Positions 1 to 64,000 of a DNA stretch of 64,000 nucleotides are shown in pieces. The position numbers were made by a program, and so were the translations under genes. This DNA is from Leucothrix mucor DSM 2157 (GTDB taxonomy: Bacteria > Pseudomonadota > Gammaproteobacteria > Thiotrichales > Thiotrichaceae), in the NCBI RefSeq assembly GCF_000419525.1, contig NZ_ATTE01000001.1:1550001-1614000 (forward strand), read 5' to 3'. Each line of letters starts with the position of its first letter. Positions within the stretch are counted from its first letter, which is position 1. Under the pieces are notes generated by a model. The model searched no databases, was not told where the DNA came from, and saw nothing but the letters and a program-made list of their open reading frames with translations.

Positions 1-837
1 GCAGAAATCGAGCGACGCTTTGGCTTTGATAAGCCACTGATGGAGCGTTATTGGATGATGCTCAAGTCCTACCTTACCTTTGATTTTGGCGACAGCTTTT
101 TTAAGGGCGCGTCGGTGATGGAGTTGGTGAAGGAGCGAATGCCTGTCTCCATTTCGCTGGGGCTGTGGAGTACGCTGATTATTTACCTGATCAGTATTCC
201 GCTGGGGATTTATAAAGCCCGCCATCACGGTGCGCGCTTTGATACGGGCACCACGACTTTACTGATTGCGCTGAGTGCGATTCCGGGCTTTTTGTTTGCG
301 GTGTTGCTGGTGATTGTATTTGCCGGTGGTAATTATCTGGATTGGTTCCCGCTGCGCGGGCTGGTCTCGGATAACTGGGATGACTTGAGTTGGTTCCATA
401 AGGCGACTGATTACCTTTGGCATATGGTGTTACCGACTATTGCGTTGACCATTGGCGGCTTTCTGGGCCTTACCTTGCTCACTAAAAACTCCTTTTTGGA
501 TGAGATCAGCAAGCAATATGTAATGACTGCGCGCGCTAAGGGTAATACTGAGCGGCAGGTCATGTATCGCCATGTTTTCCGCAATGCGATGTTGATTATT
601 ATTGCAGGATTTCCGGCGGCCTTTATCGGCATTCTGTTTGCAGGCTCGCTATTGATTGAGGTGATTTTCTCACTCGAGGGGATTGGCTTGCTGGGTTATG
701 AGGCGCTGATTCAACGGGATTATCCGGTGGTGTTTGCAACCTTGTATGTGTTTACCTTTATCGGGCTGATCTCTAATTTGATTGGAGATTTGATGTATAC
801 CGTGGTTGATCCGCGTATTGACTTTGAGGCCCGCTGA
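1..837 (+). CDS. yejB: YejB-type peptide ABC transporter permease (5' end outside window)
   Basis: Inner-membrane permease of a YejABEF-type oligopeptide ABC importer, the family that also carries microcin C into E. coli. The reading frame is open from base 1 ([12 protein letters not shown]), so the true start lies to the left; about 278 codons are present against roughly 360 in E. coli YejB. Several hydrophobic segments are visible, and the conserved permease loop that docks on the ATPase falls near [10 protein letters not shown]. The C-terminus DPRIDFE is typical of YejB. The stop overlaps the next start (TGATG), so translation is probably coupled to yejE. The binding protein gene yejA would be expected upstream, outside the window. 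Confidence 0.9.
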
Positions 838-1859
838 TGAGTTTATCGACGATTAATCAGCGCCGCTTTGAGCGCTTTAAGTCCAACCGAAAAGCGGTTT
901 GGTCATTCTGGATTTTCTCCATTTTATTTGTACTGAGCTTGTTTGCCGAGTTTGTGGCAAACGATAAGCCGCTGCTGGTTTCTTATGATAACGAGTGGTA
1001 TTACCCGGTGCTTAAGTCCTACCCTGAAACAGCGTTTGGAGGCGAGTTTGGAACTGAGGCGGAGTACACCGACCCCTTTGTGCAGGAGTTGATTAACGAG
1101 AAGGGCTGGATTCTGTTCCCGCTGGTGGGTTACGACTATCAGACACAGATCAATAATTTGTCCAGCCCCGCACCATCGCCACCGGATGCGCAAAACTGGT
1201 TTGGTACCGATGAGCAAGGGCGGGATTTGTTTGCCCGCATTTTGTATGGCTTTCGGCTATCGGTGTTGTTCGGTTTTAGTTTGACCATTGCCTCGGCGAT
1301 TATCGGGGTGGCAGCGGGGGCGGTGCAGGGCTATTACGGCGGCTGGCTGGACTTGATGTTTCAGCGCTTTATGGAAGTGTGGGGCAGTATGCCGCAGCTG
1401 TTTATCCTGATTATTTTATCGAGCATTGTGCAGCCGAGTTTTTGGATGTTGCTGGTGTTTATGTTGCTATTTACTTGGATGGGCTTTGTGGGCGTGGTGC
1501 GTGCCGAGTTCTTCCGCTGCCGTAATTTTGACTATGTGAAAGCGGCGAAAGTAATGGGCATGAGTGACCGGCGCATTATGTTTAAGCACATTCTCCCCAA
1601 TGCCATGGTGGCGACCATGACCTTTATGCCACTGGTGTTAAGTGGCTCGATTACCGCATTGACCGGATTGGACTTTTTGGGCTTTGGCTTACCGCCAGGC
1701 TCGGCGAGCTTGGGTGAGATATTGGCGCAGGGTAAAAATAATCTGCAAGCGCCGTGGCTGGGTTTATCGGCCTTTGCGGCAGTGGGGATTATGACGATAT
1801 TGCTGGTATTTATCGGCGAAGGCGTTCGGGATGCGTTTGACCCAAGGCAGGTGTATTGA
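837..1859 (+). CDS. yejE: YejE-type peptide ABC transporter permease
   Basis: Second inner-membrane permease of the YejABEF importer, 340 residues, the normal length. One N-terminal membrane segment (about residues 20-42) is followed by a large periplasmic stretch containing NWFGTDEQGRD, the hallmark of the OppC/DppC/YejE permease family. The membrane core then carries the coupling loop around VKAAKVMGMSDRRI and ends with DAFDPRQVY. The start ATG overlaps the yejB stop by one base, and its own stop overlaps the yejF start in the same TGATG way. The three genes are therefore one transcriptional and probably translational unit. Confidence 0.92.
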   Translation: MSLSTINQRRFERFKSNRKAVWSFWIFSILFVLSLFAEFVANDKPLLVSYDNEWYYPVLKSYPETAFGGEFGTEAEYTDPFVQELINEKGWILFPLVGYDYQTQINNLSSPAPSPPDAQNWFGTDEQGRDLFARILYGFRLSVLFGFSLTIASAIIGVAAGAVQGYYGGWLDLMFQRFMEVWGSMPQLFILIILSSIVQPSFWMLLVFMLLFTWMGFVGVVRAEFFRCRNFDYVKAAKVMGMSDRRIMFKHILPNAMVATMTFMPLVLSGSITALTGLDFLGFGLPPGSASLGEILAQGKNNLQAPWLGLSAFAAVGIMTILLVFIGEGVRDAFDPRQVY

Positions 1860-3478
1860 TGACTGCGGATATTAAACAGGCGTTTGGTGCGCCATTGGTT
1901 GAGATCGATCATCTTACGGTGCAGTTTAAAGTCGGCGAGGCGGTGAATACCGTGGTGTCGGATGTAAGTATGACGATACGCCGTGGCGAAACGCTGGCTT
2001 TGGTGGGCGAAAGTGGCTCGGGTAAAACCGTGACCGCGATGTCGATTTTAAAGCTTTTGCCATCCCCGCCTGCGCTCTGGCCATCGGGTGAAATCCGCTT
2101 TGATGGTCAGAATATGCTGACGATTTCAGATAGCGTGCTGCGCGAAATGCGCGGTAATCGCATTGGGGTGATTTTTCAGGAACCGATGATGTCGCTTAAC
2201 CCGCTGCACACGGTGGGTAAGCAGATTGCTGAGGTATTGCAGATTCATAAGGGCTTATCACGCAAGTTGGCTGAGCCATTGATTTTAAAGTGGCTGGATC
2301 GGGTGGGGATTCCTGATCCTCAGGCAAAGATTAATGCTTATCCGCATCAACTCTCGGGTGGTCAGCAGCAGCGGGTAATGATTGCCATGGCGCTGGCGAA
2401 TGAGCCGGAATTGCTAATTGCCGATGAGCCAACCACCGCGCTGGATGTGACCATTCAGGCACAGATTCTTGATTTGATTGATGAGCTGAAGCAAGAGCTG
2501 GGTATGTCGGTGCTGTTTATCACCCATGACTTGGCCATCGTAAAGCGCTTTTCTGATCGCGTGGTGGTCATGAAAAAAGGCGAGGTGATGGAGCAAGGCG
2601 ACACTGCGGCGGTGTTTGCCTCGCCGCAGCACCCGTATACGCAGGAGCTGCTGCAAACCTTGCATGTGCGGCGCAAAGATGTGATTGCCGCCGACGCGCC
2701 CACGCTGATGCAAGTGGATAATTTTAAGGTGTGGTTTCCGATTCAAAAGGGTTTATTTCGTAAAACGGTGGGCCATGTAAAAGCGGTGGATGATATTAGC
2801 TTTACGCTGAAACAAGGCGAGTCGCTAGGCATTGTAGGCGAGAGTGGCTCGGGTAAAACCACGCTGGCACATGGCTTGTTGAAGCTGGTGAAAAGTGAAG
2901 GCGAGTTTAGCTTTGATGGCCACGCGATGGCGGGTATGGATAGTAATACGCTGCGGCCATTTCGACGCTCAATGCAGCTGATATTCCAAGACCCTTATGG
3001 GAGTTTAAGCCCGCGGATGTCGATTGAGGAAATTATTGGTGAAGGGCTGGAAATTCATAATATTGGCACACCGGGTGAGCGCAAGGCTAAAGTGATCGAA
3101 ACCATGAAATTGGTGGAGCTGGCTCCTGCGTGGAAGGATCGTTATCCCAATGAGTTTTCTGGAGGACAGCGCCAACGCATTGCCATTGCGCGAGCGTTGA
3201 TTATGGAGCCTAAGTTGGTGATTTTGGATGAGCCGACCTCGGCGCTGGACCGTACTATTCAGTTGCAGATTGTGGAGCTGCTGTTAAAGCTGCAACGTGA
3301 AAAAGGGCTGACGTATATCTTTATTACCCACGACCTGATGATTGTGCAAGCCATGTGCCACAACACTTTGGTGATGCGCAAGGGGCAGGTGGTTGAGCAA
3401 GGCAGCACGCGGGAAATTTTTGATAATCCACAGCAGGCGTATACGCAAGAGCTGCTAAGCGCGGCGCAAATTGCTTAG
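1859..3478 (+). CDS. yejF: YejF-type double ATPase of peptide ABC transporter
   Basis: ATP-hydrolysing subunit with two complete ABC cassettes in one chain, as in YejF and unlike the separate OppD/OppF. Cassette 1 has Walker A GESGSGKT, signature LSGGQQQR and Walker B LLIADEP; cassette 2 repeats them as GESGSGKT, FSGGQRQR and LVILDEP. I start the protein at the ATG at 1859, which overlaps the yejE stop, rather than at a TTG one codon earlier, giving 539 residues. The last eight bases overlap the putative TTG start of the sensor kinase gene, tying the transporter to dctBD. Substrates are likely short peptides. Confidence 0.92.
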   Translation: MTADIKQAFGAPLVEIDHLTVQFKVGEAVNTVVSDVSMTIRRGETLALVGESGSGKTVTAMSILKLLPSPPALWPSGEIRFDGQNMLTISDSVLREMRGNRIGVIFQEPMMSLNPLHTVGKQIAEVLQIHKGLSRKLAEPLILKWLDRVGIPDPQAKINAYPHQLSGGQQQRVMIAMALANEPELLIADEPTTALDVTIQAQILDLIDELKQELGMSVLFITHDLAIVKRFSDRVVVMKKGEVMEQGDTAAVFASPQHPYTQELLQTLHVRRKDVIAADAPTLMQVDNFKVWFPIQKGLFRKTVGHVKAVDDISFTLKQGESLGIVGESGSGKTTLAHGLLKLVKSEGEFSFDGHAMAGMDSNTLRPFRRSMQLIFQDPYGSLSPRMSIEEIIGEGLEIHNIGTPGERKAKVIETMKLVELAPAWKDRYPNEFSGGQRQRIAIARALIMEPKLVILDEPTSALDRTIQLQIVELLLKLQREKGLTYIFITHDLMIVQAMCHNTLVMRKGQVVEQGSTREIFDNPQQAYTQELLSAAQIA

Positions 3479-5351
3479 CGCTGAGACCTTGCAGCGCTGG
3501 CAGCGGCACCGCTTGGTCACGGTGCTGCTAATTGTGTTGTTTAGTGCGCTGGTGCTGTGGCAAACGGCGTATTGGACCACCCGCATCGCCAGCGATGAAA
3601 TTCGCAATCGTAGCCAAAATACCTTGCAGCTGGTGGTGGCGAACTTAGAAGCGGAGTTGCGCCGGTTTCAAGCTTTGCCAGAGTTGGTATCCGCTGAGCC
3701 TGATTTGATTGCGGTGCTGGAAGGCTCGCAGGATAACCACCTGCTTAACCTTGAGCTGGAGCGCATTAATTCCGTTTTAGATTCCAGCGATATCTACTTG
3801 ATGAATCCCGATGGGCTAACCATTGCGGCCAGCAATTGGCGCTCGCCACTGACGTTTATTAATCGTAATTTCAAATTCAGACCGTATTTTCAAGATGCCA
3901 TGGCTGATCAGCGTGGTAGCTTTTTTGGCTTGGGGACCACCTCCAAAGAGCGCGGCTATTTCTTTTCTTATCCGGTGAAAGTTCAAGGCAATATTCTGGG
4001 TGTGATCGTGGTAAAAATTACCGTCGATATGCTGGAGAAAGAGTGGCAGCGCGCGGATGGTCAAGTGTTGGTGGTGGATGATAATGGCGTGGTGTTTTTA
4101 TCAACCGATGAGCGCTGGCGGATGCATTTGTTATTCCCGTTTTCTGACGCTGAGCGCAAGGCCTTGCGGGAGACTGCGCAGTACCAGCAGAAAGATGACC
4201 CGCCATTAGAGTTAGTGCCAGCGATTGAGTGGCAATTTAATGATGCCAATCAACTGCAGCGCATTCGTATTAACGAGACAGTGAATCGTAAGCCCCGTGC
4301 CATTGATTATTTGGTTGAGCAGCGCGTCATGGCCAATCAAGGTTGGCGCGTGATGTTTCTGGCTCGGGGTAATGAAGTCTCGCGGCAAGTACGTGAGGCG
4401 CTCATGGTGGCCGCTTTAATGCTGGCGAGTGTATTGCTCACTGCGGCGAATTTATTGCAACGTCGCCGACGCTTAACCGAAATGATGGCCATGAAAGATG
4501 CCACCAGTCGCGAGCTGGAGCGACGGGTTGAAGAGCGCACTATCGAGCTGCGCGAACGCACGGTTACCTTAAATGAAGTGAATGAGCAATTGCGTGAGCA
4601 GATTAAAGAACGAGAGCAGGCTGAGGCGGATTTGCGTGAGGCTCAAGCGGGTTTAGTCCAAGCTACTAAGCTGGCGGCGCTCGGGCAAATGTCCGCCGGT
4701 GTAAGCCATGAGCTTAATCAACCACTCGCTGCGATTCGCTCTTATTCGGATAACGCCAAGGCCTTTATCGAGCGCGGCAATATTCAAACGGCAAGTGATA
4801 ATTTACAGCTGATTACCGAGCTGGCTGATCGCATGGATCGCATTATTAAAAACCTGCGCACTTATGCGCGGGATGAGTCGATTTCGATGCGGCCTGTGGT
4901 GGTTGAGCTGCCCTTAAAAGAGTCGCTGACCTTATTGCAAAATCGCATTCTAAATGAAGCCATTGAGATCGATTTACAGTTGCCTGACGAGTCACCTTCG
5001 GTCATGGCCGGTGATGTGCGCTTGCAGCAGGTGTTTGTGAATATTATCTCCAATGCTTTTGACTCAATGCGCAATAGTCCGCAAAAAGATTTGAGCATTC
5101 GGGTGAGTGAGCAGGGCGATAAGGTGCTGGTGAGTTTTGCCGATAGTGGCCCTGGTGTACCCGAAGCCTTGCGGGCACATGTGTTTGATCCGTTTTATTC
5201 GACGAAGTCGGTGGGTGAAGGCATGGGGCTTGGGCTGTCGATTACCTACGGAATTGTTGACCAGTTCGGTGGTAAGATTGAGATCAGCGATGGCCCTGAC
5301 GGTGGGGCTGTGTTTACGGTTATTCTAAATAAAGTTGCTAGAGATATTTAG
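3471..5351 (+). CDS. dctB: DctB-like sensor histidine kinase
   Basis: Membrane histidine kinase of the DctB family, which senses C4-dicarboxylates in the periplasm and phosphorylates DctD. One membrane segment lies at about residues 15-35 and another at 308-328. Between them is a Cache-type sensor with the DctB-like stretch GLGTTSKERGYFFSYPV. A coiled coil (about 345-395) leads to the phospho-acceptor HELNQPLAA (His about 412) and an HATPase with DSGPGVP and GLGLSI. No ATG fits: the frame opens at TTG 3471 inside the end of yejF, with another TTG at 3489, so the exact start is uncertain. The dctD gene follows 36 bases later and the TRAP transporter is 3.7 kb downstream. Confidence 0.87.
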   Translation: MLSAETLQRWQRHRLVTVLLIVLFSALVLWQTAYWTTRIASDEIRNRSQNTLQLVVANLEAELRRFQALPELVSAEPDLIAVLEGSQDNHLLNLELERINSVLDSSDIYLMNPDGLTIAASNWRSPLTFINRNFKFRPYFQDAMADQRGSFFGLGTTSKERGYFFSYPVKVQGNILGVIVVKITVDMLEKEWQRADGQVLVVDDNGVVFLSTDERWRMHLLFPFSDAERKALRETAQYQQKDDPPLELVPAIEWQFNDANQLQRIRINETVNRKPRAIDYLVEQRVMANQGWRVMFLARGNEVSRQVREALMVAALMLASVLLTAANLLQRRRRLTEMMAMKDATSRELERRVEERTIELRERTVTLNEVNEQLREQIKEREQAEADLREAQAGLVQATKLAALGQMSAGVSHELNQPLAAIRSYSDNAKAFIERGNIQTASDNLQLITELADRMDRIIKNLRTYARDESISMRPVVVELPLKESLTLLQNRILNEAIEIDLQLPDESPSVMAGDVRLQQVFVNIISNAFDSMRNSPQKDLSIRVSEQGDKVLVSFADSGPGVPEALRAHVFDPFYSTKSVGEGMGLGLSITYGIVDQFGGKIEISDGPDGGAVFTVILNKVARDI

Positions 5352-5387
5352 AATCACCGTCAACACCAAACAAATACAGGAGAGTTC

Positions 5388-6737
5388 ATGAGCAGTCCCG
5401 AGCGCCAACAATCCATTATTCTGGTTGATGATGAAAAGCATCTTCGCCATGCCTGTACGCAGGCGTTGGAGTTGGCAGGGCTGTCGGTGCAGAGCTTTCC
5501 TTCGGCTGAGGGTGTGCTGGATGAGTTGAGCAGCCATTGGCCGGGCATTGTGGTGACAGATATTCGAATGCCGGGGCAAGATGGCTTGGCGCTGATGGCG
5601 GATATTCTGACGCGTGACTCTGCGATTCCAGTGATCTTAATTAGCGGCCATGGCGATGTGCCAATGGCGGTGCAAGCCATGCGCGATGGCGCTTATGACT
5701 TTATCGAAAAGCCATTCCCCTCCGATATGCTGGTGGATGCGGTTAGGCGAGCGCTGGAGAAGCGGCGCTTGGTGCTGGAGAACCGCGCCTTACGCGAAGC
5801 GCTGGATACAGGTGTAGAGCTGAGCAAAAAAATGATCGGCACGCAGCCTTCCATTGTGCAATTGCGCCAGCAGGTGTTGGACCTTGCCAATGTGCAGGTA
5901 GATGTTTTAATTACGGGTGAAACCGGCGTGGGTAAAGATCTGGTTGCCCGCAGCTTGCATGAGCAAAGTACCCGAGCCGATGCACGCTTTGTAGCGATCA
6001 ATTGCGGTGGCTTGCCGGATAATGTGATTGAGAGTGAGTTGTTTGGTCATGAAGCCGGGGCGTTTAGTGGCGCAACTGAGCAGCGCATTGGTAAGTTTGA
6101 ACATGCCAGTGGCGGTACCTTATTCCTTGATGAAATTGAAAGCATGCCGCTGGAGTTACAGATTAAACTGCTGCGCGTATTGCAGGATAGGGTGGTGGTG
6201 CGTCTTGGCTCTAATCTGGAAATTCCGGTGGATGTACGCGTGGTAGCGGCCAGTAAAATTGATTTGCTCGCAGCCTGTGCGGAAGGCTCGTTTCGGGAAG
6301 ATTTGTATTACCGCTTAAATGTGGTGAATATTAGTGTGCCGCCACTGCGCGAACGGCGTGATGACATTCCTTTGTTGTTTCAGGCCTTTGTGGATCAGAT
6401 TGCTAAGCGCCATCATAAAGAAGCGCCGGAGATTTCAACGGATACGATTGCCTCGCTAGTGGCTCATGACTGGCCGGGGAATGTGCGGGAATTACAGAAT
6501 GTGGCCACTCGCTTTGCACTGGGCTTAGCGATTGAAACTACTGCCAGCCAAGTTGAACTCATGCCAGAGCATAATACCTTGGCGGAAAAGGTGAATGCTT
6601 TTGAGCGACAGGTGATTGAATCTGCCATCCGGGAGCATCAGGGGAGCTTAAAGGCAACCTATGAGGCGCTTGGGGTCTCACGCAAAACCTTGTATGACAA
6701 AATTCAGAAGCATGGAATTCAATCGGAGTCCTCCTAA
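5388..6737 (+). CDS. dctD: DctD-like sigma-54-dependent response regulator
   Basis: NtrC-family activator of 449 residues: receiver (about 5-120, with DIRMPGQDG holding the phospho-acceptor Asp), AAA+ domain (about 145-380, Walker A GETGVGKD) and a C-terminal Fis-type helix-turn-helix (LGVSRKTLYDKI). The loop that contacts sigma-54 reads GAFSGA at about 224-229 instead of the usual GAFTGA, a conservative Thr-to-Ser change. An AGGAG sequence precedes the ATG. It is co-transcribed with dctB and should activate a sigma-54 promoter for C4-dicarboxylate uptake, most simply dctPQM at 9032-12224. I did not find a convincing -24/-12 element there. Confidence 0.9.
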   Translation: MSSPERQQSIILVDDEKHLRHACTQALELAGLSVQSFPSAEGVLDELSSHWPGIVVTDIRMPGQDGLALMADILTRDSAIPVILISGHGDVPMAVQAMRDGAYDFIEKPFPSDMLVDAVRRALEKRRLVLENRALREALDTGVELSKKMIGTQPSIVQLRQQVLDLANVQVDVLITGETGVGKDLVARSLHEQSTRADARFVAINCGGLPDNVIESELFGHEAGAFSGATEQRIGKFEHASGGTLFLDEIESMPLELQIKLLRVLQDRVVVRLGSNLEIPVDVRVVAASKIDLLAACAEGSFREDLYYRLNVVNISVPPLRERRDDIPLLFQAFVDQIAKRHHKEAPEISTDTIASLVAHDWPGNVRELQNVATRFALGLAIETTASQVELMPEHNTLAEKVNAFERQVIESAIREHQGSLKATYEALGVSRKTLYDKIQKHGIQSESS

Positions 6738-6867
6738 AACTGACTGCATGAATTCTAGCGTACGGATACCCTTTGTCTGTACAAAAGTGCCGCTTATTTT
6801 TACACAATAGATATATCTTATTATTAGTGTTAATTGTCTTGTTTTATCTTTAAAGCAAGGATTAGCC

Positions 6868-8709
6868 ATGAGATTAAAAAGAATACTACTAGTGCTATTG
6901 GTCTCTACGTGGGCCAACTATGCCGCTGCAAGCCCTTGGCCTGTGGGCGTCAATGATGGCGCACCAACATTAACCAACATGCCCATCTCTATCTCAGTGC
7001 TTGAAAATGACATTGGGAACAATTTGATAATTTCAGCCGTCAATGAAACCTCTGTCGCTTGGGGTAAAATCACTATCAGCGCCGATAAAAAAACACTTAA
7101 TTACACGCCTTATAAAGATTACGCCGGTGGTGATGAGTTTTGGTATGAGCTAAAAGACGATGAAGGGCGCACCAATGCCGCGAATGTTCAAGTAAGCGTT
7201 TCTCGTGAGGCTGGGTTACCTGACTGGCCTGTCGCTGTGACGGATAGCGTTACTGCAAACTATGACGCGGTCGCTAAATTTAAGGTTCTGGCCAATGACA
7301 TTGGTGCGGGGTTGAAATTAGTAGAGGTGAATGAATGGTCGACTAACCAAGGTAAGGCGTGGATCAGTGGCTATAATGAAATCAGCTATCAGCAATATGG
7401 CGAAGCCCGTGGGGAGCGGCAAGATGAGTTTTGGTATGTAATGGTCGATCGCTGGGGACGTAGGAATGCAGCTAAAGTGATTGTCTCGTTGAAGGAGGCG
7501 ACCTATACGCCTTGGCCAGTCGCCACGCCTGATTTTGCAGAGGCCAAGAATGGCTTACGTGTCGTTATCCGAGTGTTGGAGAATGACAGTGGGACGGGGC
7601 TGAAGCTTGAGGAGTCTAATCCATCGACTGCGAAGGGTGGTCAGACTGAAATTATGGGCACCTATATTCGTTATACGCCTCCTGCTGGCTTTTCAGGGGA
7701 GGATAGTTTTTGGTACTCATTAGCCGATGATGAAGACAGAACCAATAGCACGGAAGTCAAAGTGCAGGTTAGCGCTAACACTGAAAAATCAGTCGTTGAG
7801 TTTTGTGGAAATACCTACGAAACCGATGGTACTAAAGCTGGAACACAGTTAACAAGCTTGTTACCCGCCTCGCCAGTGACTTACCCCTCTACTGCAATCC
7901 CCCCAACGGGTATTAGTGGTGAGCTTGGGGTCATTCAAGGTCGCCGTTATTATGTTGAAACGGCTGGATCACAACAAACGCTCTTTATGGATTTCAATGG
8001 TTCAGTTTCAGAGGTTTCTTCTGTTGATAGCGACTTGCAAACCACGGCAATGGGAACGTACAAAGGTGTTTTTTATTATGCCGAAGCTGGGCGCTATCTG
8101 CTCGCTCATGATGGCAATAAGCTAACGACTTTAGGTGACTTGTTACTTACTCTGGGAGCTGGTAATTGGTATATGAGCGCCTATGACCCCTCAGCAGTCG
8201 AAGATCCTGAACGTTATGTCAATACAGTTCGCCTTGAAGAAGGCGCGGGGGATGCGCTTTATTTCTCAATAAATAATACTATCACCCCTTCTGATGGACT
8301 GTTACTCAGAGAGAGGGTTACGTATTTGCGTATCAGTGATGATTTGGATTGGAGACCGGTTAAAGTACAAGAGGTTATTCCATTTCATAGTGATACTTTC
8401 AACCGCGAGGAAAGTGTAAGAGCACTCCAGTTCTTTAATGGACTTGACTACTATGTGCAAACGTTATCTATGACGCAAACGCCATCGCCTGAGACTAATG
8501 TGTATACCATTAAGCAGAGGGATCACTATTATTTTGTAAAAGGTATTGATGCCGATGTAACTGCTATCACAGAGGACAGGGGGCGCTTGTTTATCGCAAC
8601 TAAAGCATCGACCACGAGTATTGTTAGTCAGAATATCGATAACATGGCCACATTGTTTGTTGTTGATAATGTGACCGATGAGTATGTTCAATTGGCTACT
8701 TGTGAGTAA
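6868..8709 (+). CDS. Secreted protein with three Ig/cadherin-like repeats
   Basis: The 613-residue product begins with a clear signal peptide, cleaved near YAAA-SPWP (about residue 23). Three homologous units of about 90 residues follow (about 24-112, 117-208 and 212-302). Each opens with WPV, has a VLxND core and ends with a FWYxxxDxxxRxN element and a beta-strand, like the tandem cadherin/Ig-like domains of bacterial adhesins and exoproteins. Residues 310-613 form a second, beta-rich region of unknown fold with four Cys in the whole mature part at most. No membrane anchor or sorting signal is visible. It sits between dctD and dctP with its own AAGGA ribosome site. Function unknown; surface binding or matrix roles are possible. 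Confidence 0.7.
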   Translation: MRLKRILLVLLVSTWANYAAASPWPVGVNDGAPTLTNMPISISVLENDIGNNLIISAVNETSVAWGKITISADKKTLNYTPYKDYAGGDEFWYELKDDEGRTNAANVQVSVSREAGLPDWPVAVTDSVTANYDAVAKFKVLANDIGAGLKLVEVNEWSTNQGKAWISGYNEISYQQYGEARGERQDEFWYVMVDRWGRRNAAKVIVSLKEATYTPWPVATPDFAEAKNGLRVVIRVLENDSGTGLKLEESNPSTAKGGQTEIMGTYIRYTPPAGFSGEDSFWYSLADDEDRTNSTEVKVQVSANTEKSVVEFCGNTYETDGTKAGTQLTSLLPASPVTYPSTAIPPTGISGELGVIQGRRYYVETAGSQQTLFMDFNGSVSEVSSVDSDLQTTAMGTYKGVFYYAEAGRYLLAHDGNKLTTLGDLLLTLGAGNWYMSAYDPSAVEDPERYVNTVRLEEGAGDALYFSINNTITPSDGLLLRERVTYLRISDDLDWRPVKVQEVIPFHSDTFNREESVRALQFFNGLDYYVQTLSMTQTPSPETNVYTIKQRDHYYFVKGIDADVTAITEDRGRLFIATKASTTSIVSQNIDNMATLFVVDNVTDEYVQLATCE

Positions 8710-8734
8710 GTAGTCTTTACCGCTTGCATACTAT

Positions 8735-8767
8735 TGTTGGCCCGAAGCGCTACTGTTCGGGCCAACA
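8735..8767 (+). terminator. Strong hairpin after the Ig-repeat gene
   Basis: A perfect 12-bp stem (TGTTGGCCCGAA paired with TTCGGGCCAACA) closes a 9-base loop 25 bases after the stop codon. No T tract follows, so it may end transcription only with help from Rho, or mainly stabilise the 3' end. Confidence 0.55.
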
Positions 8768-8822
8768 CATAAGTGCTAATCGCTGCCTCAAGTGTAGGCT
8801 TCTATACACATAAAAATCCTCA

Positions 8823-8842
8823 ATGGGTAAACTCCTACCCAT
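8823..8842. promoter_or_regulatory. Palindrome upstream of dctP, possible DctD site
   Basis: ATGGGTA and TACCCAT form a perfect 7-bp inverted repeat around a 6-base spacer, 190 bases before the dctP start. Sigma-54 activators such as DctD bind paired half-sites at this sort of distance. That DctD binds here is inference. Confidence 0.4.
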
Positions 8843-9031
8843 GCGCACACCTGTCACTTCTTCTATGCTTTGATCAAAACTCCTAAAAAATCATAAATTA
8901 CAATAACTTAATTTGATATTTTCTTTATTTAAGGGTTCAGCTTTCTGAATCCTGAATGGCTTGCTACTATAGTGAGAGTTTCGTTTTTCATTCGAAACCG
9001 ATCGATATATTCTTTTAAGAGGAGAGGATCA

Positions 9032-10051
9032 ATGCGTAAATCTTTATTAGCTGTGATGATTAGTGGTGCATGTTTACTGGGCTCAAACGCGGCATTTGCT
9101 GCTGACGCTTGTGACGATGGTGAAGTGGTAATCAAGTTTAGCCATGTAACTAACACCGACAAACACCCTAAAGGCATCGCGGCTTCTTTGCTGGAAAAGC
9201 GTGTAAACGAAGAAATGAACGGCAAAGTGTGCATGCAGGTATTCCCAAATACGACGTTGTACAACGATGACCAAGTTTTGGAAGCCATGCTGCAAGGCGA
9301 TGTACAATTAGCCGCTCCTAGTCTGTCTAAGTTCGAAAAATTCACTAAAAAATACCGCATCTTCGATCTGCCATTCATGTTTACTAACATTGAAGCGGTT
9401 GATGAGTTTCAGCAATCTGAAGCTGGCCAGAAGATGAAAGACAGCATGAAGCGTCGTGGCCTGCAAGGTCTGGCGTTTTGGCACAATGGCATGAAGCAAA
9501 TGTCGGCTAACAAGCCTCTGCTACTGCCTACCGATGCGAAAGGCCTGAAATTCCGTGTTCAAACCTCTGACGTGTTAAAAGCTCAAATGTCGGCAATGGG
9601 TGCTAGCCCACAGCCAATGGCATTCTCTGAGGTTTACGGCGCACTGCAAACGGGTGTTGTAGATGGTCAGGAAAACACGTGGTCTAACGTATTCGGTCAG
9701 AAGTTCTTCGAAGTACAGGACGGCACGACTGAGACTAACCATGGTGTATTGGATTACATGTTGGTGACGTCTACTGAGTTCATGGATAGCCTGAAGCCAG
9801 AAGTGCGCGATGAGTTCCTGAAGATTGTCGCTGAAGTGAGTGCAGCCCGTAACGCAGCCTCTGCCGAAGTAAATCAGGAAGCAAAAGAGTCAATCATCGC
9901 TGCTGGCGGTAAAGTGGTTGAGTTGGATGCAGAGCAACGCGCCGCTTGGATCGCAGCAATGAAGCCAGTTTGGGCGGAGTTTGAAGGCGATGTTGGTGCA
10001 GAAAACATCGAAGCAGCACAAAAGATTAATGAAGCCTTAGCGGCCAAGTAA
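9032..10051 (+). CDS. dctP: TRAP transporter periplasmic binding protein DctP
   Basis: Periplasmic solute receptor of a tripartite TRAP transporter for C4-dicarboxylates such as malate, succinate and fumarate. The ATG at 9032 is preferred over an upstream in-frame start at 8972, because it has an excellent ribosome site (AGAGGAGAGG) and begins a proper signal peptide (MRKSLLAVMISG, cleaved near AFAA). The mature part has the DctP fold signature, including IKFSHV near the N-terminus, FRVQTSDV (the arginine that normally binds the carboxylate) and GVVDGQENTWSN. Length is 339 residues, standard. It is the first gene of dctPQM and is separated from dctQ by two hairpins. Confidence 0.93.
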   Translation: MRKSLLAVMISGACLLGSNAAFAADACDDGEVVIKFSHVTNTDKHPKGIAASLLEKRVNEEMNGKVCMQVFPNTTLYNDDQVLEAMLQGDVQLAAPSLSKFEKFTKKYRIFDLPFMFTNIEAVDEFQQSEAGQKMKDSMKRRGLQGLAFWHNGMKQMSANKPLLLPTDAKGLKFRVQTSDVLKAQMSAMGASPQPMAFSEVYGALQTGVVDGQENTWSNVFGQKFFEVQDGTTETNHGVLDYMLVTSTEFMDSLKPEVRDEFLKIVAEVSAARNAASAEVNQEAKESIIAAGGKVVELDAEQRAAWIAAMKPVWAEFEGDVGAENIEAAQKINEALAAK

Positions 10052-10064
10052 TCTGTTTTGATTT

Positions 10065-10117
10065 GACGGGTATATCGCATACCCGTCGGTGGCGCTGGTG
10101 GATTCCTACCGCGCCAC
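10065..10117 (+). promoter_or_regulatory. Tandem hairpins between dctP and dctQ
   Basis: Hairpin 1 pairs GACGGGTAT (10065-10073) with ATACCCGTC (10079-10087) around a 5-base loop. Hairpin 2 pairs GTGGCGC (10089-10095) with GCGCCAC (10111-10117), plus an inner GGT/ACC. No T run follows. Such intercistronic structures commonly protect or punctuate the binding-protein message so that it exceeds the permease messages; that role is inferred. Confidence 0.6.
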
Positions 10118-10149
10118 ATTCTCATGTTTACCTCTAGGGAGTAGGGATT

Positions 10150-10845
10150 ATGAGCGCTCCAACTCAGAATATATCCCAAGGATTTGTTGGCCGCACCGTC
10201 AATGCACTGGAAGAAAATGCCATTGCCCTAATTCTTGGTTTGATGATTGTCATCACATTTACCAACGTTGTTTTACGCTACACCATGAATACCGGTTTGG
10301 TCTGGGGGCTTGAAGCCACTGCGGTTTTATTTGCCTGGTTGGTGTTATTTGGAATCAGCTACTGCGTTAAAACGACATCACACCTTGGTGTCGATGCCTT
10401 AATTATTTACTTTAAACCGTCAACTCGCCGCGTGATTGCCTTGATTGCGGGCGCGATTTGTATTGCCTATGCCATGTTGTTGATGAAGGGCGCATGGGAT
10501 TACTGGGCTAACTTCGCCAATCTACCGGGGACCACGGGCCGCATTTTCCCAACCGGTTTTGAAGAGAAGTTTTTGGCGAAAGGCTGGTACGAAATGAATG
10601 ATGTACCGCTGCCAGAATTTATGCGTTTTCTGGAGCCAATGATGAACGAAGGCGAAGCTTATGAGAAATTCCCTCGCTTCCTGCCTTACATTATTTTACC
10701 CATTGGTATTGCCTTGCTGTTGTTCCGCTTTATTCAAGCCACAGTACGCATTTACAAAGGAACCGCAACAGGGCTGATCGCCAGTCATGAAGTGGAAGAT
10801 GAGATTGAAGCGCTGGAAGCGGCGCGCGTTGGAGGTAAAGACTAA
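10150..10845 (+). CDS. dctQ: TRAP transporter small membrane subunit DctQ
   Basis: Small integral membrane subunit of the TRAP carrier, 231 residues, with four predicted membrane segments. The first two lie at about residues 25-75 (ALILGLMIVITFTNVVLRY and the following LVWGLEATAVLFAWLVLFG), and the last two at about 95-115 and 177-198. The family stretch NVVLRY is present. A hydrophilic loop of about 60 residues between segments three and four makes it longer than minimal DctQ proteins, as in Vibrio-type subunits. Its stop overlaps the dctM start (TAATG), so the two membrane subunits are translationally coupled. Confidence 0.88.
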   Translation: MSAPTQNISQGFVGRTVNALEENAIALILGLMIVITFTNVVLRYTMNTGLVWGLEATAVLFAWLVLFGISYCVKTTSHLGVDALIIYFKPSTRRVIALIAGAICIAYAMLLMKGAWDYWANFANLPGTTGRIFPTGFEEKFLAKGWYEMNDVPLPEFMRFLEPMMNEGEAYEKFPRFLPYIILPIGIALLLFRFIQATVRIYKGTATGLIASHEVEDEIEALEAARVGGKD

Positions 10846-12224
10846 TGGCCGTCGCACTCTTATTTATTGTCATTATTACGCTATTGCTGTTGGGTGTGCC
10901 GATTGCCGTGGCGCTCGGATTTAGCTCTGTTTTATTCCTGCTGACACTTTCTGATACGTCTCTGGCTGCGGTTGCGCAAACGCTGTTTCAGGCGATGTTT
11001 GGTCACTACACACTGTTGGCGATTCCGTTCTTTATACTAGCTTCGACCTTTATGTCGACCGGTGGTGTGGCGAAGCGAATTATTCGTTTCTCGATTGCTT
11101 GTGTGGGGCATTTCCACGGTGGTTTGGCGATTGCGGGTGTCTTTGCTTGTATGATGTTTGCGGCTTTATCGGGCTCCTCACCGGCAACGGTGGTGGCTAT
11201 CGGTGGTATCGTGATTGCCGGTATGCGCCAAGTCGGTTACACCAAAGAGTTTGCGGCAGGGGTTATTTGTAACGCCGGTACGCTGGGTATTCTGATTCCG
11301 CCATCCATTGTTATGGTGGTTTACGCCTCAGCGGTTGATGTGTCGATTGGGCGGATGTTCTTAGCCGGTGTTATCCCAGGCTTACTGGCAGGCTTTATGC
11401 TAATGCTAGCGATCTATGTGATTGCGCGTATTCGCAAAATGCCAAAAGGTGAGTGGACGGGCTGGAGAGAAGTATTCTCAGCAGGCTCGGCGGCAGGCTG
11501 GGGATTATTCCTGATCGTGATCATTTTGGGTGGTATTTATGGTGGTGTATTTACGCCAACGGAAGCCGCTGCGGTTGCGGCAGTGTATGCCTTCCTGATC
11601 TCTAACTTTATTTATCGCGATATGGGCCCATTGGCTGCGAAAAATGAAGATGAGAAGCCACTAAGCTTATTGAGCAAGCCTTATGCGCTGGTTACGGTGT
11701 TTTGGCATCCTGATACGCGTAAAGCCTTGTTTGAAGCGGGTAAGCTGACCATCACGCTGATGTTCATTATCGCCAATGCGCTGATCTTAAAGCATGTGCT
11801 AACCGATGAGCAGATTCCACAGCAAATCACCAATGCCATGTTGGCTGCCGGTTTAGGGCCAATTATGTTCCTAGTCGTGGTTAACGTGATCCTGTTGATT
11901 GGTGGCCAGTTTATGGAACCATCAGGGCTACTAGTAATCGTTGCGCCGCTGGTGTTCCCGATTGCTATGGAGCTAGGTATTGACCCGATTCACCTTGGTA
12001 TTATCATGGTGGTGAATATGGAAATCGGGATGATTACACCACCGGTGGGACTGAACTTGTTTGTTACTAGTGGCGTGGCGGGTATGCCGATGATGGCGGT
12101 TGTGCGCGCGGCACTGCCATTCTTAGCGATCCTGTTTGTGTTCCTGATTATGGTGACTTACATTCCTTGGTTATCAACCTTCTTACCGACCTACTTTATG
12201 GGGCCGGAGGTAGTGATTAAGTAG
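10845..12224 (+). CDS. dctM: TRAP transporter large membrane subunit DctM
   Basis: Large permease that forms the sodium-coupled transport path, 459 residues, of the DctM/SiaM family. It is hydrophobic throughout, with about twelve membrane segments. Family signatures seen are GSSPATVVAIGG, CNAGTLGILIPPS and IGMITPPVGLNLFV, the last two matching the paired hairpin motifs around the substrate and sodium sites. A hydrophilic insertion at about residues 260-295 contains a charged ENEDEKP-like segment. It ends the dctPQM operon and is followed by a clear terminator at 12254-12284. Confidence 0.92.
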   Translation: MAVALLFIVIITLLLLGVPIAVALGFSSVLFLLTLSDTSLAAVAQTLFQAMFGHYTLLAIPFFILASTFMSTGGVAKRIIRFSIACVGHFHGGLAIAGVFACMMFAALSGSSPATVVAIGGIVIAGMRQVGYTKEFAAGVICNAGTLGILIPPSIVMVVYASAVDVSIGRMFLAGVIPGLLAGFMLMLAIYVIARIRKMPKGEWTGWREVFSAGSAAGWGLFLIVIILGGIYGGVFTPTEAAAVAAVYAFLISNFIYRDMGPLAAKNEDEKPLSLLSKPYALVTVFWHPDTRKALFEAGKLTITLMFIIANALILKHVLTDEQIPQQITNAMLAAGLGPIMFLVVVNVILLIGGQFMEPSGLLVIVAPLVFPIAMELGIDPIHLGIIMVVNMEIGMITPPVGLNLFVTSGVAGMPMMAVVRAALPFLAILFVFLIMVTYIPWLSTFLPTYFMGPEVVIK

Positions 12225-12253
12225 TTTATGTAAGCTGCTAAGGGAAAATTAAG

Positions 12254-12284
12254 AGCGCTGCCTGTGATGGGTAGCGCTTTTTTT
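12254..12284 (+). terminator. Intrinsic terminator of dctPQM
   Basis: AGCGCTGCC pairs with GGTAGCGCT (one mismatch) around a short loop and runs into seven T residues, 30 bases after the dctM stop. Confidence 0.85.
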
Positions 12285-12293
12285 AAGCCTGTA

Positions 12294-12323
12294 TTTACAC
12301 ATTTGTACATTTGATGCTATGTT
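12294..12323 (+). promoter_or_regulatory. Candidate promoter of parDE
   Basis: TTTACA (12294-12299) and TATGTT (12318-12323) are 18 bases apart and lie 30 bases before the antitoxin start. The intervening CATTTGTACATTTG is partly repetitive and could be the antitoxin operator; that is a guess. Confidence 0.45.
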
Positions 12324-12352
12324 GAAATTACCAAACAATTGGATGTTAAGTT

Positions 12353-12610
12353 ATGAGCCGATTAACGATTGAAGTCACTCCCGAACAACATCAACGCATT
12401 AAAGTGATGGCGGCCATGCAAGGTCAAAGCATAAAAGACTATGTGATTACTCGTGTGTTATCCGATGAGCAAGCAGCGGAGACGGCAGCCTGGGAACAAC
12501 TCAAAGTATTGCTAGCTGAACGTATCGATGATGCTCGTATGAGAGGAACCTCTCCAAAAACGGTACAGGAGATTACAGAGAGCGCATTGCAGTCGCTGAA
12601 TAAAATATGA
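12353..12610 (+). CDS. parD: ParD-family antitoxin
   Basis: An 85-residue protein whose N-terminus (SRLTIEVTPEQHQRIKVMAA) has the strand-helix-helix pattern of a ribbon-helix-helix DNA-binding domain, as in ParD/stability-determinant antitoxins. The C-terminal half, rich in Ala, Glu and Arg, would wrap the toxin. It precedes a ParE-like gene with a four-base overlap (ATGA), the normal order and coupling of a type II toxin-antitoxin operon. Such antitoxins usually repress their own promoter. The subtype is judged from memory of the N-terminal pattern and could be a neighbouring RHH class. Confidence 0.8.
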   Translation: MSRLTIEVTPEQHQRIKVMAAMQGQSIKDYVITRVLSDEQAAETAAWEQLKVLLAERIDDARMRGTSPKTVQEITESALQSLNKI

Positions 12611-12909
12611 GCTATACCTTAAGCGTTGCGGCTGAAGAGGATCTCTTCAATATCGTGCTATATACCGCCGAAAATTGGGGTGCAGAGCAAGCACGAACCT
12701 ATACCCAGAAGCTAGCAGACTGTATGGAAAAGCTATCAGCCGGACAGGGAGCATGTAAACAACTACATGACTTTCGTCCACCTATACGAGTGAAACACTG
12801 CCAGCATCATTATCTGTTTGGGCAAGAGGCAAATGACACCTTTCTGATTCTTGCAATACTGCATGAGATAATGGATTTCATGACGCATTTGCATGGGCGG
12901 CTTACTTAA
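12607..12909 (+). CDS. parE: ParE/RelE-superfamily toxin
   Basis: A 100-residue protein of the RelE/ParE superfamily. The N-terminus (YTLSVAAEEDLFNIVLYTAENWG) matches the ParE opening, where a strand is followed by a helix bearing acidic and aromatic residues. The C-terminal HHYLFGQ and ILAILHEIMDF strands also fit the family core. ParE toxins act on DNA gyrase, whereas RelE relatives cut mRNA; the sequence favours ParE but does not prove the target. It overlaps the antitoxin gene by four bases. No sign of truncation. Confidence 0.8.
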   Translation: MSYTLSVAAEEDLFNIVLYTAENWGAEQARTYTQKLADCMEKLSAGQGACKQLHDFRPPIRVKHCQHHYLFGQEANDTFLILAILHEIMDFMTHLHGRLT

Positions 12910-12945
12910 ACGTAAGACTTAAAAAACCAAGTGAAGCCAGTTCGC

Positions 12946-12973
12946 TTGTGAATCAAGCTGTAAGCACTATAAT
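12946..12973 (+). promoter_or_regulatory. Candidate promoter of the tldD operon
   Basis: TTGTGA (12946-12951) and a perfect TATAAT (12968-12973), 16 bases apart, end 42 bases before the tldD ATG. Confidence 0.6.
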
Positions 12974-13015
12974 AATGCATTAAACATTATCAAAAATAAG
13001 AGTGGAGCCCACCGG

Positions 13016-14401
13016 ATGCTAAATTCTGCAACTGCGAATGCCGTGATTGATCATGCGCTTTCCCTCGGCGCTGATTTCGCCGAACTATTTATCGAAAAAC
13101 ATCGTACCTCATCAATTGATACCCTCAGCGACCATGTGAAGTCAGTGGATTCCGGCATTGATTTTGGAATTGGCTTGCGCATTGTGTTTGGTGGCAAGGT
13201 GCTTTACGGCTACACCAACCAAACCGATGCCGACACACTAAAGCGCATTGCTTCCAGCCTTGCCGCACGTGATCAGCGTGAGCGTATTAATCAGCTAATG
13301 AGCTTTGATTTTACCGTGCCACAAGAGCGCCATCCTGCAAAAGTGATCTTAAGTAAGGATGCAGCAATCGACAGTAAAGTGGAGTACTTGCTTAAAGCCG
13401 ATGCGGCAGCACGCGCGGTGAGCGACAGCATTACTCAAACGCGTGGCTACTGCATGCAACGCGAGCAGATGATCGAGATTTTCAATAGCGAGGGCTTACA
13501 TGCCACTGATACCCGCAACTACATTCGCGCAGGGCTAACGGCCATTGCCAGTGATGGTGCTGAGCAAGCCACCGGCGGCTGGAATGATGGCGGCTTATTG
13601 GGCTGGGAGTTACACGATACGCTAGACCCGAAATACACCGGCGAAGAAGCTTCGCGCCAAGCGCTGGTTAATTTGGGTGCAAAGCCTTGTCCTTCCGGTC
13701 ATATGCCAGTGGTCATTGGTAATGGCTTTGGTGGCGTTATTTTTCATGAGGCTTGCGGGCATTTGTTGGAGACGACGTCGGTCGCTAAAAAGGCATCAGT
13801 ATTCCACGACCAGATGGGCGAGATGATTGCTAATCCGGTGGTGAATGCCGTGGATGATGGCACTATTCATAATGCTTGGGGTTCGATTAATATTGACGAT
13901 GAAGGCATGGATACCCAGCGCACGCAGTTGATCACTAATGGCAAGCTCACTAGCTTTTTGGTGGATCGTTTGGGCAGTGAGAAAACCGGCTATGCACGCA
14001 CGGGCTCAGGTCGTCGCCAATCGTATCGCTATGCGCCAGCGTCTCGTATGCGCAATACTTTCATTGAAGCGGGCACCAGCGAATTAGATGAAATGATCGG
14101 CTCGATTGAGCGTGGTATCTACGCCTCGCACATGGGCGGTGGTTCGGTACAACCGGGTACCGGCGAGTTTAACTTTGCGGTCAATGAAGGCTATTACGTT
14201 GAAGATGGCAAGATTCAATATCCGGTGAAGTCAGCCACGCTAATCAGCACGGGGCCAGCGGTACTTAAAGAAATCAGCATGGTGGGGAAAGACTTTGCAT
14301 TGGCTTGCGGCATGTGCGGTTCGGTAAGTGGGGCGATTCCAACCACGGTGGGCCAGCCTGCCTTAAAAGTGAATGATATTCTGGTCGGAGGAAATGCCTA
14401 A
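13016..14401 (+). CDS. tldD: TldD metalloprotease subunit
   Basis: Catalytic subunit of the TldD/TldE (PmbA) heterodimeric zinc protease, known in E. coli for maturing microcin B17 and degrading the CcdA antitoxin. The metal-binding HExxxH motif is HEACGH at about residues 244-249, in the conserved context IFHEACGHLLE. Length is 461 residues, slightly short of the E. coli protein (about 480). The start ATG has GTGGAG upstream. Its stop overlaps the start of pmbA (TAATG), so the two subunits are made together. In many gammaproteobacteria the two genes are apart; here they are adjacent. Confidence 0.88.
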   Translation: MLNSATANAVIDHALSLGADFAELFIEKHRTSSIDTLSDHVKSVDSGIDFGIGLRIVFGGKVLYGYTNQTDADTLKRIASSLAARDQRERINQLMSFDFTVPQERHPAKVILSKDAAIDSKVEYLLKADAAARAVSDSITQTRGYCMQREQMIEIFNSEGLHATDTRNYIRAGLTAIASDGAEQATGGWNDGGLLGWELHDTLDPKYTGEEASRQALVNLGAKPCPSGHMPVVIGNGFGGVIFHEACGHLLETTSVAKKASVFHDQMGEMIANPVVNAVDDGTIHNAWGSINIDDEGMDTQRTQLITNGKLTSFLVDRLGSEKTGYARTGSGRRQSYRYAPASRMRNTFIEAGTSELDEMIGSIERGIYASHMGGGSVQPGTGEFNFAVNEGYYVEDGKIQYPVKSATLISTGPAVLKEISMVGKDFALACGMCGSVSGAIPTTVGQPALKVNDILVGGNA

Positions 14402-15753
14402 TGGAACAGTCAGCAATTAATCCGGCATTGATCGCAGCCAGTGAGCAAGTCTTTGATCGGGTCCGTAAAGCGGGTGCCGAAGCGGATTTAATCATTTTAG
14501 AATCCGAGTCGCTGTCTTTAAAGGCTAGCCAAGGAGAGTTGGAAGAGCATTCCATTAGCCAAACGCAAACCTTTGGTGTGCGGGTGATTAAAGATGAGAA
14601 AGTCGGAATTGCCTACAGTGAAGCATCCGATGCGGAGTCTTTAAGTTGGATTGTGGATCAGGCATTGCAAAATGCGACGTACTCCGCTGCAGAGCCAAGT
14701 GAGCGCATTCCCGCAAATGCACAAACCTTATTTACGGATGACTCCTACTTTTGCCCGAAGGACTCCGTCACGATCGATCAGCAGATTGATATGGTACTGG
14801 GGCTTGAGCGTGGCTTGTTAGAAAAGCCTAAGGTTAAAAACGTTCCTTATAATGGCGTGTCAGAATCTACAAGCGGTCGCTACTTATTCTCCACGGCGGG
14901 CTTAAGCGCCGCCAGTCGTCAACGTGCGGTGTATGCCTATGCTTACGCGCTGGCTGAAGATGGTGAGAAGAATGCCATGGAAGGCACCGGCCAAGTCTCG
15001 CGCTTGAGTACTGAGCTGGATATTCCCAAGTTGGTGGAGTCTGTGGCGAGCTTGAGCTTGGATATGCTGGAAGGCAAAGCCATTCCATCTGGGCGCTACG
15101 ATGTGATTTTTGATCATGAATGTCAGATCAGCCTGTTTAATGTGTTCTCCATGGCACTCTCCGGTAAAGCGGCTAAAGATGGCATTAATCCTTGGCGTGA
15201 GAAAGTAGGGCAGTCGGTTGCCGATCCCCGCTTGCAGTTATCCGATAAGCCTTTAATGATGGATGGCTTCGGCTATTCCTTATTTGATGATGAAGGCACG
15301 GCCACTGCTGATACCCCATTAATTATCGATGGCGTACTGCAAACGCTAATCCATAACACCGTCACGGCTAATCACTTTGGCGTGACCACCACCGGACACG
15401 CCTCTCGCGGACCTCGCTCTGGTTTAGGGGTTGGCTATCATCAGTTAATGATTGAAGCTGGAAGCGCTGCAGATGCTGAGCTTAAAGCGGGCGAATATCT
15501 GGAAGTGACTAGCATGGCGGGATTGCACTCTGGTGCGAATGCGATTTCCGGTGACTTTAGTCTGGGTGTTTCCGGATTCTTATGTCGGGATGGCCAGCGC
15601 ATTAAGCCAGTGCGCGGCGTTACCGTCGCGGCTAATTTCTACAAGCTACTCAATCAAATCCAATGCATTGGCGACACCTTGCACTGGAACTGGGAACGTT
15701 CTTCAGTGATGCCGTCCATTCGGTTTGCTGAATTAGCCGTGTCTGGCGAATAA
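14401..15753 (+). CDS. pmbA: PmbA/TldE metalloprotease subunit
   Basis: Partner subunit of TldD, 450 residues. It shares the TldD-like N-terminal region (FGVRVIKDEKVGIAYSEA) and the C-terminal GLHSGANAISGDFSLGVSGF typical of PmbA, but lacks an HExxxH zinc motif. TldE is needed with TldD to thread and cut unfolded peptides. Translation is probably coupled to tldD, and the potassium channel gene starts three bases after its stop, so all three may form one operon. Confidence 0.9.
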   Translation: MEQSAINPALIAASEQVFDRVRKAGAEADLIILESESLSLKASQGELEEHSISQTQTFGVRVIKDEKVGIAYSEASDAESLSWIVDQALQNATYSAAEPSERIPANAQTLFTDDSYFCPKDSVTIDQQIDMVLGLERGLLEKPKVKNVPYNGVSESTSGRYLFSTAGLSAASRQRAVYAYAYALAEDGEKNAMEGTGQVSRLSTELDIPKLVESVASLSLDMLEGKAIPSGRYDVIFDHECQISLFNVFSMALSGKAAKDGINPWREKVGQSVADPRLQLSDKPLMMDGFGYSLFDDEGTATADTPLIIDGVLQTLIHNTVTANHFGVTTTGHASRGPRSGLGVGYHQLMIEAGSAADAELKAGEYLEVTSMAGLHSGANAISGDFSLGVSGFLCRDGQRIKPVRGVTVAANFYKLLNQIQCIGDTLHWNWERSSVMPSIRFAELAVSGE

Positions 15754-15755
15754 CG

Positions 15756-16784
15756 ATGTTCTTTTTTGTCGATACACTCAAGCGTCTGCGGACGCTTCGG
15801 GTGCTCAAGGAAAATAAGCGATTGTTGCTATTTTTCTTGGGCATTTCGTTATTTTTCGCTGGGTACATGTGGCAGGTCGAAGGCCTGTCGCTGATCGATA
15901 CCTATTATTTTCTGATTACAACAGCCACTACCGTTGGCTACGGTGATCTCTCGCCTAAAACTGATTTCGGAAAAGTGCTGGTAACCGTGTACATGGTGGT
16001 CGGCATTGCCTTGCTGGGTTTATTCCTCGGTAAAGTCACTGAATGGATGGTGGATGTGAGTTCACGCCGCAAAAAAGGATTACTACGCATGAAAGGTCAG
16101 GTTGATTTGATCATTGCCGGCTACCCCAGCGATGACAAGGTACACACTATTATTACCGAGCTGCGTAATGATGACCGCTATCGCGAGGCTCGCATCGTGT
16201 GTGTCAATAATCAGCTGGAAGAGGCGCCGCCTTGGATGGCTCCCTTGCAAGTGGGCTTTGTACGCGGTGCGGCTTCAGAAGGGCAGGTGCTAAAAGCTTG
16301 CGGGATTGATACGGCGCACACGGTACTCATTCTGGCTAATGATCCTGCGCTGGTAGAGTCAGATGATCACTCTGCGTCGATCTGCGCGGTAGTGGAGCGT
16401 ATGCATCCTGAGATTCGTACCATTATTGAAAAAGTGCGTAAGGATACCTTGCTGTTCGATGTGGTGAATACCGACACAGTAGTGGATGTGGCTTCGCCTA
16501 GTGTATTAGCTCAGGAAGTTCTGGATGCGGGTGCGATCGAGTTGCAGAATGCGATTTTCTCCACCCATACCGAAGGCACTCAATATAATTACCACTATAC
16601 GGGTGAGGATACGACTTGGTCGGCAATTGCTTTAGCGCTATTGGATCATGATGCGATTCCGGAGGGGTTTAAGAACCCTGGCGATCGTCATTTTAAATTA
16701 TTGCCAAAGCGCGCTGATGTGATTAATAGCCAAGCGTTGATCAAGTATCGTGGCACCCGTTTATTGGATGAACTGGTTATTTAG
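15756..16784 (+). CDS. Two-TM potassium channel with RCK-like cytoplasmic domain
   Basis: Inner-membrane potassium channel of 342 residues. An N-terminal hydrophobic segment (about 23-41) is followed by the pore with selectivity filter TTVGYGD (about 57-63) and a second membrane helix (about 75-95). The rest is a cytoplasmic Rossmann-like TrkA-N/RCK region (about 115-240) with a regulatory tail. This is the architecture of MthK-like and Kch-like channels with only two membrane helices. The RCK glycine motif is degenerate (IIAGYPSDDK), so the ligand is unclear. It follows pmbA with a two-base gap. Confidence 0.82.
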   Translation: MFFFVDTLKRLRTLRVLKENKRLLLFFLGISLFFAGYMWQVEGLSLIDTYYFLITTATTVGYGDLSPKTDFGKVLVTVYMVVGIALLGLFLGKVTEWMVDVSSRRKKGLLRMKGQVDLIIAGYPSDDKVHTIITELRNDDRYREARIVCVNNQLEEAPPWMAPLQVGFVRGAASEGQVLKACGIDTAHTVLILANDPALVESDDHSASICAVVERMHPEIRTIIEKVRKDTLLFDVVNTDTVVDVASPSVLAQEVLDAGAIELQNAIFSTHTEGTQYNYHYTGEDTTWSAIALALLDHDAIPEGFKNPGDRHFKLLPKRADVINSQALIKYRGTRLLDELVI

Positions 16785-16814
16785 ACCTATTATGCAAATA
16801 AATTAAAAAAAGAC

Positions 16815-16843
16815 TTGCGCAGTCGGAAGACCATCCCTATAAT
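16815..16843 (+). promoter_or_regulatory. Strong promoter of the initiator tRNA
   Basis: TTGCGC (16815-16820), a 17-base spacer and a perfect TATAAT (16838-16843) are followed by a GC-rich discriminator GCGC, the pattern of stringently controlled stable-RNA promoters. The tRNA begins 16 bases after the -10. Confidence 0.8.
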
Positions 16844-16858
16844 GCGCACTTCTTCTGG

Positions 16859-16935
<77 letters not shown>

Positions 16936-17383
16936 ATTTTACAGAAGAATTTTTACCCCTTCCCCAGCTAATCTAATTAGCGATTCTAAATATTTACCTC
17001 ATAGTAGTTTCTATTATCTAAGTTTGTTGTATGCTATTGCTTATGGCGTCGGATAATTTTGCTGCGAACGAAACCAATCCCATTACGTCTGGTCATAAAG
17101 TTTACAGGTCTGGTTTTAAATTAACCTGCGCTTAAACCCGTTTGATGCTCTACCGTCTGTCAGAATTTGTTTGTTTATTATACTTCTGTGACGCTATATG
17201 GAGGTCGTACCTCTAATCAGTATTTCGTGTAATTCAGCGACTCAGACGCTATATAAAACAACAAGCACGGTCATTAATCTAAAGAGGTCTCTCCCAACAC
17301 TGGGTCCGTGATTCGTTAATCGCGAGTCATATAAGGCCAAACTATAAAAAGAAACGCTAGTCTAAAATTTGGTGGTAAATAAC
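16936..17383. other. 448-base leader region of prkA
   Basis: No gene is seen. The ten-base word GACGCTATAT occurs twice, at 17190-17199 and 17245-17254, exactly 55 bases apart. Each copy contains GCTATAT, which resembles the -10 of sigma-S promoters. A short palindrome (GAGGT/ACCTC, loop CGT) lies at 17202-17214. No sigma-54 element with correct spacing was found, although enteric yeaG uses one. The region is long enough for a small RNA, but I see no terminator that would support one. Confidence 0.5.
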
Positions 17384-19303
17384 ATGAGTATTTTTGATCA
17401 TTATCAATCACGTTACGAGTCTTTAAAGGAAGAAGAGTATTCACTACAGGAGTATCTTGACCTGTGTAAGAGTGAACCCTTAACTTATGCCACCGCTGCC
17501 GAGCGCATGCTTAAAGCGATTGGCGAGCCAGAGGTTATCGATACCGCGAAGGATCCGCGTCTCAGTCGGATTTTCATGAACAAAATCATTCACCGTTATC
17601 CTGCCTTTGAAGATTTCTACGGCATGGAGGATAGCATTGAGCAGATTGTGTCTTTCTTCCGTCATGCGGCTCAAGGCCTTGAAGAAAACAAGCAGGTGCT
17701 TTATCTCCTGGGCCCGGTGGGTGGTGGTAAGTCCTCGCTGGCAGAAGCACTTAAAGCACTAATGCAAAAGCAACCCATTTACTGCATTAAAGGCTCTCCC
17801 ATTAATGAATCACCTCTCGGCCTGTTTGGCGATGAAGATGCGGTGATTCTGGAAGAAGACTACGGCATTCCAAAGCGTTACCTCAATACCATTATGTCGC
17901 CATGGGCCTCTAAGCGCCTGAAAGAGTTTGGCGGTGATATTAGCCAGTTCCGCGTAGTACGCCGTTATCCTTCAACGCTGAATCAAATTGCGATTTCCAA
18001 GACTGAACCGGGTGATGAGAACAATCAGGATATTTCATCGCTGGTCGGTAAAGTTGATATCCGCAAACTGGAAGATTTTCCACAACACGATACCGATGCC
18101 TATAGCTATTCTGGTGGTCTCTCGCTAGCCAACCAAGGCTTGATGGAGTTCGTGGAGATGTTTAAGGCGCCGATCAAAGTGCTGCACCCATTACTGACGG
18201 CCACTCAGGAAGGTAACTACAACGGAACTGAAAGCATTGGTGCGATCCCCTTTGATGGTGTAATTTTGGCTCACTCCAATGAGTCGGAATGGCAGACCTT
18301 TAAGAATGACCGCAACAATGAAGCGTTTATTGACCGTGTTTCCATTGTCAAAGTGCCTTACTGCCTGCGGGTAAGTGAGGAGATTAAGATTTATGAAAAG
18401 CTCATGCAGCACAGCTCGCTGTTTGAAGCACCATGCGCACCCGATACGCTAAAAATGTTGGCTGAGTTCTCGATTCTGTCACGCTTAAAAGTGCCTGAGA
18501 ATTCCAGCATTTATTCTAAGATGCGCATCTATGATGGCGAGACGTTAAAAGATGTCGACCCTAAAGCCAAAACCATGCAGGAATACCGCGATGCCGCGGG
18601 CATGGATGAGGGTATGAGCGGAATCTCAACCCGTTTCGCCTTTAAGATTCTCTCTAAAGTGTTTAACTTTGACTCCACTGAGATTGCGGCCAACCCAGTT
18701 CACTTGATGTATGTGCTGGAGCGCCAGATTGAGCGCGAGCAGTTTAGCGAGGAAGTTCAAGACCGCTACATGGGCTACATCAAAGAGTACCTCAGCCCAC
18801 GTTATGTCATCTTTATTGGTAAAGAGATTCAGACGGCTTATCTGGAGTCGTACTCTGAGTATGGCCAAAACTTGTTTGATCGTTATGTTACTTATGCTGA
18901 TTTCTGGATTCAGGATCAGGAATTCCGTGACCCTGAAACCGGCGAAATTCTGGATCGTACGTCATTGAATACCGATCTTGAGAAGATTGAGAAAGCAGCC
19001 GGTATTAGTAATCCGAAAGACTTCCGAAATGAGGTGGTTAATTTTGTACTGCGTGCCCGCGCTAATAATGGCGGGAAAAATCCTGACTGGACCAGCTATG
19101 AGAAACTGCGCCGCGTGATTGAGAAGAAAATGTTCTCTAGCACGGAAGAGTTGCTACCAGTGATTTCATTCAGCGCCAAGTCGTCTACGGATGAGCAGCG
19201 TAAGCATGATAACTTTGTGAATCGCATGGTAGGCCGCGGTTACACCGAAAAGCAGGTTCGCTTGCTGGCCGAGTGGTATTTGCGGGTTCGTAAATCACAG
19301 TAA
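17384..19303 (+). CDS. prkA: PrkA-type serine protein kinase / AAA+ protein (YeaG)
   Basis: Cytoplasmic AAA+ protein of the PrkA/YeaG family, linked to nitrogen starvation and stationary-phase survival; kinase and Lon-like protease activities have been reported. I start at ATG 17384, preceded by GGTGG, rather than at an in-frame TTG at 17369, giving 639 residues (E. coli YeaG is 644). The AAA part has Walker A GPVGGGKS at about residue 110, and the family N-terminus IFDHYQSRYE is present. The C-terminal PrkA domain covers about 390-639. It leads the conserved trio prkA-yeaH-spoVR, spaced by 42 bases and then a four-base overlap. Confidence 0.93.
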   Translation: MSIFDHYQSRYESLKEEEYSLQEYLDLCKSEPLTYATAAERMLKAIGEPEVIDTAKDPRLSRIFMNKIIHRYPAFEDFYGMEDSIEQIVSFFRHAAQGLEENKQVLYLLGPVGGGKSSLAEALKALMQKQPIYCIKGSPINESPLGLFGDEDAVILEEDYGIPKRYLNTIMSPWASKRLKEFGGDISQFRVVRRYPSTLNQIAISKTEPGDENNQDISSLVGKVDIRKLEDFPQHDTDAYSYSGGLSLANQGLMEFVEMFKAPIKVLHPLLTATQEGNYNGTESIGAIPFDGVILAHSNESEWQTFKNDRNNEAFIDRVSIVKVPYCLRVSEEIKIYEKLMQHSSLFEAPCAPDTLKMLAEFSILSRLKVPENSSIYSKMRIYDGETLKDVDPKAKTMQEYRDAAGMDEGMSGISTRFAFKILSKVFNFDSTEIAANPVHLMYVLERQIEREQFSEEVQDRYMGYIKEYLSPRYVIFIGKEIQTAYLESYSEYGQNLFDRYVTYADFWIQDQEFRDPETGEILDRTSLNTDLEKIEKAAGISNPKDFRNEVVNFVLRARANNGGKNPDWTSYEKLRRVIEKKMFSSTEELLPVISFSAKSSTDEQRKHDNFVNRMVGRGYTEKQVRLLAEWYLRVRKSQ

Positions 19304-19345
19304 TTAAGGGATTGTAGTAACTGATTAAACACGCATGAGGGGCTT

Positions 19346-20623
19346 ATGCCATACATAATCGATCGACGTCTGAATAGTAAAAATAAAAATACGGTGAATC
19401 GCCAGCGGTTTCTGCAACGTTACCGCAAGCAGATTAAGAAAGCCGTATCAAAGGCAATCGGCAAACGTAGTATCACCGATATGGATCGGGGTGAAGACGT
19501 AAGTATCCCTCGTGATGATGTGAATGAGCCGGTGTTTTCACACGGCCCGGGCGGTCGGCGCGATTTTGTGCTGACCGGTAATAAGGAGTTCACTACCGGA
19601 GACCGTATTCAACGGCCTCCGCAATCTCAAGGTGGGGGCGCGGGTGAAGGCGAAGCCTCTGACTCGGGTGAGGGGGATGATGACTTTGTCTTTCAGATCT
19701 CTCAGGAAGAGTTTCTTGAGTTTATGTTTGAAGATCTGGCCTTACCGAATATGGTTAAGCGCCAACTGGCCGACAGTAGTGAGTTTAAAACCGTACGTGC
19801 TGGTTATAGTGAAGCCGGCAGTCCTAGTCAGTTAAATGTGGTGCGTTCGTTAAAGAGCGCCCATGCTCGTAAAATTGCTTTGGGTGGTAAAAATCGCCGT
19901 AAGCGCAAAGAATTACGCGCGGAGTTAGAAGCCTTTGTCGAGCCATTAAGCGATCAGGAAATTTTACGCAAGCAGGAGATCTTGGAAGAGATTGAGGTCT
20001 TATCGCGCAAGCTCAATGCCATTCCGTATATCGATGAGTTTGATCTTAAATATAACCTCACGGTGAAACTGCCTCAGCCATCACCTAAAGCCGTGATGTT
20101 TTGCCTGATGGATGTGTCTGGCTCAATGACTGAGGAAATTAAAGATACTGCTAAGCGTTTCTTTTTCTTACTGTATTTATTCTTGCAGCGCAATTACGAG
20201 AAAATTGAGCTAGTATTTATTCGCCATCACAATACGGCTTCTGAAGTGAGCGAGCATGACTTTTTCTACTCGCGTGAAACTGGTGGAACGGTGGTGTCCA
20301 GTGCGCTGGAATTAATGGATGAAGTGATTCAGGATCGTTACTCGCCAACCCAGTGGAATATCTATGCGGCGCAAGCTTCAGATGGGGATAACTGGCAGGG
20401 CGACACGGAAAAGTGCGTTGATTTACTCAACAATAAAATCTTGCCTTGTGTGCAGCACTATTCTTATATTGAAATCGGTAAACGCCCACCACAGGAACTT
20501 TGGTACAGCTACAAAGAAATCCAGGGCGGCGTGTTTGGTGACCGATTCGATTTAAAAGCCGTGCAGGATAATACGCAGATTTATCCGGTGTTTCGTCAGC
20601 TATTTGAGCGAGGTGTGAAATGA
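19346..20623 (+). CDS. yeaH: YeaH/YhbH family protein (DUF444, VWA-like)
   Basis: Partner of PrkA, 425 residues, of the DUF444 family. The N-terminus is basic ([17 protein letters not shown]) and contains a Gly-rich linker (about 90-112). The C-terminal half is a von Willebrand-A-like domain with the metal site LMDVSGSM (DxSxS, about residues 254-258). A basic stretch ([14 protein letters not shown]) precedes it. The function is unknown, but it is co-inherited with prkA and spoVR across proteobacteria. The stop overlaps the spoVR start (ATGA). Confidence 0.9.
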
Positions 20624-22113
20624 GCAGAAAACAACCCATTTCAACCGGTCCGGATTGGACATTCGAGCTCTTAGAGCAGTACGATCAGGAAATCTCCCGG
20701 ATTGCTAAAGAGAAGTTTAAGTTAGATACCTATCCTAATCAGATTGAAGTCATTCGCTCTGATCAGATGATGGATGCTTATGCGTCGGTGGGTATGCCGG
20801 TGAGCTACCATCACTGGACTTATGGTAAAAAGTTTGTTTCCACGGAGAAGAATTACAGCCGCGGACGCATGGGCTTGGCCTATGAAATCGTAATTAACTC
20901 TAACCCCTGTATTGCGTATTTAATGGAAGAGAATTCCATGACCATGCAGGCGTTAGTGATCGCACATGCTTGTTATGGACATAACTCATTCTTTAAGGGG
21001 AATTACTTATTCCGTACCTGGACTGATGCCGATGCCATTATCGACTATTTGGTATTCGCTAAAAACTATATTGCTGAGTGTGAAGAACGCCATGGCGTTG
21101 AGGCGGTTGAAGCGACCTTGGACTCTTGTCATGCCTTAATGAATTACGGCGTGGATCGTTATAAGCGGCCGGTTCCAATTTCAGCGGAAGCAGAGCGGGT
21201 TCGTCAAAAAGAGCGCGAGCATTATATTCAAACGCATTTGAATGATTTGTGGCGCACGATTCCGGATAGCGTAAAGGCTGAACAAGAGCCAGAACGCCGA
21301 ACTTTCCCGGATGAGCCACAGGAAAATATTCTGTATTTTATCGAGAAAAATGCCCCACATTTAGAATCTTGGCAGCGTGAGATTGTGCGGATTGTGCGGA
21401 AAATGGCGCAGTACTTTTACCCGCAACGCCAGACTCAGGTCATGAATGAGGGCTGGGCCACGTTTTGGCACTACACCATTCTCAATGAAATGTATGACGA
21501 AGGGTTGGTGACTGAGTCATTTATGATGGAGTTTTTGACTTCGCATACCAATGTGGTGATGCAGCCAGAGTTTGATAGCCCATATTATTCCGGCATCAAT
21601 CCTTATGCGCTGGGCTTTGCAATGATGACGGATATTCGTCGTATTTGTGAGAACCCTACGGAAGAAGATCGCCGTTGGTTCCCGGAAATTGCAGGCAGTG
21701 ATTGGTTGGAAACCTTGCATTACGCCATGCAGAATTATCGCGATGAAAGCTTTATCGAGCAGTATTTATCACCGACGGTAATTCGGAACTTCCGCTTTTT
21801 TGCACTGGAAGATAACGAGTACAAGTCAACGATTGATGTGACCGCGATTCATGATGATGAAGGCTACCGTCGGGTGCGTGAAGTATTATCTCAGCAGTAT
21901 AATCTGAGCAGCAATGAGCCGGATATTCAGGTGTACAACGTGAATGTACGCGGTGATCGCTCACTGACCTTGCGGCATTATCAGCACAATGGTCGTCCTT
22001 TGGATGGGCAAACGTCTGAGGTGTTAAAGCATTTACGTCGCTTGTGGGGTTACGAGGTGCGCTTGGAGTCGTTTGGCGATAACCAACGTGCTTCAGTTTT
22101 TGAAAGTGAGTAA
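20620..22113 (+). CDS. SpoVR family protein (YcgB)
   Basis: Member of the SpoVR/YcgB family, 497 residues, close to the usual 500. It carries His-rich and acidic stretches typical of the family, such as [16 protein letters not shown] and [10 protein letters not shown]. Named for a Bacillus spore-cortex mutant, in non-sporulating proteobacteria it acts with PrkA and YeaH in starvation survival by an unknown mechanism. It overlaps yeaH by four bases. The HxxxH and NEGWA patterns hint at metal binding, but this is inference. Confidence 0.92.
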
Positions 22114-22191
22114 GCGCTGATACCAGATAACTATTGCGACTCCAGAGCCCTTGCGGCACTATCATTCTAAATTAACTATGAGGAGTGTATT

Positions 22192-23328
22192 GTGCCTGGA
22201 TTACTACCCAATATTGACCCGGATGGCTTGCTGGAATACTCAGTTGTTTATACTGATCGTGCGCTAAACCACATGTCGGGCTCGTTTCAGGGTGTGATGA
22301 AGGATATTTCATCGACCCTGAAGCACGTTTACAACGCACACTCTGTGGCGATTGTTCCCGGCAGTGGCACCTTTGGCATGGAAGCAGTAGCCCGTCAATT
22401 TGCTACCGGCAAAAAGACCTTAGTGATCCGCAACGGTTGGTTCAGCTTCCGTTGGACTCAAATCTTCGAGATGGGGAATATCCCTGCCAGCTCTACCGTG
22501 CTGAAAGCGCGTATGACCTCGGATGAAAAACAAGCTCCTTTTGCACCAGCCCCGATTGAAGAAGTGGTTGCCACTATTTTAGCTGAGCGCCCTGAAGTCG
22601 TTTTCGCGCCGCATGTTGAAACCGCTGCTGGTTTGATCCTTCCTGATGACTACCTTAAAGCTGTCTCCGATGCTGTTCATGAAGTTGGTGGACTGTTTGT
22701 GTTGGATTGCATCGCTTCGGGCACCGTTTGGGTGGATATGAAAGCAGTTGGCGTTGATATTCTAATTAGCGCACCTCAAAAAGGTTGGAGTGCATCACCA
22801 TGTTGCGGCTTGGTAATGATGAGTGAAATGGCTCGCCAACGCATCGAAGAAACCACGAGTAGCAGCTTTGCCTGCGACCTTAAAAAGTGGCTGCAAATTA
22901 TGGAAGCTTATGAGAATGGCGGCCATGCTTACCACGCCACCATGCCAACCGATGCCTTAACCCGCTTCCGCGACATTATGGATGAAACCCGTGAATATGG
23001 TTTTGAAGAAGTCCGTGATGAGCAGTTGGAATTAGGTCGTCAAGTCCGCGAACTACTCAGCAGCAAAGGCTTTAAAAGTGTAGCCGCAGAAGGCTTTGGC
23101 GCACCGGGTGTAGTGGTTTGTTATACCGAAGATGATGGCATTCATAGCGGCAAGAAATTCTCCGAAGTTGGTCTGCAAACAGCAGCCGGTGTGCCATTGC
23201 AATGTGACGAGCCTGCAGACTACAAAACCTTCCGTATTGGATTGTTTGGTTTGGATAAGCTGCACAATATCGATGCAACGGTTGAGCATTTAGCTAAAGC
23301 ACTTGAGGCGGTTTCTTCTGAAGCCTAA
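22192..23328 (+). CDS. Class V aminotransferase next to davAB
   Basis: PLP-dependent aminotransferase of the alanine/serine-glyoxylate class V group, 378 residues. It starts with GTG at 22192, with AGGAG six bases upstream. The cofactor lysine is in SAPQKGWSASP, and FRIGLFGLDKLHN near the end is a class V feature. The gene lies 10 bases before davA, so it is probably co-transcribed with lysine monooxygenase and amidase genes. The usual next step after DavA is a class III enzyme (DavT), which is not in the window. Whether this protein fills that role or handles another amino donor is unknown. Confidence 0.8.
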   Translation: MPGLLPNIDPDGLLEYSVVYTDRALNHMSGSFQGVMKDISSTLKHVYNAHSVAIVPGSGTFGMEAVARQFATGKKTLVIRNGWFSFRWTQIFEMGNIPASSTVLKARMTSDEKQAPFAPAPIEEVVATILAERPEVVFAPHVETAAGLILPDDYLKAVSDAVHEVGGLFVLDCIASGTVWVDMKAVGVDILISAPQKGWSASPCCGLVMMSEMARQRIEETTSSSFACDLKKWLQIMEAYENGGHAYHATMPTDALTRFRDIMDETREYGFEEVRDEQLELGRQVRELLSSKGFKSVAAEGFGAPGVVVCYTEDDGIHSGKKFSEVGLQTAAGVPLQCDEPADYKTFRIGLFGLDKLHNIDATVEHLAKALEAVSSEA

Positions 23329-23338
23329 TGCCTCAAAT

Positions 23339-24121
23339 TTGAAGCTCTGTATCTGGCAGCCCCGAGCACAATCGGGCTCAGTGAATGAGGCTTTGATTAA
23401 GCTGGAGGCGTCTGCGACTATTGCCAGCGCCTCTAACGCTCAATTGCTGATTACGCCTGAAATGTATCTGACGGGATATAATATCGGGGTTGCCAAGGTG
23501 AGCGAACTAGCCGAGTCGAGAGATGGCTCTATGCTGACAAGTGTCTCTGAGATTGCCCGCCGCCATAAGATTGCGATACTGGTTGGCTTCCCAGAGTTAG
23601 ATGCTGACGGCAGTATTTACAACGCAGTTGCCTTTATTGACGAGCAGGGCGCTCTCCTTAATCTCTACCGGAAAACGCATTTATACGGCGACGTTGACCG
23701 CCAGCAGTTTAGCGCTGGAAGCTGTTTAGATACGCCATTTGAGTTTCATGGCTGGACCCTCGCTACCGCCATTTGCTACGACATCGAGTTCCCAGAAGTA
23801 GCACGCCATTACGCGCAGCTAGGCGTCGATGCTTTGCTAGTCCCAACCGCCAATATGACTCCCTTTGATTCCGTTGCGACTCGCTTGGTACCTGCCAGAG
23901 CGGAGGAAAATGGTCTGTATGTCGCTTACGCCAATTACACAGGAACCGAAGGCGAGTTTAAGTACTGCGGTCTCTCTTGCCTGTGCGGACCAGATGGTGA
24001 GGACATTGCCAGAGCAGGCCGCGACAGCGAGCTAATCTTCGGTGAAATCTCTGCGCAAACACTTCAGGCTCGTCGCGAGCTATCGCCTTATCTTCAAGGC
24101 ATTCGACCAGAACTTTATTAA
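23339..24121 (+). CDS. davA: 5-aminopentanamidase DavA (nitrilase superfamily)
   Basis: Hydrolyses 5-aminopentanamide to 5-aminopentanoate and ammonia, the second step of the lysine monooxygenase route. The nitrilase triad is visible: Glu in PEMYLTGYNIG, Lys in YRKTHLYG and Cys in AICYDIEFPE. No in-frame ATG exists. The open frame begins at TTG 23303 inside the aminotransferase gene, but homology to Pseudomonas DavA begins at the TTG at 23339 (MKLCIWQPRA). I choose that start, which gives 260 residues (P. putida DavA is about 264). No clear ribosome site precedes it, so translation may depend on the upstream gene. Confidence 0.85.
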   Translation: MKLCIWQPRAQSGSVNEALIKLEASATIASASNAQLLITPEMYLTGYNIGVAKVSELAESRDGSMLTSVSEIARRHKIAILVGFPELDADGSIYNAVAFIDEQGALLNLYRKTHLYGDVDRQQFSAGSCLDTPFEFHGWTLATAICYDIEFPEVARHYAQLGVDALLVPTANMTPFDSVATRLVPARAEENGLYVAYANYTGTEGEFKYCGLSCLCGPDGEDIARAGRDSELIFGEISAQTLQARRELSPYLQGIRPELY

Positions 24122-24141
24122 CACCAGAATGAGTGGGTATT

Positions 24142-25806
24142 ATGAGTAATGCATCACAGAAGCCAGTCACCGCATTTGGCCCCGACTTTCCTTTTGCTTA
24201 TGATGACTGGATTAGCCATAGCGCGGGCTTAGGCCAAATTCCTGCCGCACGCCACGGTGCGAAAGTGGCCATTATCGGCTCGGGTGCGGCCGGTATGATT
24301 GCTGGCTATGAGTTGATGCGCTTAGGGGTTAAGCCGATTGTGTATGAGTCCGGTCAGTTTGGTGGTCGCTTACGCTCGCAACCGTTTGAAGGAACTGAGG
24401 GTGTGATTGCTGAATTAGGCGGTATGCGCTTTCCGGTTTCATCGACTGGTTTCTATCATTATGTCGATAAAGTCGGAGTTAAAAGTGAGCCGTTCCCGAA
24501 TCCATTAACCGCAGCTGCAGGCTCGACGGTGATCGATTTAGAAGGCGAAACACTCTACGCTGAAACGCTGGATGATTTACCCAAGATCTATCATGAAGTC
24601 GCGCAGGCTTATCATGAGGCGCTGGAAGAAAGCGCCCAGTTTTCTGCCTTAAAGCAAGCCATTCGCGATCGTGACCCTGAGCGTATTAAAGCCATCTGGA
24701 ATCCTATCGTTCGCGATTGGGATGAGCGGACTTTTTACGATTTTATTGTCGCCTCAAAAGCCTTTCAGAAGCTGTCATTCCGACATCGGGAAGTGTTTGG
24801 GCAGGTAGGCTTTGGAACGGGTGGTTGGGACTCAGATTTCCCTAACTCCATGCTAGAAATCCTGCGTGTCAATGTAAATGAGTTTGATGATAATCAGCGC
24901 TATATGGTTGGCGGCGTTGAGCAAGTGCTACACAAACTTTGGCAGCGTGTGCCAGAAACTATGGCGCATTGGCCAGAAGGCATCACACTCAAAATTTTGA
25001 ACGGCGGCGCACCACGTCCCGGAGTCACTAAGATTTCGCGCAATGAGGCGGGTGAGTTACTGATTACCGATCGCTGGGGCAAAGTCGAAACTTATGATGC
25101 GGTACTGGTTACTTGCCAAAGCCATCTACTGACCACCGCAATGGACACGGACGAGTCGCTATTCGATCAGAAATTGTGGATGGCATTAGATCGCACACGT
25201 TTTATGCAATCTTCCAAGACTTTTGTGATGGTTGATCGCGCCTTTTGGAAAGATAAAGACCCAGAAACCGGCCGCGATGTGATGTCGATGACCTTAACCG
25301 ACCGCATGACGCGAGGCACCTATTTATTTGATAACGGGCCGGATAAGCCCAGCGTGATTTGCCTGACTTATTCGTGGATGACCGATGCACTGAAAATGCT
25401 GCCATTACCGGTCGATCAGCGAGTTAAGTTAGCGCTGTCAGCGCTCTCTAAAATTTATCCAAAGGTGAATATTGCCGATCATATAATGGGCGACCCTATT
25501 ACCGTGAGTTGGGAGTCTGACCCGAATTTCTTAGGTGCTTTTAAAGGCGCACTGCCGGGGCATTATCGCTATAACCTGCGTATGTATAGTCACTTTATGC
25601 AGCAGAGTTTCCCGCAAGAGCAACGCGGTATCTTTATGGCCGGTGATGGTGTGAGCTGGACGCCAGCGTGGGTAGAGGGTGCGGTGCAGACTTCACTGAA
25701 TGCAGTGTGGGGAATCATGACGCACTTAGGCGGCACGACACACCCTGAGAATCCAGGACCAGGTGATGTGTATGACACGCTAGGGCCAGTTGATCTTCCC
25801 GAGTAA
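24142..25806 (+). CDS. davB: L-lysine 2-monooxygenase DavB
   Basis: FAD enzyme that decarboxylates L-lysine with O2 to 5-aminopentanamide. The dinucleotide fold IIGSGAAGMIAGYELM lies near the N-terminus. AELGGMRFPVSSTGFYHYVDK, FGQVGFGTGGWDSDFPNSM and the C-terminal SWTPAWVEGAVQTSLNAVWG match the Pseudomonas lysine/tryptophan monooxygenase family closely. I take ATG 24142 rather than GTG 24133, giving 554 residues (P. putida DavB about 560). The order davA-davB is the reverse of P. putida. A strong bidirectional terminator follows. Confidence 0.92.
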   Translation: MSNASQKPVTAFGPDFPFAYDDWISHSAGLGQIPAARHGAKVAIIGSGAAGMIAGYELMRLGVKPIVYESGQFGGRLRSQPFEGTEGVIAELGGMRFPVSSTGFYHYVDKVGVKSEPFPNPLTAAAGSTVIDLEGETLYAETLDDLPKIYHEVAQAYHEALEESAQFSALKQAIRDRDPERIKAIWNPIVRDWDERTFYDFIVASKAFQKLSFRHREVFGQVGFGTGGWDSDFPNSMLEILRVNVNEFDDNQRYMVGGVEQVLHKLWQRVPETMAHWPEGITLKILNGGAPRPGVTKISRNEAGELLITDRWGKVETYDAVLVTCQSHLLTTAMDTDESLFDQKLWMALDRTRFMQSSKTFVMVDRAFWKDKDPETGRDVMSMTLTDRMTRGTYLFDNGPDKPSVICLTYSWMTDALKMLPLPVDQRVKLALSALSKIYPKVNIADHIMGDPITVSWESDPNFLGAFKGALPGHYRYNLRMYSHFMQQSFPQEQRGIFMAGDGVSWTPAWVEGAVQTSLNAVWGIMTHLGGTTHPENPGPGDVYDTLGPVDLPE

Positions 25807-25813
25807 AGCGCAT

Positions 25814-25853
25814 AAAAAAGGCCCTGCGATGAGGGAGTCGCAGGGCCTTTTTT
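25814..25853. terminator. Bidirectional terminator between davB and phoX
   Basis: GGCCCTGCGA (25820-25829) pairs perfectly with TCGCAGGGCC (25838-25847) around an 8-base loop. Six A residues precede and six T residues follow, so it can stop transcription from both sides; phoX ends at 25895 on the other strand. Confidence 0.92.
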
Positions 25854-25894
25854 GTGTGTCATCAGTGAGTGACCAAACCACTCAGCGAGATGAT

Positions 25895-27928
25895 TTACAC
25901 ACCAATCTCACCACCATCAACGCGAGAGATTACAACCGTGGTTGCACGTGGGCGAACCGTTGTGCCAGTAGGCGTTTCTTCTGTTGCATCATCGCTGTAA
26001 GGCCAGTTACGTGGGTGCTGGATATTCAGGAAGCAGTGCTTGTGATCAGGCGTAAAGGTTAGGCCTGTGACTTCACAACCATTCGGGCCAACAAAGAAGC
26101 GACGTAGCTCTGTTTGGTTGTCGCTATTCACAACGTCCTGATTATTGTCAGCATCGCGCAGCTTAGATGGAATCACCGCCAACATTTGGTCATTGGTGTA
26201 CTCCGTTACTTCGCTCGCGCCGTTATCCGTTTGTACCCATAGAATTCCGCGATCATCAAACACCATTCCATCCGGGCTGGCTAATTGGTTCAGCTCGCTC
26301 AGGCTAGATAAGTTGGATTCGGTATCGCCTTCAGCGGGCGCACCAAACAGGAAGATATCCCAAGTGAAACCAGTGCCGGTTGCCGCATCATTCCAGCGAA
26401 TAATATGACCAAAGCTATTGTCTAAACGTGGGTTAGCGGCATTAGCTTCTTCACGGCTCGTGTTATTGGTAAGTGTCAGGTAAACCGTGCCGGTGATTGG
26501 GTCAACCGCAGTCCACTCAGGGCGATCCATTGGTGTTGCCCCGACTAAGTCAGCCGCGCCAGCCGTATTCAAAATGATCTCCGCAAGGCTATCGAAATGA
26601 TCAGCTAATGTACCGCCGCCTTTTACTGCGCCTTCCATGCTCAGTGGCAACCAAACGCCAACACCGGCTTCATCAAAGCGCGCAACGTAAAGTGTTCCCT
26701 TATCCATGTACTTGGAACCCGTCGCTAAGCGGTCTGTGCTGTTGGTATCGGCTGGGTCCCAAGCGGCTTCTGATACAAATTTGTAGATGTACTCAAAGCG
26801 GGAGTCGTGACCAGAGTAGAATGAAATTGGCTTGCCAGCTTCCAGCTTGCCATATGCACAGCCTTCGTGTCTGAAGCGACCTAGCGCGGTACGTTTAACC
26901 GCTTTGCTGCTTGCATCGTAAGGATCGATTTCAACGATATAGCCGTGGCCATTGGCTTCGTTACGGTAATCTTCGCTAGCACTTGCGCCAGTTGCTGTGG
27001 TATCAAAACGGGCGAACTCGCTGTTAACTTCGCTCGCATCGCCAGCAACATTATCCCAGCCATAACGGGTTCCGTTCGTGTCGATACCAATACGCGCTTC
27101 CTGATCACTCAAAGTGCCGGTATTAACAAAGTAGCCAGGCCAGTTCTCTTCACACGTCAGGTAAGTGCCCCAAGGTGTGTAACCGTTTCCGCAGTTGTTT
27201 AGTGTACCGCGCGCTTTCATACCTGTTGGTGCATAAGGCGTGATTAGACTTGCGTGACCAGCCAATGGGCCAGAGATATCCATTTCCGTTGCGCCGGTGA
27301 AGCGGCGGTTTTGAGCAGCATTTGGAACGACCTGCCACACGCCAGCAGCCAGTTGAATGTGTACAATAGTTACGCCGTGTGCATTGATTTCTTTGCGAAC
27401 TTCTTCAACGCTGGTACGCAGGCCAGCATCGTCAACGGTTTTGCCGGTTGGGTGCAGGGCGTTTTGATCGATGTATTCGTGATTGATACACAGCAAGCCT
27501 TCTGTGCTGTCATCATTGAGCGGGAAGAAGCGCATGCCATCGTGGTGCATACCCACTGCATTGTCTTGATCGATTGCAGAGTTGCTACCATCGGCTTTCC
27601 ACTCGCTGGCGGTGCTGTTCAGTGGTGTGCCCCAAGGCGCTAGAATTTTTGCAACGTAACCTGCTGGAACGGCAACTGCATCCAACTTAGAGCCCGCGAT
27701 AGACTGGAAGCCAAGGCTCACATCTGCGCGTTTCTCAAGGTCAGGTACGTCATCTTTGCTGTCGCTATCACAACCTGTCAGACCAAAACCGGCTAGCATA
27801 CTCAGGGCAGCCATGCCGCCACCAAACTTTAAAATAGAGCGTCGTGAAATCTCTTTTTCTAAGATCTCAGAAAAGGCTTCATTATTGCTTTTATTGTAAC
27901 GGGTTGGATCAAACGTTGCTTTGCTCAC
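25895..27928 (-). CDS. phoX: PhoX-family alkaline phosphatase (Tat-exported)
   Basis: Calcium/iron-type phosphatase of the PhoX (DUF839) family, which releases phosphate from phosphomonoesters outside the cytoplasm. The 677-residue product starts with GTG. A twin-arginine signal (SRRSILKF) precedes a hydrophobic stretch ending LTGC, so it may be a Tat-exported lipoprotein. PhoX-like segments include CINHEYID, LTCEENWPGYF, FRHEGCAYG and, near the C-terminus, VGPNGCEVTGLTFTPDHK. A good Pho box lies 75 bases upstream, suggesting phosphate-starvation control by PhoB. It converges on davB and shares its terminator. Confidence 0.87.
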   Translation of the reverse strand: MSKATFDPTRYNKSNNEAFSEILEKEISRRSILKFGGGMAALSMLAGFGLTGCDSDSKDDVPDLEKRADVSLGFQSIAGSKLDAVAVPAGYVAKILAPWGTPLNSTASEWKADGSNSAIDQDNAVGMHHDGMRFFPLNDDSTEGLLCINHEYIDQNALHPTGKTVDDAGLRTSVEEVRKEINAHGVTIVHIQLAAGVWQVVPNAAQNRRFTGATEMDISGPLAGHASLITPYAPTGMKARGTLNNCGNGYTPWGTYLTCEENWPGYFVNTGTLSDQEARIGIDTNGTRYGWDNVAGDASEVNSEFARFDTTATGASASEDYRNEANGHGYIVEIDPYDASSKAVKRTALGRFRHEGCAYGKLEAGKPISFYSGHDSRFEYIYKFVSEAAWDPADTNSTDRLATGSKYMDKGTLYVARFDEAGVGVWLPLSMEGAVKGGGTLADHFDSLAEIILNTAGAADLVGATPMDRPEWTAVDPITGTVYLTLTNNTSREEANAANPRLDNSFGHIIRWNDAATGTGFTWDIFLFGAPAEGDTESNLSSLSELNQLASPDGMVFDDRGILWVQTDNGASEVTEYTNDQMLAVIPSKLRDADNNQDVVNSDNQTELRRFFVGPNGCEVTGLTFTPDHKHCFLNIQHPRNWPYSDDATEETPTGTTVRPRATTVVISRVDGGEIGV

Positions 27929-28002
27929 TGTGAATACCTGTTTTATAAATGTGAATTAACTTTGGGTGTCACCAAATTTGAGCCGGAGCTTATATCAGCT
28001 TT

Positions 28003-28020
28003 GTTACGGTTTAATTACAG
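28003..28020 (-). promoter_or_regulatory. Pho box upstream of phoX
   Basis: On the minus strand, CTGTAAT-TAAA-CCGTAAC gives two 7-base PhoB half-sites 11 bases apart, close to the E. coli consensus CTGTCAT. A -10-like TATAAG follows 8 bases later (27994-27989). Confidence 0.75.
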
Positions 28021-28090
28021 CGATGATTTTTGTTCGTGCATAGCGGCGATTGGGTGCAGTATGATCAGGATTTTACCCCGGAGGATTGCC

Positions 28091-28948
28091 ATGTCTGTGA
28101 ACGAAGTCACCACCCCAGAAGATGCTGCACAACGACGCGCGGCGCCAGCAATCGTGTGCTATCCCGTTGAAAAACTACCTGCTTACGACGCTGAGTTTTA
28201 TAACGGTGTACGTGACGGGATGCGCAAAGTTTCCGAGATTAAAATTGAGCCGCGCGATGCCGGAACCTTTACCGTGCCGGCTGGCCATTTGTTTCGCATC
28301 GTCAGCACCGAAGGCTCCCAAGTCGGCGACCTGAATTTGTGGAATGCCAATGACTTAAATGAGCGCTTTTTCAGTGGGAAGACTCGCCAGCTGCATGCCA
28401 CCCATGTCAGCACGGGTGACTGTTTATGGTCAAACCTACCGGGATTACGCCCGATGGCAACCATCACGCATGACACACTGGACTGGTATGGCTGGGATGA
28501 AGATGGAGGCGGAATTCATGATGTGATCGGCACGCGCTGCGACCCCTACACCAACTTTATGTTAAACGGTGTGGATTACCATCACTGCTGCCATTCCAAC
28601 CTGACGCGCGCATTAGCCGCAGAGAAGGGCATTAGCGCAGAAGAAGCCGAGCCCTACGTGCATGATGTGTTGAATGTATTTATGTGCACCGGCTTTACTA
28701 AAGACACCCATCAATATTTTATGAAAGCCAGCCCGGTACGCCCCGGTGACTTTATCGAGTTTTTTGCGGAGATTGATTTACTAGGTGATCTATCCACTTG
28801 CCCTGGTGGCGACTGTGGCAGTAGCCACTCTGATGACAGCACGCCATGCTATCCTTTGATTGTTGAAATTTATGAACCCAAGCCAGAAGCTCTAGCCGGT
28901 TGGAAATCGCCTGAGCGCAATGGTTATAGCGGCACGCACGGCCTTTAA
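28091..28948 (+). CDS. DUF1989 (urea carboxylase-associated type) protein
   Basis: A 285-residue protein of the DUF1989 family, whose relatives accompany urea/guanidine carboxylase and include carboxyguanidine deiminase subunits. I start at ATG 28091, which has GGAGG six bases upstream, not at the frame opening at 27962. The fold-typical FTVPAGHLFRIV and GDLNLWNAND are present, as are His/Cys-rich segments (YHHCCHSN, CPGGDCGSSHSDD) that could bind metal. No urea carboxylase or guanidine gene is in the window, so the protein seems to work alone or with the unknown gene 16 bases downstream. The substrate is not predictable. Confidence 0.75.
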   Translation: MSVNEVTTPEDAAQRRAAPAIVCYPVEKLPAYDAEFYNGVRDGMRKVSEIKIEPRDAGTFTVPAGHLFRIVSTEGSQVGDLNLWNANDLNERFFSGKTRQLHATHVSTGDCLWSNLPGLRPMATITHDTLDWYGWDEDGGGIHDVIGTRCDPYTNFMLNGVDYHHCCHSNLTRALAAEKGISAEEAEPYVHDVLNVFMCTGFTKDTHQYFMKASPVRPGDFIEFFAEIDLLGDLSTCPGGDCGSSHSDDSTPCYPLIVEIYEPKPEALAGWKSPERNGYSGTHGL

Positions 28949-28964
28949 TTATGGATAACATGGA

Positions 28965-29585
28965 ATGAATATAGAAAAGCTGTTTGAGCTTCAGGGAGAC
29001 TTCTTTGCACGGTTTCCTGATGGCTTTGAAGACCCTGAAATGCTGAAAATCATTAAGAAGCATAATGTTGGCAAGCTCTCCGATCAGGCGCAAGAAGCCT
29101 TTGATGAGATGCAATTTGGCAAGCCAGAATCCATCATTCAAAGCATGATTCAGATCATGTCGCGCTCTTCAATGATTTCAATGTTTGATAAACCGAAGTT
29201 TCGCGATGCGATTGGTTCCTTGTCGCCTGTCGAGCGTGAGGTGACGGTTGATGCGTTACAGGCGATGTTGCATGGGGATGAAGAGCAAGGCTTTAATCAG
29301 TTTTTGGAAATATTGATTCCGTTAAAGTTAGCGCGCTGGTCAATGATTAGTGCGCTGCCGTTTTATTATGCACCGACTGAGCGTTGGTTTATTAAGCCGA
29401 ATACCACTAAGTCTATTTTGAAGTATTTTGAAATGGATCAGGAGTTGGTTTACAAGCCGCGGCCGTCGTATGAATTTTATCGGGATTATAGCGCGTTTTT
29501 AGACTCGATGAGGGATGAGTGTGATCCGAAGTTGAGTTCGAGCAATGCGGCGTTTACTGGCTTTTTGATGATGTCGATTCGGTAA
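28965..29585 (+). CDS. Hypothetical protein (206 aa)
   Basis: I do not recognise this protein. It is 206 residues, mainly alpha-helical in composition, with no signal peptide and no clear membrane segment; one moderately hydrophobic stretch (about 112-128, IPLKLARWSMISALPFYYA) is followed by a proline/aromatic-rich part (ERWFIKPNTT, KPRPSYEFYRDY). Met is unusually frequent. It starts 16 bases after the DUF1989 gene and so is probably in its operon. The acidic N-terminal region (GDFFARFPDGFEDPEM) has no family I can name. A 13-bp hairpin follows. Confidence 0.65.
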   Translation: MNIEKLFELQGDFFARFPDGFEDPEMLKIIKKHNVGKLSDQAQEAFDEMQFGKPESIIQSMIQIMSRSSMISMFDKPKFRDAIGSLSPVEREVTVDALQAMLHGDEEQGFNQFLEILIPLKLARWSMISALPFYYAPTERWFIKPNTTKSILKYFEMDQELVYKPRPSYEFYRDYSAFLDSMRDECDPKLSSSNAAFTGFLMMSIR

Positions 29586-29602
29586 TTTTGAAGGAAATTC
29601 TA

Positions 29603-29636
29603 GTTTCAGTCTGGTCTATTTGTACCAGACTGAAAC
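29603..29636. terminator. Perfect hairpin between converging genes
   Basis: GTTTCAGTCTGGT (29603-29615) pairs perfectly with ACCAGACTGAAAC (29624-29636) around an 8-base loop, between the unknown gene and kbl. No T tract lies on either side, so termination would be weak or factor-assisted. Confidence 0.6.
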
Positions 29637-29654
29637 CACTGTGGTGGACTAGCT

Positions 29655-30848
29655 TTAACCCAGCTTCATTTCTTCTTTTACCGCTGCGAATGCCTCAATC
29701 GCTCGCTCTAAATCCTCACGACTATGACCCGCTGAAACCTGCGTACGAATCCGCGCTTTGCCATCCGGCACGACCGGAAATGAGAAGGCAATCACATACA
29801 CGCCATGTGCCAACATACGCTCGGCAAACTCCGCCGCAATTTTCGCATCGTAAAGCATGACCGGCACGATCGGGTGTTCACCTGGTAAAATATCCAGCCC
29901 AATTTTCTGTAACGCATCACGGTAATAGCGAGTGTTCTCACGCAATTTATTACGCGCCTCTGATGACTCGCTGGCTAGCTCTAACGCTTTAATAGCTCCG
30001 GCAACCACCGGTGGCGCAACAGTATTGGAGAATAGATAAGGGCGTGAACGCTGACGCAGCAGCTCTACAATTTCAGCCCGCGCACTGGTATAGCCGCCAC
30101 TTGCGCCGCCAAGGGCTTTCCCTAAAGTGCCGGTTAAAATATCAATACGCCCAATCACACCGCAGTGTTCGTGGCTGCCGCGACCATTGTCACCCACAAA
30201 GCCGGTAGCATGGCAATCATCAACATGCACCATCGCACCATATTTATCGGCCAGGTCACAAATCTGATCCAGCTTGGCGATGTAGCCATCCATGGAAAAC
30301 ACACCATCGGTGGTGATCAGTTTAATCCTTGCGCCATCGGCATCCGCTTGTTTTAGGCAAGCTTCCAGCTCGGCCATATCGCTATTGCTGTAGCGATACC
30401 GTTTGGCTTTACTCAAGCGTACACCATCAATAATACTGGCATGGTTCAGCGCATCGGAAATCACCGCATCTTCAGCGCCCAAAATTGTTTCAAATAAACC
30501 GCCATTGGCATCAAAGCAAGAAGGATACAAAATGGTATCTTCAGTGCCTAGAAACTCCGTAATCTGAGCTTCCAGCTGCTTATGAATATCTTGTGTGCCA
30601 CAAATAAAGCGCACTGAAGCCATGCCATAACCATGATCTTCCAGACCTTGTTTGGCCGCCGCATTTACTTCCGGATGCTGGGCCAGCCCCAGGTAGTTGT
30701 TAGCGCACAGGTTTAGCAATTCCTTGCCATCTGCCAGCGCCACACTGGCGTTCTGCGGACCAGTAATTATTCGTTCATTTTTAAATAAACCCGCGGCGCG
30801 AATGCCGTCGAGTTGTTCTGCGTAAAAAGCGCGTGTGTTGGTATCCAT
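29655..30848 (-). CDS. kbl: 2-amino-3-ketobutyrate CoA ligase (glycine C-acetyltransferase)
   Basis: Converts 2-amino-3-ketobutyrate plus CoA to glycine and acetyl-CoA, the second step of threonine breakdown. The 397-residue length equals E. coli Kbl (398). It is a PLP alpha-oxoamine synthase: [26 protein letters not shown] (PLP ring contact) and the cofactor lysine in [14 protein letters not shown] are visible. It lies two bases after tdh, and the two act in sequence. Regulation is probably through the divergent XRE-cupin gene. Confidence 0.95.
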
Positions 30849-30850
30849 AA

Positions 30851-31879
30851 TTAATCTTCCCAGTTCAGAATGACTTTACCGGCTTGACCGCTAAGCATTG
30901 CGTCGAAGCCTTGTTGAAATTCGCTGTAGTGCAGACGATGAGTGATGACCGGGCTTAAATCCAGCCCGGTTTCGACCATCATCGACATTTTGTACCACGT
31001 ATCGTACATCTCACGACCATAGATGCCTTTGATGGTAAGCATGCTGAAAATCACTTTATTCCAGTCGATTTTCACCTCGCCGGAAGGAATGCCGAGTAGT
31101 GAAATTTTGCCGCCATGATTCATATTATTGATCATGTCATTCAGCGCTTGCGGGTTGCCGGACATTTCCAGCCCCACATCAAAGCCTTCCACCATACCAA
31201 GCTCACGCTGCACATCACCTAAGTTTTCTTCAGCGATATTCACTAAGCGCGTTGCACCCAGCTTACCCGCTAGCTCAAGGCGATAAGGGTTCACATCAGT
31301 AATCACGACATGACGTGCGCCAGCGTGTTTAGCGACTGCTGCGGCCATACTACCAATTGGGCCAGCACCGGTAATCAGTACATCTTCACCTAACAGTGGC
31401 CATTGCAAAGCCGTGTGCGTGGCGTTACCAAATGGGTCAAAAATCGCAGCAATATCCTTGTCGATATTTGGACGATGCAGCCAGATATTTGCCATGGGTA
31501 GGGCAATGTATTCCGCAAATGCGCCCGTGCGATTAACACCGATGCCGGAGGTATTTGGGCAGAAGTGACGCTTACCTGCCATGCAATTACGGCAGCGCCC
31601 ACAGACCACATGGCCTTCGCCAGAGACTAATTGGCCGGAGAAAAAGTCCACCACATTGGAGCCAACATCCACGATTTCGCCAACAAACTCATGGCCTACG
31701 GTCATTGGGACAGGAATGGTTTTTTGCGCCCATTCGTCCCAATTGTAAATGTGCATATCGGTGCCGCAGATGGCGGTGCGGTGTACTTTGACTAGCACGT
31801 CGTTGATACCAATTTTAGGCATTTCAACTTGCTGCATCCATAGGCCGGTTTCGGCTTTGCTTTTGACTAGGGCTTTCAT
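30851..31879 (-). CDS. tdh: L-threonine 3-dehydrogenase
   Basis: Zinc-dependent NAD enzyme oxidising threonine to 2-amino-3-ketobutyrate, handed on to Kbl. I start at ATG 31879; a GTG one codon earlier would add one residue. The product is 342 residues (E. coli 341). Catalytic zinc ligands are in [15 protein letters not shown] (Cys) and GHEFVGEI (His-Glu). The four structural-zinc cysteines are in [15 protein letters not shown]. The NAD fold is [15 protein letters not shown] perfect 14-bp palindrome sits 16 bases upstream of the start, in the position of a repressor operator. Confidence 0.96.
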
Positions 31880-31894
31880 CACTATTCCTCACAG

Positions 31895-31908
31895 TGGAAA
31901 TATTTCCA
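31895..31908. promoter_or_regulatory. Palindromic operator upstream of tdh
   Basis: TGGAAATATTTCCA is a perfect 14-bp palindrome, 15 bases before the tdh start codon. On the minus strand a -10-like TATATT lies immediately upstream, so a bound repressor would block initiation. The adjacent XRE-cupin regulator is the obvious candidate. Confidence 0.6.
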
Positions 31909-31987
31909 ATATAGTGTCATTTGTTTCTGGCGTGATGCAAGAAAAAAATATGATATAATGGAATTTTAATCTTTGATGAGATCCTGC

Positions 31988-32593
31988 ATGTCCGACCCGA
32001 ACTTGAATACCTTGGCTGAACGCCTTAAAAAATGCCGCAAAAAGCTGCACTGGACATTGGATCAACTGGCCGATCAATCTGGCGTTAGTCGCTCGATGTT
32101 AAGCCAGATAGAGCGCGGTAAAGCCAACCCGACTTTGGCAGTGGCTTGTCGCATTGCACAGGCATTGAATATCTCAATCTCAGAGCTGGTTGAAGAGCCT
32201 TGGACACAGCCAACCATTGAAGTCGTGCGCGGGAATGATCCGACGAATGTAATGCGCGATGATCAAAATGGCCAAGTGCAAATGCTGACCTCGCCTAGTA
32301 TGGATGCGACCGAGTTTTATCGGGTAACTTTGCCACCCTCAGCGCAACTTAACAGCAAGCCACATTTTCGGGGAACGCGTGAAATTATCACCGTGCATAG
32401 TGGCTCCGTTGAAGTGGTTTCGGGCGCGGATATTGTGCAGTTGGAGCAGGGTGATACCGCCTATTATCAAGCCGATCAAAACCATCGTATTATCAATCGC
32501 AGCGACTCTGACTCTTTGTTATATATGATTATTTCTGTGGGCGCAGCGACTAACTCATTAAGCCATGTGTGGGATATGGAGGAACTCAGCTAA
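31988..32593 (+). CDS. XRE-type regulator with C-terminal cupin domain
   Basis: Transcription factor with an N-terminal lambda-repressor-like helix-turn-helix (LADQSGVSRSMLSQIERGKANPTL, about residues 25-48) and a C-terminal cupin sensor domain (about 115-185). This is the class that controls amino acid and polyamine catabolism. I choose ATG 31988; ATG 31976 would add four residues. A TATAAT at 31954-31959 sits about 30 bases upstream. Divergence from tdh-kbl and the shared palindrome suggest local control of threonine catabolism; the effector is unknown. Confidence 0.85.
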   Translation: MSDPNLNTLAERLKKCRKKLHWTLDQLADQSGVSRSMLSQIERGKANPTLAVACRIAQALNISISELVEEPWTQPTIEVVRGNDPTNVMRDDQNGQVQMLTSPSMDATEFYRVTLPPSAQLNSKPHFRGTREIITVHSGSVEVVSGADIVQLEQGDTAYYQADQNHRIINRSDSDSLLYMIISVGAATNSLSHVWDMEELS

Positions 32594-32687
32594 GTATTGC
32601 ATGCAGAAGTGCAGGGTGTGGACGGCATTGGTGAAACGCAGCACACAGAATACGGAGCATCGCGAGATTTGCCATAACGATGTGCAT

Positions 32688-32718
32688 AAAAAAACCTCCC
32701 CCAATAATGGAGGAGGTT
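32688..32718 (-). terminator. Intrinsic terminator of yceI (minus strand)
   Basis: On the minus strand AACCTCC and GGAGGTT pair, with an inner CC/GG and a single mismatch, followed by seven T residues. It lies 30 bases past the yceI stop. Confidence 0.85.
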
Positions 32719-32748
32719 AAGGCTTACAGGGGCGTGCTCAATACAGGT

Positions 32749-33315
32749 TTATTGTTTGTCGTAAACCAGTCTGAAGCTGGCAGGAACAGTGACATTGATT
32801 GAGGTTAACGCGGCTAATTCGCGTAGCACCTCTGCACCACCATCCAAGCCATAATCAGGCGCAGCAATCACAACAGGGGCCAGGCTCGATACGGTGATCT
32901 GTTTATCATCCTGCTCGACAAATACTTGAGTAGAAACTTCTTTCTCAACGCCATGCAGGCTTAGCGTGCCAACGATGGTTTGCGCACCGGATTTAACAGC
33001 TTCGCTGCCTAAGTCTATATTGAAGCTGGCATCTGGGTGCTTTTCTGTTTCAAATAGCTGCTTTTGCATGCGCTCATCGCGAATCGGGTTGGCCGTATCC
33101 ACGCTGTCCAGTTTGATCGTTAGGCTGGCTTTGCCATCATCGCTGATTGCACCGCTGAGTGTTTTAAAATGGTGTACTTCTGAAACGGTTGCGTTTTTAA
33201 CCGTAGCAAAATGTAGGCTGGACTGCTCGCTATTGAGTGTCCAAGCTGCTTGTGCTGTTGAACAAAGTAATCCTGTGCTCAGGATGCCGAGTAAAAGAGT
33301 TGACTGTTTAAGCAT
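32749..33315 (-). CDS. YceI family periplasmic protein
   Basis: A 188-residue exported protein of the YceI lipid-binding family. The signal peptide (LLLGILSTGLLCSTAQA) is cleaved near residue 23. The mature part opens with WTLNSEQSSLHFATVKN and carries the family-typical IRDERMQKQLF, FETEKHP and GTLSLHGVEKEV. YceI proteins form lipocalin-like barrels that bind isoprenoid-type lipids; some respond to base or osmotic stress. The gene lies alone, with a terminator after it and a large palindrome upstream. Confidence 0.88.
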   Translation of the reverse strand: MLKQSTLLLGILSTGLLCSTAQAAWTLNSEQSSLHFATVKNATVSEVHHFKTLSGAISDDGKASLTIKLDSVDTANPIRDERMQKQLFETEKHPDASFNIDLGSEAVKSGAQTIVGTLSLHGVEKEVSTQVFVEQDDKQITVSSLAPVVIAAPDYGLDGGAEVLRELAALTSINVTVPASFRLVYDKQ

Positions 33316-33360
33316 GATCCGTCCTTAGATTTAGGCTATCAGGTCTCTAAGTGTAGTACT

Positions 33361-33386
33361 TAATTTAAGAATTGAGTCTTAAATTA
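33361..33386. promoter_or_regulatory. 26-bp palindrome upstream of yceI
   Basis: TAATTTAAGA (33361-33370) and TCTTAAATTA (33377-33386) form a perfect 10-bp inverted repeat around a 6-base spacer, 46 bases before the yceI start. The size suits a dimeric repressor site; the regulator is not in view. Confidence 0.6.
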
Positions 33387-33462
33387 CTTTAATGATGCCA
33401 CTTTAAAAGTTATGCACTCAAGACCACAAACCTGAAAACTTAGCGCACCTAATGATCTTACT

Positions 33463-33490
33463 TTGATCTATGGAGTGAAATCCTTATAAT
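33463..33490 (+). promoter_or_regulatory. Candidate promoter of the AAA/DUF4143 gene
   Basis: TTGATC (33463-33468), a 16-base spacer and a perfect TATAAT (33485-33490) precede the start codon by 26 bases. Confidence 0.6.
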
Positions 33491-33516
33491 GATTAAAAAT
33501 ATAGGATTATATTCCA

Positions 33517-34743
33517 ATGACTAATCAGTCAATCAATCAGCTCATCACGATTCACAAGCGACTCTTGAATGCGACTGAGACAACGCGTCACCGCTACTTG
33601 TTTGACGCATTCAATATTAAGAACCGGCTTACAGGGTTGATTGGTGCCAGAGGAACGGGGAAAACAACCTTGTTGCTGCAGTTCATTAAAGAGCGACTGA
33701 GTAAGCAACAGTATGAAGTGATTTATGTATCGCTGGATCATCTATATTTCTCTGATCATTCGCTGCTGGATTTTGTGAATGAACTGTACGAGGTACAGGG
33801 TTGTCGCTACTTCTTTTTTGATGAAGTCCATAAGCATCCTAATTGGAATCAAATTCTAAAAAATATTCATGACTCCTATCCTGATGTTTATGTGGTGTTT
33901 TCCGGTAGCTCCAGCATTGATCTGATTCAAGGTACCCACGATTTATCGCGACGCGGGGTATTGTTTCGACTTGGTGGTATGTCATTTCGTGAGTATCTGA
34001 GTTTTCAGGGTATTGCTGAAATAGAGCCGGTAGGGCTGGAGCAGTTGCTATCAGATCGAAGCACATTGGAAAATCAGGTGGCAGAAATACCCAAGTTGCG
34101 TGGCTATTTTAAAGACTACCTACAGTCTGGCTACTACCCGTTCTTTCTGGAAGGCACGGATACTTATCAAGAAAAGCTGTTGCGGGTGATTGATAAAACT
34201 ATCTACGAAGACATCGCCAATCACTATCGACTCAATACGGATAAATTACCGTATTTCAAACGCTTATTGTCGTATATGGCAACCATACAGCCGGGCGAAT
34301 TGAGCCGGAATAATATTTCAAAGCATGTTGGCTTGGATAATAAAACGGTACAGCACTATCTGCATATTTTGCAGGAAACGGGCTTGGCTGAATTGATTCG
34401 GGATAATCGTGCAGGTAGCCAGCTTCTGAAAGCCAATGAAAAAATCTATCTGGATAATCCTAATCTATATCAAACCATCAGCCACGAAATCGGCCAACCG
34501 AGTCAGGTAGGCACGGTCAGAGAGTTATTTTTTATCAAAATGCTCAAGCATGCAGGGCATCAGGTGTATTACAGCAAAGTAGGTGACTTTGAAGTGGATG
34601 GCGTAATTTTTGAAGTTGGTGGTAAGGGCAAAACCACCAAGCAAATTCGAGATATTGAAGGCGCTGCTTATCTGGTGAAGGACGATATTTTGTATGGCGG
34701 CAAGCAAGAAATACCGCTGCATTTATTTGGTTTTTTGTATTAA
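33517..34743 (+). CDS. AAA ATPase with DUF4143 domain
   Basis: A 408-residue P-loop ATPase of the widespread AAA_14/DUF4143 group. Walker A is GARGTGKTT (about residues 42-50), Walker B is FFFDEVHKHP and the sensor segment is VVFSGSSSIDL. A winged-helix-like part (LSRNNISKHVGLDNKTVQHYL) and the C-terminal DUF4143 region with VDGVIFEVGGKGK follow; the latter resembles a degenerate PD-(D/E)xK nuclease core. The biological role of these proteins is not established. They are patchily distributed, so this gene may be acquired. No partner gene is adjacent. Confidence 0.82.
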   Translation: MTNQSINQLITIHKRLLNATETTRHRYLFDAFNIKNRLTGLIGARGTGKTTLLLQFIKERLSKQQYEVIYVSLDHLYFSDHSLLDFVNELYEVQGCRYFFFDEVHKHPNWNQILKNIHDSYPDVYVVFSGSSSIDLIQGTHDLSRRGVLFRLGGMSFREYLSFQGIAEIEPVGLEQLLSDRSTLENQVAEIPKLRGYFKDYLQSGYYPFFLEGTDTYQEKLLRVIDKTIYEDIANHYRLNTDKLPYFKRLLSYMATIQPGELSRNNISKHVGLDNKTVQHYLHILQETGLAELIRDNRAGSQLLKANEKIYLDNPNLYQTISHEIGQPSQVGTVRELFFIKMLKHAGHQVYYSKVGDFEVDGVIFEVGGKGKTTKQIRDIEGAAYLVKDDILYGGKQEIPLHLFGFLY

Positions 34744-34818
34744 TTACTGAGGCCTGCATGTCACTGGCTTATGATAAAGTCTGTGCTCTGTTTCTGCTTT
34801 AGATAGGCAAGATTAGCC

Positions 34819-35316
34819 ATGAAAATTTTAGTGAGTGCCTGCTTACTGGGCCATAACGTCCGTTACAACGGCAACGCCTTAACGCAAGCCAATACAGACT
34901 TTGATTGGTTAATTAATAACTATCAGATCATCCCATTTTGCCCTGAAGTATCTGCTGGTTTGCCAACGCCGCGACCACCCGCTGAAATACGCAATGGCAC
35001 AGGGCAAGATGTATTGGATGGTCACTCCAAAATTTACTCTGTCGATGGAAAGGATCTTAGTGCCGAATTTTTATTCGGTGCAAAACTCGCGTTGGCGCAA
35101 TGTCAGGCGCATGATATTCAATTTGCAGTGCTAACCGAGTCCAGTCCTTCTTGTGGCAGTGGAGAGATTTACAACGGTGAGTTCAACGGGACCAAACAAA
35201 CGGGCAGTGGGGTGACAACGGCCTTATTACGCGAGAACGGCATTCAGGTTTTTAGTCAGCATCAGCTTGAATTATTACGATTAGCATTGACGGAACGTGC
35301 TGTTAAGCCTTTCTAA
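34819..35316 (+). CDS. DUF523 family protein
   Basis: A 165-residue DUF523 (YbbK-like) protein. The family signatures are the N-terminal VSACLLGHNVRYNG, the FCPEVSAGLPTPRPPAE stretch and VLTESSPSCGSG, including conserved Cys residues at about 7, 40 and 115 that could hold a metal or take part in sulfur chemistry. The length is normal. No experimental function is known to me. It stands between the AAA gene and the ars operon with no obvious operon partner. Confidence 0.85.
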   Translation: MKILVSACLLGHNVRYNGNALTQANTDFDWLINNYQIIPFCPEVSAGLPTPRPPAEIRNGTGQDVLDGHSKIYSVDGKDLSAEFLFGAKLALAQCQAHDIQFAVLTESSPSCGSGEIYNGEFNGTKQTGSGVTTALLRENGIQVFSQHQLELLRLALTERAVKPF

Positions 35317-35416
35317 AACCTGATGTCTCTAGCGCGCACCGCACCGACCTCCCAATACGGTTCTGATGAAATCGTACTTTACATATGTGTTTTTTCATAT
35401 ACCCTAGGCCTTACTT

Positions 35417-35436
35417 ATATACGGCTATCCGTATAT
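35417..35436. promoter_or_regulatory. ArsR operator
   Basis: ATATACGG and CCGTATAT form a perfect 8-bp inverted repeat around CTAT, 36 bases before arsR. ArsR-family repressors bind AT-rich inverted repeats in this position and release them when arsenite binds. Confidence 0.75.
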
Positions 35437-35471
35437 TATTTTTAGCTATCTAAAAACACTAGAGTCGACCA

Positions 35472-35819
35472 ATGAACCCTGTTCAGTTTTACAAATGTCT
35501 GGCAGATGAAACCAGATTACGCTGTTTGCTCCTTATCACCAACGAAGATGAACTTTGCGTTTGCGAGCTCACTGAAGCCTTACAAGAGAGCCAACCCAAG
35601 GTCTCACGCCATTTAGCCCAACTGCGCCAATGCGAACTGCTGGTCGATCGCAGACAAGGGCAGTGGGTATTTTATCGGCTCAATCCTAATCTACCGGAAT
35701 GGGCGCGTTCTGTATTAACCGAAACTACCGCACACAACACCGGTTTTCTCGACATCAATCGACAGCGCCTGAAGCAAATGGGCGATCGCCCTGAGCGTGT
35801 AAATAATTGCTGTAGTTAA
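35472..35819 (+). CDS. arsR: ArsR-type arsenic-responsive repressor
   Basis: A 115-residue winged-helix repressor of the ArsR/SmtB family. The N-terminal FYKCLADETRLRCL and the metalloid-binding helix motif ELCVCEL (two Cys about residues 30-32) match the classical ArsR arsenite site. A further Cys pair lies at the C-terminus (NNCCS). It would repress its own operon and be released by arsenite. The acr3 gene starts 25 bases downstream and a palindromic operator lies upstream, so the operon logic is complete. No arsenate reductase is in the window. Confidence 0.92.
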   Translation: MNPVQFYKCLADETRLRCLLLITNEDELCVCELTEALQESQPKVSRHLAQLRQCELLVDRRQGQWVFYRLNPNLPEWARSVLTETTAHNTGFLDINRQRLKQMGDRPERVNNCCS

Positions 35820-35844
35820 ATCGTTAAGATCAAGGAAGTGAGTT

Positions 35845-36876
35845 ATGGGTATTTTTGAGCGTTACTTATCCGTCTGGATTGGCCTCTGTATTTTGGCTGG
35901 CGTCGCGTTGGGTAATGTATTTCCGGGCTTTTTCCAAGTCATTGCAGGCTTTGAATGGGCGCATGTCAATTTCATCGTTGCCATCCTAATTTGGGTGATG
36001 ATTTATCCGATGATGGTGCAAATTGATTTCAGTGCCATTAAAGATATTGGTAAAAAGCCTAAGGGGCTAGTGCTAACGCTGGTGATCAATTGGCTAATCA
36101 AGCCATTCACCATGGCGGCCTTGGGTTGGTTGTTTTTTAAAGTGTTTTTTGTCTCATTGGTTGATCCTGAAACCGCCAATGAATACATCGCAGGCATGAT
36201 ATTACTGGGAGTCGCGCCGTGTACCGCGATGGTATTTGTCTGGAGCCAGCTAACCAAAGGCGATCCCAATTACACATTGGTACAAGTCTCGGTCAATGAC
36301 ATTATTATGATCTTTGCCTTTGCACCGATCACCGCATTTTTACTGGGCGTCAGCGATATTGCCGTGCCATGGGAAACGCTGATGTTATCGGTGGTTCTGT
36401 ATGTGGTATTGCCGCTGCTAGCAGGTGTGCTAACTCGTCGATATTTGCAGAAAAATCATGGCGAAGATCGGGTTACCGCCTTACTCGCCAAGACCAAGCC
36501 GTGGTCAATAGTAGGCTTGCTGGGAACGGTTGTTTTACTGTTCGGCTTTCAGGCTGAAACCATTATTAATCAACCATTGGCGATTGTGCTGATTGCCATT
36601 CCTTTGCTGATCCAAACCTATGGCATTTTTGCGATTGCGTATGCCTCGGCGAAGGCGATGAAGTTGCCACACAATATTGCTGCACCTGCTTGCATGATTG
36701 GTACCTCCAATTTTTTTGAGCTAGCGGTGGCCGTGGCGATTTCATTATTTGGATTACATTCCGGTGCGGCTTTGGCAACCGTCGTAGGTGTTTTGGTTGA
36801 GGTGCCGGTAATGTTGTCGCTGGTGTACTTTGCCAATCACACACGGCATTGGTTTAAAGAGGCTGATCAGCAGTGA
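35845..36876 (+). CDS. acr3: ACR3-type arsenite efflux pump
   Basis: A 343-residue membrane pump of the ACR3 (bile acid/arsenite) family that exports arsenite. About ten membrane segments are visible. The essential Cys lies in [17 protein letters not shown], the diagnostic stretch of ACR3 pumps, and the second helix signature [13 protein letters not shown] is also present. It is the second gene of the arsR operon. ArsB pumps are unrelated and do not share these motifs. Confidence 0.93.
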
Positions 36877-36930
36877 CCAGCCCCGTTTGAAGGATCAAAT
36901 CGGCTCAAAGCTCAGCTTACTTAGCTCGTA

Positions 36931-38181
36931 TTAATACTTCATATCTTTCGCATCGTAAACCAAGCCTATGCTTGCTGACTGCTTCTGAATGGCTTCAAAG
37001 ATTTGCACATCCAGCGAGTCTTTAGCCGTTCCGGAGGCGGCAACTTTCTCTTTCAGATAGCTATCTCGCTTCTCAGAAAGCTGACGGATTTCACTTTGTA
37101 AACGCTGACGTGTTTCAGCCTTTTCTTTAATAAATTCCTGCTGTGCTGCCGGTGCCATCACCTTCATTTCGGATGGCAATTCATCGCTTGAAATATCGGC
37201 TAATTCCGCCTTACCGCTGATTACTTCCTCCACCAACTCTTTCTCGCCTAGGAAGTTTCCTTTACCGCTAGAGGAGGTATTAAATGCCGCCCGACGCGCT
37301 TGAGATTCGGTGCTAGATTCTACATAAAGCTTGCTACTGGCCGCGACTTTAGCGGACTGTTTGCGCTTATCTTCCGCATTGCCGTAGTAGACTCGGGTGG
37401 TATCTAATTCAGCGGATAATCTGGCCAAGTCCGCATCAAATGGGGTCGCAATCGCCACCGCATTCCCAGATTGCGAGACCTGAAAGTAGTTACCTTGACC
37501 CAAATTCGCAATTTGCTGCCAGTTTTGCGTGGTTGCACGGTTATTGCCGCTTTGAATGGCGTTAATCACAATGCCTTTATCGCCTGCGATTTTAACGGTT
37601 TCAGGGTATTTAACATCATCCTGATAATCCATGTGTGCGGGTGCATCGCCGACTAAAAACACCACTTTGTATGTATTCTTATCCTGATTCCACGACATTT
37701 TATGTACGGCATCATACAGCGCTTGGTTCACACTTTCAGGACCATCTCCGCCGCCTCGTGCTTGAAAGTCCATCAGCTTGGCATACATCGAATCCAGGTC
37801 TTTCGAGAGGTCAATGGTTTGCGTAATATACGCATCGCCACGGTCGCGATAGGCTACCAACCCCATTTTGATTTCCGGAGCCGTTTGCGCTTGCGCCATG
37901 GTGCTGGCAATCGACCAGATTTTTTCTTTAGCGGCATTGATTAAGCCACTCATACTGCCGGTGGTATCCAGTACAAATACGACTTCAATTTTCGGTTTCT
38001 GTGACGCTTGCTGTGCAATGCTATCGGTGTCTGAAATGGCTGGCGAGGTCTGAGGAGTCGCTGGTGCGATGATTGGTCTAGGCATCGGAGGGACTTCTGC
38101 CACTGCGCTTTGCAAGCCAGGTAATAAGGTGGCACCAGCAGTTGCGGCGAATAGGCTAAGGGCGATTAATTTGATTTTCAT
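36931..38181 (-). CDS. Exported von Willebrand A domain protein
   Basis: A 416-residue protein with a signal peptide (about 1-28, ending near AVAE), a Pro-rich linker and a VWA domain (about 66-245). The metal-dependent site is complete: DTTGSMSG (DxTxS), RGGGDGPESV and VGDAPAHMD. The C-terminal part is a helical, Lys/Glu-rich region (about 300-400) likely to form a coiled coil. The gene is divergent from an OmpR-type regulator and kinase, with a 234-base shared upstream region, so it may be their target or their sensory partner. The ligand is unknown. Confidence 0.8.
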   Translation of the reverse strand: MKIKLIALSLFAATAGATLLPGLQSAVAEVPPMPRPIIAPATPQTSPAISDTDSIAQQASQKPKIEVVFVLDTTGSMSGLINAAKEKIWSIASTMAQAQTAPEIKMGLVAYRDRGDAYITQTIDLSKDLDSMYAKLMDFQARGGGDGPESVNQALYDAVHKMSWNQDKNTYKVVFLVGDAPAHMDYQDDVKYPETVKIAGDKGIVINAIQSGNNRATTQNWQQIANLGQGNYFQVSQSGNAVAIATPFDADLARLSAELDTTRVYYGNAEDKRKQSAKVAASSKLYVESSTESQARRAAFNTSSSGKGNFLGEKELVEEVISGKAELADISSDELPSEMKVMAPAAQQEFIKEKAETRQRLQSEIRQLSEKRDSYLKEKVAASGTAKDSLDVQIFEAIQKQSASIGLVYDAKDMKY

Positions 38182-38343
38182 AATGAATTCCTGGGAGCTG
38201 TTTGGTTACTGGTTACTGGTGTTGCCATGTGCTGCGCTCCTATCTTTGGAAGTTATTCGCAGCGCTGGTTGACTGTATGCACAGTTTACGAAGCGCAGGG
38301 AATTACAAACAGGCACAGTTTGGTAAAAGCTGCAGCAGGAATT

Positions 38344-38360
38344 TTTACAAAAAGTTTACA
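38344..38360 (+). promoter_or_regulatory. Direct repeat typical of OmpR-family binding
   Basis: TTTACA occurs at 38344-38349 and 38355-38360, exactly 11 bases apart, the spacing that OmpR/PhoB-type dimers recognise. A palindrome GCACA-GGG-TGTGC follows at 38363-38375. Both lie between the VWA gene and the response regulator gene. Confidence 0.6.
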
Positions 38361-38415
38361 GCGCACAGGGTGTGCCTTGTTACACTTGGAGTACTGATTA
38401 AAAAGGACCACACGC

Positions 38416-39120
38416 ATGTCAACTGATGCCAGCATTCTGATCGTAGAAGACGAGCTCGCCATTCGCATGGGACTGATTGATGTGTTTGTGTATCATGGCT
38501 ACCACGTTGATTTTGCAGACAATGGGCCGGATGGCTTAGCCAAAGGATTGAGTGGCGACTTCGATTTAATCTTGTTGGATGTGATGTTGCCGGGTATTGA
38601 TGGCTTTGAGATTTGCAATCGCATTCGGGAGAAAAGTCGCGACCAAGCCATTATTATGCTCACCGCCAAAAGCAATGATGAGGATATTATTCAGGGCTTA
38701 TCGTTGGGTGCGGATGACTATGTCTCTAAGCCGTTTTCAGTCGCGCAATTGGTATTACGGGTGCAGGCCGTGTTGCGTCGCACCGCCGCTTCCAGCGCGG
38801 TAAATGATGTGATTGAGCTATCACCAAGCTTACAAATTGACTGCCGGAATTTATCCGGCACCCGTGGCAAAGAAGTCTTGTCATTTACTTGCCGTGAGAT
38901 TGCACTGTTACAGTATTTACAAGCACATTCCGAACGACCTGTTTCACGCGATGAGCTACTGCATAAGGTGTGGGGCTACGCGGATGATTTATCGTTAGAG
39001 ACTCGCACGGTCGATATTCATGTCGCAAAACTGCGCCGAAAAATTGAGGCGGACTCTTCATCGCCTGAGTTTTTAGTCACTGTGCGTGGCGCTGGTTATC
39101 GTTTATTGAGCCAGTCATAA
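38416..39120 (+). CDS. OmpR-family response regulator
   Basis: A 234-residue regulator with an N-terminal receiver (phospho-acceptor in LILLDVMLPGIDG, conserved Thr in MLTAKSND and Lys in DDYVSKPF) and a C-terminal winged helix ending RTVDIHVAKLRRKIE and GAGYRLL. Its kinase follows three bases after the stop. Direct repeats in the upstream region suggest it controls its own operon and perhaps the divergent VWA gene. The regulated process is unknown. Confidence 0.93.
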   Translation: MSTDASILIVEDELAIRMGLIDVFVYHGYHVDFADNGPDGLAKGLSGDFDLILLDVMLPGIDGFEICNRIREKSRDQAIIMLTAKSNDEDIIQGLSLGADDYVSKPFSVAQLVLRVQAVLRRTAASSAVNDVIELSPSLQIDCRNLSGTRGKEVLSFTCREIALLQYLQAHSERPVSRDELLHKVWGYADDLSLETRTVDIHVAKLRRKIEADSSSPEFLVTVRGAGYRLLSQS

Positions 39121-39123
39121 GCT

Positions 39124-41550
39124 ATGCTTAAGCAGACTCTGAAAACACTGGATAAGAAAAAACTACGCCGTTGGCTATTGCTGTTTTTTGTGGCGCTATT
39201 AGTGCCAACGGTGGTGTTGATCCAGCAATCGTATAGTCGTTTAAAGTGGGAAGCTTTCCACCAACATCAGCAAATGGCGCAGGAGCTGTCAGTACGGATT
39301 GACAGCCGCTTTGCTGAGTTAATTCGTAAAGAAGACCAGCGACCATTTACCGATTACGCCTTTTTAAATGTGGCAGGGGATGTAAAGGCGGGCTTTTTGC
39401 AGCGTTCGCCATTATCTGAGTTTCCGGTTGCTGCGGAGTTACCGGGTTTGATGGGCTATTTTCAGGTCGATAATGCCGGTCAACTGGTAACGCCATTAGT
39501 GCCGGATGCCGATGCAAGCCAGTATGGGATTTCTGAGCTGGAGTTGGGGCAGCGGTTAGTACTACAAAATCAGATTCGGGATATTCTGGCGACCAATCAG
39601 TTACTGCAAAAGACAGTCTTGGCAGATATTGATGAGCCGGATAATGAATCCAGTGATTCTCTAAGTTCGCAAAGAATGGGCTCCGTAAGCTCACAAGGAG
39701 TGACTTCGGTGAGTGATTCAGCAGAGCCCTATGTGTCCGGAATGGCTGGGGTGTCGAAATTCTCTGGTGATTCATTGTCATCTCCTCAATCAATGCAACC
39801 CGAACTTTCCAGCCAATCGATACAAGCCGGTCAGTCAATGAGCATGATTGAAGCCGATAGCAGTATGGATAATGTGTCATCAGATAGTATTGAAGAAATG
39901 GCAGAGTTTGCAGACGTGGCCGAGCTTGAAGCAGAGGATGAGCGTGAATTGATGCAAGAGGGGGTTGATAAGAAAGAGCGCAGCCAAGCACCTGTTGCTG
40001 CACCTATATCAAAAAGCCTTGCAAGGCAGTCATCCAAAGCTGTCCAGTATTCCGCAGAGCCACAGATTGCTTTTGACCAATTAAAAAGCTTGTCTAAATT
40101 AGCGCCTCAAGCCAGCGAATTAGGGCGCTTAGAAGATCTAAATATCCAGCAAAACTATCAGCAGGCAGCACCTGTGCCACTTGCCGAAAGACTGGAAATA
40201 TTTCCCGTACAAAAACAAGCAACCTCCAAAGCTGATATCCAAGCCAGACAAGCAAAGTCGGCTCCGGCAAAGCGTGCACGAGTGGAGCAAAACAGCTTGC
40301 CCGAAGCTGCTACATTGCCATCGCTAGGTGCTATTGTCAGCGCAGACTCAGCGTCCAGCACACAAGCCGCTCCTCAAAGCACTCGCATTCTCACTTTTGA
40401 GAGCGAAATCGATACATTTGAGTTTAGCCAGCTAGCTAGCGGCCATTTTGTGTTATATCGCAAAGTCTGGTTAAACGGACAGAAATATGTGCAGGGCTTA
40501 TTAATCGAGCCTGAGGCGTTTTTAAGCTCAGTCATTAACACCGAGTTCCGTGCTACCGCACTTTCACAAATGAGTGATTTGCTGGTGGCTTATCAAGGTA
40601 ATGTGCTAACGGCATTTTCAGGTCGGTCCTTACGGGGGTACTTATCCAGTAGCGCGGAGTTAACCGGTGAGCAGCTATATAAAACAAGACTGTCAGCGCC
40701 ATTAAGCGATATGCAGCTACTGTATAGCGTGACGCAATTACCCGCAGGGCCGGGCGGACAAGTGATTCTGTGGTTAGCGGCTATCTTAGGCATTGTGCTA
40801 TGCGGCGGTTTTTATCTGCTGTATCGCTTGGGATTAGGACAGATCAATCTCGCTAACCAGCAGCAGGACTTTGTCTCAGCCGTCAGCCATGAGCTAAAAA
40901 CACCGCTCACTTCCATCCGCATGTATGGCGAACTGTTGCGCGAAGGCTGGGCTAGCGAAGAGAAAAAACGGACGTATTACGACTTTATTTTTGATGAAAG
41001 TGAGCGATTATCCCGACTGATTAACAATGTACTACAGCTGGCACGCATGACTCGCAATGAGCAACAAGCCGAGCTGCAGTTAATGGATGTGGGTCAACTG
41101 CTGCGCACCATCGAATCCAAAATCAACTCACAGGTCGAGCGCTCTGGCTTTGAACTGGAAGTACATTGCGTCGATGCAGTGAAAGACGCCAGCATTATGG
41201 TGGACGCTGATTGGCTAACGCAGATTATGATTAATCTGGTGGATAATGCGATTAAGTTCTCCGCCAAAGCCCCAGTCAAGAAAGTCGCAATCAGCGCTCA
41301 GCAAGGCAGTGACCATAGCGTGCAATTTACGGTACGCGATTACGGCCCCGGTATTGAAAAAGCACAGATGAAAAAAATCTTCCAGCTCTTTTACCGCTCA
41401 GAGAGTGAGCTAACGCGCGAAACGGTTGGCACAGGTATTGGTTTATCGCTGGTACAACAGATGGTTAGCAATATGGGGGGCAAGATCAGCGTGGCTAATT
41501 GTGAGCCTGGTGCTGAGTTCCGGCTGACGTTTGCAGAGCGTGGCAATTAA
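39124..41550 (+). CDS. Sensor histidine kinase with long Ser-rich periplasmic insert
   Basis: Inner-membrane kinase of 808 residues, partner of the preceding regulator. TM1 is about 17-35 and TM2 about 548-572. The kinase core has HELKTPLTSIRM (His about 588), the N-box NLVDNAIKFS and G-boxes DYGPGIE and GTGIGLSLVQQM. The periplasmic part is about 510 residues, far longer than usual. It begins with a conserved-looking sensor segment (about 60-120, DYAFLNVAGDVKAG). Residues 172-419 are low complexity, rich in Ser, Gln, Ala, Glu and Met (for example DSLSSQ, SSQSIQAGQSMSMIEADSS). A second ordered segment (about 420-545) precedes TM2. The insert looks disordered. Confidence 0.88.
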   Translation: MLKQTLKTLDKKKLRRWLLLFFVALLVPTVVLIQQSYSRLKWEAFHQHQQMAQELSVRIDSRFAELIRKEDQRPFTDYAFLNVAGDVKAGFLQRSPLSEFPVAAELPGLMGYFQVDNAGQLVTPLVPDADASQYGISELELGQRLVLQNQIRDILATNQLLQKTVLADIDEPDNESSDSLSSQRMGSVSSQGVTSVSDSAEPYVSGMAGVSKFSGDSLSSPQSMQPELSSQSIQAGQSMSMIEADSSMDNVSSDSIEEMAEFADVAELEAEDERELMQEGVDKKERSQAPVAAPISKSLARQSSKAVQYSAEPQIAFDQLKSLSKLAPQASELGRLEDLNIQQNYQQAAPVPLAERLEIFPVQKQATSKADIQARQAKSAPAKRARVEQNSLPEAATLPSLGAIVSADSASSTQAAPQSTRILTFESEIDTFEFSQLASGHFVLYRKVWLNGQKYVQGLLIEPEAFLSSVINTEFRATALSQMSDLLVAYQGNVLTAFSGRSLRGYLSSSAELTGEQLYKTRLSAPLSDMQLLYSVTQLPAGPGGQVILWLAAILGIVLCGGFYLLYRLGLGQINLANQQQDFVSAVSHELKTPLTSIRMYGELLREGWASEEKKRTYYDFIFDESERLSRLINNVLQLARMTRNEQQAELQLMDVGQLLRTIESKINSQVERSGFELEVHCVDAVKDASIMVDADWLTQIMINLVDNAIKFSAKAPVKKVAISAQQGSDHSVQFTVRDYGPGIEKAQMKKIFQLFYRSESELTRETVGTGIGLSLVQQMVSNMGGKISVANCEPGAEFRLTFAERGN

Positions 41551-41593
41551 GCTTATATTCGCGAATTGAAAACTTCCGATGGTTGGAGTGACT

Positions 41594-42235
41594 ATGCTTT
41601 CGTATGATGTAACTTTAAATGCTTTTGTGACGCTATTTGTCACCGTTGACCCCATTGGTAATGCGCCTCTGTTTTTGGGCCTGACCATTGGTATGTCCTC
41701 GATGGATCGACGCATGGTCGCTATTCGTGGCTGTGTTGTGGCGTTGCTGATTCTGACCTTATTTGCGGTTACCGGTACCGCAATTCTGGATGCAATGGGA
41801 ATTACCATTGATGCTTTCCGTGTGGCGGGTGGTTTATTGCTGTTTTATACCGCGTTTGAAATGATCTATGAAAAGCGTCAGGAACGTAAGGAAGAAGTCT
41901 CTAAGTCGGCGGTTAAAGAGCACATTGCCAGTATTTCAGTCTTCCCATTAGCCATTCCACTACTGGCAGGGCCGGGGACTATTTCAGCGACTATTCTATT
42001 GTCTTCGGAGATGTCAGCCGCATCAACTGAACATCATTGGATGGGCATTGTGACTTTGCTGGCGGTTATTTTCGTGCTGCTATTGTTGACCGCGATAACG
42101 CTAATGGCCGCTGAGCTTCTTGATAAATACATTGGTAATACCGGCAAGATGATTCTAACTCGTTTGCTGGGTGTATTGCTGGCCGCCTTATCCGTGCAGT
42201 ATGTTGCAGATGGTGCTCAAGCCTTATTTAGTTAA
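41594..42235 (+). CDS. MarC family membrane protein
   Basis: A 213-residue integral membrane protein of the MarC/UPF0056 family with six predicted membrane helices. I start at ATG 41594, which has GGAG five bases upstream, instead of ATG 41579. Family segments are NAFVTLFVTVDPIGNAPLFLGLT, the RVAGGLLLFYTAFEM turn and SVFPLAIPLLAGPGTIS. MarC was once thought to give multidrug resistance, which was later withdrawn; no function is established. It follows the kinase gene by 44 bases but may have its own transcription. A long hairpin follows. Confidence 0.88.
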   Translation: MLSYDVTLNAFVTLFVTVDPIGNAPLFLGLTIGMSSMDRRMVAIRGCVVALLILTLFAVTGTAILDAMGITIDAFRVAGGLLLFYTAFEMIYEKRQERKEEVSKSAVKEHIASISVFPLAIPLLAGPGTISATILLSSEMSAASTEHHWMGIVTLLAVIFVLLLLTAITLMAAELLDKYIGNTGKMILTRLLGVLLAALSVQYVADGAQALFS

Positions 42236-42374
42236 ATGACTTGCTAGCAGGGCTCCAACTTAGCCTTATTAGCCTGCTTGCGAGTGACAACTATGGCTTG
42301 CGGACGCTGCTTAAGGACACTTACGGGGCTTGCTTGCAGGTAATTATCCCAGCCTTACTTATATTAGCTCAAAT

Positions 42375-42409
42375 GATGTCTACTGCCAATCAAATAGGCA
42401 GTAGGCATC
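42375..42409. terminator. Hairpin between marC-type gene and DUF11 gene
   Basis: A 13-bp stem (GATGTCTACTGCC, 42375-42387, with GGCAGTAGGCATC, 42397-42409, one G-T pair) lies between converging genes and touches the stop codon of the minus-strand gene. No T tract is present. Confidence 0.55.
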
Positions 42410-42815
42410 AAATAACTTTCACCGAATACTCCAATACCATATTGCCTGCCTGACCTGCTGGCACGGCATCAATCGCAGCCTTAAGCACACTAGTTCCATC
42501 TCCTTTATGCTCAACCACGCTACCAATTGCCTCTCGGCTATGCACATCACGAATGGAACGATACAGTTCAGTGTGCTCTGGTATTAAAGCCGTTACCTCG
42601 ACATTACGGGCAGTTTGTCCGCCAGTATTCTCAACGGTGATGCGATAGGTAATGCAGTCACCAGGGCGCAAAGTATTAACATCGCTAGGCGCACCGGTAC
42701 ACAGCGCGCTGGTTAATTGAGTCAGTTCTAATTTGATCTGCGGTGGGCCTTCTGCCTGCACTTGAGTAGCGCCCATGCTGGCAACGAGATATAGCGCTGG
42801 TTTGATTCCGTTCAT
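42408..42815 (-). CDS. Small exported DUF11-domain protein
   Basis: A 135-residue exported protein. The open frame extends further upstream, but ATG 42815 has AGGAG eight bases before it and begins a signal peptide (MNGIKPALYLVASMGATQVQA). The mature part is a single DUF11/CARDB-like beta-sandwich: LRPGDCITYRITVENTGGQTARNVEVTALIPEHTEL is the typical pattern of conserved-repeat surface proteins. Two Cys (about 54 and 67) may form a disulfide. The larger protein at 55163-56860 ends in a similar domain. The function is unknown. Confidence 0.75.
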   Translation of the reverse strand: MNGIKPALYLVASMGATQVQAEGPPQIKLELTQLTSALCTGAPSDVNTLRPGDCITYRITVENTGGQTARNVEVTALIPEHTELYRSIRDVHSREAIGSVVEHKGDGTSVLKAAIDAVPAGQAGNMVLEYSVKVI

Positions 42816-43054
42816 GAGTGTTGCTCCTGTTAAGACACATTTGTCTGGCTTTATGATGCAGCGCGTCATGCCACACGGGTAGCTGAAGTAGGATTAGCTG
42901 GCACGATTGGCTGTTAAGGGGTTGTTTGATATTTTAAAGGGTATTTTGACGGATCAATTTAAATGAATTAAATTTAGATCAATCGGTTTAAACAAGGTCT
43001 CAACGATCGAATACCCCAATGAGACAGCCGAACCCCATTCAATAAGGAAATAGT

Positions 43055-43708
43055 ATGAACACTCAAGCTAAGACGCTCGAAATCGACATCGTATCGGATG
43101 TGGTTTGCCCCTGGTGCATCGTCGGTTATCGGCAGTTGGCAGAGGCGCTGGAGGCTAGCGGTACACCACATGAAATTCGCTGGCATCCGTTTGAGCTAAA
43201 TCCCGCCATGCCGCCTGAAGGTCAGGATATGGAAGAGCATTTAGTTGAAAAATATGGCTTAACCAAGGCACAGTCTGATGAGAATGTGGCGAGATTGAGT
43301 GATGCAGGTTCCAGCGTAGGATTTGAGTTCCGCTTTGGTGACACAATGCGCATGCACAATACCTTCAATGTACATCAGCTGCTGCACTGGGCTGATCAGC
43401 AAGGAAAAAAGCATGAACTGAAGCAGGCATTATTTACCGCACACTTCCAAGCGCATAAAAACCTATCTGATATTGCGGTACTGGCCGATATCGCTGCTGG
43501 CATTGGGTTAGAGCGTGAAACGGCTTTAGCTGTACTTGAAGATCAACGCTTTGCAGAAGCGGTGCGAGAAGCCGAGCAGTTCTGGCAAGGTCAGGGCATT
43601 AATAGCGTACCGGCTGTGATATTTAACCAACGCCATTTGGTGAGTGGTGCGCAGGGTGTTGAGAACTTTACAAGCATTCTGAAGCAATTAGCGGAAATGA
43701 AAGAGTAA
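43055..43708 (+). CDS. DsbA-family oxidoreductase (FrnE-like)
   Basis: A 217-residue protein of the DsbA/FrnE-like group with the redox motif CPWC at about residues 19-22 (SDVVCPWCIVGYRQL) and the cis-proline region NSVPAVIFNQ. There is no signal peptide, so unlike DsbA it is probably cytoplasmic. FrnE-like proteins are linked to oxidative stress and polyketide clusters, but most are uncharacterised. It has its own upstream region with AAGGA before the ATG. A 15-bp hairpin follows. Confidence 0.88.
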   Translation: MNTQAKTLEIDIVSDVVCPWCIVGYRQLAEALEASGTPHEIRWHPFELNPAMPPEGQDMEEHLVEKYGLTKAQSDENVARLSDAGSSVGFEFRFGDTMRMHNTFNVHQLLHWADQQGKKHELKQALFTAHFQAHKNLSDIAVLADIAAGIGLERETALAVLEDQRFAEAVREAEQFWQGQGINSVPAVIFNQRHLVSGAQGVENFTSILKQLAEMKE

Positions 43709-43725
43709 AGGCTAACAGCCACTTC

Positions 43726-43766
43726 AATCCCCGTTGACTCTAAGCAATTATGAGTCAACGGGGATT
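43726..43766. terminator. 15-bp perfect hairpin between converging genes
   Basis: AATCCCCGTTGACTC (43726-43740) pairs perfectly with GAGTCAACGGGGATT (43752-43766) around an 11-base loop, between the DsbA-like and MFS genes. Neither strand has a real T tract. Confidence 0.65.
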
Positions 43767-43781
43767 AGGCTTATTTAGTTG

Positions 43782-44945
43782 TTAGTGAATCCGCCGATAC
43801 AAATAGCCAATAATCACTAAGCAAGGCAATGCCATAATCGCCATGGCGCTGCCCACTGACAAGGCCGGCATATCCGCCAGCAGCCCAATCGTGAGTGGTG
43901 CAACCAGTACAATACTGCGCGAGCCTGCGGTCATTGCCCCAAGTGCAGCCCCTGAGCGTGGGTCTTGCGCAGCGGCATCATACAGCGATGGAAACAAGAC
44001 CGAAATCCCAATACCCGCCATGGTCAGCGCCGCATAAACCAATGGCACAAAGTCAACTAAACAAGCAATGCTCAAACCACAAAAGGCAATAATCACTGCA
44101 TAGTTTAACAACCGTGCTTTACTCATTTTTGAGGCTACCCAATCGCCGGATAAGCGACCAATTACCATGCCGACCGTGAATGCTACATAACCAATACCGG
44201 CCATTCCTGCGGTGGTCTCCAAGTCATCTTTAAGCCTAAACGGCGACCAGTCACTACCCACCATTTCCGGCACAAAAGCCGTTCCGCCTAAAATAGCAAA
44301 CACCCATAAGCTCACTGGCGCACGAAATGGAGTAGGGGCCGCGTTTTCATCGCCATCCTCAATAGGTACTGCTTTATCTGATGTTAGTAGTCCGCTACCG
44401 ATATAGATCAAACCGCCGCCCATTAATGCCGCCGCCCCAAGCAAATGCCATTGCAATGGAATTAAGAAAGAGGCCATGGTCGCGGCAATAATTCCGCCCA
44501 CCACCGAGCCCACACTCCACAAGCCATGCAGTCGATTCATCACTGGCATTGCACGTCGGTTACTCAGGTTAGAGCCTTGAATATTCATCGCCACATCCAC
44601 TAACACATCGACCAGCATAATGGCTGAGAGCACCATCAACAGCATCCATACCGATGAGGCGGCTGCGATCAATGGCAGCAGAATAATCAACATAATCGTG
44701 CCATAGATCATGGTGGTGCGCGTACCAAATTGGCGCACAACCCGACTCGATAGCCAGCTACCTAACAAACCAGTCACACTGGCCGCCGTCAGCAATTGCC
44801 CAATTGTCGTCAAATCCACTCCCAAGTGATCGCGAATCTCTGGCAAACGCGGGATGTAGGAAGCAGTTACTGCGCCATTTATAAAAAACTGCATGGCAAC
44901 CGCCCGCAAGGCACGTTGGTCTTTAGTGATTTGAGTTGAGGTCAT
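43782..44945 (-). CDS. Major facilitator superfamily transporter
   Basis: A 387-residue carrier with about twelve membrane helices. The loop 2-3 motif of the superfamily appears as GLLGSWLSSRVVRQFGTRTTM, and NIQGSNLSNRRAMPVMNRLHGLWSVGSVVGG resembles a group of MFS proteins once annotated as sugar or efflux carriers (YbjJ/FucP-like). The substrate cannot be read from the sequence. The gene is followed at its 3' end by the perfect hairpin shared with the DsbA-like gene. A YdjM-like gene lies 43 bases upstream on the same strand and may share its transcript. Confidence 0.85.
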   Translation of the reverse strand: MTSTQITKDQRALRAVAMQFFINGAVTASYIPRLPEIRDHLGVDLTTIGQLLTAASVTGLLGSWLSSRVVRQFGTRTTMIYGTIMLIILLPLIAAASSVWMLLMVLSAIMLVDVLVDVAMNIQGSNLSNRRAMPVMNRLHGLWSVGSVVGGIIAATMASFLIPLQWHLLGAAALMGGGLIYIGSGLLTSDKAVPIEDGDENAAPTPFRAPVSLWVFAILGGTAFVPEMVGSDWSPFRLKDDLETTAGMAGIGYVAFTVGMVIGRLSGDWVASKMSKARLLNYAVIIAFCGLSIACLVDFVPLVYAALTMAGIGISVLFPSLYDAAAQDPRSGAALGAMTAGSRSIVLVAPLTIGLLADMPALSVGSAMAIMALPCLVIIGYLYRRIH

Positions 44946-44987
44946 GGGCGGTCATCATTGGTTAATGGGCGTATTTGAATGAGTTCA

Positions 44988-45917
44988 TTAGCGCGGTGCG
45001 TTTCTGGGCCAAAATGGTTTTTGTAAATCATTACGGTCGGCGACGGCAAACTCAAAAATGGAGAAGCCTTCCGACCCCATGCGCAAGTCGCTGACAACGA
45101 TCATGTTCTCGCGATCACTCATGCGGTAAAAGCCGCCGGTAAACCATGCCAGCCGATGCGCCGCCCAGTTATTCGGGAGTTTATTGAGCCAGTCTTTATT
45201 ATGGCGATAAGCATTAAACCGCAAGGGGCCGCTGGGTTGAAACACGGAGGCACGCGTCTCATAGTAATTCTCTTTATCCATCACAATGCCTCGCCAAAAT
45301 AGCGTGTTATAGCGCTCAGGCGTGACTTTCATCTGCTGGTAAGGAATGTTCTGGCGGGCTAGCTCTTGGCGCATATGCTGCACCACCATATGTTTTGCGC
45401 CCATGCTCCAAGCCAAATAGGCGCTACTGATACACAAGCCAGCAACGCTCAACGTGGCGAGTTTAGGGCGCTTAAATAAAGCCCACAAACCAGTGATTAA
45501 CAATGGCACAGTGTACAGCGGGTCGATAATAAACACCGAGGCCCAGGATTCCGGCACGCGGGGCAGCGGCCAAAATAGCTGAGTGCCATACACCGTAAAG
45601 CCATCTAATAAAGGATGCGTAATCAGCGCCAGCCAAATGCCTAATAACAGACGCCCACCATCAATACTTTTAAAGGCATTAAAACGCCGTAGCAGAAACC
45701 AAATAATCGGGCTAACCGCCGTTAGCACCAATAGCGAATGGCTAAAGCCGCGATGATATGTGAAGTTGCTTACCGCATTGCCGTATTGAATAAATACATC
45801 CAAATCGGGCAGGGTACCAAGCACTGCGCCCAGGTAAAGTGATTTGCGCCCCAGCGTTTTACCGGTAACGGCGTGGCAGGCTGCAGCACCTAACACGACT
45901 TGTGAAACTGAATCCAA
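44988..45917 (-). CDS. YdjM-like membrane-bound metal-dependent hydrolase
   Basis: A 309-residue membrane protein of the YdjM/DUF457 family, annotated as metal-dependent hydrolases. The frame opens further upstream, but family N-termini begin MDSVTQ, and here a TTG at 45917 (then DSVSQVVLGAAACHAVTG) has GGAG six bases upstream, so I choose it. The metal-site residues are GTLPDLDVFI, the His of HRGFSHS and LALITHPLLDGFTVYGTQLFWP. Several membrane helices follow. In E. coli ydjM is part of the SOS response; no clear LexA box was seen here. The natural substrate is unknown. Confidence 0.83.
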   Translation of the reverse strand: MDSVSQVVLGAAACHAVTGKTLGRKSLYLGAVLGTLPDLDVFIQYGNAVSNFTYHRGFSHSLLVLTAVSPIIWFLLRRFNAFKSIDGGRLLLGIWLALITHPLLDGFTVYGTQLFWPLPRVPESWASVFIIDPLYTVPLLITGLWALFKRPKLATLSVAGLCISSAYLAWSMGAKHMVVQHMRQELARQNIPYQQMKVTPERYNTLFWRGIVMDKENYYETRASVFQPSGPLRFNAYRHNKDWLNKLPNNWAAHRLAWFTGGFYRMSDRENMIVVSDLRMGSEGFSIFEFAVADRNDLQKPFWPRNAPR

Positions 45918-46019
45918 GTGTGACTCCAAAAATCGCGGTTTTAAACCGATTCTAATAATGCCCGCAGCATGGCCGCTCGGTGGCGTTTTTGTCAAGCCAA
46001 AAGCCAGTGCAGCGATTTA

Positions 46020-46033
46020 AGCCAAACTTGGCT
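46020..46033. promoter_or_regulatory. Small inverted repeat upstream of sulP-type gene
   Basis: AGCCAA and TTGGCT form a perfect inverted repeat with a 2-base centre, about 80 bases before the SulP start. A related AGCCAAAAGCCAG lies just upstream. A regulator site is possible but unproven. Confidence 0.3.
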
Positions 46034-46112
46034 GGATAAAAACAAATTATTCATGGCTCGACAAGGTTGGATGTGTGAGAATTCTTTGTTTTAAATCAAG
46101 CCACTTAATACG

Positions 46113-47693
46113 ATGTCCTTTCTAAAACAATTATCTCCCGTCAGTCCTAAAGATGACGTTCTCTCGGGGCTAACCGTTGCCCTTGCGCTCGTACCGGAGG
46201 CCGTTGCATTTGCACTGGTTGCTCAGGTGCATCCACTTCTAGGCTTATATGCCGCCTTCATTATCGGTTTAATTACCTCTGTATTTGGTGGTCGACCGGG
46301 GATGATCTCCGGTGCGACTGGCGCAATCGCTGTGGTACTGGTGAGTTTGGTTGCATTACACGGTGTTGAATACCTATTTGCTGCGGTTATCTTAATGGGT
46401 ATCTTGCAGATTATTTTTGGCGCGTTGCAGCTGGGTAAATTCATTCGCTTAGTGCCATATCCGGTGTTTTTGGGATTCGTAAATGGATTAGCGTTGGTTA
46501 TTTTTATCGCACAGCTTAAGCAGTTCCAGGTGACTGGTGAAGACGGTTCTAGTGAGTGGATTGTTGGCGCACCTTTAATCATCATGATTGGCCTGGCGCT
46601 TGTGACTATGGCGATCATTCACTTCTTGCCAAAATTCACTAAGGCGGTTCCTTCCACTCTGGTCGCGATTATTGCGCTAAGTTTATTGGTGGCGCTGTTT
46701 AATATCGATACCCGTACGGTCGGCGATATCGCATCGGTAGCCGGTGACTTACCAACGTTCCATATCCCAACCGTTCCGTTCACTTGGGAAACCTTTATGA
46801 TCATCCTGCCATACGCTGTTGTCATGGCGCTGGTTGGTTTGATTGAAAGTTTGCTGACGCTAAACTTGGTTGATGCCTTGACTGAAACACGTGGTCAGGC
46901 AAACCGTGAAAGTATGGCACAGGGTTTAGCTAACTTCGTCACTGGCTTATTTGGTGGTATGGGTGGTTGTGCCATGGTTGGCCAAAGTATCATCAATATC
47001 AATTCTGGTGGTAAAGGGCGTTTATCCGGTATTACCGCTGCCTTGGCTTTACTGGCAATTATTCTGCTGGGTGCGCCATTGATTGAGCAAATCCCGATTG
47101 CAGTATTGGTCGGCGTGATGTTTATGGTGGTTATTGGTACCTTTAAGTGGTCCAGCCTGCGCTTGTTTGGTCGTGTGCCACACGTTGAGCTGGCGATTAC
47201 GGGTGCGGTTATGCTGACCACCGTATTAGCTGATTTGGCTGCTGCGGTTATCTTGGGTGTGATTCTATCTGCACTGGTATTTGCTTGGGATCATGCTAAG
47301 AAAATCCGCGTTCAGAAGTTTGTGAATGATGGTGGAAACACCGTTTACGAACTGATTGGTCCGATCTTCTTTGCGTCAGTTCATAACTTCCAGGAGCTGT
47401 TCCAGCCAAGTGAAGATGCTCAAGATGTAATCATTGATTTTAAGCGCTCACGCGTTGCCGATCACTCTGCATTGGAAGCCATCGATCAACTGGCAGAGCG
47501 CTATGAGCGTGCTGGAAAGCGTCTGCACTTAGTTCACTTAAGCCCTGAATGTCGCTTGTTATTGAAAAAAGCGGGCGATTTGGTCGAAGTTAACGTGGTA
47601 GAAGATCCGGTGTATGCCATTGCAGCAGGTTTAACTGCCGCAGAGATCGACGCTTATGAAGCTCGCAGTAAAAAGGCAAGCTCTGGTCATTAG
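46113..47693 (+). CDS. SulP-family anion transporter with STAS domain
   Basis: A 526-residue carrier of the SulP (SLC26) family. The N-terminal signature LSGLTVALALVPEAVAFALVA is characteristic, followed by about 14 membrane segments and a C-terminal STAS domain (about 400-500, DVIIDFKRSRVADHSALEAI). These carriers move sulfate, bicarbonate or other anions with sodium or protons. Without more context, sulfate and bicarbonate (BicA-like) are equally possible. No carbonic anhydrase or sulfur gene lies next to it. Confidence 0.88.
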   Translation: MSFLKQLSPVSPKDDVLSGLTVALALVPEAVAFALVAQVHPLLGLYAAFIIGLITSVFGGRPGMISGATGAIAVVLVSLVALHGVEYLFAAVILMGILQIIFGALQLGKFIRLVPYPVFLGFVNGLALVIFIAQLKQFQVTGEDGSSEWIVGAPLIIMIGLALVTMAIIHFLPKFTKAVPSTLVAIIALSLLVALFNIDTRTVGDIASVAGDLPTFHIPTVPFTWETFMIILPYAVVMALVGLIESLLTLNLVDALTETRGQANRESMAQGLANFVTGLFGGMGGCAMVGQSIININSGGKGRLSGITAALALLAIILLGAPLIEQIPIAVLVGVMFMVVIGTFKWSSLRLFGRVPHVELAITGAVMLTTVLADLAAAVILGVILSALVFAWDHAKKIRVQKFVNDGGNTVYELIGPIFFASVHNFQELFQPSEDAQDVIIDFKRSRVADHSALEAIDQLAERYERAGKRLHLVHLSPECRLLLKKAGDLVEVNVVEDPVYAIAAGLTAAEIDAYEARSKKASSGH

Positions 47694-47780
47694 GAATACC
47701 ATCGATCTGTTGTTGATTTATTCATCTATTGGGCTGCTGTATACTAAAAAGTAACCTAAGTGTCACCCAATAATAAAAAT

Positions 47781-48899
47781 ATGAATAAAGCACCTCAGAT
47801 TGTTTTTGACAATGAGCATCATGATTTAGGACGGTTAGCAGGCGAGATTAAGCTTGCTAACCCCCTTGGCGTCACCATTTTCATGGGCAAACGCTATCCA
47901 CATACAAAGCCAACAATCGATGCTTTTTTGCTGTCGTTAGAAATGCCTGTTTCTGGTGGCATTTTTCCTGAAGTAATTTATGGCGACACCTATTATGGCG
48001 ATGGTGTGATCGCATTATTGTGGTTTGATAAACCTGAAATACGCACCTTCAAAAACATTAGCGATCCGCAATCTGAGCTTCATCAGCATCCATCAGCCCT
48101 TGAGCACGACCCAAGCCAAGTCAGTTGTTTGATGATTATGGATATGGTGAGTGGGGCACCTGAAGCGGCACTTGATGCGCTTTATTACTCGAATGGAACT
48201 GACCTTACTTACGCAGGCACGGGCGCTGGTTATGCTGAGGGCGGATCTTCACCGTGTGTGTTTTGTGAAGAAGGAGTGATTGCAGACGCTTTGCAAACGA
48301 TTTGTTTACCCTATACCCAGAAAACCTATGTCGGACATGGATGGCAAGTGCTATCCGGACCACACTTAGTGACCGAGTCGGAAGGGAGCCATGTTAAGTC
48401 GCTCGACTATCGCCCCATAAAGCCGCACTTTGAACAGATGATAAAAGACAGTCACCCTGACGATGTGAGTGATTTATCATTCGATCAGTTAATTAGTCGC
48501 TTTCCAATGGGCATAAAGCCATATGACGAAGATATATTAGTCCGCGATGCCATGGGCTATCAGGATGGAACCATTCGATATATCGGTGATATTCCCGTAT
48601 ATTCTAAGGTTTATTTGCTGTCAGGCACGCCGGATAGCTTATTGGGATTTGTTAAAGACAACCCGGAATCCTTTGAGCCAAACGCCGAAGAGTCAACCTT
48701 ATCCTTAATTTTCAGCTGTGTTGGTCGTCGCTTTCACATGGGTGAGCACAGTAATACAGAGCTTAAAAGCTTGTCACCTATGCTTAAGAGTAAAAATATT
48801 ATTGTTGGCACCAGCTCCGTAGGCGAAGTAGCCGTGAATAAATCAGGCCTACCGTGCTTACATAATATGAGCCTAGTGGTGTCGAGGCTGTCTATCTAA
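47781..48899 (+). CDS. FIST domain sensor protein
   Basis: A 372-residue soluble protein of the FIST family (FIST_N then FIST_C). These are proposed small-molecule sensors found beside signalling proteins. VSGGIFPEVIYGDTYYGDGVIALLW and GAGYAEGGSSPCVFCEEG (with two Cys) belong to the N-part, and FSCVGRRFHMGEHSNTEL to the C-part. I start at ATG 47781; a GTG at 47760 would add seven residues. A TATACT at 47740-47745 could be the -10. The stop overlaps the next start (TAATG), so it is coupled to a c-di-GMP enzyme and probably senses its input. Confidence 0.82.
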   Translation: MNKAPQIVFDNEHHDLGRLAGEIKLANPLGVTIFMGKRYPHTKPTIDAFLLSLEMPVSGGIFPEVIYGDTYYGDGVIALLWFDKPEIRTFKNISDPQSELHQHPSALEHDPSQVSCLMIMDMVSGAPEAALDALYYSNGTDLTYAGTGAGYAEGGSSPCVFCEEGVIADALQTICLPYTQKTYVGHGWQVLSGPHLVTESEGSHVKSLDYRPIKPHFEQMIKDSHPDDVSDLSFDQLISRFPMGIKPYDEDILVRDAMGYQDGTIRYIGDIPVYSKVYLLSGTPDSLLGFVKDNPESFEPNAEESTLSLIFSCVGRRFHMGEHSNTELKSLSPMLKSKNIIVGTSSVGEVAVNKSGLPCLHNMSLVVSRLSI

Positions 48900-51112
48900 T
48901 GAATCCCGCCCATAGCTTGATAATGTTGCAGCATGAGTTGCTGATGAGCTTAGATGTTTCAGATGAGCCTAAAAAGATTCTGATCAGTTTTGCCATGAGA
49001 ACTTTAAAGACTCTCAACCTGCGGGCACTGTATGTGCTGGAAAAAGATAATGCTGAAATTGGCATAGAGGTTTCGACCCACCAAATTCCCCAAGCTTCAA
49101 CCCCCATTGAAGAGCATGACTTCTTAAAGAAGTACATTGATGGAGATGCACCGAATAAGAATGAATTTCTTGAATTAATCCAAACCCAGCGAGGTTATTG
49201 GTACTGTTTTGCGCTAAAAGACCTTGGTTATCTGTTATTTGAGCGAAGCACCAAGCGCTTTGATCAGACCTTGATCTATGCACTCTCTGCGCCGATGTCG
49301 CGCTTTGCTCAGACCTATATCGATCGTAAGCAGTTCTTGCTAAACGAACGCAATCGCTTATACATCAAAACTATTTCCGAGCACCTGCAATCCGAGAAAG
49401 GCAAGCTGGAACACGTCCTGCGTTCAATTCAGGATGGCGTATTGGTTGTGCATGAGTCTGGCTGGATTAACTTTGCCAATGAAGCGGCTTACCAGCTATT
49501 AGGGCTTCCGGAAACCGACCAGCTCGACGAGCATTTCAAAAACTATTTTAATATTTTGGAGACTGAAACCGAGCGCAGAATGAATGCTGAGATTGTCGGT
49601 TTTTGCATGGAGCATGATAGCTGGACGCAAGCTAAACCCGTCATTTTGAGACCTCATACGGGTAAGGATGTTGTTGTCATCTTGAAGGTCAAGAGCATGC
49701 TAGAGCCTCCTCAAAATGACATGCCGGCACAGCGCTTTTTTGTGTGTAGTTTTCATAATATTACCGAAAACTACGCCATGGAACGTCGCCTGAAATGGCA
49801 GGCTACTCATGATCCGCTCACCAGTTGCTTAAACCGACATGGCTTTCAGGAGCAGTTGGAACAATACATCGAATCTGATCGCGAGAATGAAAGAGGTGTG
49901 TTGCTGTGTTTGGATTTAGACCGCTTTAAATATGTGAATGATATTGGCGGACATGTCGCGGGTGATGCATTGCTGCAGCAACTAAGCGCACTGATGCAGC
50001 AAGAGCTGGGCGATCTGGACTTTTTAGGCCGTGTCGGTGGTGATGAGTTTTGTGTGTTATTACGAGACTGCAGCTGTGAACGGGGCCTAAAGGTCGCAGA
50101 ATCAATACGCCGGCAGATCGATCGACTGCGCTTCAAATGGGAAACCAATATTTTCAGCGTGGGCGTCAGTGTTGGTGCATCGGCTATCTACCAAATTGAT
50201 AAAGATGCCGATGCGATACTGCTCAGAACCGATGAAGCCTGCATGGTTTCCAAGGAGAATGGTCGAAACCAAGTCACAGCGGTTGATAAGCCCAGCGCCA
50301 GCGGGAGCGCTCAGGCCAATACCGGTCAATCTAAAAACTTGCAATACCTTAACCGTGCCTTGTCTGATAATGATGACGATTGCCGTTTTATCTTATACAA
50401 GCAGGATATTCGCTCTTTATCCCCGGAGACCCAAGCAGGGCACCAGGAGGTATTGTTGCGCATCTTAAAGGATGGAAAAATTCTGGCACCCAACAGCTTT
50501 CTACCAGCCGCCGAGCGTTCAGGCAAAGTGGCTGACCTTGATTTATGGGTGTTGAGTAATACTTTAGATTATCTCTCTTATAATAAAGAACATCGCCTGA
50601 ATGTGAATCTCTCGGGCGTGACACTCAGTAATAAAAAGGTCTGCGATAGAATTTATGACCTGATTAAAGCCTATCCGGTTGAAGCCTTGCACTTGTGTCT
50701 GGAGATTACAGAAACCTCCGCCATTATCAATTTAGCCAAATGCATCGCCTTTATGGAAAAGCTGCTAAAGCTGGGCGTAACCTTTGCACTGGATGACTTT
50801 GGAACCGGTGTTTCATCGTTTAGCTACCTGAAAAATATGCCGGTTGAATACTTAAAAATAGACGGCTCATTTATTCAGGATATCTGTAATAACAAGATTG
50901 ATGAGATTGTGGTGCAGTCTATTGTGGCCGCTGCGCGCGCTATGGATATTCGCACGGTGGCGGAGTATGTGAGCGATCAGGCTATTTTGGATAAGGTCAC
51001 TGAGTTGGGGATCGATTTTGTACAAGGCTTTTGCCTTAACGAGCCCGAGCCACTGATTCGAAGCAGCAAGATTAAACTCGGAAAAAAGCACAAACTCCTC
51101 GTACCTTACTGA
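48899..51112 (+). CDS. PAS-GGDEF-EAL cyclic di-GMP protein
   Basis: A 737-residue protein with an N-terminal region of unknown fold (about 1-165), a PAS-like domain (about 172-295), a diguanylate cyclase (GGDEF about 380-384, intact in GRVGGDEFCVLL) and an EAL domain. The EAL motif itself is EVLLRI (Glu about 517), and the other catalytic elements NVNLSG, EITE, LDDFGTG, YLKIDGSFI and TVAEYV are present, so phosphodiesterase activity is plausible. The product-inhibition RxxD site before GGDEF has lost its Arg (GDLD). Translation is coupled to the FIST gene, suggesting that FIST binding sets c-di-GMP output. Confidence 0.9.
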   Translation: MNPAHSLIMLQHELLMSLDVSDEPKKILISFAMRTLKTLNLRALYVLEKDNAEIGIEVSTHQIPQASTPIEEHDFLKKYIDGDAPNKNEFLELIQTQRGYWYCFALKDLGYLLFERSTKRFDQTLIYALSAPMSRFAQTYIDRKQFLLNERNRLYIKTISEHLQSEKGKLEHVLRSIQDGVLVVHESGWINFANEAAYQLLGLPETDQLDEHFKNYFNILETETERRMNAEIVGFCMEHDSWTQAKPVILRPHTGKDVVVILKVKSMLEPPQNDMPAQRFFVCSFHNITENYAMERRLKWQATHDPLTSCLNRHGFQEQLEQYIESDRENERGVLLCLDLDRFKYVNDIGGHVAGDALLQQLSALMQQELGDLDFLGRVGGDEFCVLLRDCSCERGLKVAESIRRQIDRLRFKWETNIFSVGVSVGASAIYQIDKDADAILLRTDEACMVSKENGRNQVTAVDKPSASGSAQANTGQSKNLQYLNRALSDNDDDCRFILYKQDIRSLSPETQAGHQEVLLRILKDGKILAPNSFLPAAERSGKVADLDLWVLSNTLDYLSYNKEHRLNVNLSGVTLSNKKVCDRIYDLIKAYPVEALHLCLEITETSAIINLAKCIAFMEKLLKLGVTFALDDFGTGVSSFSYLKNMPVEYLKIDGSFIQDICNNKIDEIVVQSIVAAARAMDIRTVAEYVSDQAILDKVTELGIDFVQGFCLNEPEPLIRSSKIKLGKKHKLLVPY

Positions 51113-51191
51113 GAAAGAGCATAGCCGGATAGTCCTTTGGGGGTGTAAACTGCAGCTGTTTTAAGTCTGCTAAGATCAACAAGGAATTCCA

Positions 51192-52313
51192 ATGCTTTCA
51201 ATTAATCAGCGTTTTGATGCGGGTAACATTGTGGTGGTCGAGGCCACTGATCCTGCAGCCATTCAATTAGAGATCCGCGCGGATCATCAATCAGAATTCT
51301 TTCAGTGGTTTTACTACCGCATCTCTGATGTGAAAGATACCCCTCTGAAAATGACCATCCTTAATGCTTCTGAAGCCGCTTATGTCGATGGTTGGGAAAA
51401 CTACCAAGCCGTTGCCTCCTATGATCAGCAAGACTGGTTTCGGGTTCCGACCTCCTATGTCGATGGCCAGCTCGTCATTGAGCATGAGCCGGTTTGTGAC
51501 TCGATTTATTACGCCTATTTCACTCCGTATTCATTAGACCGTCATCAGCAGTTTGTTGCGCAAGTGCAGTGCGACCCACGTTGTAACTTGATTATTGCCG
51601 GCCAAAGTATCCAAGGACGTGATCTTGACGTGTTGCGCTTTGGCGAAGAGGGCGAGGGCAAATCTAAAGTGTGGATTAATGCGCGTCAGCATCCTGGCGA
51701 ATCAATGGCAGAGTGGTTTGTGGAAGGCCTGATCTTGCGCTTATTAGATCCGGATAATGCTATTTCTGAAGCGTTACTGGCATCCTGTGTATTTTATATC
51801 ACGCCGAATATGAATCCTGATGGCAGCACCATGGGCCACTTGCGGACTAACGCGGCGGGCGTGAATCTTAATCGGGTATGGGGCAATGCCTCTCCTGAGA
51901 CCAGCCCTGAGGTGTACCACATTCAGGCTATGATGGAACAAACCGGTTGCGATCTATTTCTGGATATTCATGGGGATGAAGCCTTGCCATGGAACTTCAT
52001 TGCCGGACAAGCAGGCTTGCCGGTCAGCAACAAGATCCTTAAGCAGGAAGAAAACTTTAAAAAGCGCTTGGCAAAAATTAACCCGGACTTCCAAACTCTG
52101 CATGGCTATCCCCCTAAGAAGTTCGGAGATGAGTCGTTAACACTGGCCAGTAATTGGGTCGGTGACCGGTTTGGTATTGCATCGATGACATTGGAAATGC
52201 CATTTAAAGATAATGCCGGACGCCCCGAGCCATTGGCCGGTTGGTCTGCCGAGCGGAGTATGCGGTTAGGCTCTTCAACCTTGTACCCTATTGCGATGCA
52301 CTTGAAGGTTTAA
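51192..52313 (+). CDS. M14-family zinc carboxypeptidase (CCP-like)
   Basis: A 373-residue metallocarboxypeptidase of family M14, most like the cytosolic carboxypeptidases related to eukaryotic AGBL proteins. The zinc motif HPGE (about residue 165-168, in NARQHPGESMAEWF) and LDIHGDEALPWNFIAG with the distal His are present, together with TPNMNPDGSTMGHLRTNAAGVNLNR. No signal peptide is seen. Such bacterial enzymes are proposed to trim C-terminal glutamates, but natural substrates are not known. The ribosome site AAGGAATTCC precedes the ATG. The next gene follows by six bases. Confidence 0.88.
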   Translation: MLSINQRFDAGNIVVVEATDPAAIQLEIRADHQSEFFQWFYYRISDVKDTPLKMTILNASEAAYVDGWENYQAVASYDQQDWFRVPTSYVDGQLVIEHEPVCDSIYYAYFTPYSLDRHQQFVAQVQCDPRCNLIIAGQSIQGRDLDVLRFGEEGEGKSKVWINARQHPGESMAEWFVEGLILRLLDPDNAISEALLASCVFYITPNMNPDGSTMGHLRTNAAGVNLNRVWGNASPETSPEVYHIQAMMEQTGCDLFLDIHGDEALPWNFIAGQAGLPVSNKILKQEENFKKRLAKINPDFQTLHGYPPKKFGDESLTLASNWVGDRFGIASMTLEMPFKDNAGRPEPLAGWSAERSMRLGSSTLYPIAMHLKV

Positions 52314-52319
52314 GCCCTT

Positions 52320-52874
52320 ATGTTTTTATTTATACACGGCTTTACCTCTTCCTCGCAATCGACCAAAGCACAGCAATTGCGCAACTGGTTAACATTGCAA
52401 GGGCGCGAGAGTGAGTGGGTTTGCCCGGATTTACCGATTGATCCGACAGAAGCAATCGCCATGCTCAGTGAGATTATCGAGCAAGCACCCCAGCCACCGA
52501 AATTGGTGGGCAGCTCTTTGGGTGGGTTCTATGCGACGGTATTAGCCGCTCGCTATAATCTGAAAGCCGTTGTGATTAATCCGGCAGTACATGCCGGTTT
52601 AGTCTTGCGCCAAGCCATTGGGCCACAGAAAAGCTGGCACTCTGAGGAACTCATGGAGTTCACGCAAGCGCATGTTGACAGTTTAAATGCGATGGATTTA
52701 CTGGCACCCGCTGAGCCTGACAATATCTTTTTGATGGCTGAAAAAGCAGATGAAACCTTAGATTGGCAAGCCGCTGGCGATTATTACCGCGACTGCCATC
52801 AGCTCATTTTCCGGGGTGGTAACCATAGCTTCACGCGCTTTCAGGAAGTATTAGAATTGATTGACCGCTTTTAA
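52320..52874 (+). CDS. YqiA-like alpha/beta hydrolase
   Basis: A 184-residue esterase of the YqiA/YcfP group. The oxyanion/nucleophile motif is GSSLGGF (Ser about 64) and the catalytic His lies in GGNHSFTRF near the end. The N-terminus MFLFIHGFTSSSQSTKA is typical of this family. Substrates are unknown; E. coli YqiA hydrolyses short acyl esters and palmitoyl-CoA in vitro. It starts six bases after the carboxypeptidase stop and is probably co-transcribed with it. Confidence 0.85.
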   Translation: MFLFIHGFTSSSQSTKAQQLRNWLTLQGRESEWVCPDLPIDPTEAIAMLSEIIEQAPQPPKLVGSSLGGFYATVLAARYNLKAVVINPAVHAGLVLRQAIGPQKSWHSEELMEFTQAHVDSLNAMDLLAPAEPDNIFLMAEKADETLDWQAAGDYYRDCHQLIFRGGNHSFTRFQEVLELIDRF

Positions 52875-52906
52875 GCGTCTGTCACCACACTAGCAGGAGA
52901 TAACAG

Positions 52907-53923
52907 ATGCACACACGTCAAATAGGCTCATTGACCGTTTCGGCGATTGGCTTGGGCTGTATGAATATGTCCATGGGTTATGGCCCGGCAGATGATGAAG
53001 TATCCGCGCAATTATTAAATGAAGCGCTGGATACGGGGTACACTTTTCTGGATACCGCCACGCTATACGGCGGTGGCCATAATGAATCGCTAATAGGTGA
53101 AGTGCTCAGAACTCGTCGTAAAGAATATGTGCTGGCGAGCAAATGTGTATTGGCTAAAGATGCCGAAGGTAATAACATTATTGATGGTCGCCCAGAGTCT
53201 ATTAAGCGCCAATGCGAAGCGAGCTTAAAGCGCCTGCAAACGGATGTGATTGATCTTTATTATTTGCACCGTCTGGATAAACAAGTGCCGATTGAAGAGA
53301 GTGTCGGTGCCATGGGTGATTTGGTACAAGCCGGTAAAATTCGTGAGATTGGCTTGTCTGAAATGTCTAGTGCTACCTTGCAGCGGGCTTATGCTGAGCA
53401 CCCGATTGCCGCTATGCAGTCCGAGTATTCACTGTGGTCGCGTACGCCAGAGTTTAAGATGCTGGCGACTTGTGAAGAATTAGGCGTGACATTTGTGCCA
53501 TTCTCACCCTTGGCACGTCAGTTCCTGACCGGTAAAGCCTGCGACAATACGATGCTTGGCCCGAAGGATATTCGCTGCACTAATGCGCGTCCTCGTTTTG
53601 AGCCCGCCGCTTATGCGAAGAATGCCAAATTGCTAGTGCCGTATGCGCGTATCGCTGAGCAGGTAGGTTGTAACATGGCGCAATTAGCCTTGGCTTGGAT
53701 CATGTCTCAGCAAAACTCTCAAGGCAAAGCCACATTGGTTCCCATTCCGGGGACTAAGCATATCGAGTATATGAAAGAGAATGCCGGAGCAGGGGATATT
53801 CAACTGGATGCTGATGTGATTGCTGAGCTCAATGAGTTGATTAATGAACAAACTATCGTCGGCCGACGCTATACGGATGATCTGATGATGTCGACTGACT
53901 CTGAGCAGGATCGTTTGGCTTAA
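52907..53923 (+). CDS. Aldo/keto reductase
   Basis: A 338-residue NADPH-dependent aldo/keto reductase. The catalytic tetrad is visible: Asp and Tyr in FLDTATLYGGGHNE, Lys in VLASKC and His in YYLHRLD. The cofactor-binding end ATLVPIPGTKHIEYMKENAGA is standard. The IGLGCMNMSMGYGPAD start marks the AKR group related to YhdN and potassium-channel beta subunits. Substrate unknown; likely a small aldehyde. A good AGGAG precedes the ATG, and it may share a transcript with the two genes before it. Confidence 0.9.
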   Translation: MHTRQIGSLTVSAIGLGCMNMSMGYGPADDEVSAQLLNEALDTGYTFLDTATLYGGGHNESLIGEVLRTRRKEYVLASKCVLAKDAEGNNIIDGRPESIKRQCEASLKRLQTDVIDLYYLHRLDKQVPIEESVGAMGDLVQAGKIREIGLSEMSSATLQRAYAEHPIAAMQSEYSLWSRTPEFKMLATCEELGVTFVPFSPLARQFLTGKACDNTMLGPKDIRCTNARPRFEPAAYAKNAKLLVPYARIAEQVGCNMAQLALAWIMSQQNSQGKATLVPIPGTKHIEYMKENAGAGDIQLDADVIAELNELINEQTIVGRRYTDDLMMSTDSEQDRLA

Positions 53924-53925
53924 AT

Positions 53926-53966
53926 AAAAACAACTCAGCGTCACGATTCATTCTGGCGTTGAGTTG
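53926..53966 (-). terminator. Intrinsic terminator of DUF3080 gene, overlapping its end
   Basis: On the minus strand CAACTCAACG and CGCTGAGTTG pair (one wobble) and run into TTTTTATTT. The stem starts inside the last codons of the DUF3080 gene (stop 53948-53950). Confidence 0.75.
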
Positions 53967-55048
53967 CTTCCTGGCATCATATTGCATTGCCCTAGAATTT
54001 TTTGCCATGCTTTAGTATGACGCTCACGAGCCTGCACCCATTTCCCCCATAAGCTATCTTCACTCTCCAGTGCCAGCACTTGCAGCCGATAGCCCTGCAT
54101 GGATTTTGGAGCAGGTAGCTGTTTAATCATCGCATCATGCAGTCCAAACCAGCGGCTTCCTTCGCGTTGAATAATGGCCATATACGGCTGCACTTCACCC
54201 GCATAATATTTTTGAAACACATTACTGAGAATAGTCGCGCGAGGTGGCTGGTGCCCTTCAAAACAAAATGGTTTGCGTGCAAGCCGGGTTTCAATGGCTT
54301 TCGCGGTGCGATCTAGCGTATGAGTCATCATACTCAAACTCACTAACAAACCTGCACCAAGTTCACTACGATGCAATGCTTCATAATGAGTTTCGATATC
54401 ATCCAACCAATCGGGCAGGGTGATCGACTCGCTGCCACTCATCGCGGCTAACTCCGAGAGCTTTTCCAATGCATTTTGCGGGCTGCCATAGCTGATATTC
54501 TCCATTGGCAGTGGTGGCTTGCCCAACTTAAAATGATGACTAATCTCATCCGAGCCATAAATACCATTCCAGACTTCAATCGGCAGATTAGCCAGTTTCG
54601 TTTGGTAAATTGACTCTAAGCGCTCTTGAAATGCTTGCTGCGTTTCATCCGGCTCTTCAATGGATTCCAAAGTTTGGTAGCAGTTCTGTAGCGCGCTAAC
54701 AAACCGCAATTCATAACGCATTTTTTGGCTGGGTGGCATCACCTTGCCCAGAGTGCTGTTGCGCTCTGATATCAGGTGCAACATATCGCATTGGCGAAAA
54801 TCCAAGACATCCCACAAGCCTTCGCGTAACTCGGTCGTTGCCACAAGGCGCTCGCGCTTAACTGGAAACACCGGTATTGCCAGTGCAGCCTGATCAAGCT
54901 CCAGCTCGATTTCAGTTTCCAACACATTAGCCATGCGCGCAGCATAGTCTTTTAGCATTGCTTTAGGTGCCGACTCTTGGCAAGCACTTAGCAATAACAC
55001 GCCAACTAAAAGCGTTATGAACCGCAAGGGTGAAGAGTATTTAATCAA
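53948..55048 (-). CDS. DUF3080 family lipoprotein
   Basis: A 366-residue predicted lipoprotein. The lipobox LLSAC at about residues 18-22 ends the signal peptide. No ATG fits and the frame opens at TTG 55048 with GGAT six bases upstream. The mature protein is mostly helical and acidic, and segments such as FRQCDMLHLISERNSTLGKV and YELRFVSALQNC match my memory of DUF3080, a gammaproteobacterial family without known function. It is divergent from the DUF11 protein at 55163. The terminator overlaps the 3' end. Confidence 0.75.
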   Translation of the reverse strand: MIKYSSPLRFITLLVGVLLLSACQESAPKAMLKDYAARMANVLETEIELELDQAALAIPVFPVKRERLVATTELREGLWDVLDFRQCDMLHLISERNSTLGKVMPPSQKMRYELRFVSALQNCYQTLESIEEPDETQQAFQERLESIYQTKLANLPIEVWNGIYGSDEISHHFKLGKPPLPMENISYGSPQNALEKLSELAAMSGSESITLPDWLDDIETHYEALHRSELGAGLLVSLSMMTHTLDRTAKAIETRLARKPFCFEGHQPPRATILSNVFQKYYAGEVQPYMAIIQREGSRWFGLHDAMIKQLPAPKSMQGYRLQVLALESEDSLWGKWVQARERHTKAWQKILGQCNMMPGSNSTPE

Positions 55049-55162
55049 GATTATCCATTTTAATAAAACACTTATTGATTAATAAATAAACAAAAAGTTA
55101 CATTAATAATTCATTAAGTATGGCAGTGAGATACTTAAAAAACTAAATTAAATAGTCAAATC

Positions 55163-56860
55163 ATGGGTTTGCGCAATAATAAAAATAAGCTTGCAAAACT
55201 TCTGTTCGGATACGCATTGTTGTTCGGGCTATTGCTTGCGTCAAATGTTTACGCAAATACTACGGTTACTGTGTCGGATGAGGCCTTCGGCAATAACATC
55301 GCTGGCCGCGCTGCCGCAGCAACGCTTGATGATGACTGGGCGGCTTCCTTACCCAGTGGTATTTTCAACCCTGATTTATTTGAAGGCGGCACGGGTTACG
55401 ATGGGGCTAAGACCATTATTGATCCCACTGGTGCATTCTATCGTGTGGGTTGGGAAGTCGGCTCGATTGATGACACGGGCCCCGGCACGCCCACCTCAAC
55501 CACCTTTATAAAAGCCACTTCAGGCGGCGTAACCTACGGTAGCTCAGCTAGAATTCAGGCAACTGCGCCCAATCCGGTGAGTGAGTCGCGCTTATCATCC
55601 GGCCATTCTGCGCCAGGCTTAAACTCTATCCTGCTCGACTTCTCGGATAGCTTAACGCCCATTTATGAATTTGGTATTTTTATTGGAGATGCCGAGTCGC
55701 GGATCAATAACGGGACTGCTGCGCGGATGATTGTGTTTGATAAGTCCGGTGCATTGCTAAAAGATGCACCGATTATCTATACCGGTACGGTATTAACCGG
55801 CACTGGCGTTGGCGATCGTTATACTTATACATCCGTCGAACCACTGGGCTCACCCTCTGGTGATGCCAATACACCATCGGGATATTGGGGCAATAACACC
55901 ACCGCATTTGTTACCGTCAAGTCCGATCACATTATCGGTAAGGTGATTTTTCAGGCGGGGGATGATGATCACACCACGCGTAACGAAGGTACTCAAGAAC
56001 AAATCGGAATGACGGGTATTTTGCTGCCGTATGAGCCTTATGTCCCGCCTGCAGCACGGCCACCAGAGCCGACGCATCCGGTATTTGAAGCTAATCACCA
56101 GTCGCAGATTTTACCCGGCAATGTGTTGTTCTACGCCCATAAATTCAGCACGCCGAGCAATGGCACCGTAAACTTCAGCAGCATTAGCTCAGGTAATCAA
56201 AGTGTTGGTTGGGCACAGCGAATTTATCTGGATAGTAACTGCGATGGCGTACTGAATGGCAATGAAGGCAGCGCCACCTTTTATGGCACCAAGCTAAGTA
56301 ATACCAACTGGGAATCTCCCTCTGAAAGTCTCGCCGCAGATGATGAAATCTGCTTGATCAATAAAGTCTTCGCGCCTGCTAATGTAGCCGCTTATGATCG
56401 CTACACGCTGCAAATTAGCGCTGAATTTATCGATGAAGATGGCAAGGTTTGGATGCTTAAAGTACAAGATGCCACCAGCGCCAAACAAGCTCAGTCAGTA
56501 GCGACACCCACAACCCCAGCGGTTGGTGCATCGGCCCTGGAGCTGCGTAAAACCGTCCAAAACATCACAAGTAATACTGATGAAACGGCAACCATGAATC
56601 AGGCCTTGCCGGGCGAGACTTTGCAATACCGCATTTACTATCGCAATACCGGCACCGCAGCGCTGAGTGAACTAGTGGTTAATGACACACCACCAGAATA
56701 CACCACTTACAAAGCAGGCAGCATCAGTTGTCATACACCGCCATCCAATATGCTCTGCAATCCACTAGTCGGCACGCCGGAGTTACATTGGCAGTTTACC
56801 GGTCCACTCCAAGCGGGCGAACAAGGGGTGGTGAGTTATCAGGTACAGGTTGATCAATAG
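55163..56860 (+). CDS. Large exported protein with C-terminal DUF11 domain
   Basis: A 565-residue exported protein with a signal peptide (about 1-31, ending VYAN). A long beta-rich N-terminal region (about 32-295) contains many Gly/Thr/Asn turns. A middle domain (about 300-440) has RIYLDSNCDGVLNGNEG, a Ca-binding-like Asp/Asn loop. The C-terminus (about 448-565) is a DUF11 repeat (LPGETLQYRIYYRNTGTAALSELVVNDT). There is no membrane anchor or LPxTG. It resembles filamentous or S-layer-associated surface proteins; the role is unknown. The upstream region is very AT-rich and shared with DUF3080. Confidence 0.7.
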   Translation: MGLRNNKNKLAKLLFGYALLFGLLLASNVYANTTVTVSDEAFGNNIAGRAAAATLDDDWAASLPSGIFNPDLFEGGTGYDGAKTIIDPTGAFYRVGWEVGSIDDTGPGTPTSTTFIKATSGGVTYGSSARIQATAPNPVSESRLSSGHSAPGLNSILLDFSDSLTPIYEFGIFIGDAESRINNGTAARMIVFDKSGALLKDAPIIYTGTVLTGTGVGDRYTYTSVEPLGSPSGDANTPSGYWGNNTTAFVTVKSDHIIGKVIFQAGDDDHTTRNEGTQEQIGMTGILLPYEPYVPPAARPPEPTHPVFEANHQSQILPGNVLFYAHKFSTPSNGTVNFSSISSGNQSVGWAQRIYLDSNCDGVLNGNEGSATFYGTKLSNTNWESPSESLAADDEICLINKVFAPANVAAYDRYTLQISAEFIDEDGKVWMLKVQDATSAKQAQSVATPTTPAVGASALELRKTVQNITSNTDETATMNQALPGETLQYRIYYRNTGTAALSELVVNDTPPEYTTYKAGSISCHTPPSNMLCNPLVGTPELHWQFTGPLQAGEQGVVSYQVQVDQ

Positions 56861-56989
56861 CCATATTACTGCGGGTAAAATTAACGATTAGTTATCCCAC
56901 TAAAAAGCTGACATATATCAACTAGGCCACGCGCGCAATTATCTACTATCAGGCTTACTACTCCAATGCCCAAACACAAGGATTAAGTC

Positions 56990-58768
56990 ATGAACGAATT
57001 ACGCGCCCCTAAACAGCCGTTTTTCATGCCTGATTTTGAAAACAGCGCCGAGATTCAGGACATTATGGACCGCTCGGTGCATGCACTACAGGCTCGCTCG
57101 ACCTTAGGTCTCTCCCCAAAAGCCATTACCGGCGCTTATGCCGACTGGTTTACCAACCTCATGAACTCTCCTGGCAAGCAATATCAGCTGGTGGAAAAGG
57201 CGTTGTCTAAAGCGATGCGACTGGCTAACTTTACCGGTAGCCACCTGCTACACGGCGCTGATTGCGAGGCCTGCATCGAGCCATTGCCAACTGACAAACG
57301 CTTTAAAGGGGATGCGTGGAAAGCGTGGCCGTTTAATGTGATGTCGCAAGCATTTTTGCTGAACCAACAATGGTGGCATAACGCAACAACCGATGTGCGT
57401 GGTGTGACTAAGCAACATGAAGATGTGGTTGATTTTGTGACGCGGCAAATGTTGGATATATTTTCCCCATCTAACTTCTTAATGACCAACCCTGAGCTAT
57501 TGCAACAAACTTTGCAGGAAGGTGGTCAGAATCTGGTGCGCGGCGCACGCAATATGCTCGAAGACTGGGAACGAACCAGCCAAGGCAAACCTGCAGCGGG
57601 TACTGAACAATTTAAAGTCGGTCAGGATATTGCCATTACGCCCGGCAAAGTGGTGTACCGCAATCACCTGATCGAGTTGATTCAATACTCGCCCACCACC
57701 GAAAACGTACAGCCAGAGCCGATTCTGATCGTGCCGGCTTGGATTATGAAGTACTACATTTTGGATTTATCACCCGATAACTCCTTAGTGCGCTACCTAA
57801 CCCAACAAGGCTTTACCGTGTTTATGGTGAGCTGGCGTAACCCCGACAAAGATGATCGCGACTACGGCATGGATGACTACCGTGAGCTGGGCATTATGCA
57901 AGCGCTCGATGCGGTCTGCAGTATTACCGGTCAACAAAAAGTGCATGGCGTTGGCTACTGCTTGGGTGGAACGCTGCTCTCCATTGCCGCCGCTGCTATG
58001 GCGCGCGATGGCGATACGCGCTTTCAGACGCTCTCCTTCTTTGCCGCACAGACCGACTTTACCGAAGCCGGTGAATTGATGTTGTTTATCAATGAAAGCC
58101 AAGTCACTTTCTTAGAAGATATGATGTGGGAGCAGGGCTTTTTAGATACCAAACAAATGGCCGGTGCTTTCCAAATCCTGCGCTCCAATGACTTGATCTG
58201 GTCACGCATGGTGCACGACTACCTGATGGGCAAGCGCTCACGCATGAATGACTTAATGGCGTGGAATGCCGATGCCACCCGTATGCCATACCGCATGCAC
58301 TCTGAGTACTTGCGCCAACTGTTCTTAAATAATGACTTGGCAGAAGGGCGCTTTAAGGTGAATGGCAAAGCGGTTAGCGTTGAGGATATTGATGCGCCAA
58401 TCTTTGCAGTGGGCACCGAATGGGATCACGTTGCGCCATGGCATTCCGTGTATAAATTTCGCTTACTCACCGATACAGAGCTTACCTTCTTGCTAACCAA
58501 CGGCGGGCATAATGCAGGGATTGTGTCAGAGCCTGGCCACCCACGCCGACACTACCGCATGGAGACCATGACACGTACCAAGCATTATGAAGAAGCAGAT
58601 ACTTGGGCAGAAGCGCAAACCGTGCATGAAGGCTCTTGGTGGCCTGAGTTTGCCAGCTGGCTAAAAGCCCGCTCTGGCGAACCGGTTGCGCCACCCGCCA
58701 TGGGCGCACCGAAGCTTGGCTTTGAGCCGATCTGCGATGCACCAGGCACTTATGTCATGCAGAAATAG
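56990..58768 (+). CDS. phaC: Poly(3-hydroxyalkanoate) synthase, class I
   Basis: Polymerises 3-hydroxyacyl-CoA to storage PHA granules in the cytoplasm. The 592-residue length fits class I. The lipase-like box holding the nucleophile is GYCLGG (Cys about 323), the Asp is in GTEWDHVAPWHS (about 479), and the His is in NGGHNAGIV (about 507). An N-terminal helical region of about 200 residues precedes the alpha/beta core. No phaA, phaB, phasin or depolymerase gene is adjacent. It meets bluB stop-to-stop with no spacer. Confidence 0.94.
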   Translation: MNELRAPKQPFFMPDFENSAEIQDIMDRSVHALQARSTLGLSPKAITGAYADWFTNLMNSPGKQYQLVEKALSKAMRLANFTGSHLLHGADCEACIEPLPTDKRFKGDAWKAWPFNVMSQAFLLNQQWWHNATTDVRGVTKQHEDVVDFVTRQMLDIFSPSNFLMTNPELLQQTLQEGGQNLVRGARNMLEDWERTSQGKPAAGTEQFKVGQDIAITPGKVVYRNHLIELIQYSPTTENVQPEPILIVPAWIMKYYILDLSPDNSLVRYLTQQGFTVFMVSWRNPDKDDRDYGMDDYRELGIMQALDAVCSITGQQKVHGVGYCLGGTLLSIAAAAMARDGDTRFQTLSFFAAQTDFTEAGELMLFINESQVTFLEDMMWEQGFLDTKQMAGAFQILRSNDLIWSRMVHDYLMGKRSRMNDLMAWNADATRMPYRMHSEYLRQLFLNNDLAEGRFKVNGKAVSVEDIDAPIFAVGTEWDHVAPWHSVYKFRLLTDTELTFLLTNGGHNAGIVSEPGHPRRHYRMETMTRTKHYEEADTWAEAQTVHEGSWWPEFASWLKARSGEPVAPPAMGAPKLGFEPICDAPGTYVMQK

Positions 58769-59464
58769 TTACGCTTTTAACAGATCGGTAAGGGGCGAGT
58801 CGGCTAATGGCTCGCCCCAGCCATTTCGATGCACCAACTCATCCAATGGCAAACGCGAGCGCCAACCTTTAGCTTCCAACTCCGGCTGCTCCAAAAACTC
58901 ACTCACATAGCCCAAGCACAAATACGCCAGCGGATATACCGACTCAGGCAAGTTAAGCGCTGCGGATAAGTCATCCTGATCTAAAATACTCACCCAGCCT
59001 ACACCAATGCCTTCGGCACGAGCGGCCAGCCATAAATTTTGCACCGCCAAGCAGGTACTGAATAAATCCATTTCCAGAATAGAATTGCGCCCCAATACAT
59101 TCGGCCCGCCACGGCTGCGATCGCAGGTAATGCAGAGGTTAATCGGGCTATCCATAATGCCTTCCAGCTTAAGGCTGCGATAATGCTTGGCTTGCTCACC
59201 CTCATAATTATTGGCGGCTTTTTCATTCTCACGCAGGTAGAGGTCTTTAATGGTTTGCTTCACCTCAAGCGAGTCGATCACAATGAAATCCCAAGGCTGC
59301 ATAAAGCCCACTGAGGGCGCATGGTGAGCGGCTTTGAGCAGGCGTGCTAAGACTTCATCGGGAATAGGATCAGGTAAAAACTGAGAGCGTACATCCCGTC
59401 GCTCGTGAATGGCGCGGTACAGACCTTGGCGGTCGGCATCGGAGAAATGTTGGTTATTATCCAT
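58769..59464 (-). CDS. bluB: 5,6-dimethylbenzimidazole synthase BluB
   Basis: Cannibalises reduced flavin mononucleotide to make 5,6-dimethylbenzimidazole, the lower ligand of vitamin B12. The 231-residue nitroreductase-fold protein has RRDVRSQFLPDPIP, AAHHAPSVGFMQPWDFI and the active-site-lid SRGGPNVLGR, all BluB-like. No other cobalamin gene and no cobalamin riboswitch was seen nearby. It converges on phaC with no spacer. Upstream lies a decayed IS200-type element. Confidence 0.9.
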   Translation of the reverse strand: MDNNQHFSDADRQGLYRAIHERRDVRSQFLPDPIPDEVLARLLKAAHHAPSVGFMQPWDFIVIDSLEVKQTIKDLYLRENEKAANNYEGEQAKHYRSLKLEGIMDSPINLCITCDRSRGGPNVLGRNSILEMDLFSTCLAVQNLWLAARAEGIGVGWVSILDQDDLSAALNLPESVYPLAYLCLGYVSEFLEQPELEAKGWRSRLPLDELVHRNGWGEPLADSPLTDLLKA

Positions 59465-59526
59465 AGTAAGGTGATCTTCCTCAATTCTTAGTCCTTTAGG
59501 GCGCGAGTATAACGCAAGGTTGATCG

Positions 59527-59649
59527 CTAGCTACGCCCGTTAATGCACTCCATCAGTACTTGATCGCGATATTTAGGTACAATTACAAAGTGGTGCTGTA
59601 TTTTGAAAACGGGATGACTGCCATAACGATACTCCAGCGGATAAATCTG
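59527..59649 (-). pseudogene. Fragment of IS200/IS605-type transposase TnpA
   Basis: The minus strand reads in frame as LEYRYGSHPVFKIQHH followed by FVIVPKYRDQVL, the classical opening of IS200/IS605 TnpA (YRYGSHTVxxxxYHxVWxTKYR). It then meets a TAG at 59529-59527 after about 40 codons; the catalytic HUH and Tyr parts are missing. So it is a decayed N-terminal remnant. No ATG remains upstream. The likely subterminal hairpin lies at 59650-59668. Confidence 0.7.
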
Positions 59650-59668
59650 ACCGCCTAAAGGCAGTGGT
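59650..59668. repeat. Possible subterminal hairpin of the IS200 remnant
   Basis: ACCGCC-TAAA-GGC-AGT-GGT folds as a small bulged hairpin, the kind that IS200/IS605 elements use as end recognition sites. It sits immediately upstream of the TnpA fragment. Confidence 0.5.
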
Positions 59669-59704
59669 TCTAACCTTAAATAAAACTAATAAAAAAGGAA
59701 TATT

Positions 59705-60739
59705 ATGAGTGCGATTATGTTGCCGTCTACGTCTTGGCTGAAAGCCTTCTCAGGTAAAACCTTTGCGGTATTTGGTAGTTTTAGCCGGTGGCCGAGTTAC
59801 TACGGGTCGCGAACCAGCCCTAGGGTATGGCTAGAGAAATATGGTGGGATCAGCGTAGATACGGTAACCAAGGATACAGGCTTCCTGATCATTGGTGACA
59901 AGCGAGCGAAGGGAAAAGCGGATGCAATCCGTAAAGCCGAGAAGTACGGCACGACCATTATTAGCCAAGATGATTTTTTCTACCATATCCGACCTGATTT
60001 AGGCAAAAAGCGTATTACGTTCACGGGTGGTTTTTTGTTTTTGCCAGAGTCCGTGAGTAGCGGTCACGCTTATCCAATTTTAGAGACATTAGGCTGGGAG
60101 CAAGATAGTGCTGTAACAGCGGATACCGACTACCTTGTTGTGGGTGAGAAGCGTGGCAAGGGTAAAGCGGGAGCCATTAAGTTGGCCGAGAAAGGCGGCG
60201 TATCCATGCTCACAGAGGAGCAATTTCTCGACTTGATTGGTAATCAGTTCAATCCTGACGATTTGGACTTTCATTCCCTGATCATCAAACTGCAAAGAAC
60301 GATTAATCCGAATCGCCTACAAAAAGCGCTGGTCATGCTTAAAACCTCAGCCTTTGACCTCTACAATGAACATGACGCTATTTCCGCAACCGGTATTATC
60401 CAGAGCCAGACTGGTACCAGTTCTGCTTATGCCTGTACCATTGACGATAAAGGCGTGTACTCCTGTTGCGATGATAATCTTGATGCTTGCTGGGGGATGC
60501 AGGGTGGTGGCGTGTGCAAACATAATTTGGTCTTATTATTAGGGCTGGTGAATAACAATGCATTGGATGCCAGTACGGTGTTCAACTGGATAACGAAGAC
60601 CAATCTGGTCGGCCCATCGAGCAGTAAAAGTACTGAGGATAATCTGGCAAAGACTTGGCTGCGATACAAAGGCGTTAAAGCAGGGAAGTTGGATTGGCGA
60701 CCCATGGAAACGATTCCGGAAGACTATTACGCTTTTTAA
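59705..60739 (+). CDS. Protein with two BRCT domains and a SWIM-like zinc motif
   Basis: A 344-residue soluble protein. Two tandem BRCT domains cover about 13-96 (GKTFAVFGSFSRWP, TKDTGFLIIGDKRAKGKADAI) and 100-178 (GKKRITFTGGFLF, TADTDYLVVGEKRGKGKAGAI); each has the strand-turn and conserved Gly/Trp-type patterns of BRCT. The C-terminal region holds a Cys-rich segment, SCC (about 253-255) followed by Cys near 262 and CKH near 271-273, matching the CxCx(n)CxH pattern of SWIM zinc fingers loosely. BRCT domains bind phosphopeptides or DNA ends; SWIM motifs bind DNA or proteins. It faces the VWA gene, with convergent 3' ends 33 bases apart. Function unknown. Confidence 0.75.
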   Translation: MSAIMLPSTSWLKAFSGKTFAVFGSFSRWPSYYGSRTSPRVWLEKYGGISVDTVTKDTGFLIIGDKRAKGKADAIRKAEKYGTTIISQDDFFYHIRPDLGKKRITFTGGFLFLPESVSSGHAYPILETLGWEQDSAVTADTDYLVVGEKRGKGKAGAIKLAEKGGVSMLTEEQFLDLIGNQFNPDDLDFHSLIIKLQRTINPNRLQKALVMLKTSAFDLYNEHDAISATGIIQSQTGTSSAYACTIDDKGVYSCCDDNLDACWGMQGGGVCKHNLVLLLGLVNNNALDASTVFNWITKTNLVGPSSSKSTEDNLAKTWLRYKGVKAGKLDWRPMETIPEDYYAF

Positions 60740-60754
60740 GCGGAACTGTTTAAG

Positions 60755-60774
60755 GATTCAAGGATTGTTGAATC
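60755..60774. terminator. Short hairpin between BRCT and VWA genes
   Basis: GATTCAA (60755-60761) pairs with TTGAATC (60768-60774) around a 6-base loop between converging genes. It is a weak stem without T tract. Confidence 0.4.
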
Positions 60775-61924
60775 AGGACATGATTTGTACAATGCACTGG
60801 GTGAGTTGTTCTGGCGTGCAGGACAGAATATCCACTCCTTGTTTGGCCATCTTTGCAGCGGTTACCCGATCATAATCGGGGCGTGCATCGTAACCCAGTG
60901 CGGCTAGGCCCACGGTACGGGCGCCACTTAAGTTAATTGCCCGAGTGCATTCCAATAATTTAAGCTCATCACCACCCTCATAAAAATCAGTGATTAAAAT
61001 AACGATGCTGCGTCGGGGCTCCTTAATGAGCTGCTGGGCATATTGCATTGCTCTAGCAATATCAGTACCGCCGCCAAGCTGTACTTTTAGGAGCACATCA
61101 ACGGGCTGCCCGACCTGATCAGATAAGTCTGCAATGTCTGTATCAAACAAGAACAGTGAGGTGTTGACCGATGGTAACTCGTAAAAAATTGATGCCATAA
61201 TCGTTGAAAAAACGGCAGACTCCAGCATTGAGCCAGACTGATCCACCGCAATAATAATATGCCAAGGCCGCTGCGTACGCTCACAGGCATAGTAATAAGC
61301 CCGATCCACTACCAAGCGCTGATTGTCTTCATCCCAGTTTTGTAGATTGCGGCGCAACGTGGTTTTAAGGTCTAAATTACGAAATACTTTGGCCGGTGAG
61401 TGACGATTGCGGTTAATGACTCCGGTGATAGCTTGCTGTATTTCTGGCTTAAGTTTTTCGCGAAGTTCGTTAACGACTTTTTCAATCACCTTTTGCGCCA
61501 GAACACGAGTGTCCTCATTCAGCAGGTTTTTAAACGTCAGGATTGTTTTGACCAGCTCAATATTCGCTTCAACTTTTTCCAGTAATTCGGGCTCTTTCAG
61601 TAGCTGCGCGATGCCTCTGCGAGCAATGAGTTCTTGTTCCAGTATCTCTTTAGCTTCACGCGGGAACAGCTCATCCACGGCTTGCACCCAATCAGGAATG
61701 GTAAATACCGATTTACCTTTGCCTGCCCCTTTGCGCGAGCCATTTTTCTTGCTGGGTTCACTGCCCGTCGACGGCGTAAATAAATAATCCAATACCTCCG
61801 CTTGCCGTGCAGATTGTGCATCCAATGTTTGAATGCCATGGGCTTCTGCGGAAGGGTCGAGCACCAAGCGCCAACGGCTTAAGTTCTGGCGTTGCTGACG
61901 TGAGAGTTCACTGAGTTTTTTCAT
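60773..61924 (-). CDS. CoxE-like VWA domain protein of a MoxR-type cluster
   Basis: A 383-residue cytoplasmic protein. The N-terminal helical half (about 1-190) leads into a VWA domain (about 198-383) with a full metal site: DQSGSM (DxSxS), GGGTDI and ITDFYEG. The architecture matches CoxE-type VWA proteins that work with MoxR AAA+ ATPases in metal insertion or chaperoning. It begins one base after the DUF5682-type stop, so both belong to one operon whose ATPase is expected beyond the window. It faces the BRCT-SWIM gene. Confidence 0.8.
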   Translation of the reverse strand: MKKLSELSRQQRQNLSRWRLVLDPSAEAHGIQTLDAQSARQAEVLDYLFTPSTGSEPSKKNGSRKGAGKGKSVFTIPDWVQAVDELFPREAKEILEQELIARRGIAQLLKEPELLEKVEANIELVKTILTFKNLLNEDTRVLAQKVIEKVVNELREKLKPEIQQAITGVINRNRHSPAKVFRNLDLKTTLRRNLQNWDEDNQRLVVDRAYYYACERTQRPWHIIIAVDQSGSMLESAVFSTIMASIFYELPSVNTSLFLFDTDIADLSDQVGQPVDVLLKVQLGGGTDIARAMQYAQQLIKEPRRSIVILITDFYEGGDELKLLECTRAINLSGARTVGLAALGYDARPDYDRVTAAKMAKQGVDILSCTPEQLTQCIVQIMS

Positions 61925-61925
61925 A

Positions 61926-64000
61926 TTAGTTTTCCGTGCTGGAGAAGCAAGACCACTGTTTCATAATACCTGCAACCTGCTGATCCAGTTGTGCGAATAC
62001 CTGTAAACCATCTGGAGTCGCCGTATCCAGCTGAAGCTCCTCAACTTCCGTTAATCCATAATGCTGTGCAACGGCATCACCCAAACGATTGCGTTGTGAC
62101 CTTGAAAAGTGCTCAAATCCAGCTCGTAAATGCACGAGCATCAGGTCAAAGGTTGTTTGGTCGACGCGCTCCAGCAATGAATCAATGGCGGCAATCAGTG
62201 CTTTAGCGCCTAACAGTATCGACGTTTGTGACGTGGTCATGACGCCCTGGATAAACTGACTGCAATGCACAACCTCTTCCGGCGGTGCATAACGATACTG
62301 TTCAATATGCGCGGCTAAAGCCTGTCCATCACGTTGTTTTATCTCCATCAGCACTCCCCAGAAACTACCTTGTAAAAAGGGAGCCTGATAGCTGTCTGCG
62401 GCTTGTTGCAGGTATTCGATAAATAAGTCTCGATCAAGCCCTGGCAAATCATCACTAAGGTAGGTCTGAGTCAGCTGCAATAAGCCTTGAATAATCGCTG
62501 TATCATTTTCTCCGGGTGTGCTGCTAATCAGTAGTAAGCTATGCGTGGCCCGCAAAAAACACTGCTCCAGTAACGGCTCCAGCGATGGAATCTGATGATC
62601 CAGTCGCGCGAGTTGATGCCTGCAGCGCTGTAAGTTGGCGACACTGTTAGCCAGTGATATGAAGTGTTGATCTCGTTGTAAGGCTTGTTGACACAGGCTA
62701 TGCGCTTTCATGATGACCTGCGGTAAGTCCATCTTCAGTGCATCGAGCAAAGTGTGACTGATCGCCTGCATGGATTGCCGTGCATTGGCGAGCTGGTCAT
62801 TAATATGACCGAGTATGACCGTCTCAATCGTATCGCCATAAGGGCTAAGCCTGATTAGGCTTTCCTCGGTACCCACCTGAAACTCACAGTGCCATGTTTC
62901 GGTAAATATCAGATTGTCGTCATCCGATGAAAACTGCTGTTCAGAAAATGGAATGCTGAGATAACTCAGCCGGTGTAGAAACGCACTGGTAGAGCGCCCA
63001 TTTTCCGTACGGATATCAAGCTTACATTGCCAGCCATAACCCTTGTTCTTGTTTAATTCATACCGCGCTAATAACTGATAAAAGTGACTCACCAGCGGTA
63101 ATTGGCCGGCACGCGGCGTAATGTATCCGCGCTTTATACCAATCAGGGCTTTATCCAATGCGCGTTGCAGGGCCAGGCCTTCTTGTTCAGGGTTCCCTTT
63201 ACAACAGCAAGTGATGATTGCATCCAGTATGTCATCGAGGATTGGCCGCATCCGGTTACGGAGTTGGCATAACATAAGCGCGTGTTGGCTACTCGATAAG
63301 GTATCAGCAGCGGATAAGCTTTCACCTTGCTGGCGGGCGCTATGGATCAGATATTGCATGGATTTATACAGGGCTTCTTCGTTCAGCTGTTCGGCGATTA
63401 GGTTTTGCCATTGCAGCTGGTAAAAGTAGGGCGCGCGATTGCCCGCCTGATAGCCACTTTGCTCGGATAGCCGCTCGTAGGTGTAAGGCACCAGCGTGTG
63501 ATAAGCCTGTCCAATATTATCTTGATAAGCGATGTGGCGCTGATGTTGCTCCATAAATAGGTGCAAGCCACCACACACGACCATTGCCTCATCCGGTTGT
63601 TTTAGGTGTTGCTGAATGTGTTGCCACATAAACGCCTCGCGCTTCAGCGTATCTGCGCTGAGCTGCGTGGTTGCCCGTACGGCCGCGCAAAAGCAGGCCA
63701 GTTGATAGCGGAACTGTTCTGGCTCAATGGCATCCCGTTCAAAATGCGCATCCCAGCATTCATTCCAGCTTTGATAGCCACCGTTCTCTACTAACTGCTG
63801 ATAGAAATGACTCGTGAGAAAAGGCGTGATGTCATCCGACTCATCGGCTTCATCGCTATCAGAGTTCGCTTCGGTGAATGACGGACGCATATACGCAGGC
63901 AGGTCAATCAGAATGACTTCTGCGCCTATTTCCTTGGCGAGCTGAATCGCCACGTATTCAGGTGAGTAACTTAGCAGCGGGTGCCAGGTGCCCAAGCTGG
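61926..64000 (-). CDS. DUF5682-type protein (5' end outside window)
   Basis: The frame is open to the window edge: translation from 64000 reads SLGTWHPLLSYSPEYVAIQLA without an ATG, so the N-terminus is missing. About 690 residues are present. The SYSPEY and VILIDLPA segments match the N-terminal part of DUF5682, a family known beside MoxR ATPase and VWA genes. The rest is helical and Gln/Leu-rich, with many acidic stretches (TEANSDSDEADESDD). The VWA gene follows one base later. Activity unknown. Confidence 0.7.
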   Translation of the reverse strand, partial: SLGTWHPLLSYSPEYVAIQLAKEIGAEVILIDLPAYMRPSFTEANSDSDEADESDDITPFLTSHFYQQLVENGGYQSWNECWDAHFERDAIEPEQFRYQLACFCAAVRATTQLSADTLKREAFMWQHIQQHLKQPDEAMVVCGGLHLFMEQHQRHIAYQDNIGQAYHTLVPYTYERLSEQSGYQAGNRAPYFYQLQWQNLIAEQLNEEALYKSMQYLIHSARQQGESLSAADTLSSSQHALMLCQLRNRMRPILDDILDAIITCCCKGNPEQEGLALQRALDKALIGIKRGYITPRAGQLPLVSHFYQLLARYELNKNKGYGWQCKLDIRTENGRSTSAFLHRLSYLSIPFSEQQFSSDDDNLIFTETWHCEFQVGTEESLIRLSPYGDTIETVILGHINDQLANARQSMQAISHTLLDALKMDLPQVIMKAHSLCQQALQRDQHFISLANSVANLQRCRHQLARLDHQIPSLEPLLEQCFLRATHSLLLISSTPGENDTAIIQGLLQLTQTYLSDDLPGLDRDLFIEYLQQAADSYQAPFLQGSFWGVLMEIKQRDGQALAAHIEQYRYAPPEEVVHCSQFIQGVMTTSQTSILLGAKALIAAIDSLLERVDQTTFDLMLVHLRAGFEHFSRSQRNRLGDAVAQHYGLTEVEELQLDTATPDGLQVFAQLDQQVAGIMKQWSCFSSTEN

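Follow-up and report, generated by a model that had tools for sequence, protein, structure and literature searches.

Separate periplasmic proteins that work together with a Cache-type kinase are exemplified by LuxPQ (cf. entry 2hj9), and CpxP is a parallel for a periplasmic partner that is induced. A VWA protein of marine proteobacteria, covered by the family model TIGR03788, is associated with a two-component system (kinase/regulator pair). Two-component systems adjoining an operon that encodes a small membrane protein alongside a member of the PspA/LiaH family are represented by LiaRS/liaIH and PSP; the gene cluster described here is similar to them in this respect. "Willebrand" and "VWA" are absent from the main texts of two PSP surveys (PMC11237479, PMC9239133), and among the listed titles and abstract openings on PspA or VWA with kinase or stress, no description of the cluster was recognised.

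Locus layout and intergenic repeat

The locus is part of the window, a stretch of 64,000 nucleotides from Leucothrix mucor DSM 2157, in which the following features were assigned:

36931 to 38181, minus strand: VWA protein (416 aa), predicted to be exported or anchored; Pfam VWA_4; VWA domain approx. 64-245, helical C-terminal domain approx. 249-403
37954 to 37968, minus strand: VWA metal-site motif D72-T-T-G-S76, all but G75 invariant in 73 aligned proteins
38323 to 38360, minus strand: conserved cis element facing the VWA gene, TGTAAA-N5-TGTAAA (38344-38360) plus downstream TTTTAC; CpxR-type box, putative regulator-binding site (consensus from PMC5063474)
38416 to 39120, plus strand: OmpR/PhoB-family response regulator (234 aa)
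39124 to 41550, plus strand: sensor histidine kinase (808 aa); HisKA 580-643, HATPase_c 694-804
39229 to 39597, plus strand: periplasmic sensor, N-terminal half (residues 36-158)
39637 to 40053, plus strand: Ser-rich tether predicted to be disordered (residues 172-310), lineage-specific expansion
40063 to 40083, plus strand: linker motif 1, QxxFDxL (residues 314-320)
40126 to 40158, plus strand: linker motif 2, (G)R(V/L)EDLxLxxxY (residues 335-345)
40279 to 40302, plus strand: linker motif 3, RxExxxLP (residues 386-393), predicted beta strand
40375 to 40821, plus strand: sensor C-terminal half and second transmembrane segment (residues 418-566)

The 808-aa kinase reported in the preliminary description of this DNA is confirmed by the open reading frame at 39124-41550 and by its HisKA and HATPase_c domains according to Pfam. 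The VWA gene, described there as divergent, is indeed a divergent open reading frame of 416 aa (36931-38181), but it diverges from the regulator gene and not directly from the kinase gene.

Between the regulator and VWA genes of L. mucor, the repeat TGTAAA-N5-TGTAAA is perfect (38344-38360) and fits the CpxR-box consensus GTAAA-(N)4-8-GTAAA given in PMC5063474. A TTTAC-6-TTTAC direct repeat was found in 78 of 86 intergenic regions between the regulator and the VWA arm, compared to at most two in shuffled sequences. On the sequence level, this conserved CpxR-type repeat between the divergent arms supports the earlier suggestion that the VWA protein might be a regulated output. The exact bare repeat occurs four times in the window genome versus three times for the reversed control, so that no large regulon of exact sites is apparent. 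The full element with a spacing of 15 and up to two mismatches gave a single hit each in the window genome (G000) and G003, in both cases at the locus and without a control hit, and two hits in G006 (one at the locus), with one control hit. With a spacing of 14 and the same number of mismatches, two hits were obtained in G000, none of them at the locus, versus two control hits; G003 and G006 had one off-locus hit each and no control hit, and only G049 was hit at its own locus. The window regulator scored 128.4 bits with the NCBIfam CpxR model (cut-off 341) and ranks 12th of 45 in its genome. Orthology of the window system to CpxRA was ruled out by this score.

The VWA protein and the kinase sensor

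The VWA protein is assigned to VWA_4 (PF25106) by Pfam with 55.3 bits (cut-off 27). Residues D72, T73, T74, S76 and D179 are invariant in all 73 aligned VWA proteins and D146 is found in 72 of them. The "full metal site" ascribed to the protein is present in so far as these key residues are near-invariant, but it is not the textbook set, since loop 2 reads GGGD-x-PE rather than containing Thr; integrin I domains have Thr in the corresponding metal-site loop. Export, also claimed earlier, is supported by the hydrophobic N-terminus of 73/73 proteins. Thr at position 14 (71/73) and Pro at position 21 (70/73) are located in or beside this hydrophobic stretch, and due to their conservation the N-terminus may be an uncleaved membrane anchor rather than a cleaved signal. 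No relative was found among solved structures with the VWA profile at E 0.01. The sortase-target VWA family with a dedicated sortase system (TIGR03788) was ruled out as an assignment (20.9 bits versus a cut-off of 551.65).

The periplasmic region of the kinase is bracketed by hydrophobic segments at residues 18-36 and 547-565. Only HisKA and two HATPase models were matched in the Pfam scan of the kinase (E ≤ 0.001), and no Cache model was matched by the sensor at this threshold. A sequence search of solved structures yielded no credible relative of the sensor (best E 0.06), and Foldseek with the sensor model gave no match at E ≤ 0.001 (best E 0.015). In the VIA-align list for the same model, dCache-type chains are on top with Z 9-10, covering residues ~37-545. 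As judged from the model, the two flanking sensor halves together look like a dCache fold, so that the insert would split the sensor. A dCache sensor is characterised by a double PAS-like fold that has a long N-terminal helix and lies between two transmembrane segments.

Residues 172-310 consist of 24.5% Ser, 10.1% Glu, 9.4% Ala, 7.9% Gln, 7.2% Asp and 5.8% Met, and AlphaFold pLDDT is mostly below 50 across this part. The insert had been described as a low-complexity, Ser-rich segment from about residue 172 to 419; Ser-rich character applies to residues ~172-310 only, while residues 314-320, 335-345 and 386-393 are conserved islands predicted to be ordered. The conserved insert columns are located downstream of the Ser-rich part, which, ahead of motif 1, comprises 158 residues in the L. 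mucor kinase compared to 15-95 in relatives. The three short motifs within residues 314-393 are conserved in most of 67 kinases. Motif 1 is present in 62 of the 67 linkers versus a mean of 0.06 after shuffling; motif 2 (DLxL) is found in 56/67 in its strict form and in 64/67 in a relaxed form. For motif 3, the strict pattern matches 4/67 linkers and the relaxed one, R.{1,3}E.{2,3}LP, 59/67. AlphaFold predicts order for these regions in the kinase alone (pLDDT 85-89 for residues 311-340 and 71-84 for 371-400), and the motifs are kept where the linked VWA protein is of a very different subtype (L120, L121, L122, L124). Binding of the VWA protein to the Ser-rich insert, as originally proposed, is not supported, because conservation is lacking in the Ser-rich part, while the motifs that are conserved have predicted order without a partner and persist across VWA subtypes.

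Gene linkage and composition of the cluster

The class sample comprised 276 gammaproteobacterial genomes including the window genome, searched with cut-offs of E ≤ 1e-6 for the sensor and E ≤ 1e-50 for the VWA family. Sensor and VWA family were each detected in 16 genomes and both in 15, with all pairs within 3.3 kb (Fisher p 1e-22, with relatedness ignored and the window genome counted). The 16th sensor genome (G068) carries broken gene fragments at the locus (L118), and no VWA match was found within the 16 kb read. The counter-case to the linkage noticed in the preliminary description, namely that kinases without a VWA gene nearby are the norm, therefore failed. Among the best 80 of 540 VWA loci, the kinase was found in 71 and the regulator in 73, divergently oriented each time. 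In eight of the nine kinase-less loci the first cluster gene lies at most 0.41 kb from a contig end; the exception, L073, harbors the arm for PspA, membrane protein and VWA protein, but neither kinase nor regulator was matched although its flanks extend over 10 kb. In a phylum sample of 397 genomes (the share from outside the class being unspecified), there were two matching genomes, namely that of the window and G114, each of which belongs to the class. Judged by sequence-record titles, hosts of the cluster include Methylophaga, Methylococcales, Sedimenticola, Thiodiazotropha symbionts and Hahella.

The five-gene layout seen in most relatives combines a kinase-regulator arm with a divergent arm encoding a PspA-like protein, a membrane protein and, as the last one, the VWA protein. 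PspA/IM30 (PF04012) was matched with 62 bits (cut-off 33.9; two proteins scanned), and a profile built from the cluster detected the PspA-like gene in 14 of the 15 class-sample genomes with linked sensor and VWA genes. With a median of 178 aa, the PspA-like protein is short; the membrane protein has mostly 4-5 predicted segments. When the PspA-like protein of one relative was compared to curated equivalogs, both LiaH (40.9 of 380 bits) and PspA (34.5 of 242.95 bits) stayed below the cut-off. The cluster type is a form absent by name from the family libraries scanned.

No PspA/IM30-family gene is present at the L. mucor locus. The genes for the PspA-like and the membrane protein are both absent in the window, G003, L032, L033, L034 and L043, where the VWA gene is kept together with the repeat, which retains 11 or 12 of its 12 positions; the Leucothrix lineage has lost the two middle genes and retained the VWA gene. 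It is the PspA-like protein alone from which a stress signal is deduced, and its gene is gone from the L. mucor locus.

Mirror-tree analysis covered 68 of the 69 loci with all five genes, the truncated locus L096 being left out; subtype-B loci (L120, L121, L122, L124), duplicate contigs (L129-L132), L022, L024, L026 and L028 as well as loci missing any gene were excluded. Partial correlations were 0.45 for VWA-regulator, 0.41 for sensor-membrane protein, 0.37 for PspA-membrane protein, 0.30 for sensor-VWA and 0.00 for sensor-PspA. Since the highest value was obtained for VWA and regulator, which are expected in different compartments, the analysis is not discriminating and was set aside as evidence.

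Proposed function, alternatives and related systems

The reading we lean towards, with modest confidence, is a two-component system of the LiaRS/PSP type that responds to envelope stress and in which the VWA protein would be both a regulator-controlled output and a periplasmic partner of the sensor, the latter role being less certain than the former. The kinase would sense stress via its dCache-like periplasmic sensor, split by the long insert, and phosphorylate the regulator, as is established for the family. The regulator might then bind TGTAAA-N5-TGTAAA in the divergent intergenic region and switch on the facing operon, which, judged by gene order, would supply the short PspA/LiaH-like protein, the membrane protein and the VWA protein in most relatives and the VWA protein alone in Leucothrix. 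The exported, probably membrane-tethered VWA protein may feed back on or assist the kinase via the split dCache sensor, in principle like LuxP on LuxQ; this contact is the least certain step.

The insert may instead be an internal part of the kinase, with a latch formed by its three motifs packing against the dCache halves and a Ser-rich part that serves only as a tether; any docking of the VWA protein would then take place at another site of the sensor or at the membrane protein. This is a sizeable possibility and compatible with the reading preferred here. It would be in line with the order predicted for the kinase alone (residues 311-340, strand 386-393) and with the retention of the motifs across VWA subtypes, although the predicted order may stem from an alignment that is shallow, comprising 63 related sequences. 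Rather unlikely is that the VWA protein is a regulated output only, serving as a scaffold for envelope repair or adhesion alongside the PspA-like and membrane proteins without contacting the kinase. Its third position in the facing arm of most loci, downstream of the conserved repeat, fits this, as do related VWA proteins encoded without a kinase or regulator match (L119, L123, L127; stretches of 10.6-15 kb); yet VWA protein and kinase are still together in the Leucothrix and L043 loci, from which the co-effectors are gone, and a very different VWA subtype holds the same position next to the same kinase.

Because the repeat matches CpxR boxes, binding by another regulator, e.g. a CpxR-like protein, is conceivable; the cluster would then belong to a wider envelope-stress regulon and not be autoregulated. 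A closer CpxR-like regulator is encoded in the same genome (C1:2757569; 229 versus 128.4 bits), but neither protein attains the cut-off of 341 bits, the exact repeat is hardly more frequent in the genome than its control (4 versus 3), and it sits between the divergent cluster arms in 78/86 regions, which makes this explanation improbable. Low-complexity inserts are common in sensor domains, so an orphan kinase with such an insert and a VWA gene adjacent by chance could be imagined. This we regard as very improbable given the linkage in 15/16 sensor genomes of the 276 sampled and in 71/80 loci, and the occurrence of motif 1 far above its shuffled mean (62/67 linkers versus 0.06).

The cluster points to a well-conserved gammaproteobacterial module, probably for envelope stress, that is unnamed in the libraries scanned. 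With its specific regulator box, likely sensor fold and dedicated VWA partner, it lends itself directly to tests of control by the regulator, feedback by the VWA protein and the contribution of the split sensor.

In contrast to LiaRS/liaIH and PSP, the cluster has a short PspA-like protein that stays well under the cut-offs for LiaH and PspA, a kinase in which HisKA is combined with a large periplasmic sensor, and an additional VWA protein; the L. mucor locus lacks the PspA gene. The promoter direct repeat in CpxR-box form is shared with CpxRA, whereas the regulator reaches only 128.4 bits of the 341 required for CpxR. Unlike the marine sortase target TIGR03788, the cluster VWA protein stays at 20.9 of 551.65 bits. 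LuxQ also appears in the list of structures matched by the sensor (2hje, Z 7.7); the partner here is a VWA protein and not LuxP, and the LuxQ sensor is not known to have a comparable insert. In alpha2delta calcium-channel subunits, a VWA domain is likewise paired with a dCache domain, within one protein there and distributed over two proteins here, where a linker carrying the motifs divides the dCache-like sensor. Foldseek gave no significant match to alpha2delta; chain 6jp5_F, presumably an alpha2delta chain, appeared only at E 0.32. As a speculative extension that we consider doubtful, the cluster could be a two-protein counterpart of alpha2delta: a metal-dependent VWA protein would dock in trans on the opened dCache domain, the linker motifs would form the latch, the regulator-controlled VWA supply would set the kinase threshold, and the PspA-membrane protein arm would be optional. 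Should the dCache-like sensor indeed be a target of the VWA protein, the pairing of VWA and dCache domains known from calcium-channel subunits would also exist between two bacterial proteins.

The locus and the linkage of its genes

Reading of the open reading frames in the window of the 5.19 Mb genome gave the VWA, regulator and kinase genes at the same coordinates as the preliminary description:

36931–38181, minus strand, VWA protein gene
38416–39120, plus strand, response regulator gene
39124–41550, plus strand, sensor histidine kinase gene

Pfam matches were VWA-type domains in the VWA protein, Response_reg and Trans_reg_C in the regulator, and HisKA and HATPase_c in the kinase, the periplasmic region of which matched no Pfam domain. 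None of the three reached an NCBIfam cut-off among the matches listed. Leucothrix arctica has the same locus, with a VWA protein 71% identical to that of the window. An ACR3 arsenite transporter and a regulator ORF, presumably ArsR-type from its sequence, lie just upstream (35472–36876), and a MarC/NAAT-family membrane protein is encoded immediately downstream of the kinase (41579–42235); neither the pair nor the MarC/NAAT-family gene is among the recurrent neighbours of the relatives' loci.

A scan of genome contigs yielded 540 stretches encoding some VWA relative. Among the best 80 of these 540, the kinase was found in 71 and the regulator in 73, the VWA gene being divergent from both each time. 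In eight of the nine kinase-less loci, the first cluster gene is located at most 0.41 kb from a contig end. The exception, the chromosomal locus L073, has an arm of PspA-like, membrane protein and VWA genes with 10 kb flanks and no adjoining kinase or regulator match; the pair may be encoded elsewhere in that genome. Since the best 80 loci were picked by VWA similarity, separate searches with each profile were run in 276 genomes evenly drawn from the class. The sensor was detected in 16 (E ≤ 1e-6), the VWA protein in 16 (E ≤ 1e-50) and both in 15, where the genes are at most 3.3 kb apart in every case (co-occurrence Fisher p 1e-22, with relatedness ignored and the window genome included). That such kinases would as a rule stand without a linked VWA gene, which the preliminary description named as counting against its proposal, is contradicted by this linkage in 15 of the 16 sensor-bearing genomes. 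One exception, genome G068, has the kinase, a PspA-like gene and fragments of the membrane protein gene, and the 16 kb read there contain no VWA match; its locus looks broken, the regulator and membrane protein matches lying in short or fused frames. The other, G178, has a distant VWA only. In 57 relatives searched, a VWA match was obtained in eight genomes (one weak, G010, 33% identity) and the kinase in six. In G004, whose assembly is 69% complete, the VWA gene sits at a contig end and the kinase gave no match; neither protein was matched in the 97% complete G002, which belongs to the same genus.

The kinase sensor and its insert

In five kinases (that of the window, three of its genus and one of another family, G049), a variable-length linker separates two conserved sensor halves. 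It comprises 259 aa in the window (residues 159–417) versus 98–193 aa in 66 relatives, so the insert does vary in length among orthologues. The preliminary description of a low-complexity insert holds for the Ser-rich stretch ahead of the first motif, but not throughout, as three motifs are conserved in 59–64 of 67 linkers: QxxFDxL in 62 (shuffled mean 0.06), relaxed xDLxL in 64 (shuffled 6.4) and relaxed RxE..LP in 59 (shuffled 2.4). In 63 aligned sequences, conserved residues are Q314 (59), F317 (62), D318 (61) and L320 (63) in motif 1, D338 (58) and Leu at 341 (61; Ile in the window) in motif 2, and R386 (61), E388 (61), L392 (59) and P393 (58) in motif 3. The Ser-rich stretch is 158 aa long in the window versus 15–95 aa in 65 others, one relative having no recognisable motif. 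Because this stretch is far longer in the window and the motifs follow it, the low-complexity segment is a lengthened tether, with the conserved part of the insert after it.

An AlphaFold model of kinase residues 1–575 (alignment of 63 sequences) has a mean pLDDT of 76, with both sensor halves high, values below 50 across most of 179–309, 85–89 at 311–340, and a strand predicted at 386–393. Foldseek returned no match to the sensor model at E ≤ 0.001, the best being LuxP with the LuxQ periplasmic domain (2hj9_D, E 0.015). In the VIA comparison, an integrative model of MCPB-MCPC took the top row (10.3), and dCache-type sensors were near the top (7k5n, Z 9.8; KinD 4jgr, 9.7; CqsR 9nia, 9.3), with alignments that span both halves (residues ~37–541). 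These Z values are moderate, which makes a dCache-like sensor probable rather than certain; in that case the insert would split a dCache domain.

The wider cluster and the intergenic repeat

In most relatives read, two extra genes lie between the regulator and VWA genes in the VWA direction (gene clusters in 74/80 and 75/80 loci), encoding a PspA/IM30-family protein of about 178 aa and a membrane protein of about 189 aa (4–5 predicted segments in 78/86; no Pfam match for the one protein scanned). In the class sample, 14 of the 15 genomes with linked kinase and VWA genes have both. The window locus has neither, and no membrane protein match was found anywhere in the window genome, G003 or G006, each of which has one PspA-family match away from the cluster. 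That of the window genome, its only one (L114, G000:C1:11847-12494), contains two internal TAA codons and is possibly a decayed gene; the counterpart in G003 is an open 223-aa frame. The reduced form, in which the VWA gene is kept with the two-component pair, occurs in Leucothrix and one Thiotrichaceae contig (L043). As the five-gene form is more widely spread, we infer loss rather than an ancestral state. The three-gene arm also occurs on a contig labelled Halobacteria archaeon (L038), probably a mis-binned bacterial contig.

A direct repeat, TTTAC/GTAAA with spacing 6, was found in 78 of 86 intergenic regions (including up to four from duplicate contigs), whereas shuffled sequences gave no more than 2. 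Agreement of the best site with TGTAAA-N5-TGTAAA is 12/12 in 65 regions, 11/12 in 20 and 10/12 in one, and a conserved TTTTAC element comes after it.

38344–38360, TGTAAA-N5-TGTAAA, 12/12 positions (window, intergenic comparison)

With the third element at spacing 15 and at most 2 mismatches, this site is the sole match in the window genome; with spacing 14, two matches occur elsewhere, equal to the control. From its position, the repeat is a putative binding site of the cluster's own regulator. It fits the form of the CpxR consensus, GTAAA-(N)4-8-GTAAA (PMC5063474), although by score the regulator does not qualify as CpxR.

The VWA protein and known systems

The VWA protein is predicted to consist of a VWA domain (64–245) and a helical C-terminal part (249–403; mean pLDDT 82), with Foldseek matches including integrin I domains and RPN10 complexes (best E 1.6e-7). 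Its metal-site residues are invariant or almost so among relatives. At four loci (L120, L121, L122 and L124) the linked VWA protein is of a very different subtype (191–214 bits versus 579–699 for the other complete linked proteins printed), while the adjacent kinases retain recognisable linker motifs. Subtype signatures are DTSSSM/DTSGSM, GG(D/E)EYC and GNEPF or GNESF versus the usual DTTGSM, GGGDxPE and GDAP; L127 has a similar VWA protein without a kinase match nearby.

With the gene content, linkage, motifs and repeat observed here, a working scheme can be outlined. By family knowledge, the kinase would sense the periplasm and the regulator would activate the divergent operon; the PspA-like protein suggests envelope or membrane stress as the signal. 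The least certain step is an action of the VWA protein on the kinase. In its favour, the VWA gene remains beside the two-component pair at loci that lack the other output genes, and its place can be taken by another VWA subtype. Against it, the linker motifs do not track VWA subtype and are predicted to be ordered within the kinase, and a mirror-tree comparison was uninformative.

The cluster is a variant unnamed in the family libraries scanned here, and 'Willebrand' and 'VWA' are absent from the main texts of two PSP surveys (PMC11237479, PMC9239133), the supplements of which may list it. It merits a targeted experiment. In the calcium channel subunit alpha2delta-1, a VWA domain interrupts the dCache_1 domain (PMC9901441). 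The cluster resembles this in pairing a split dCache-like sensor with a neighbouring VWA gene, a resemblance that is a lead rather than a test.
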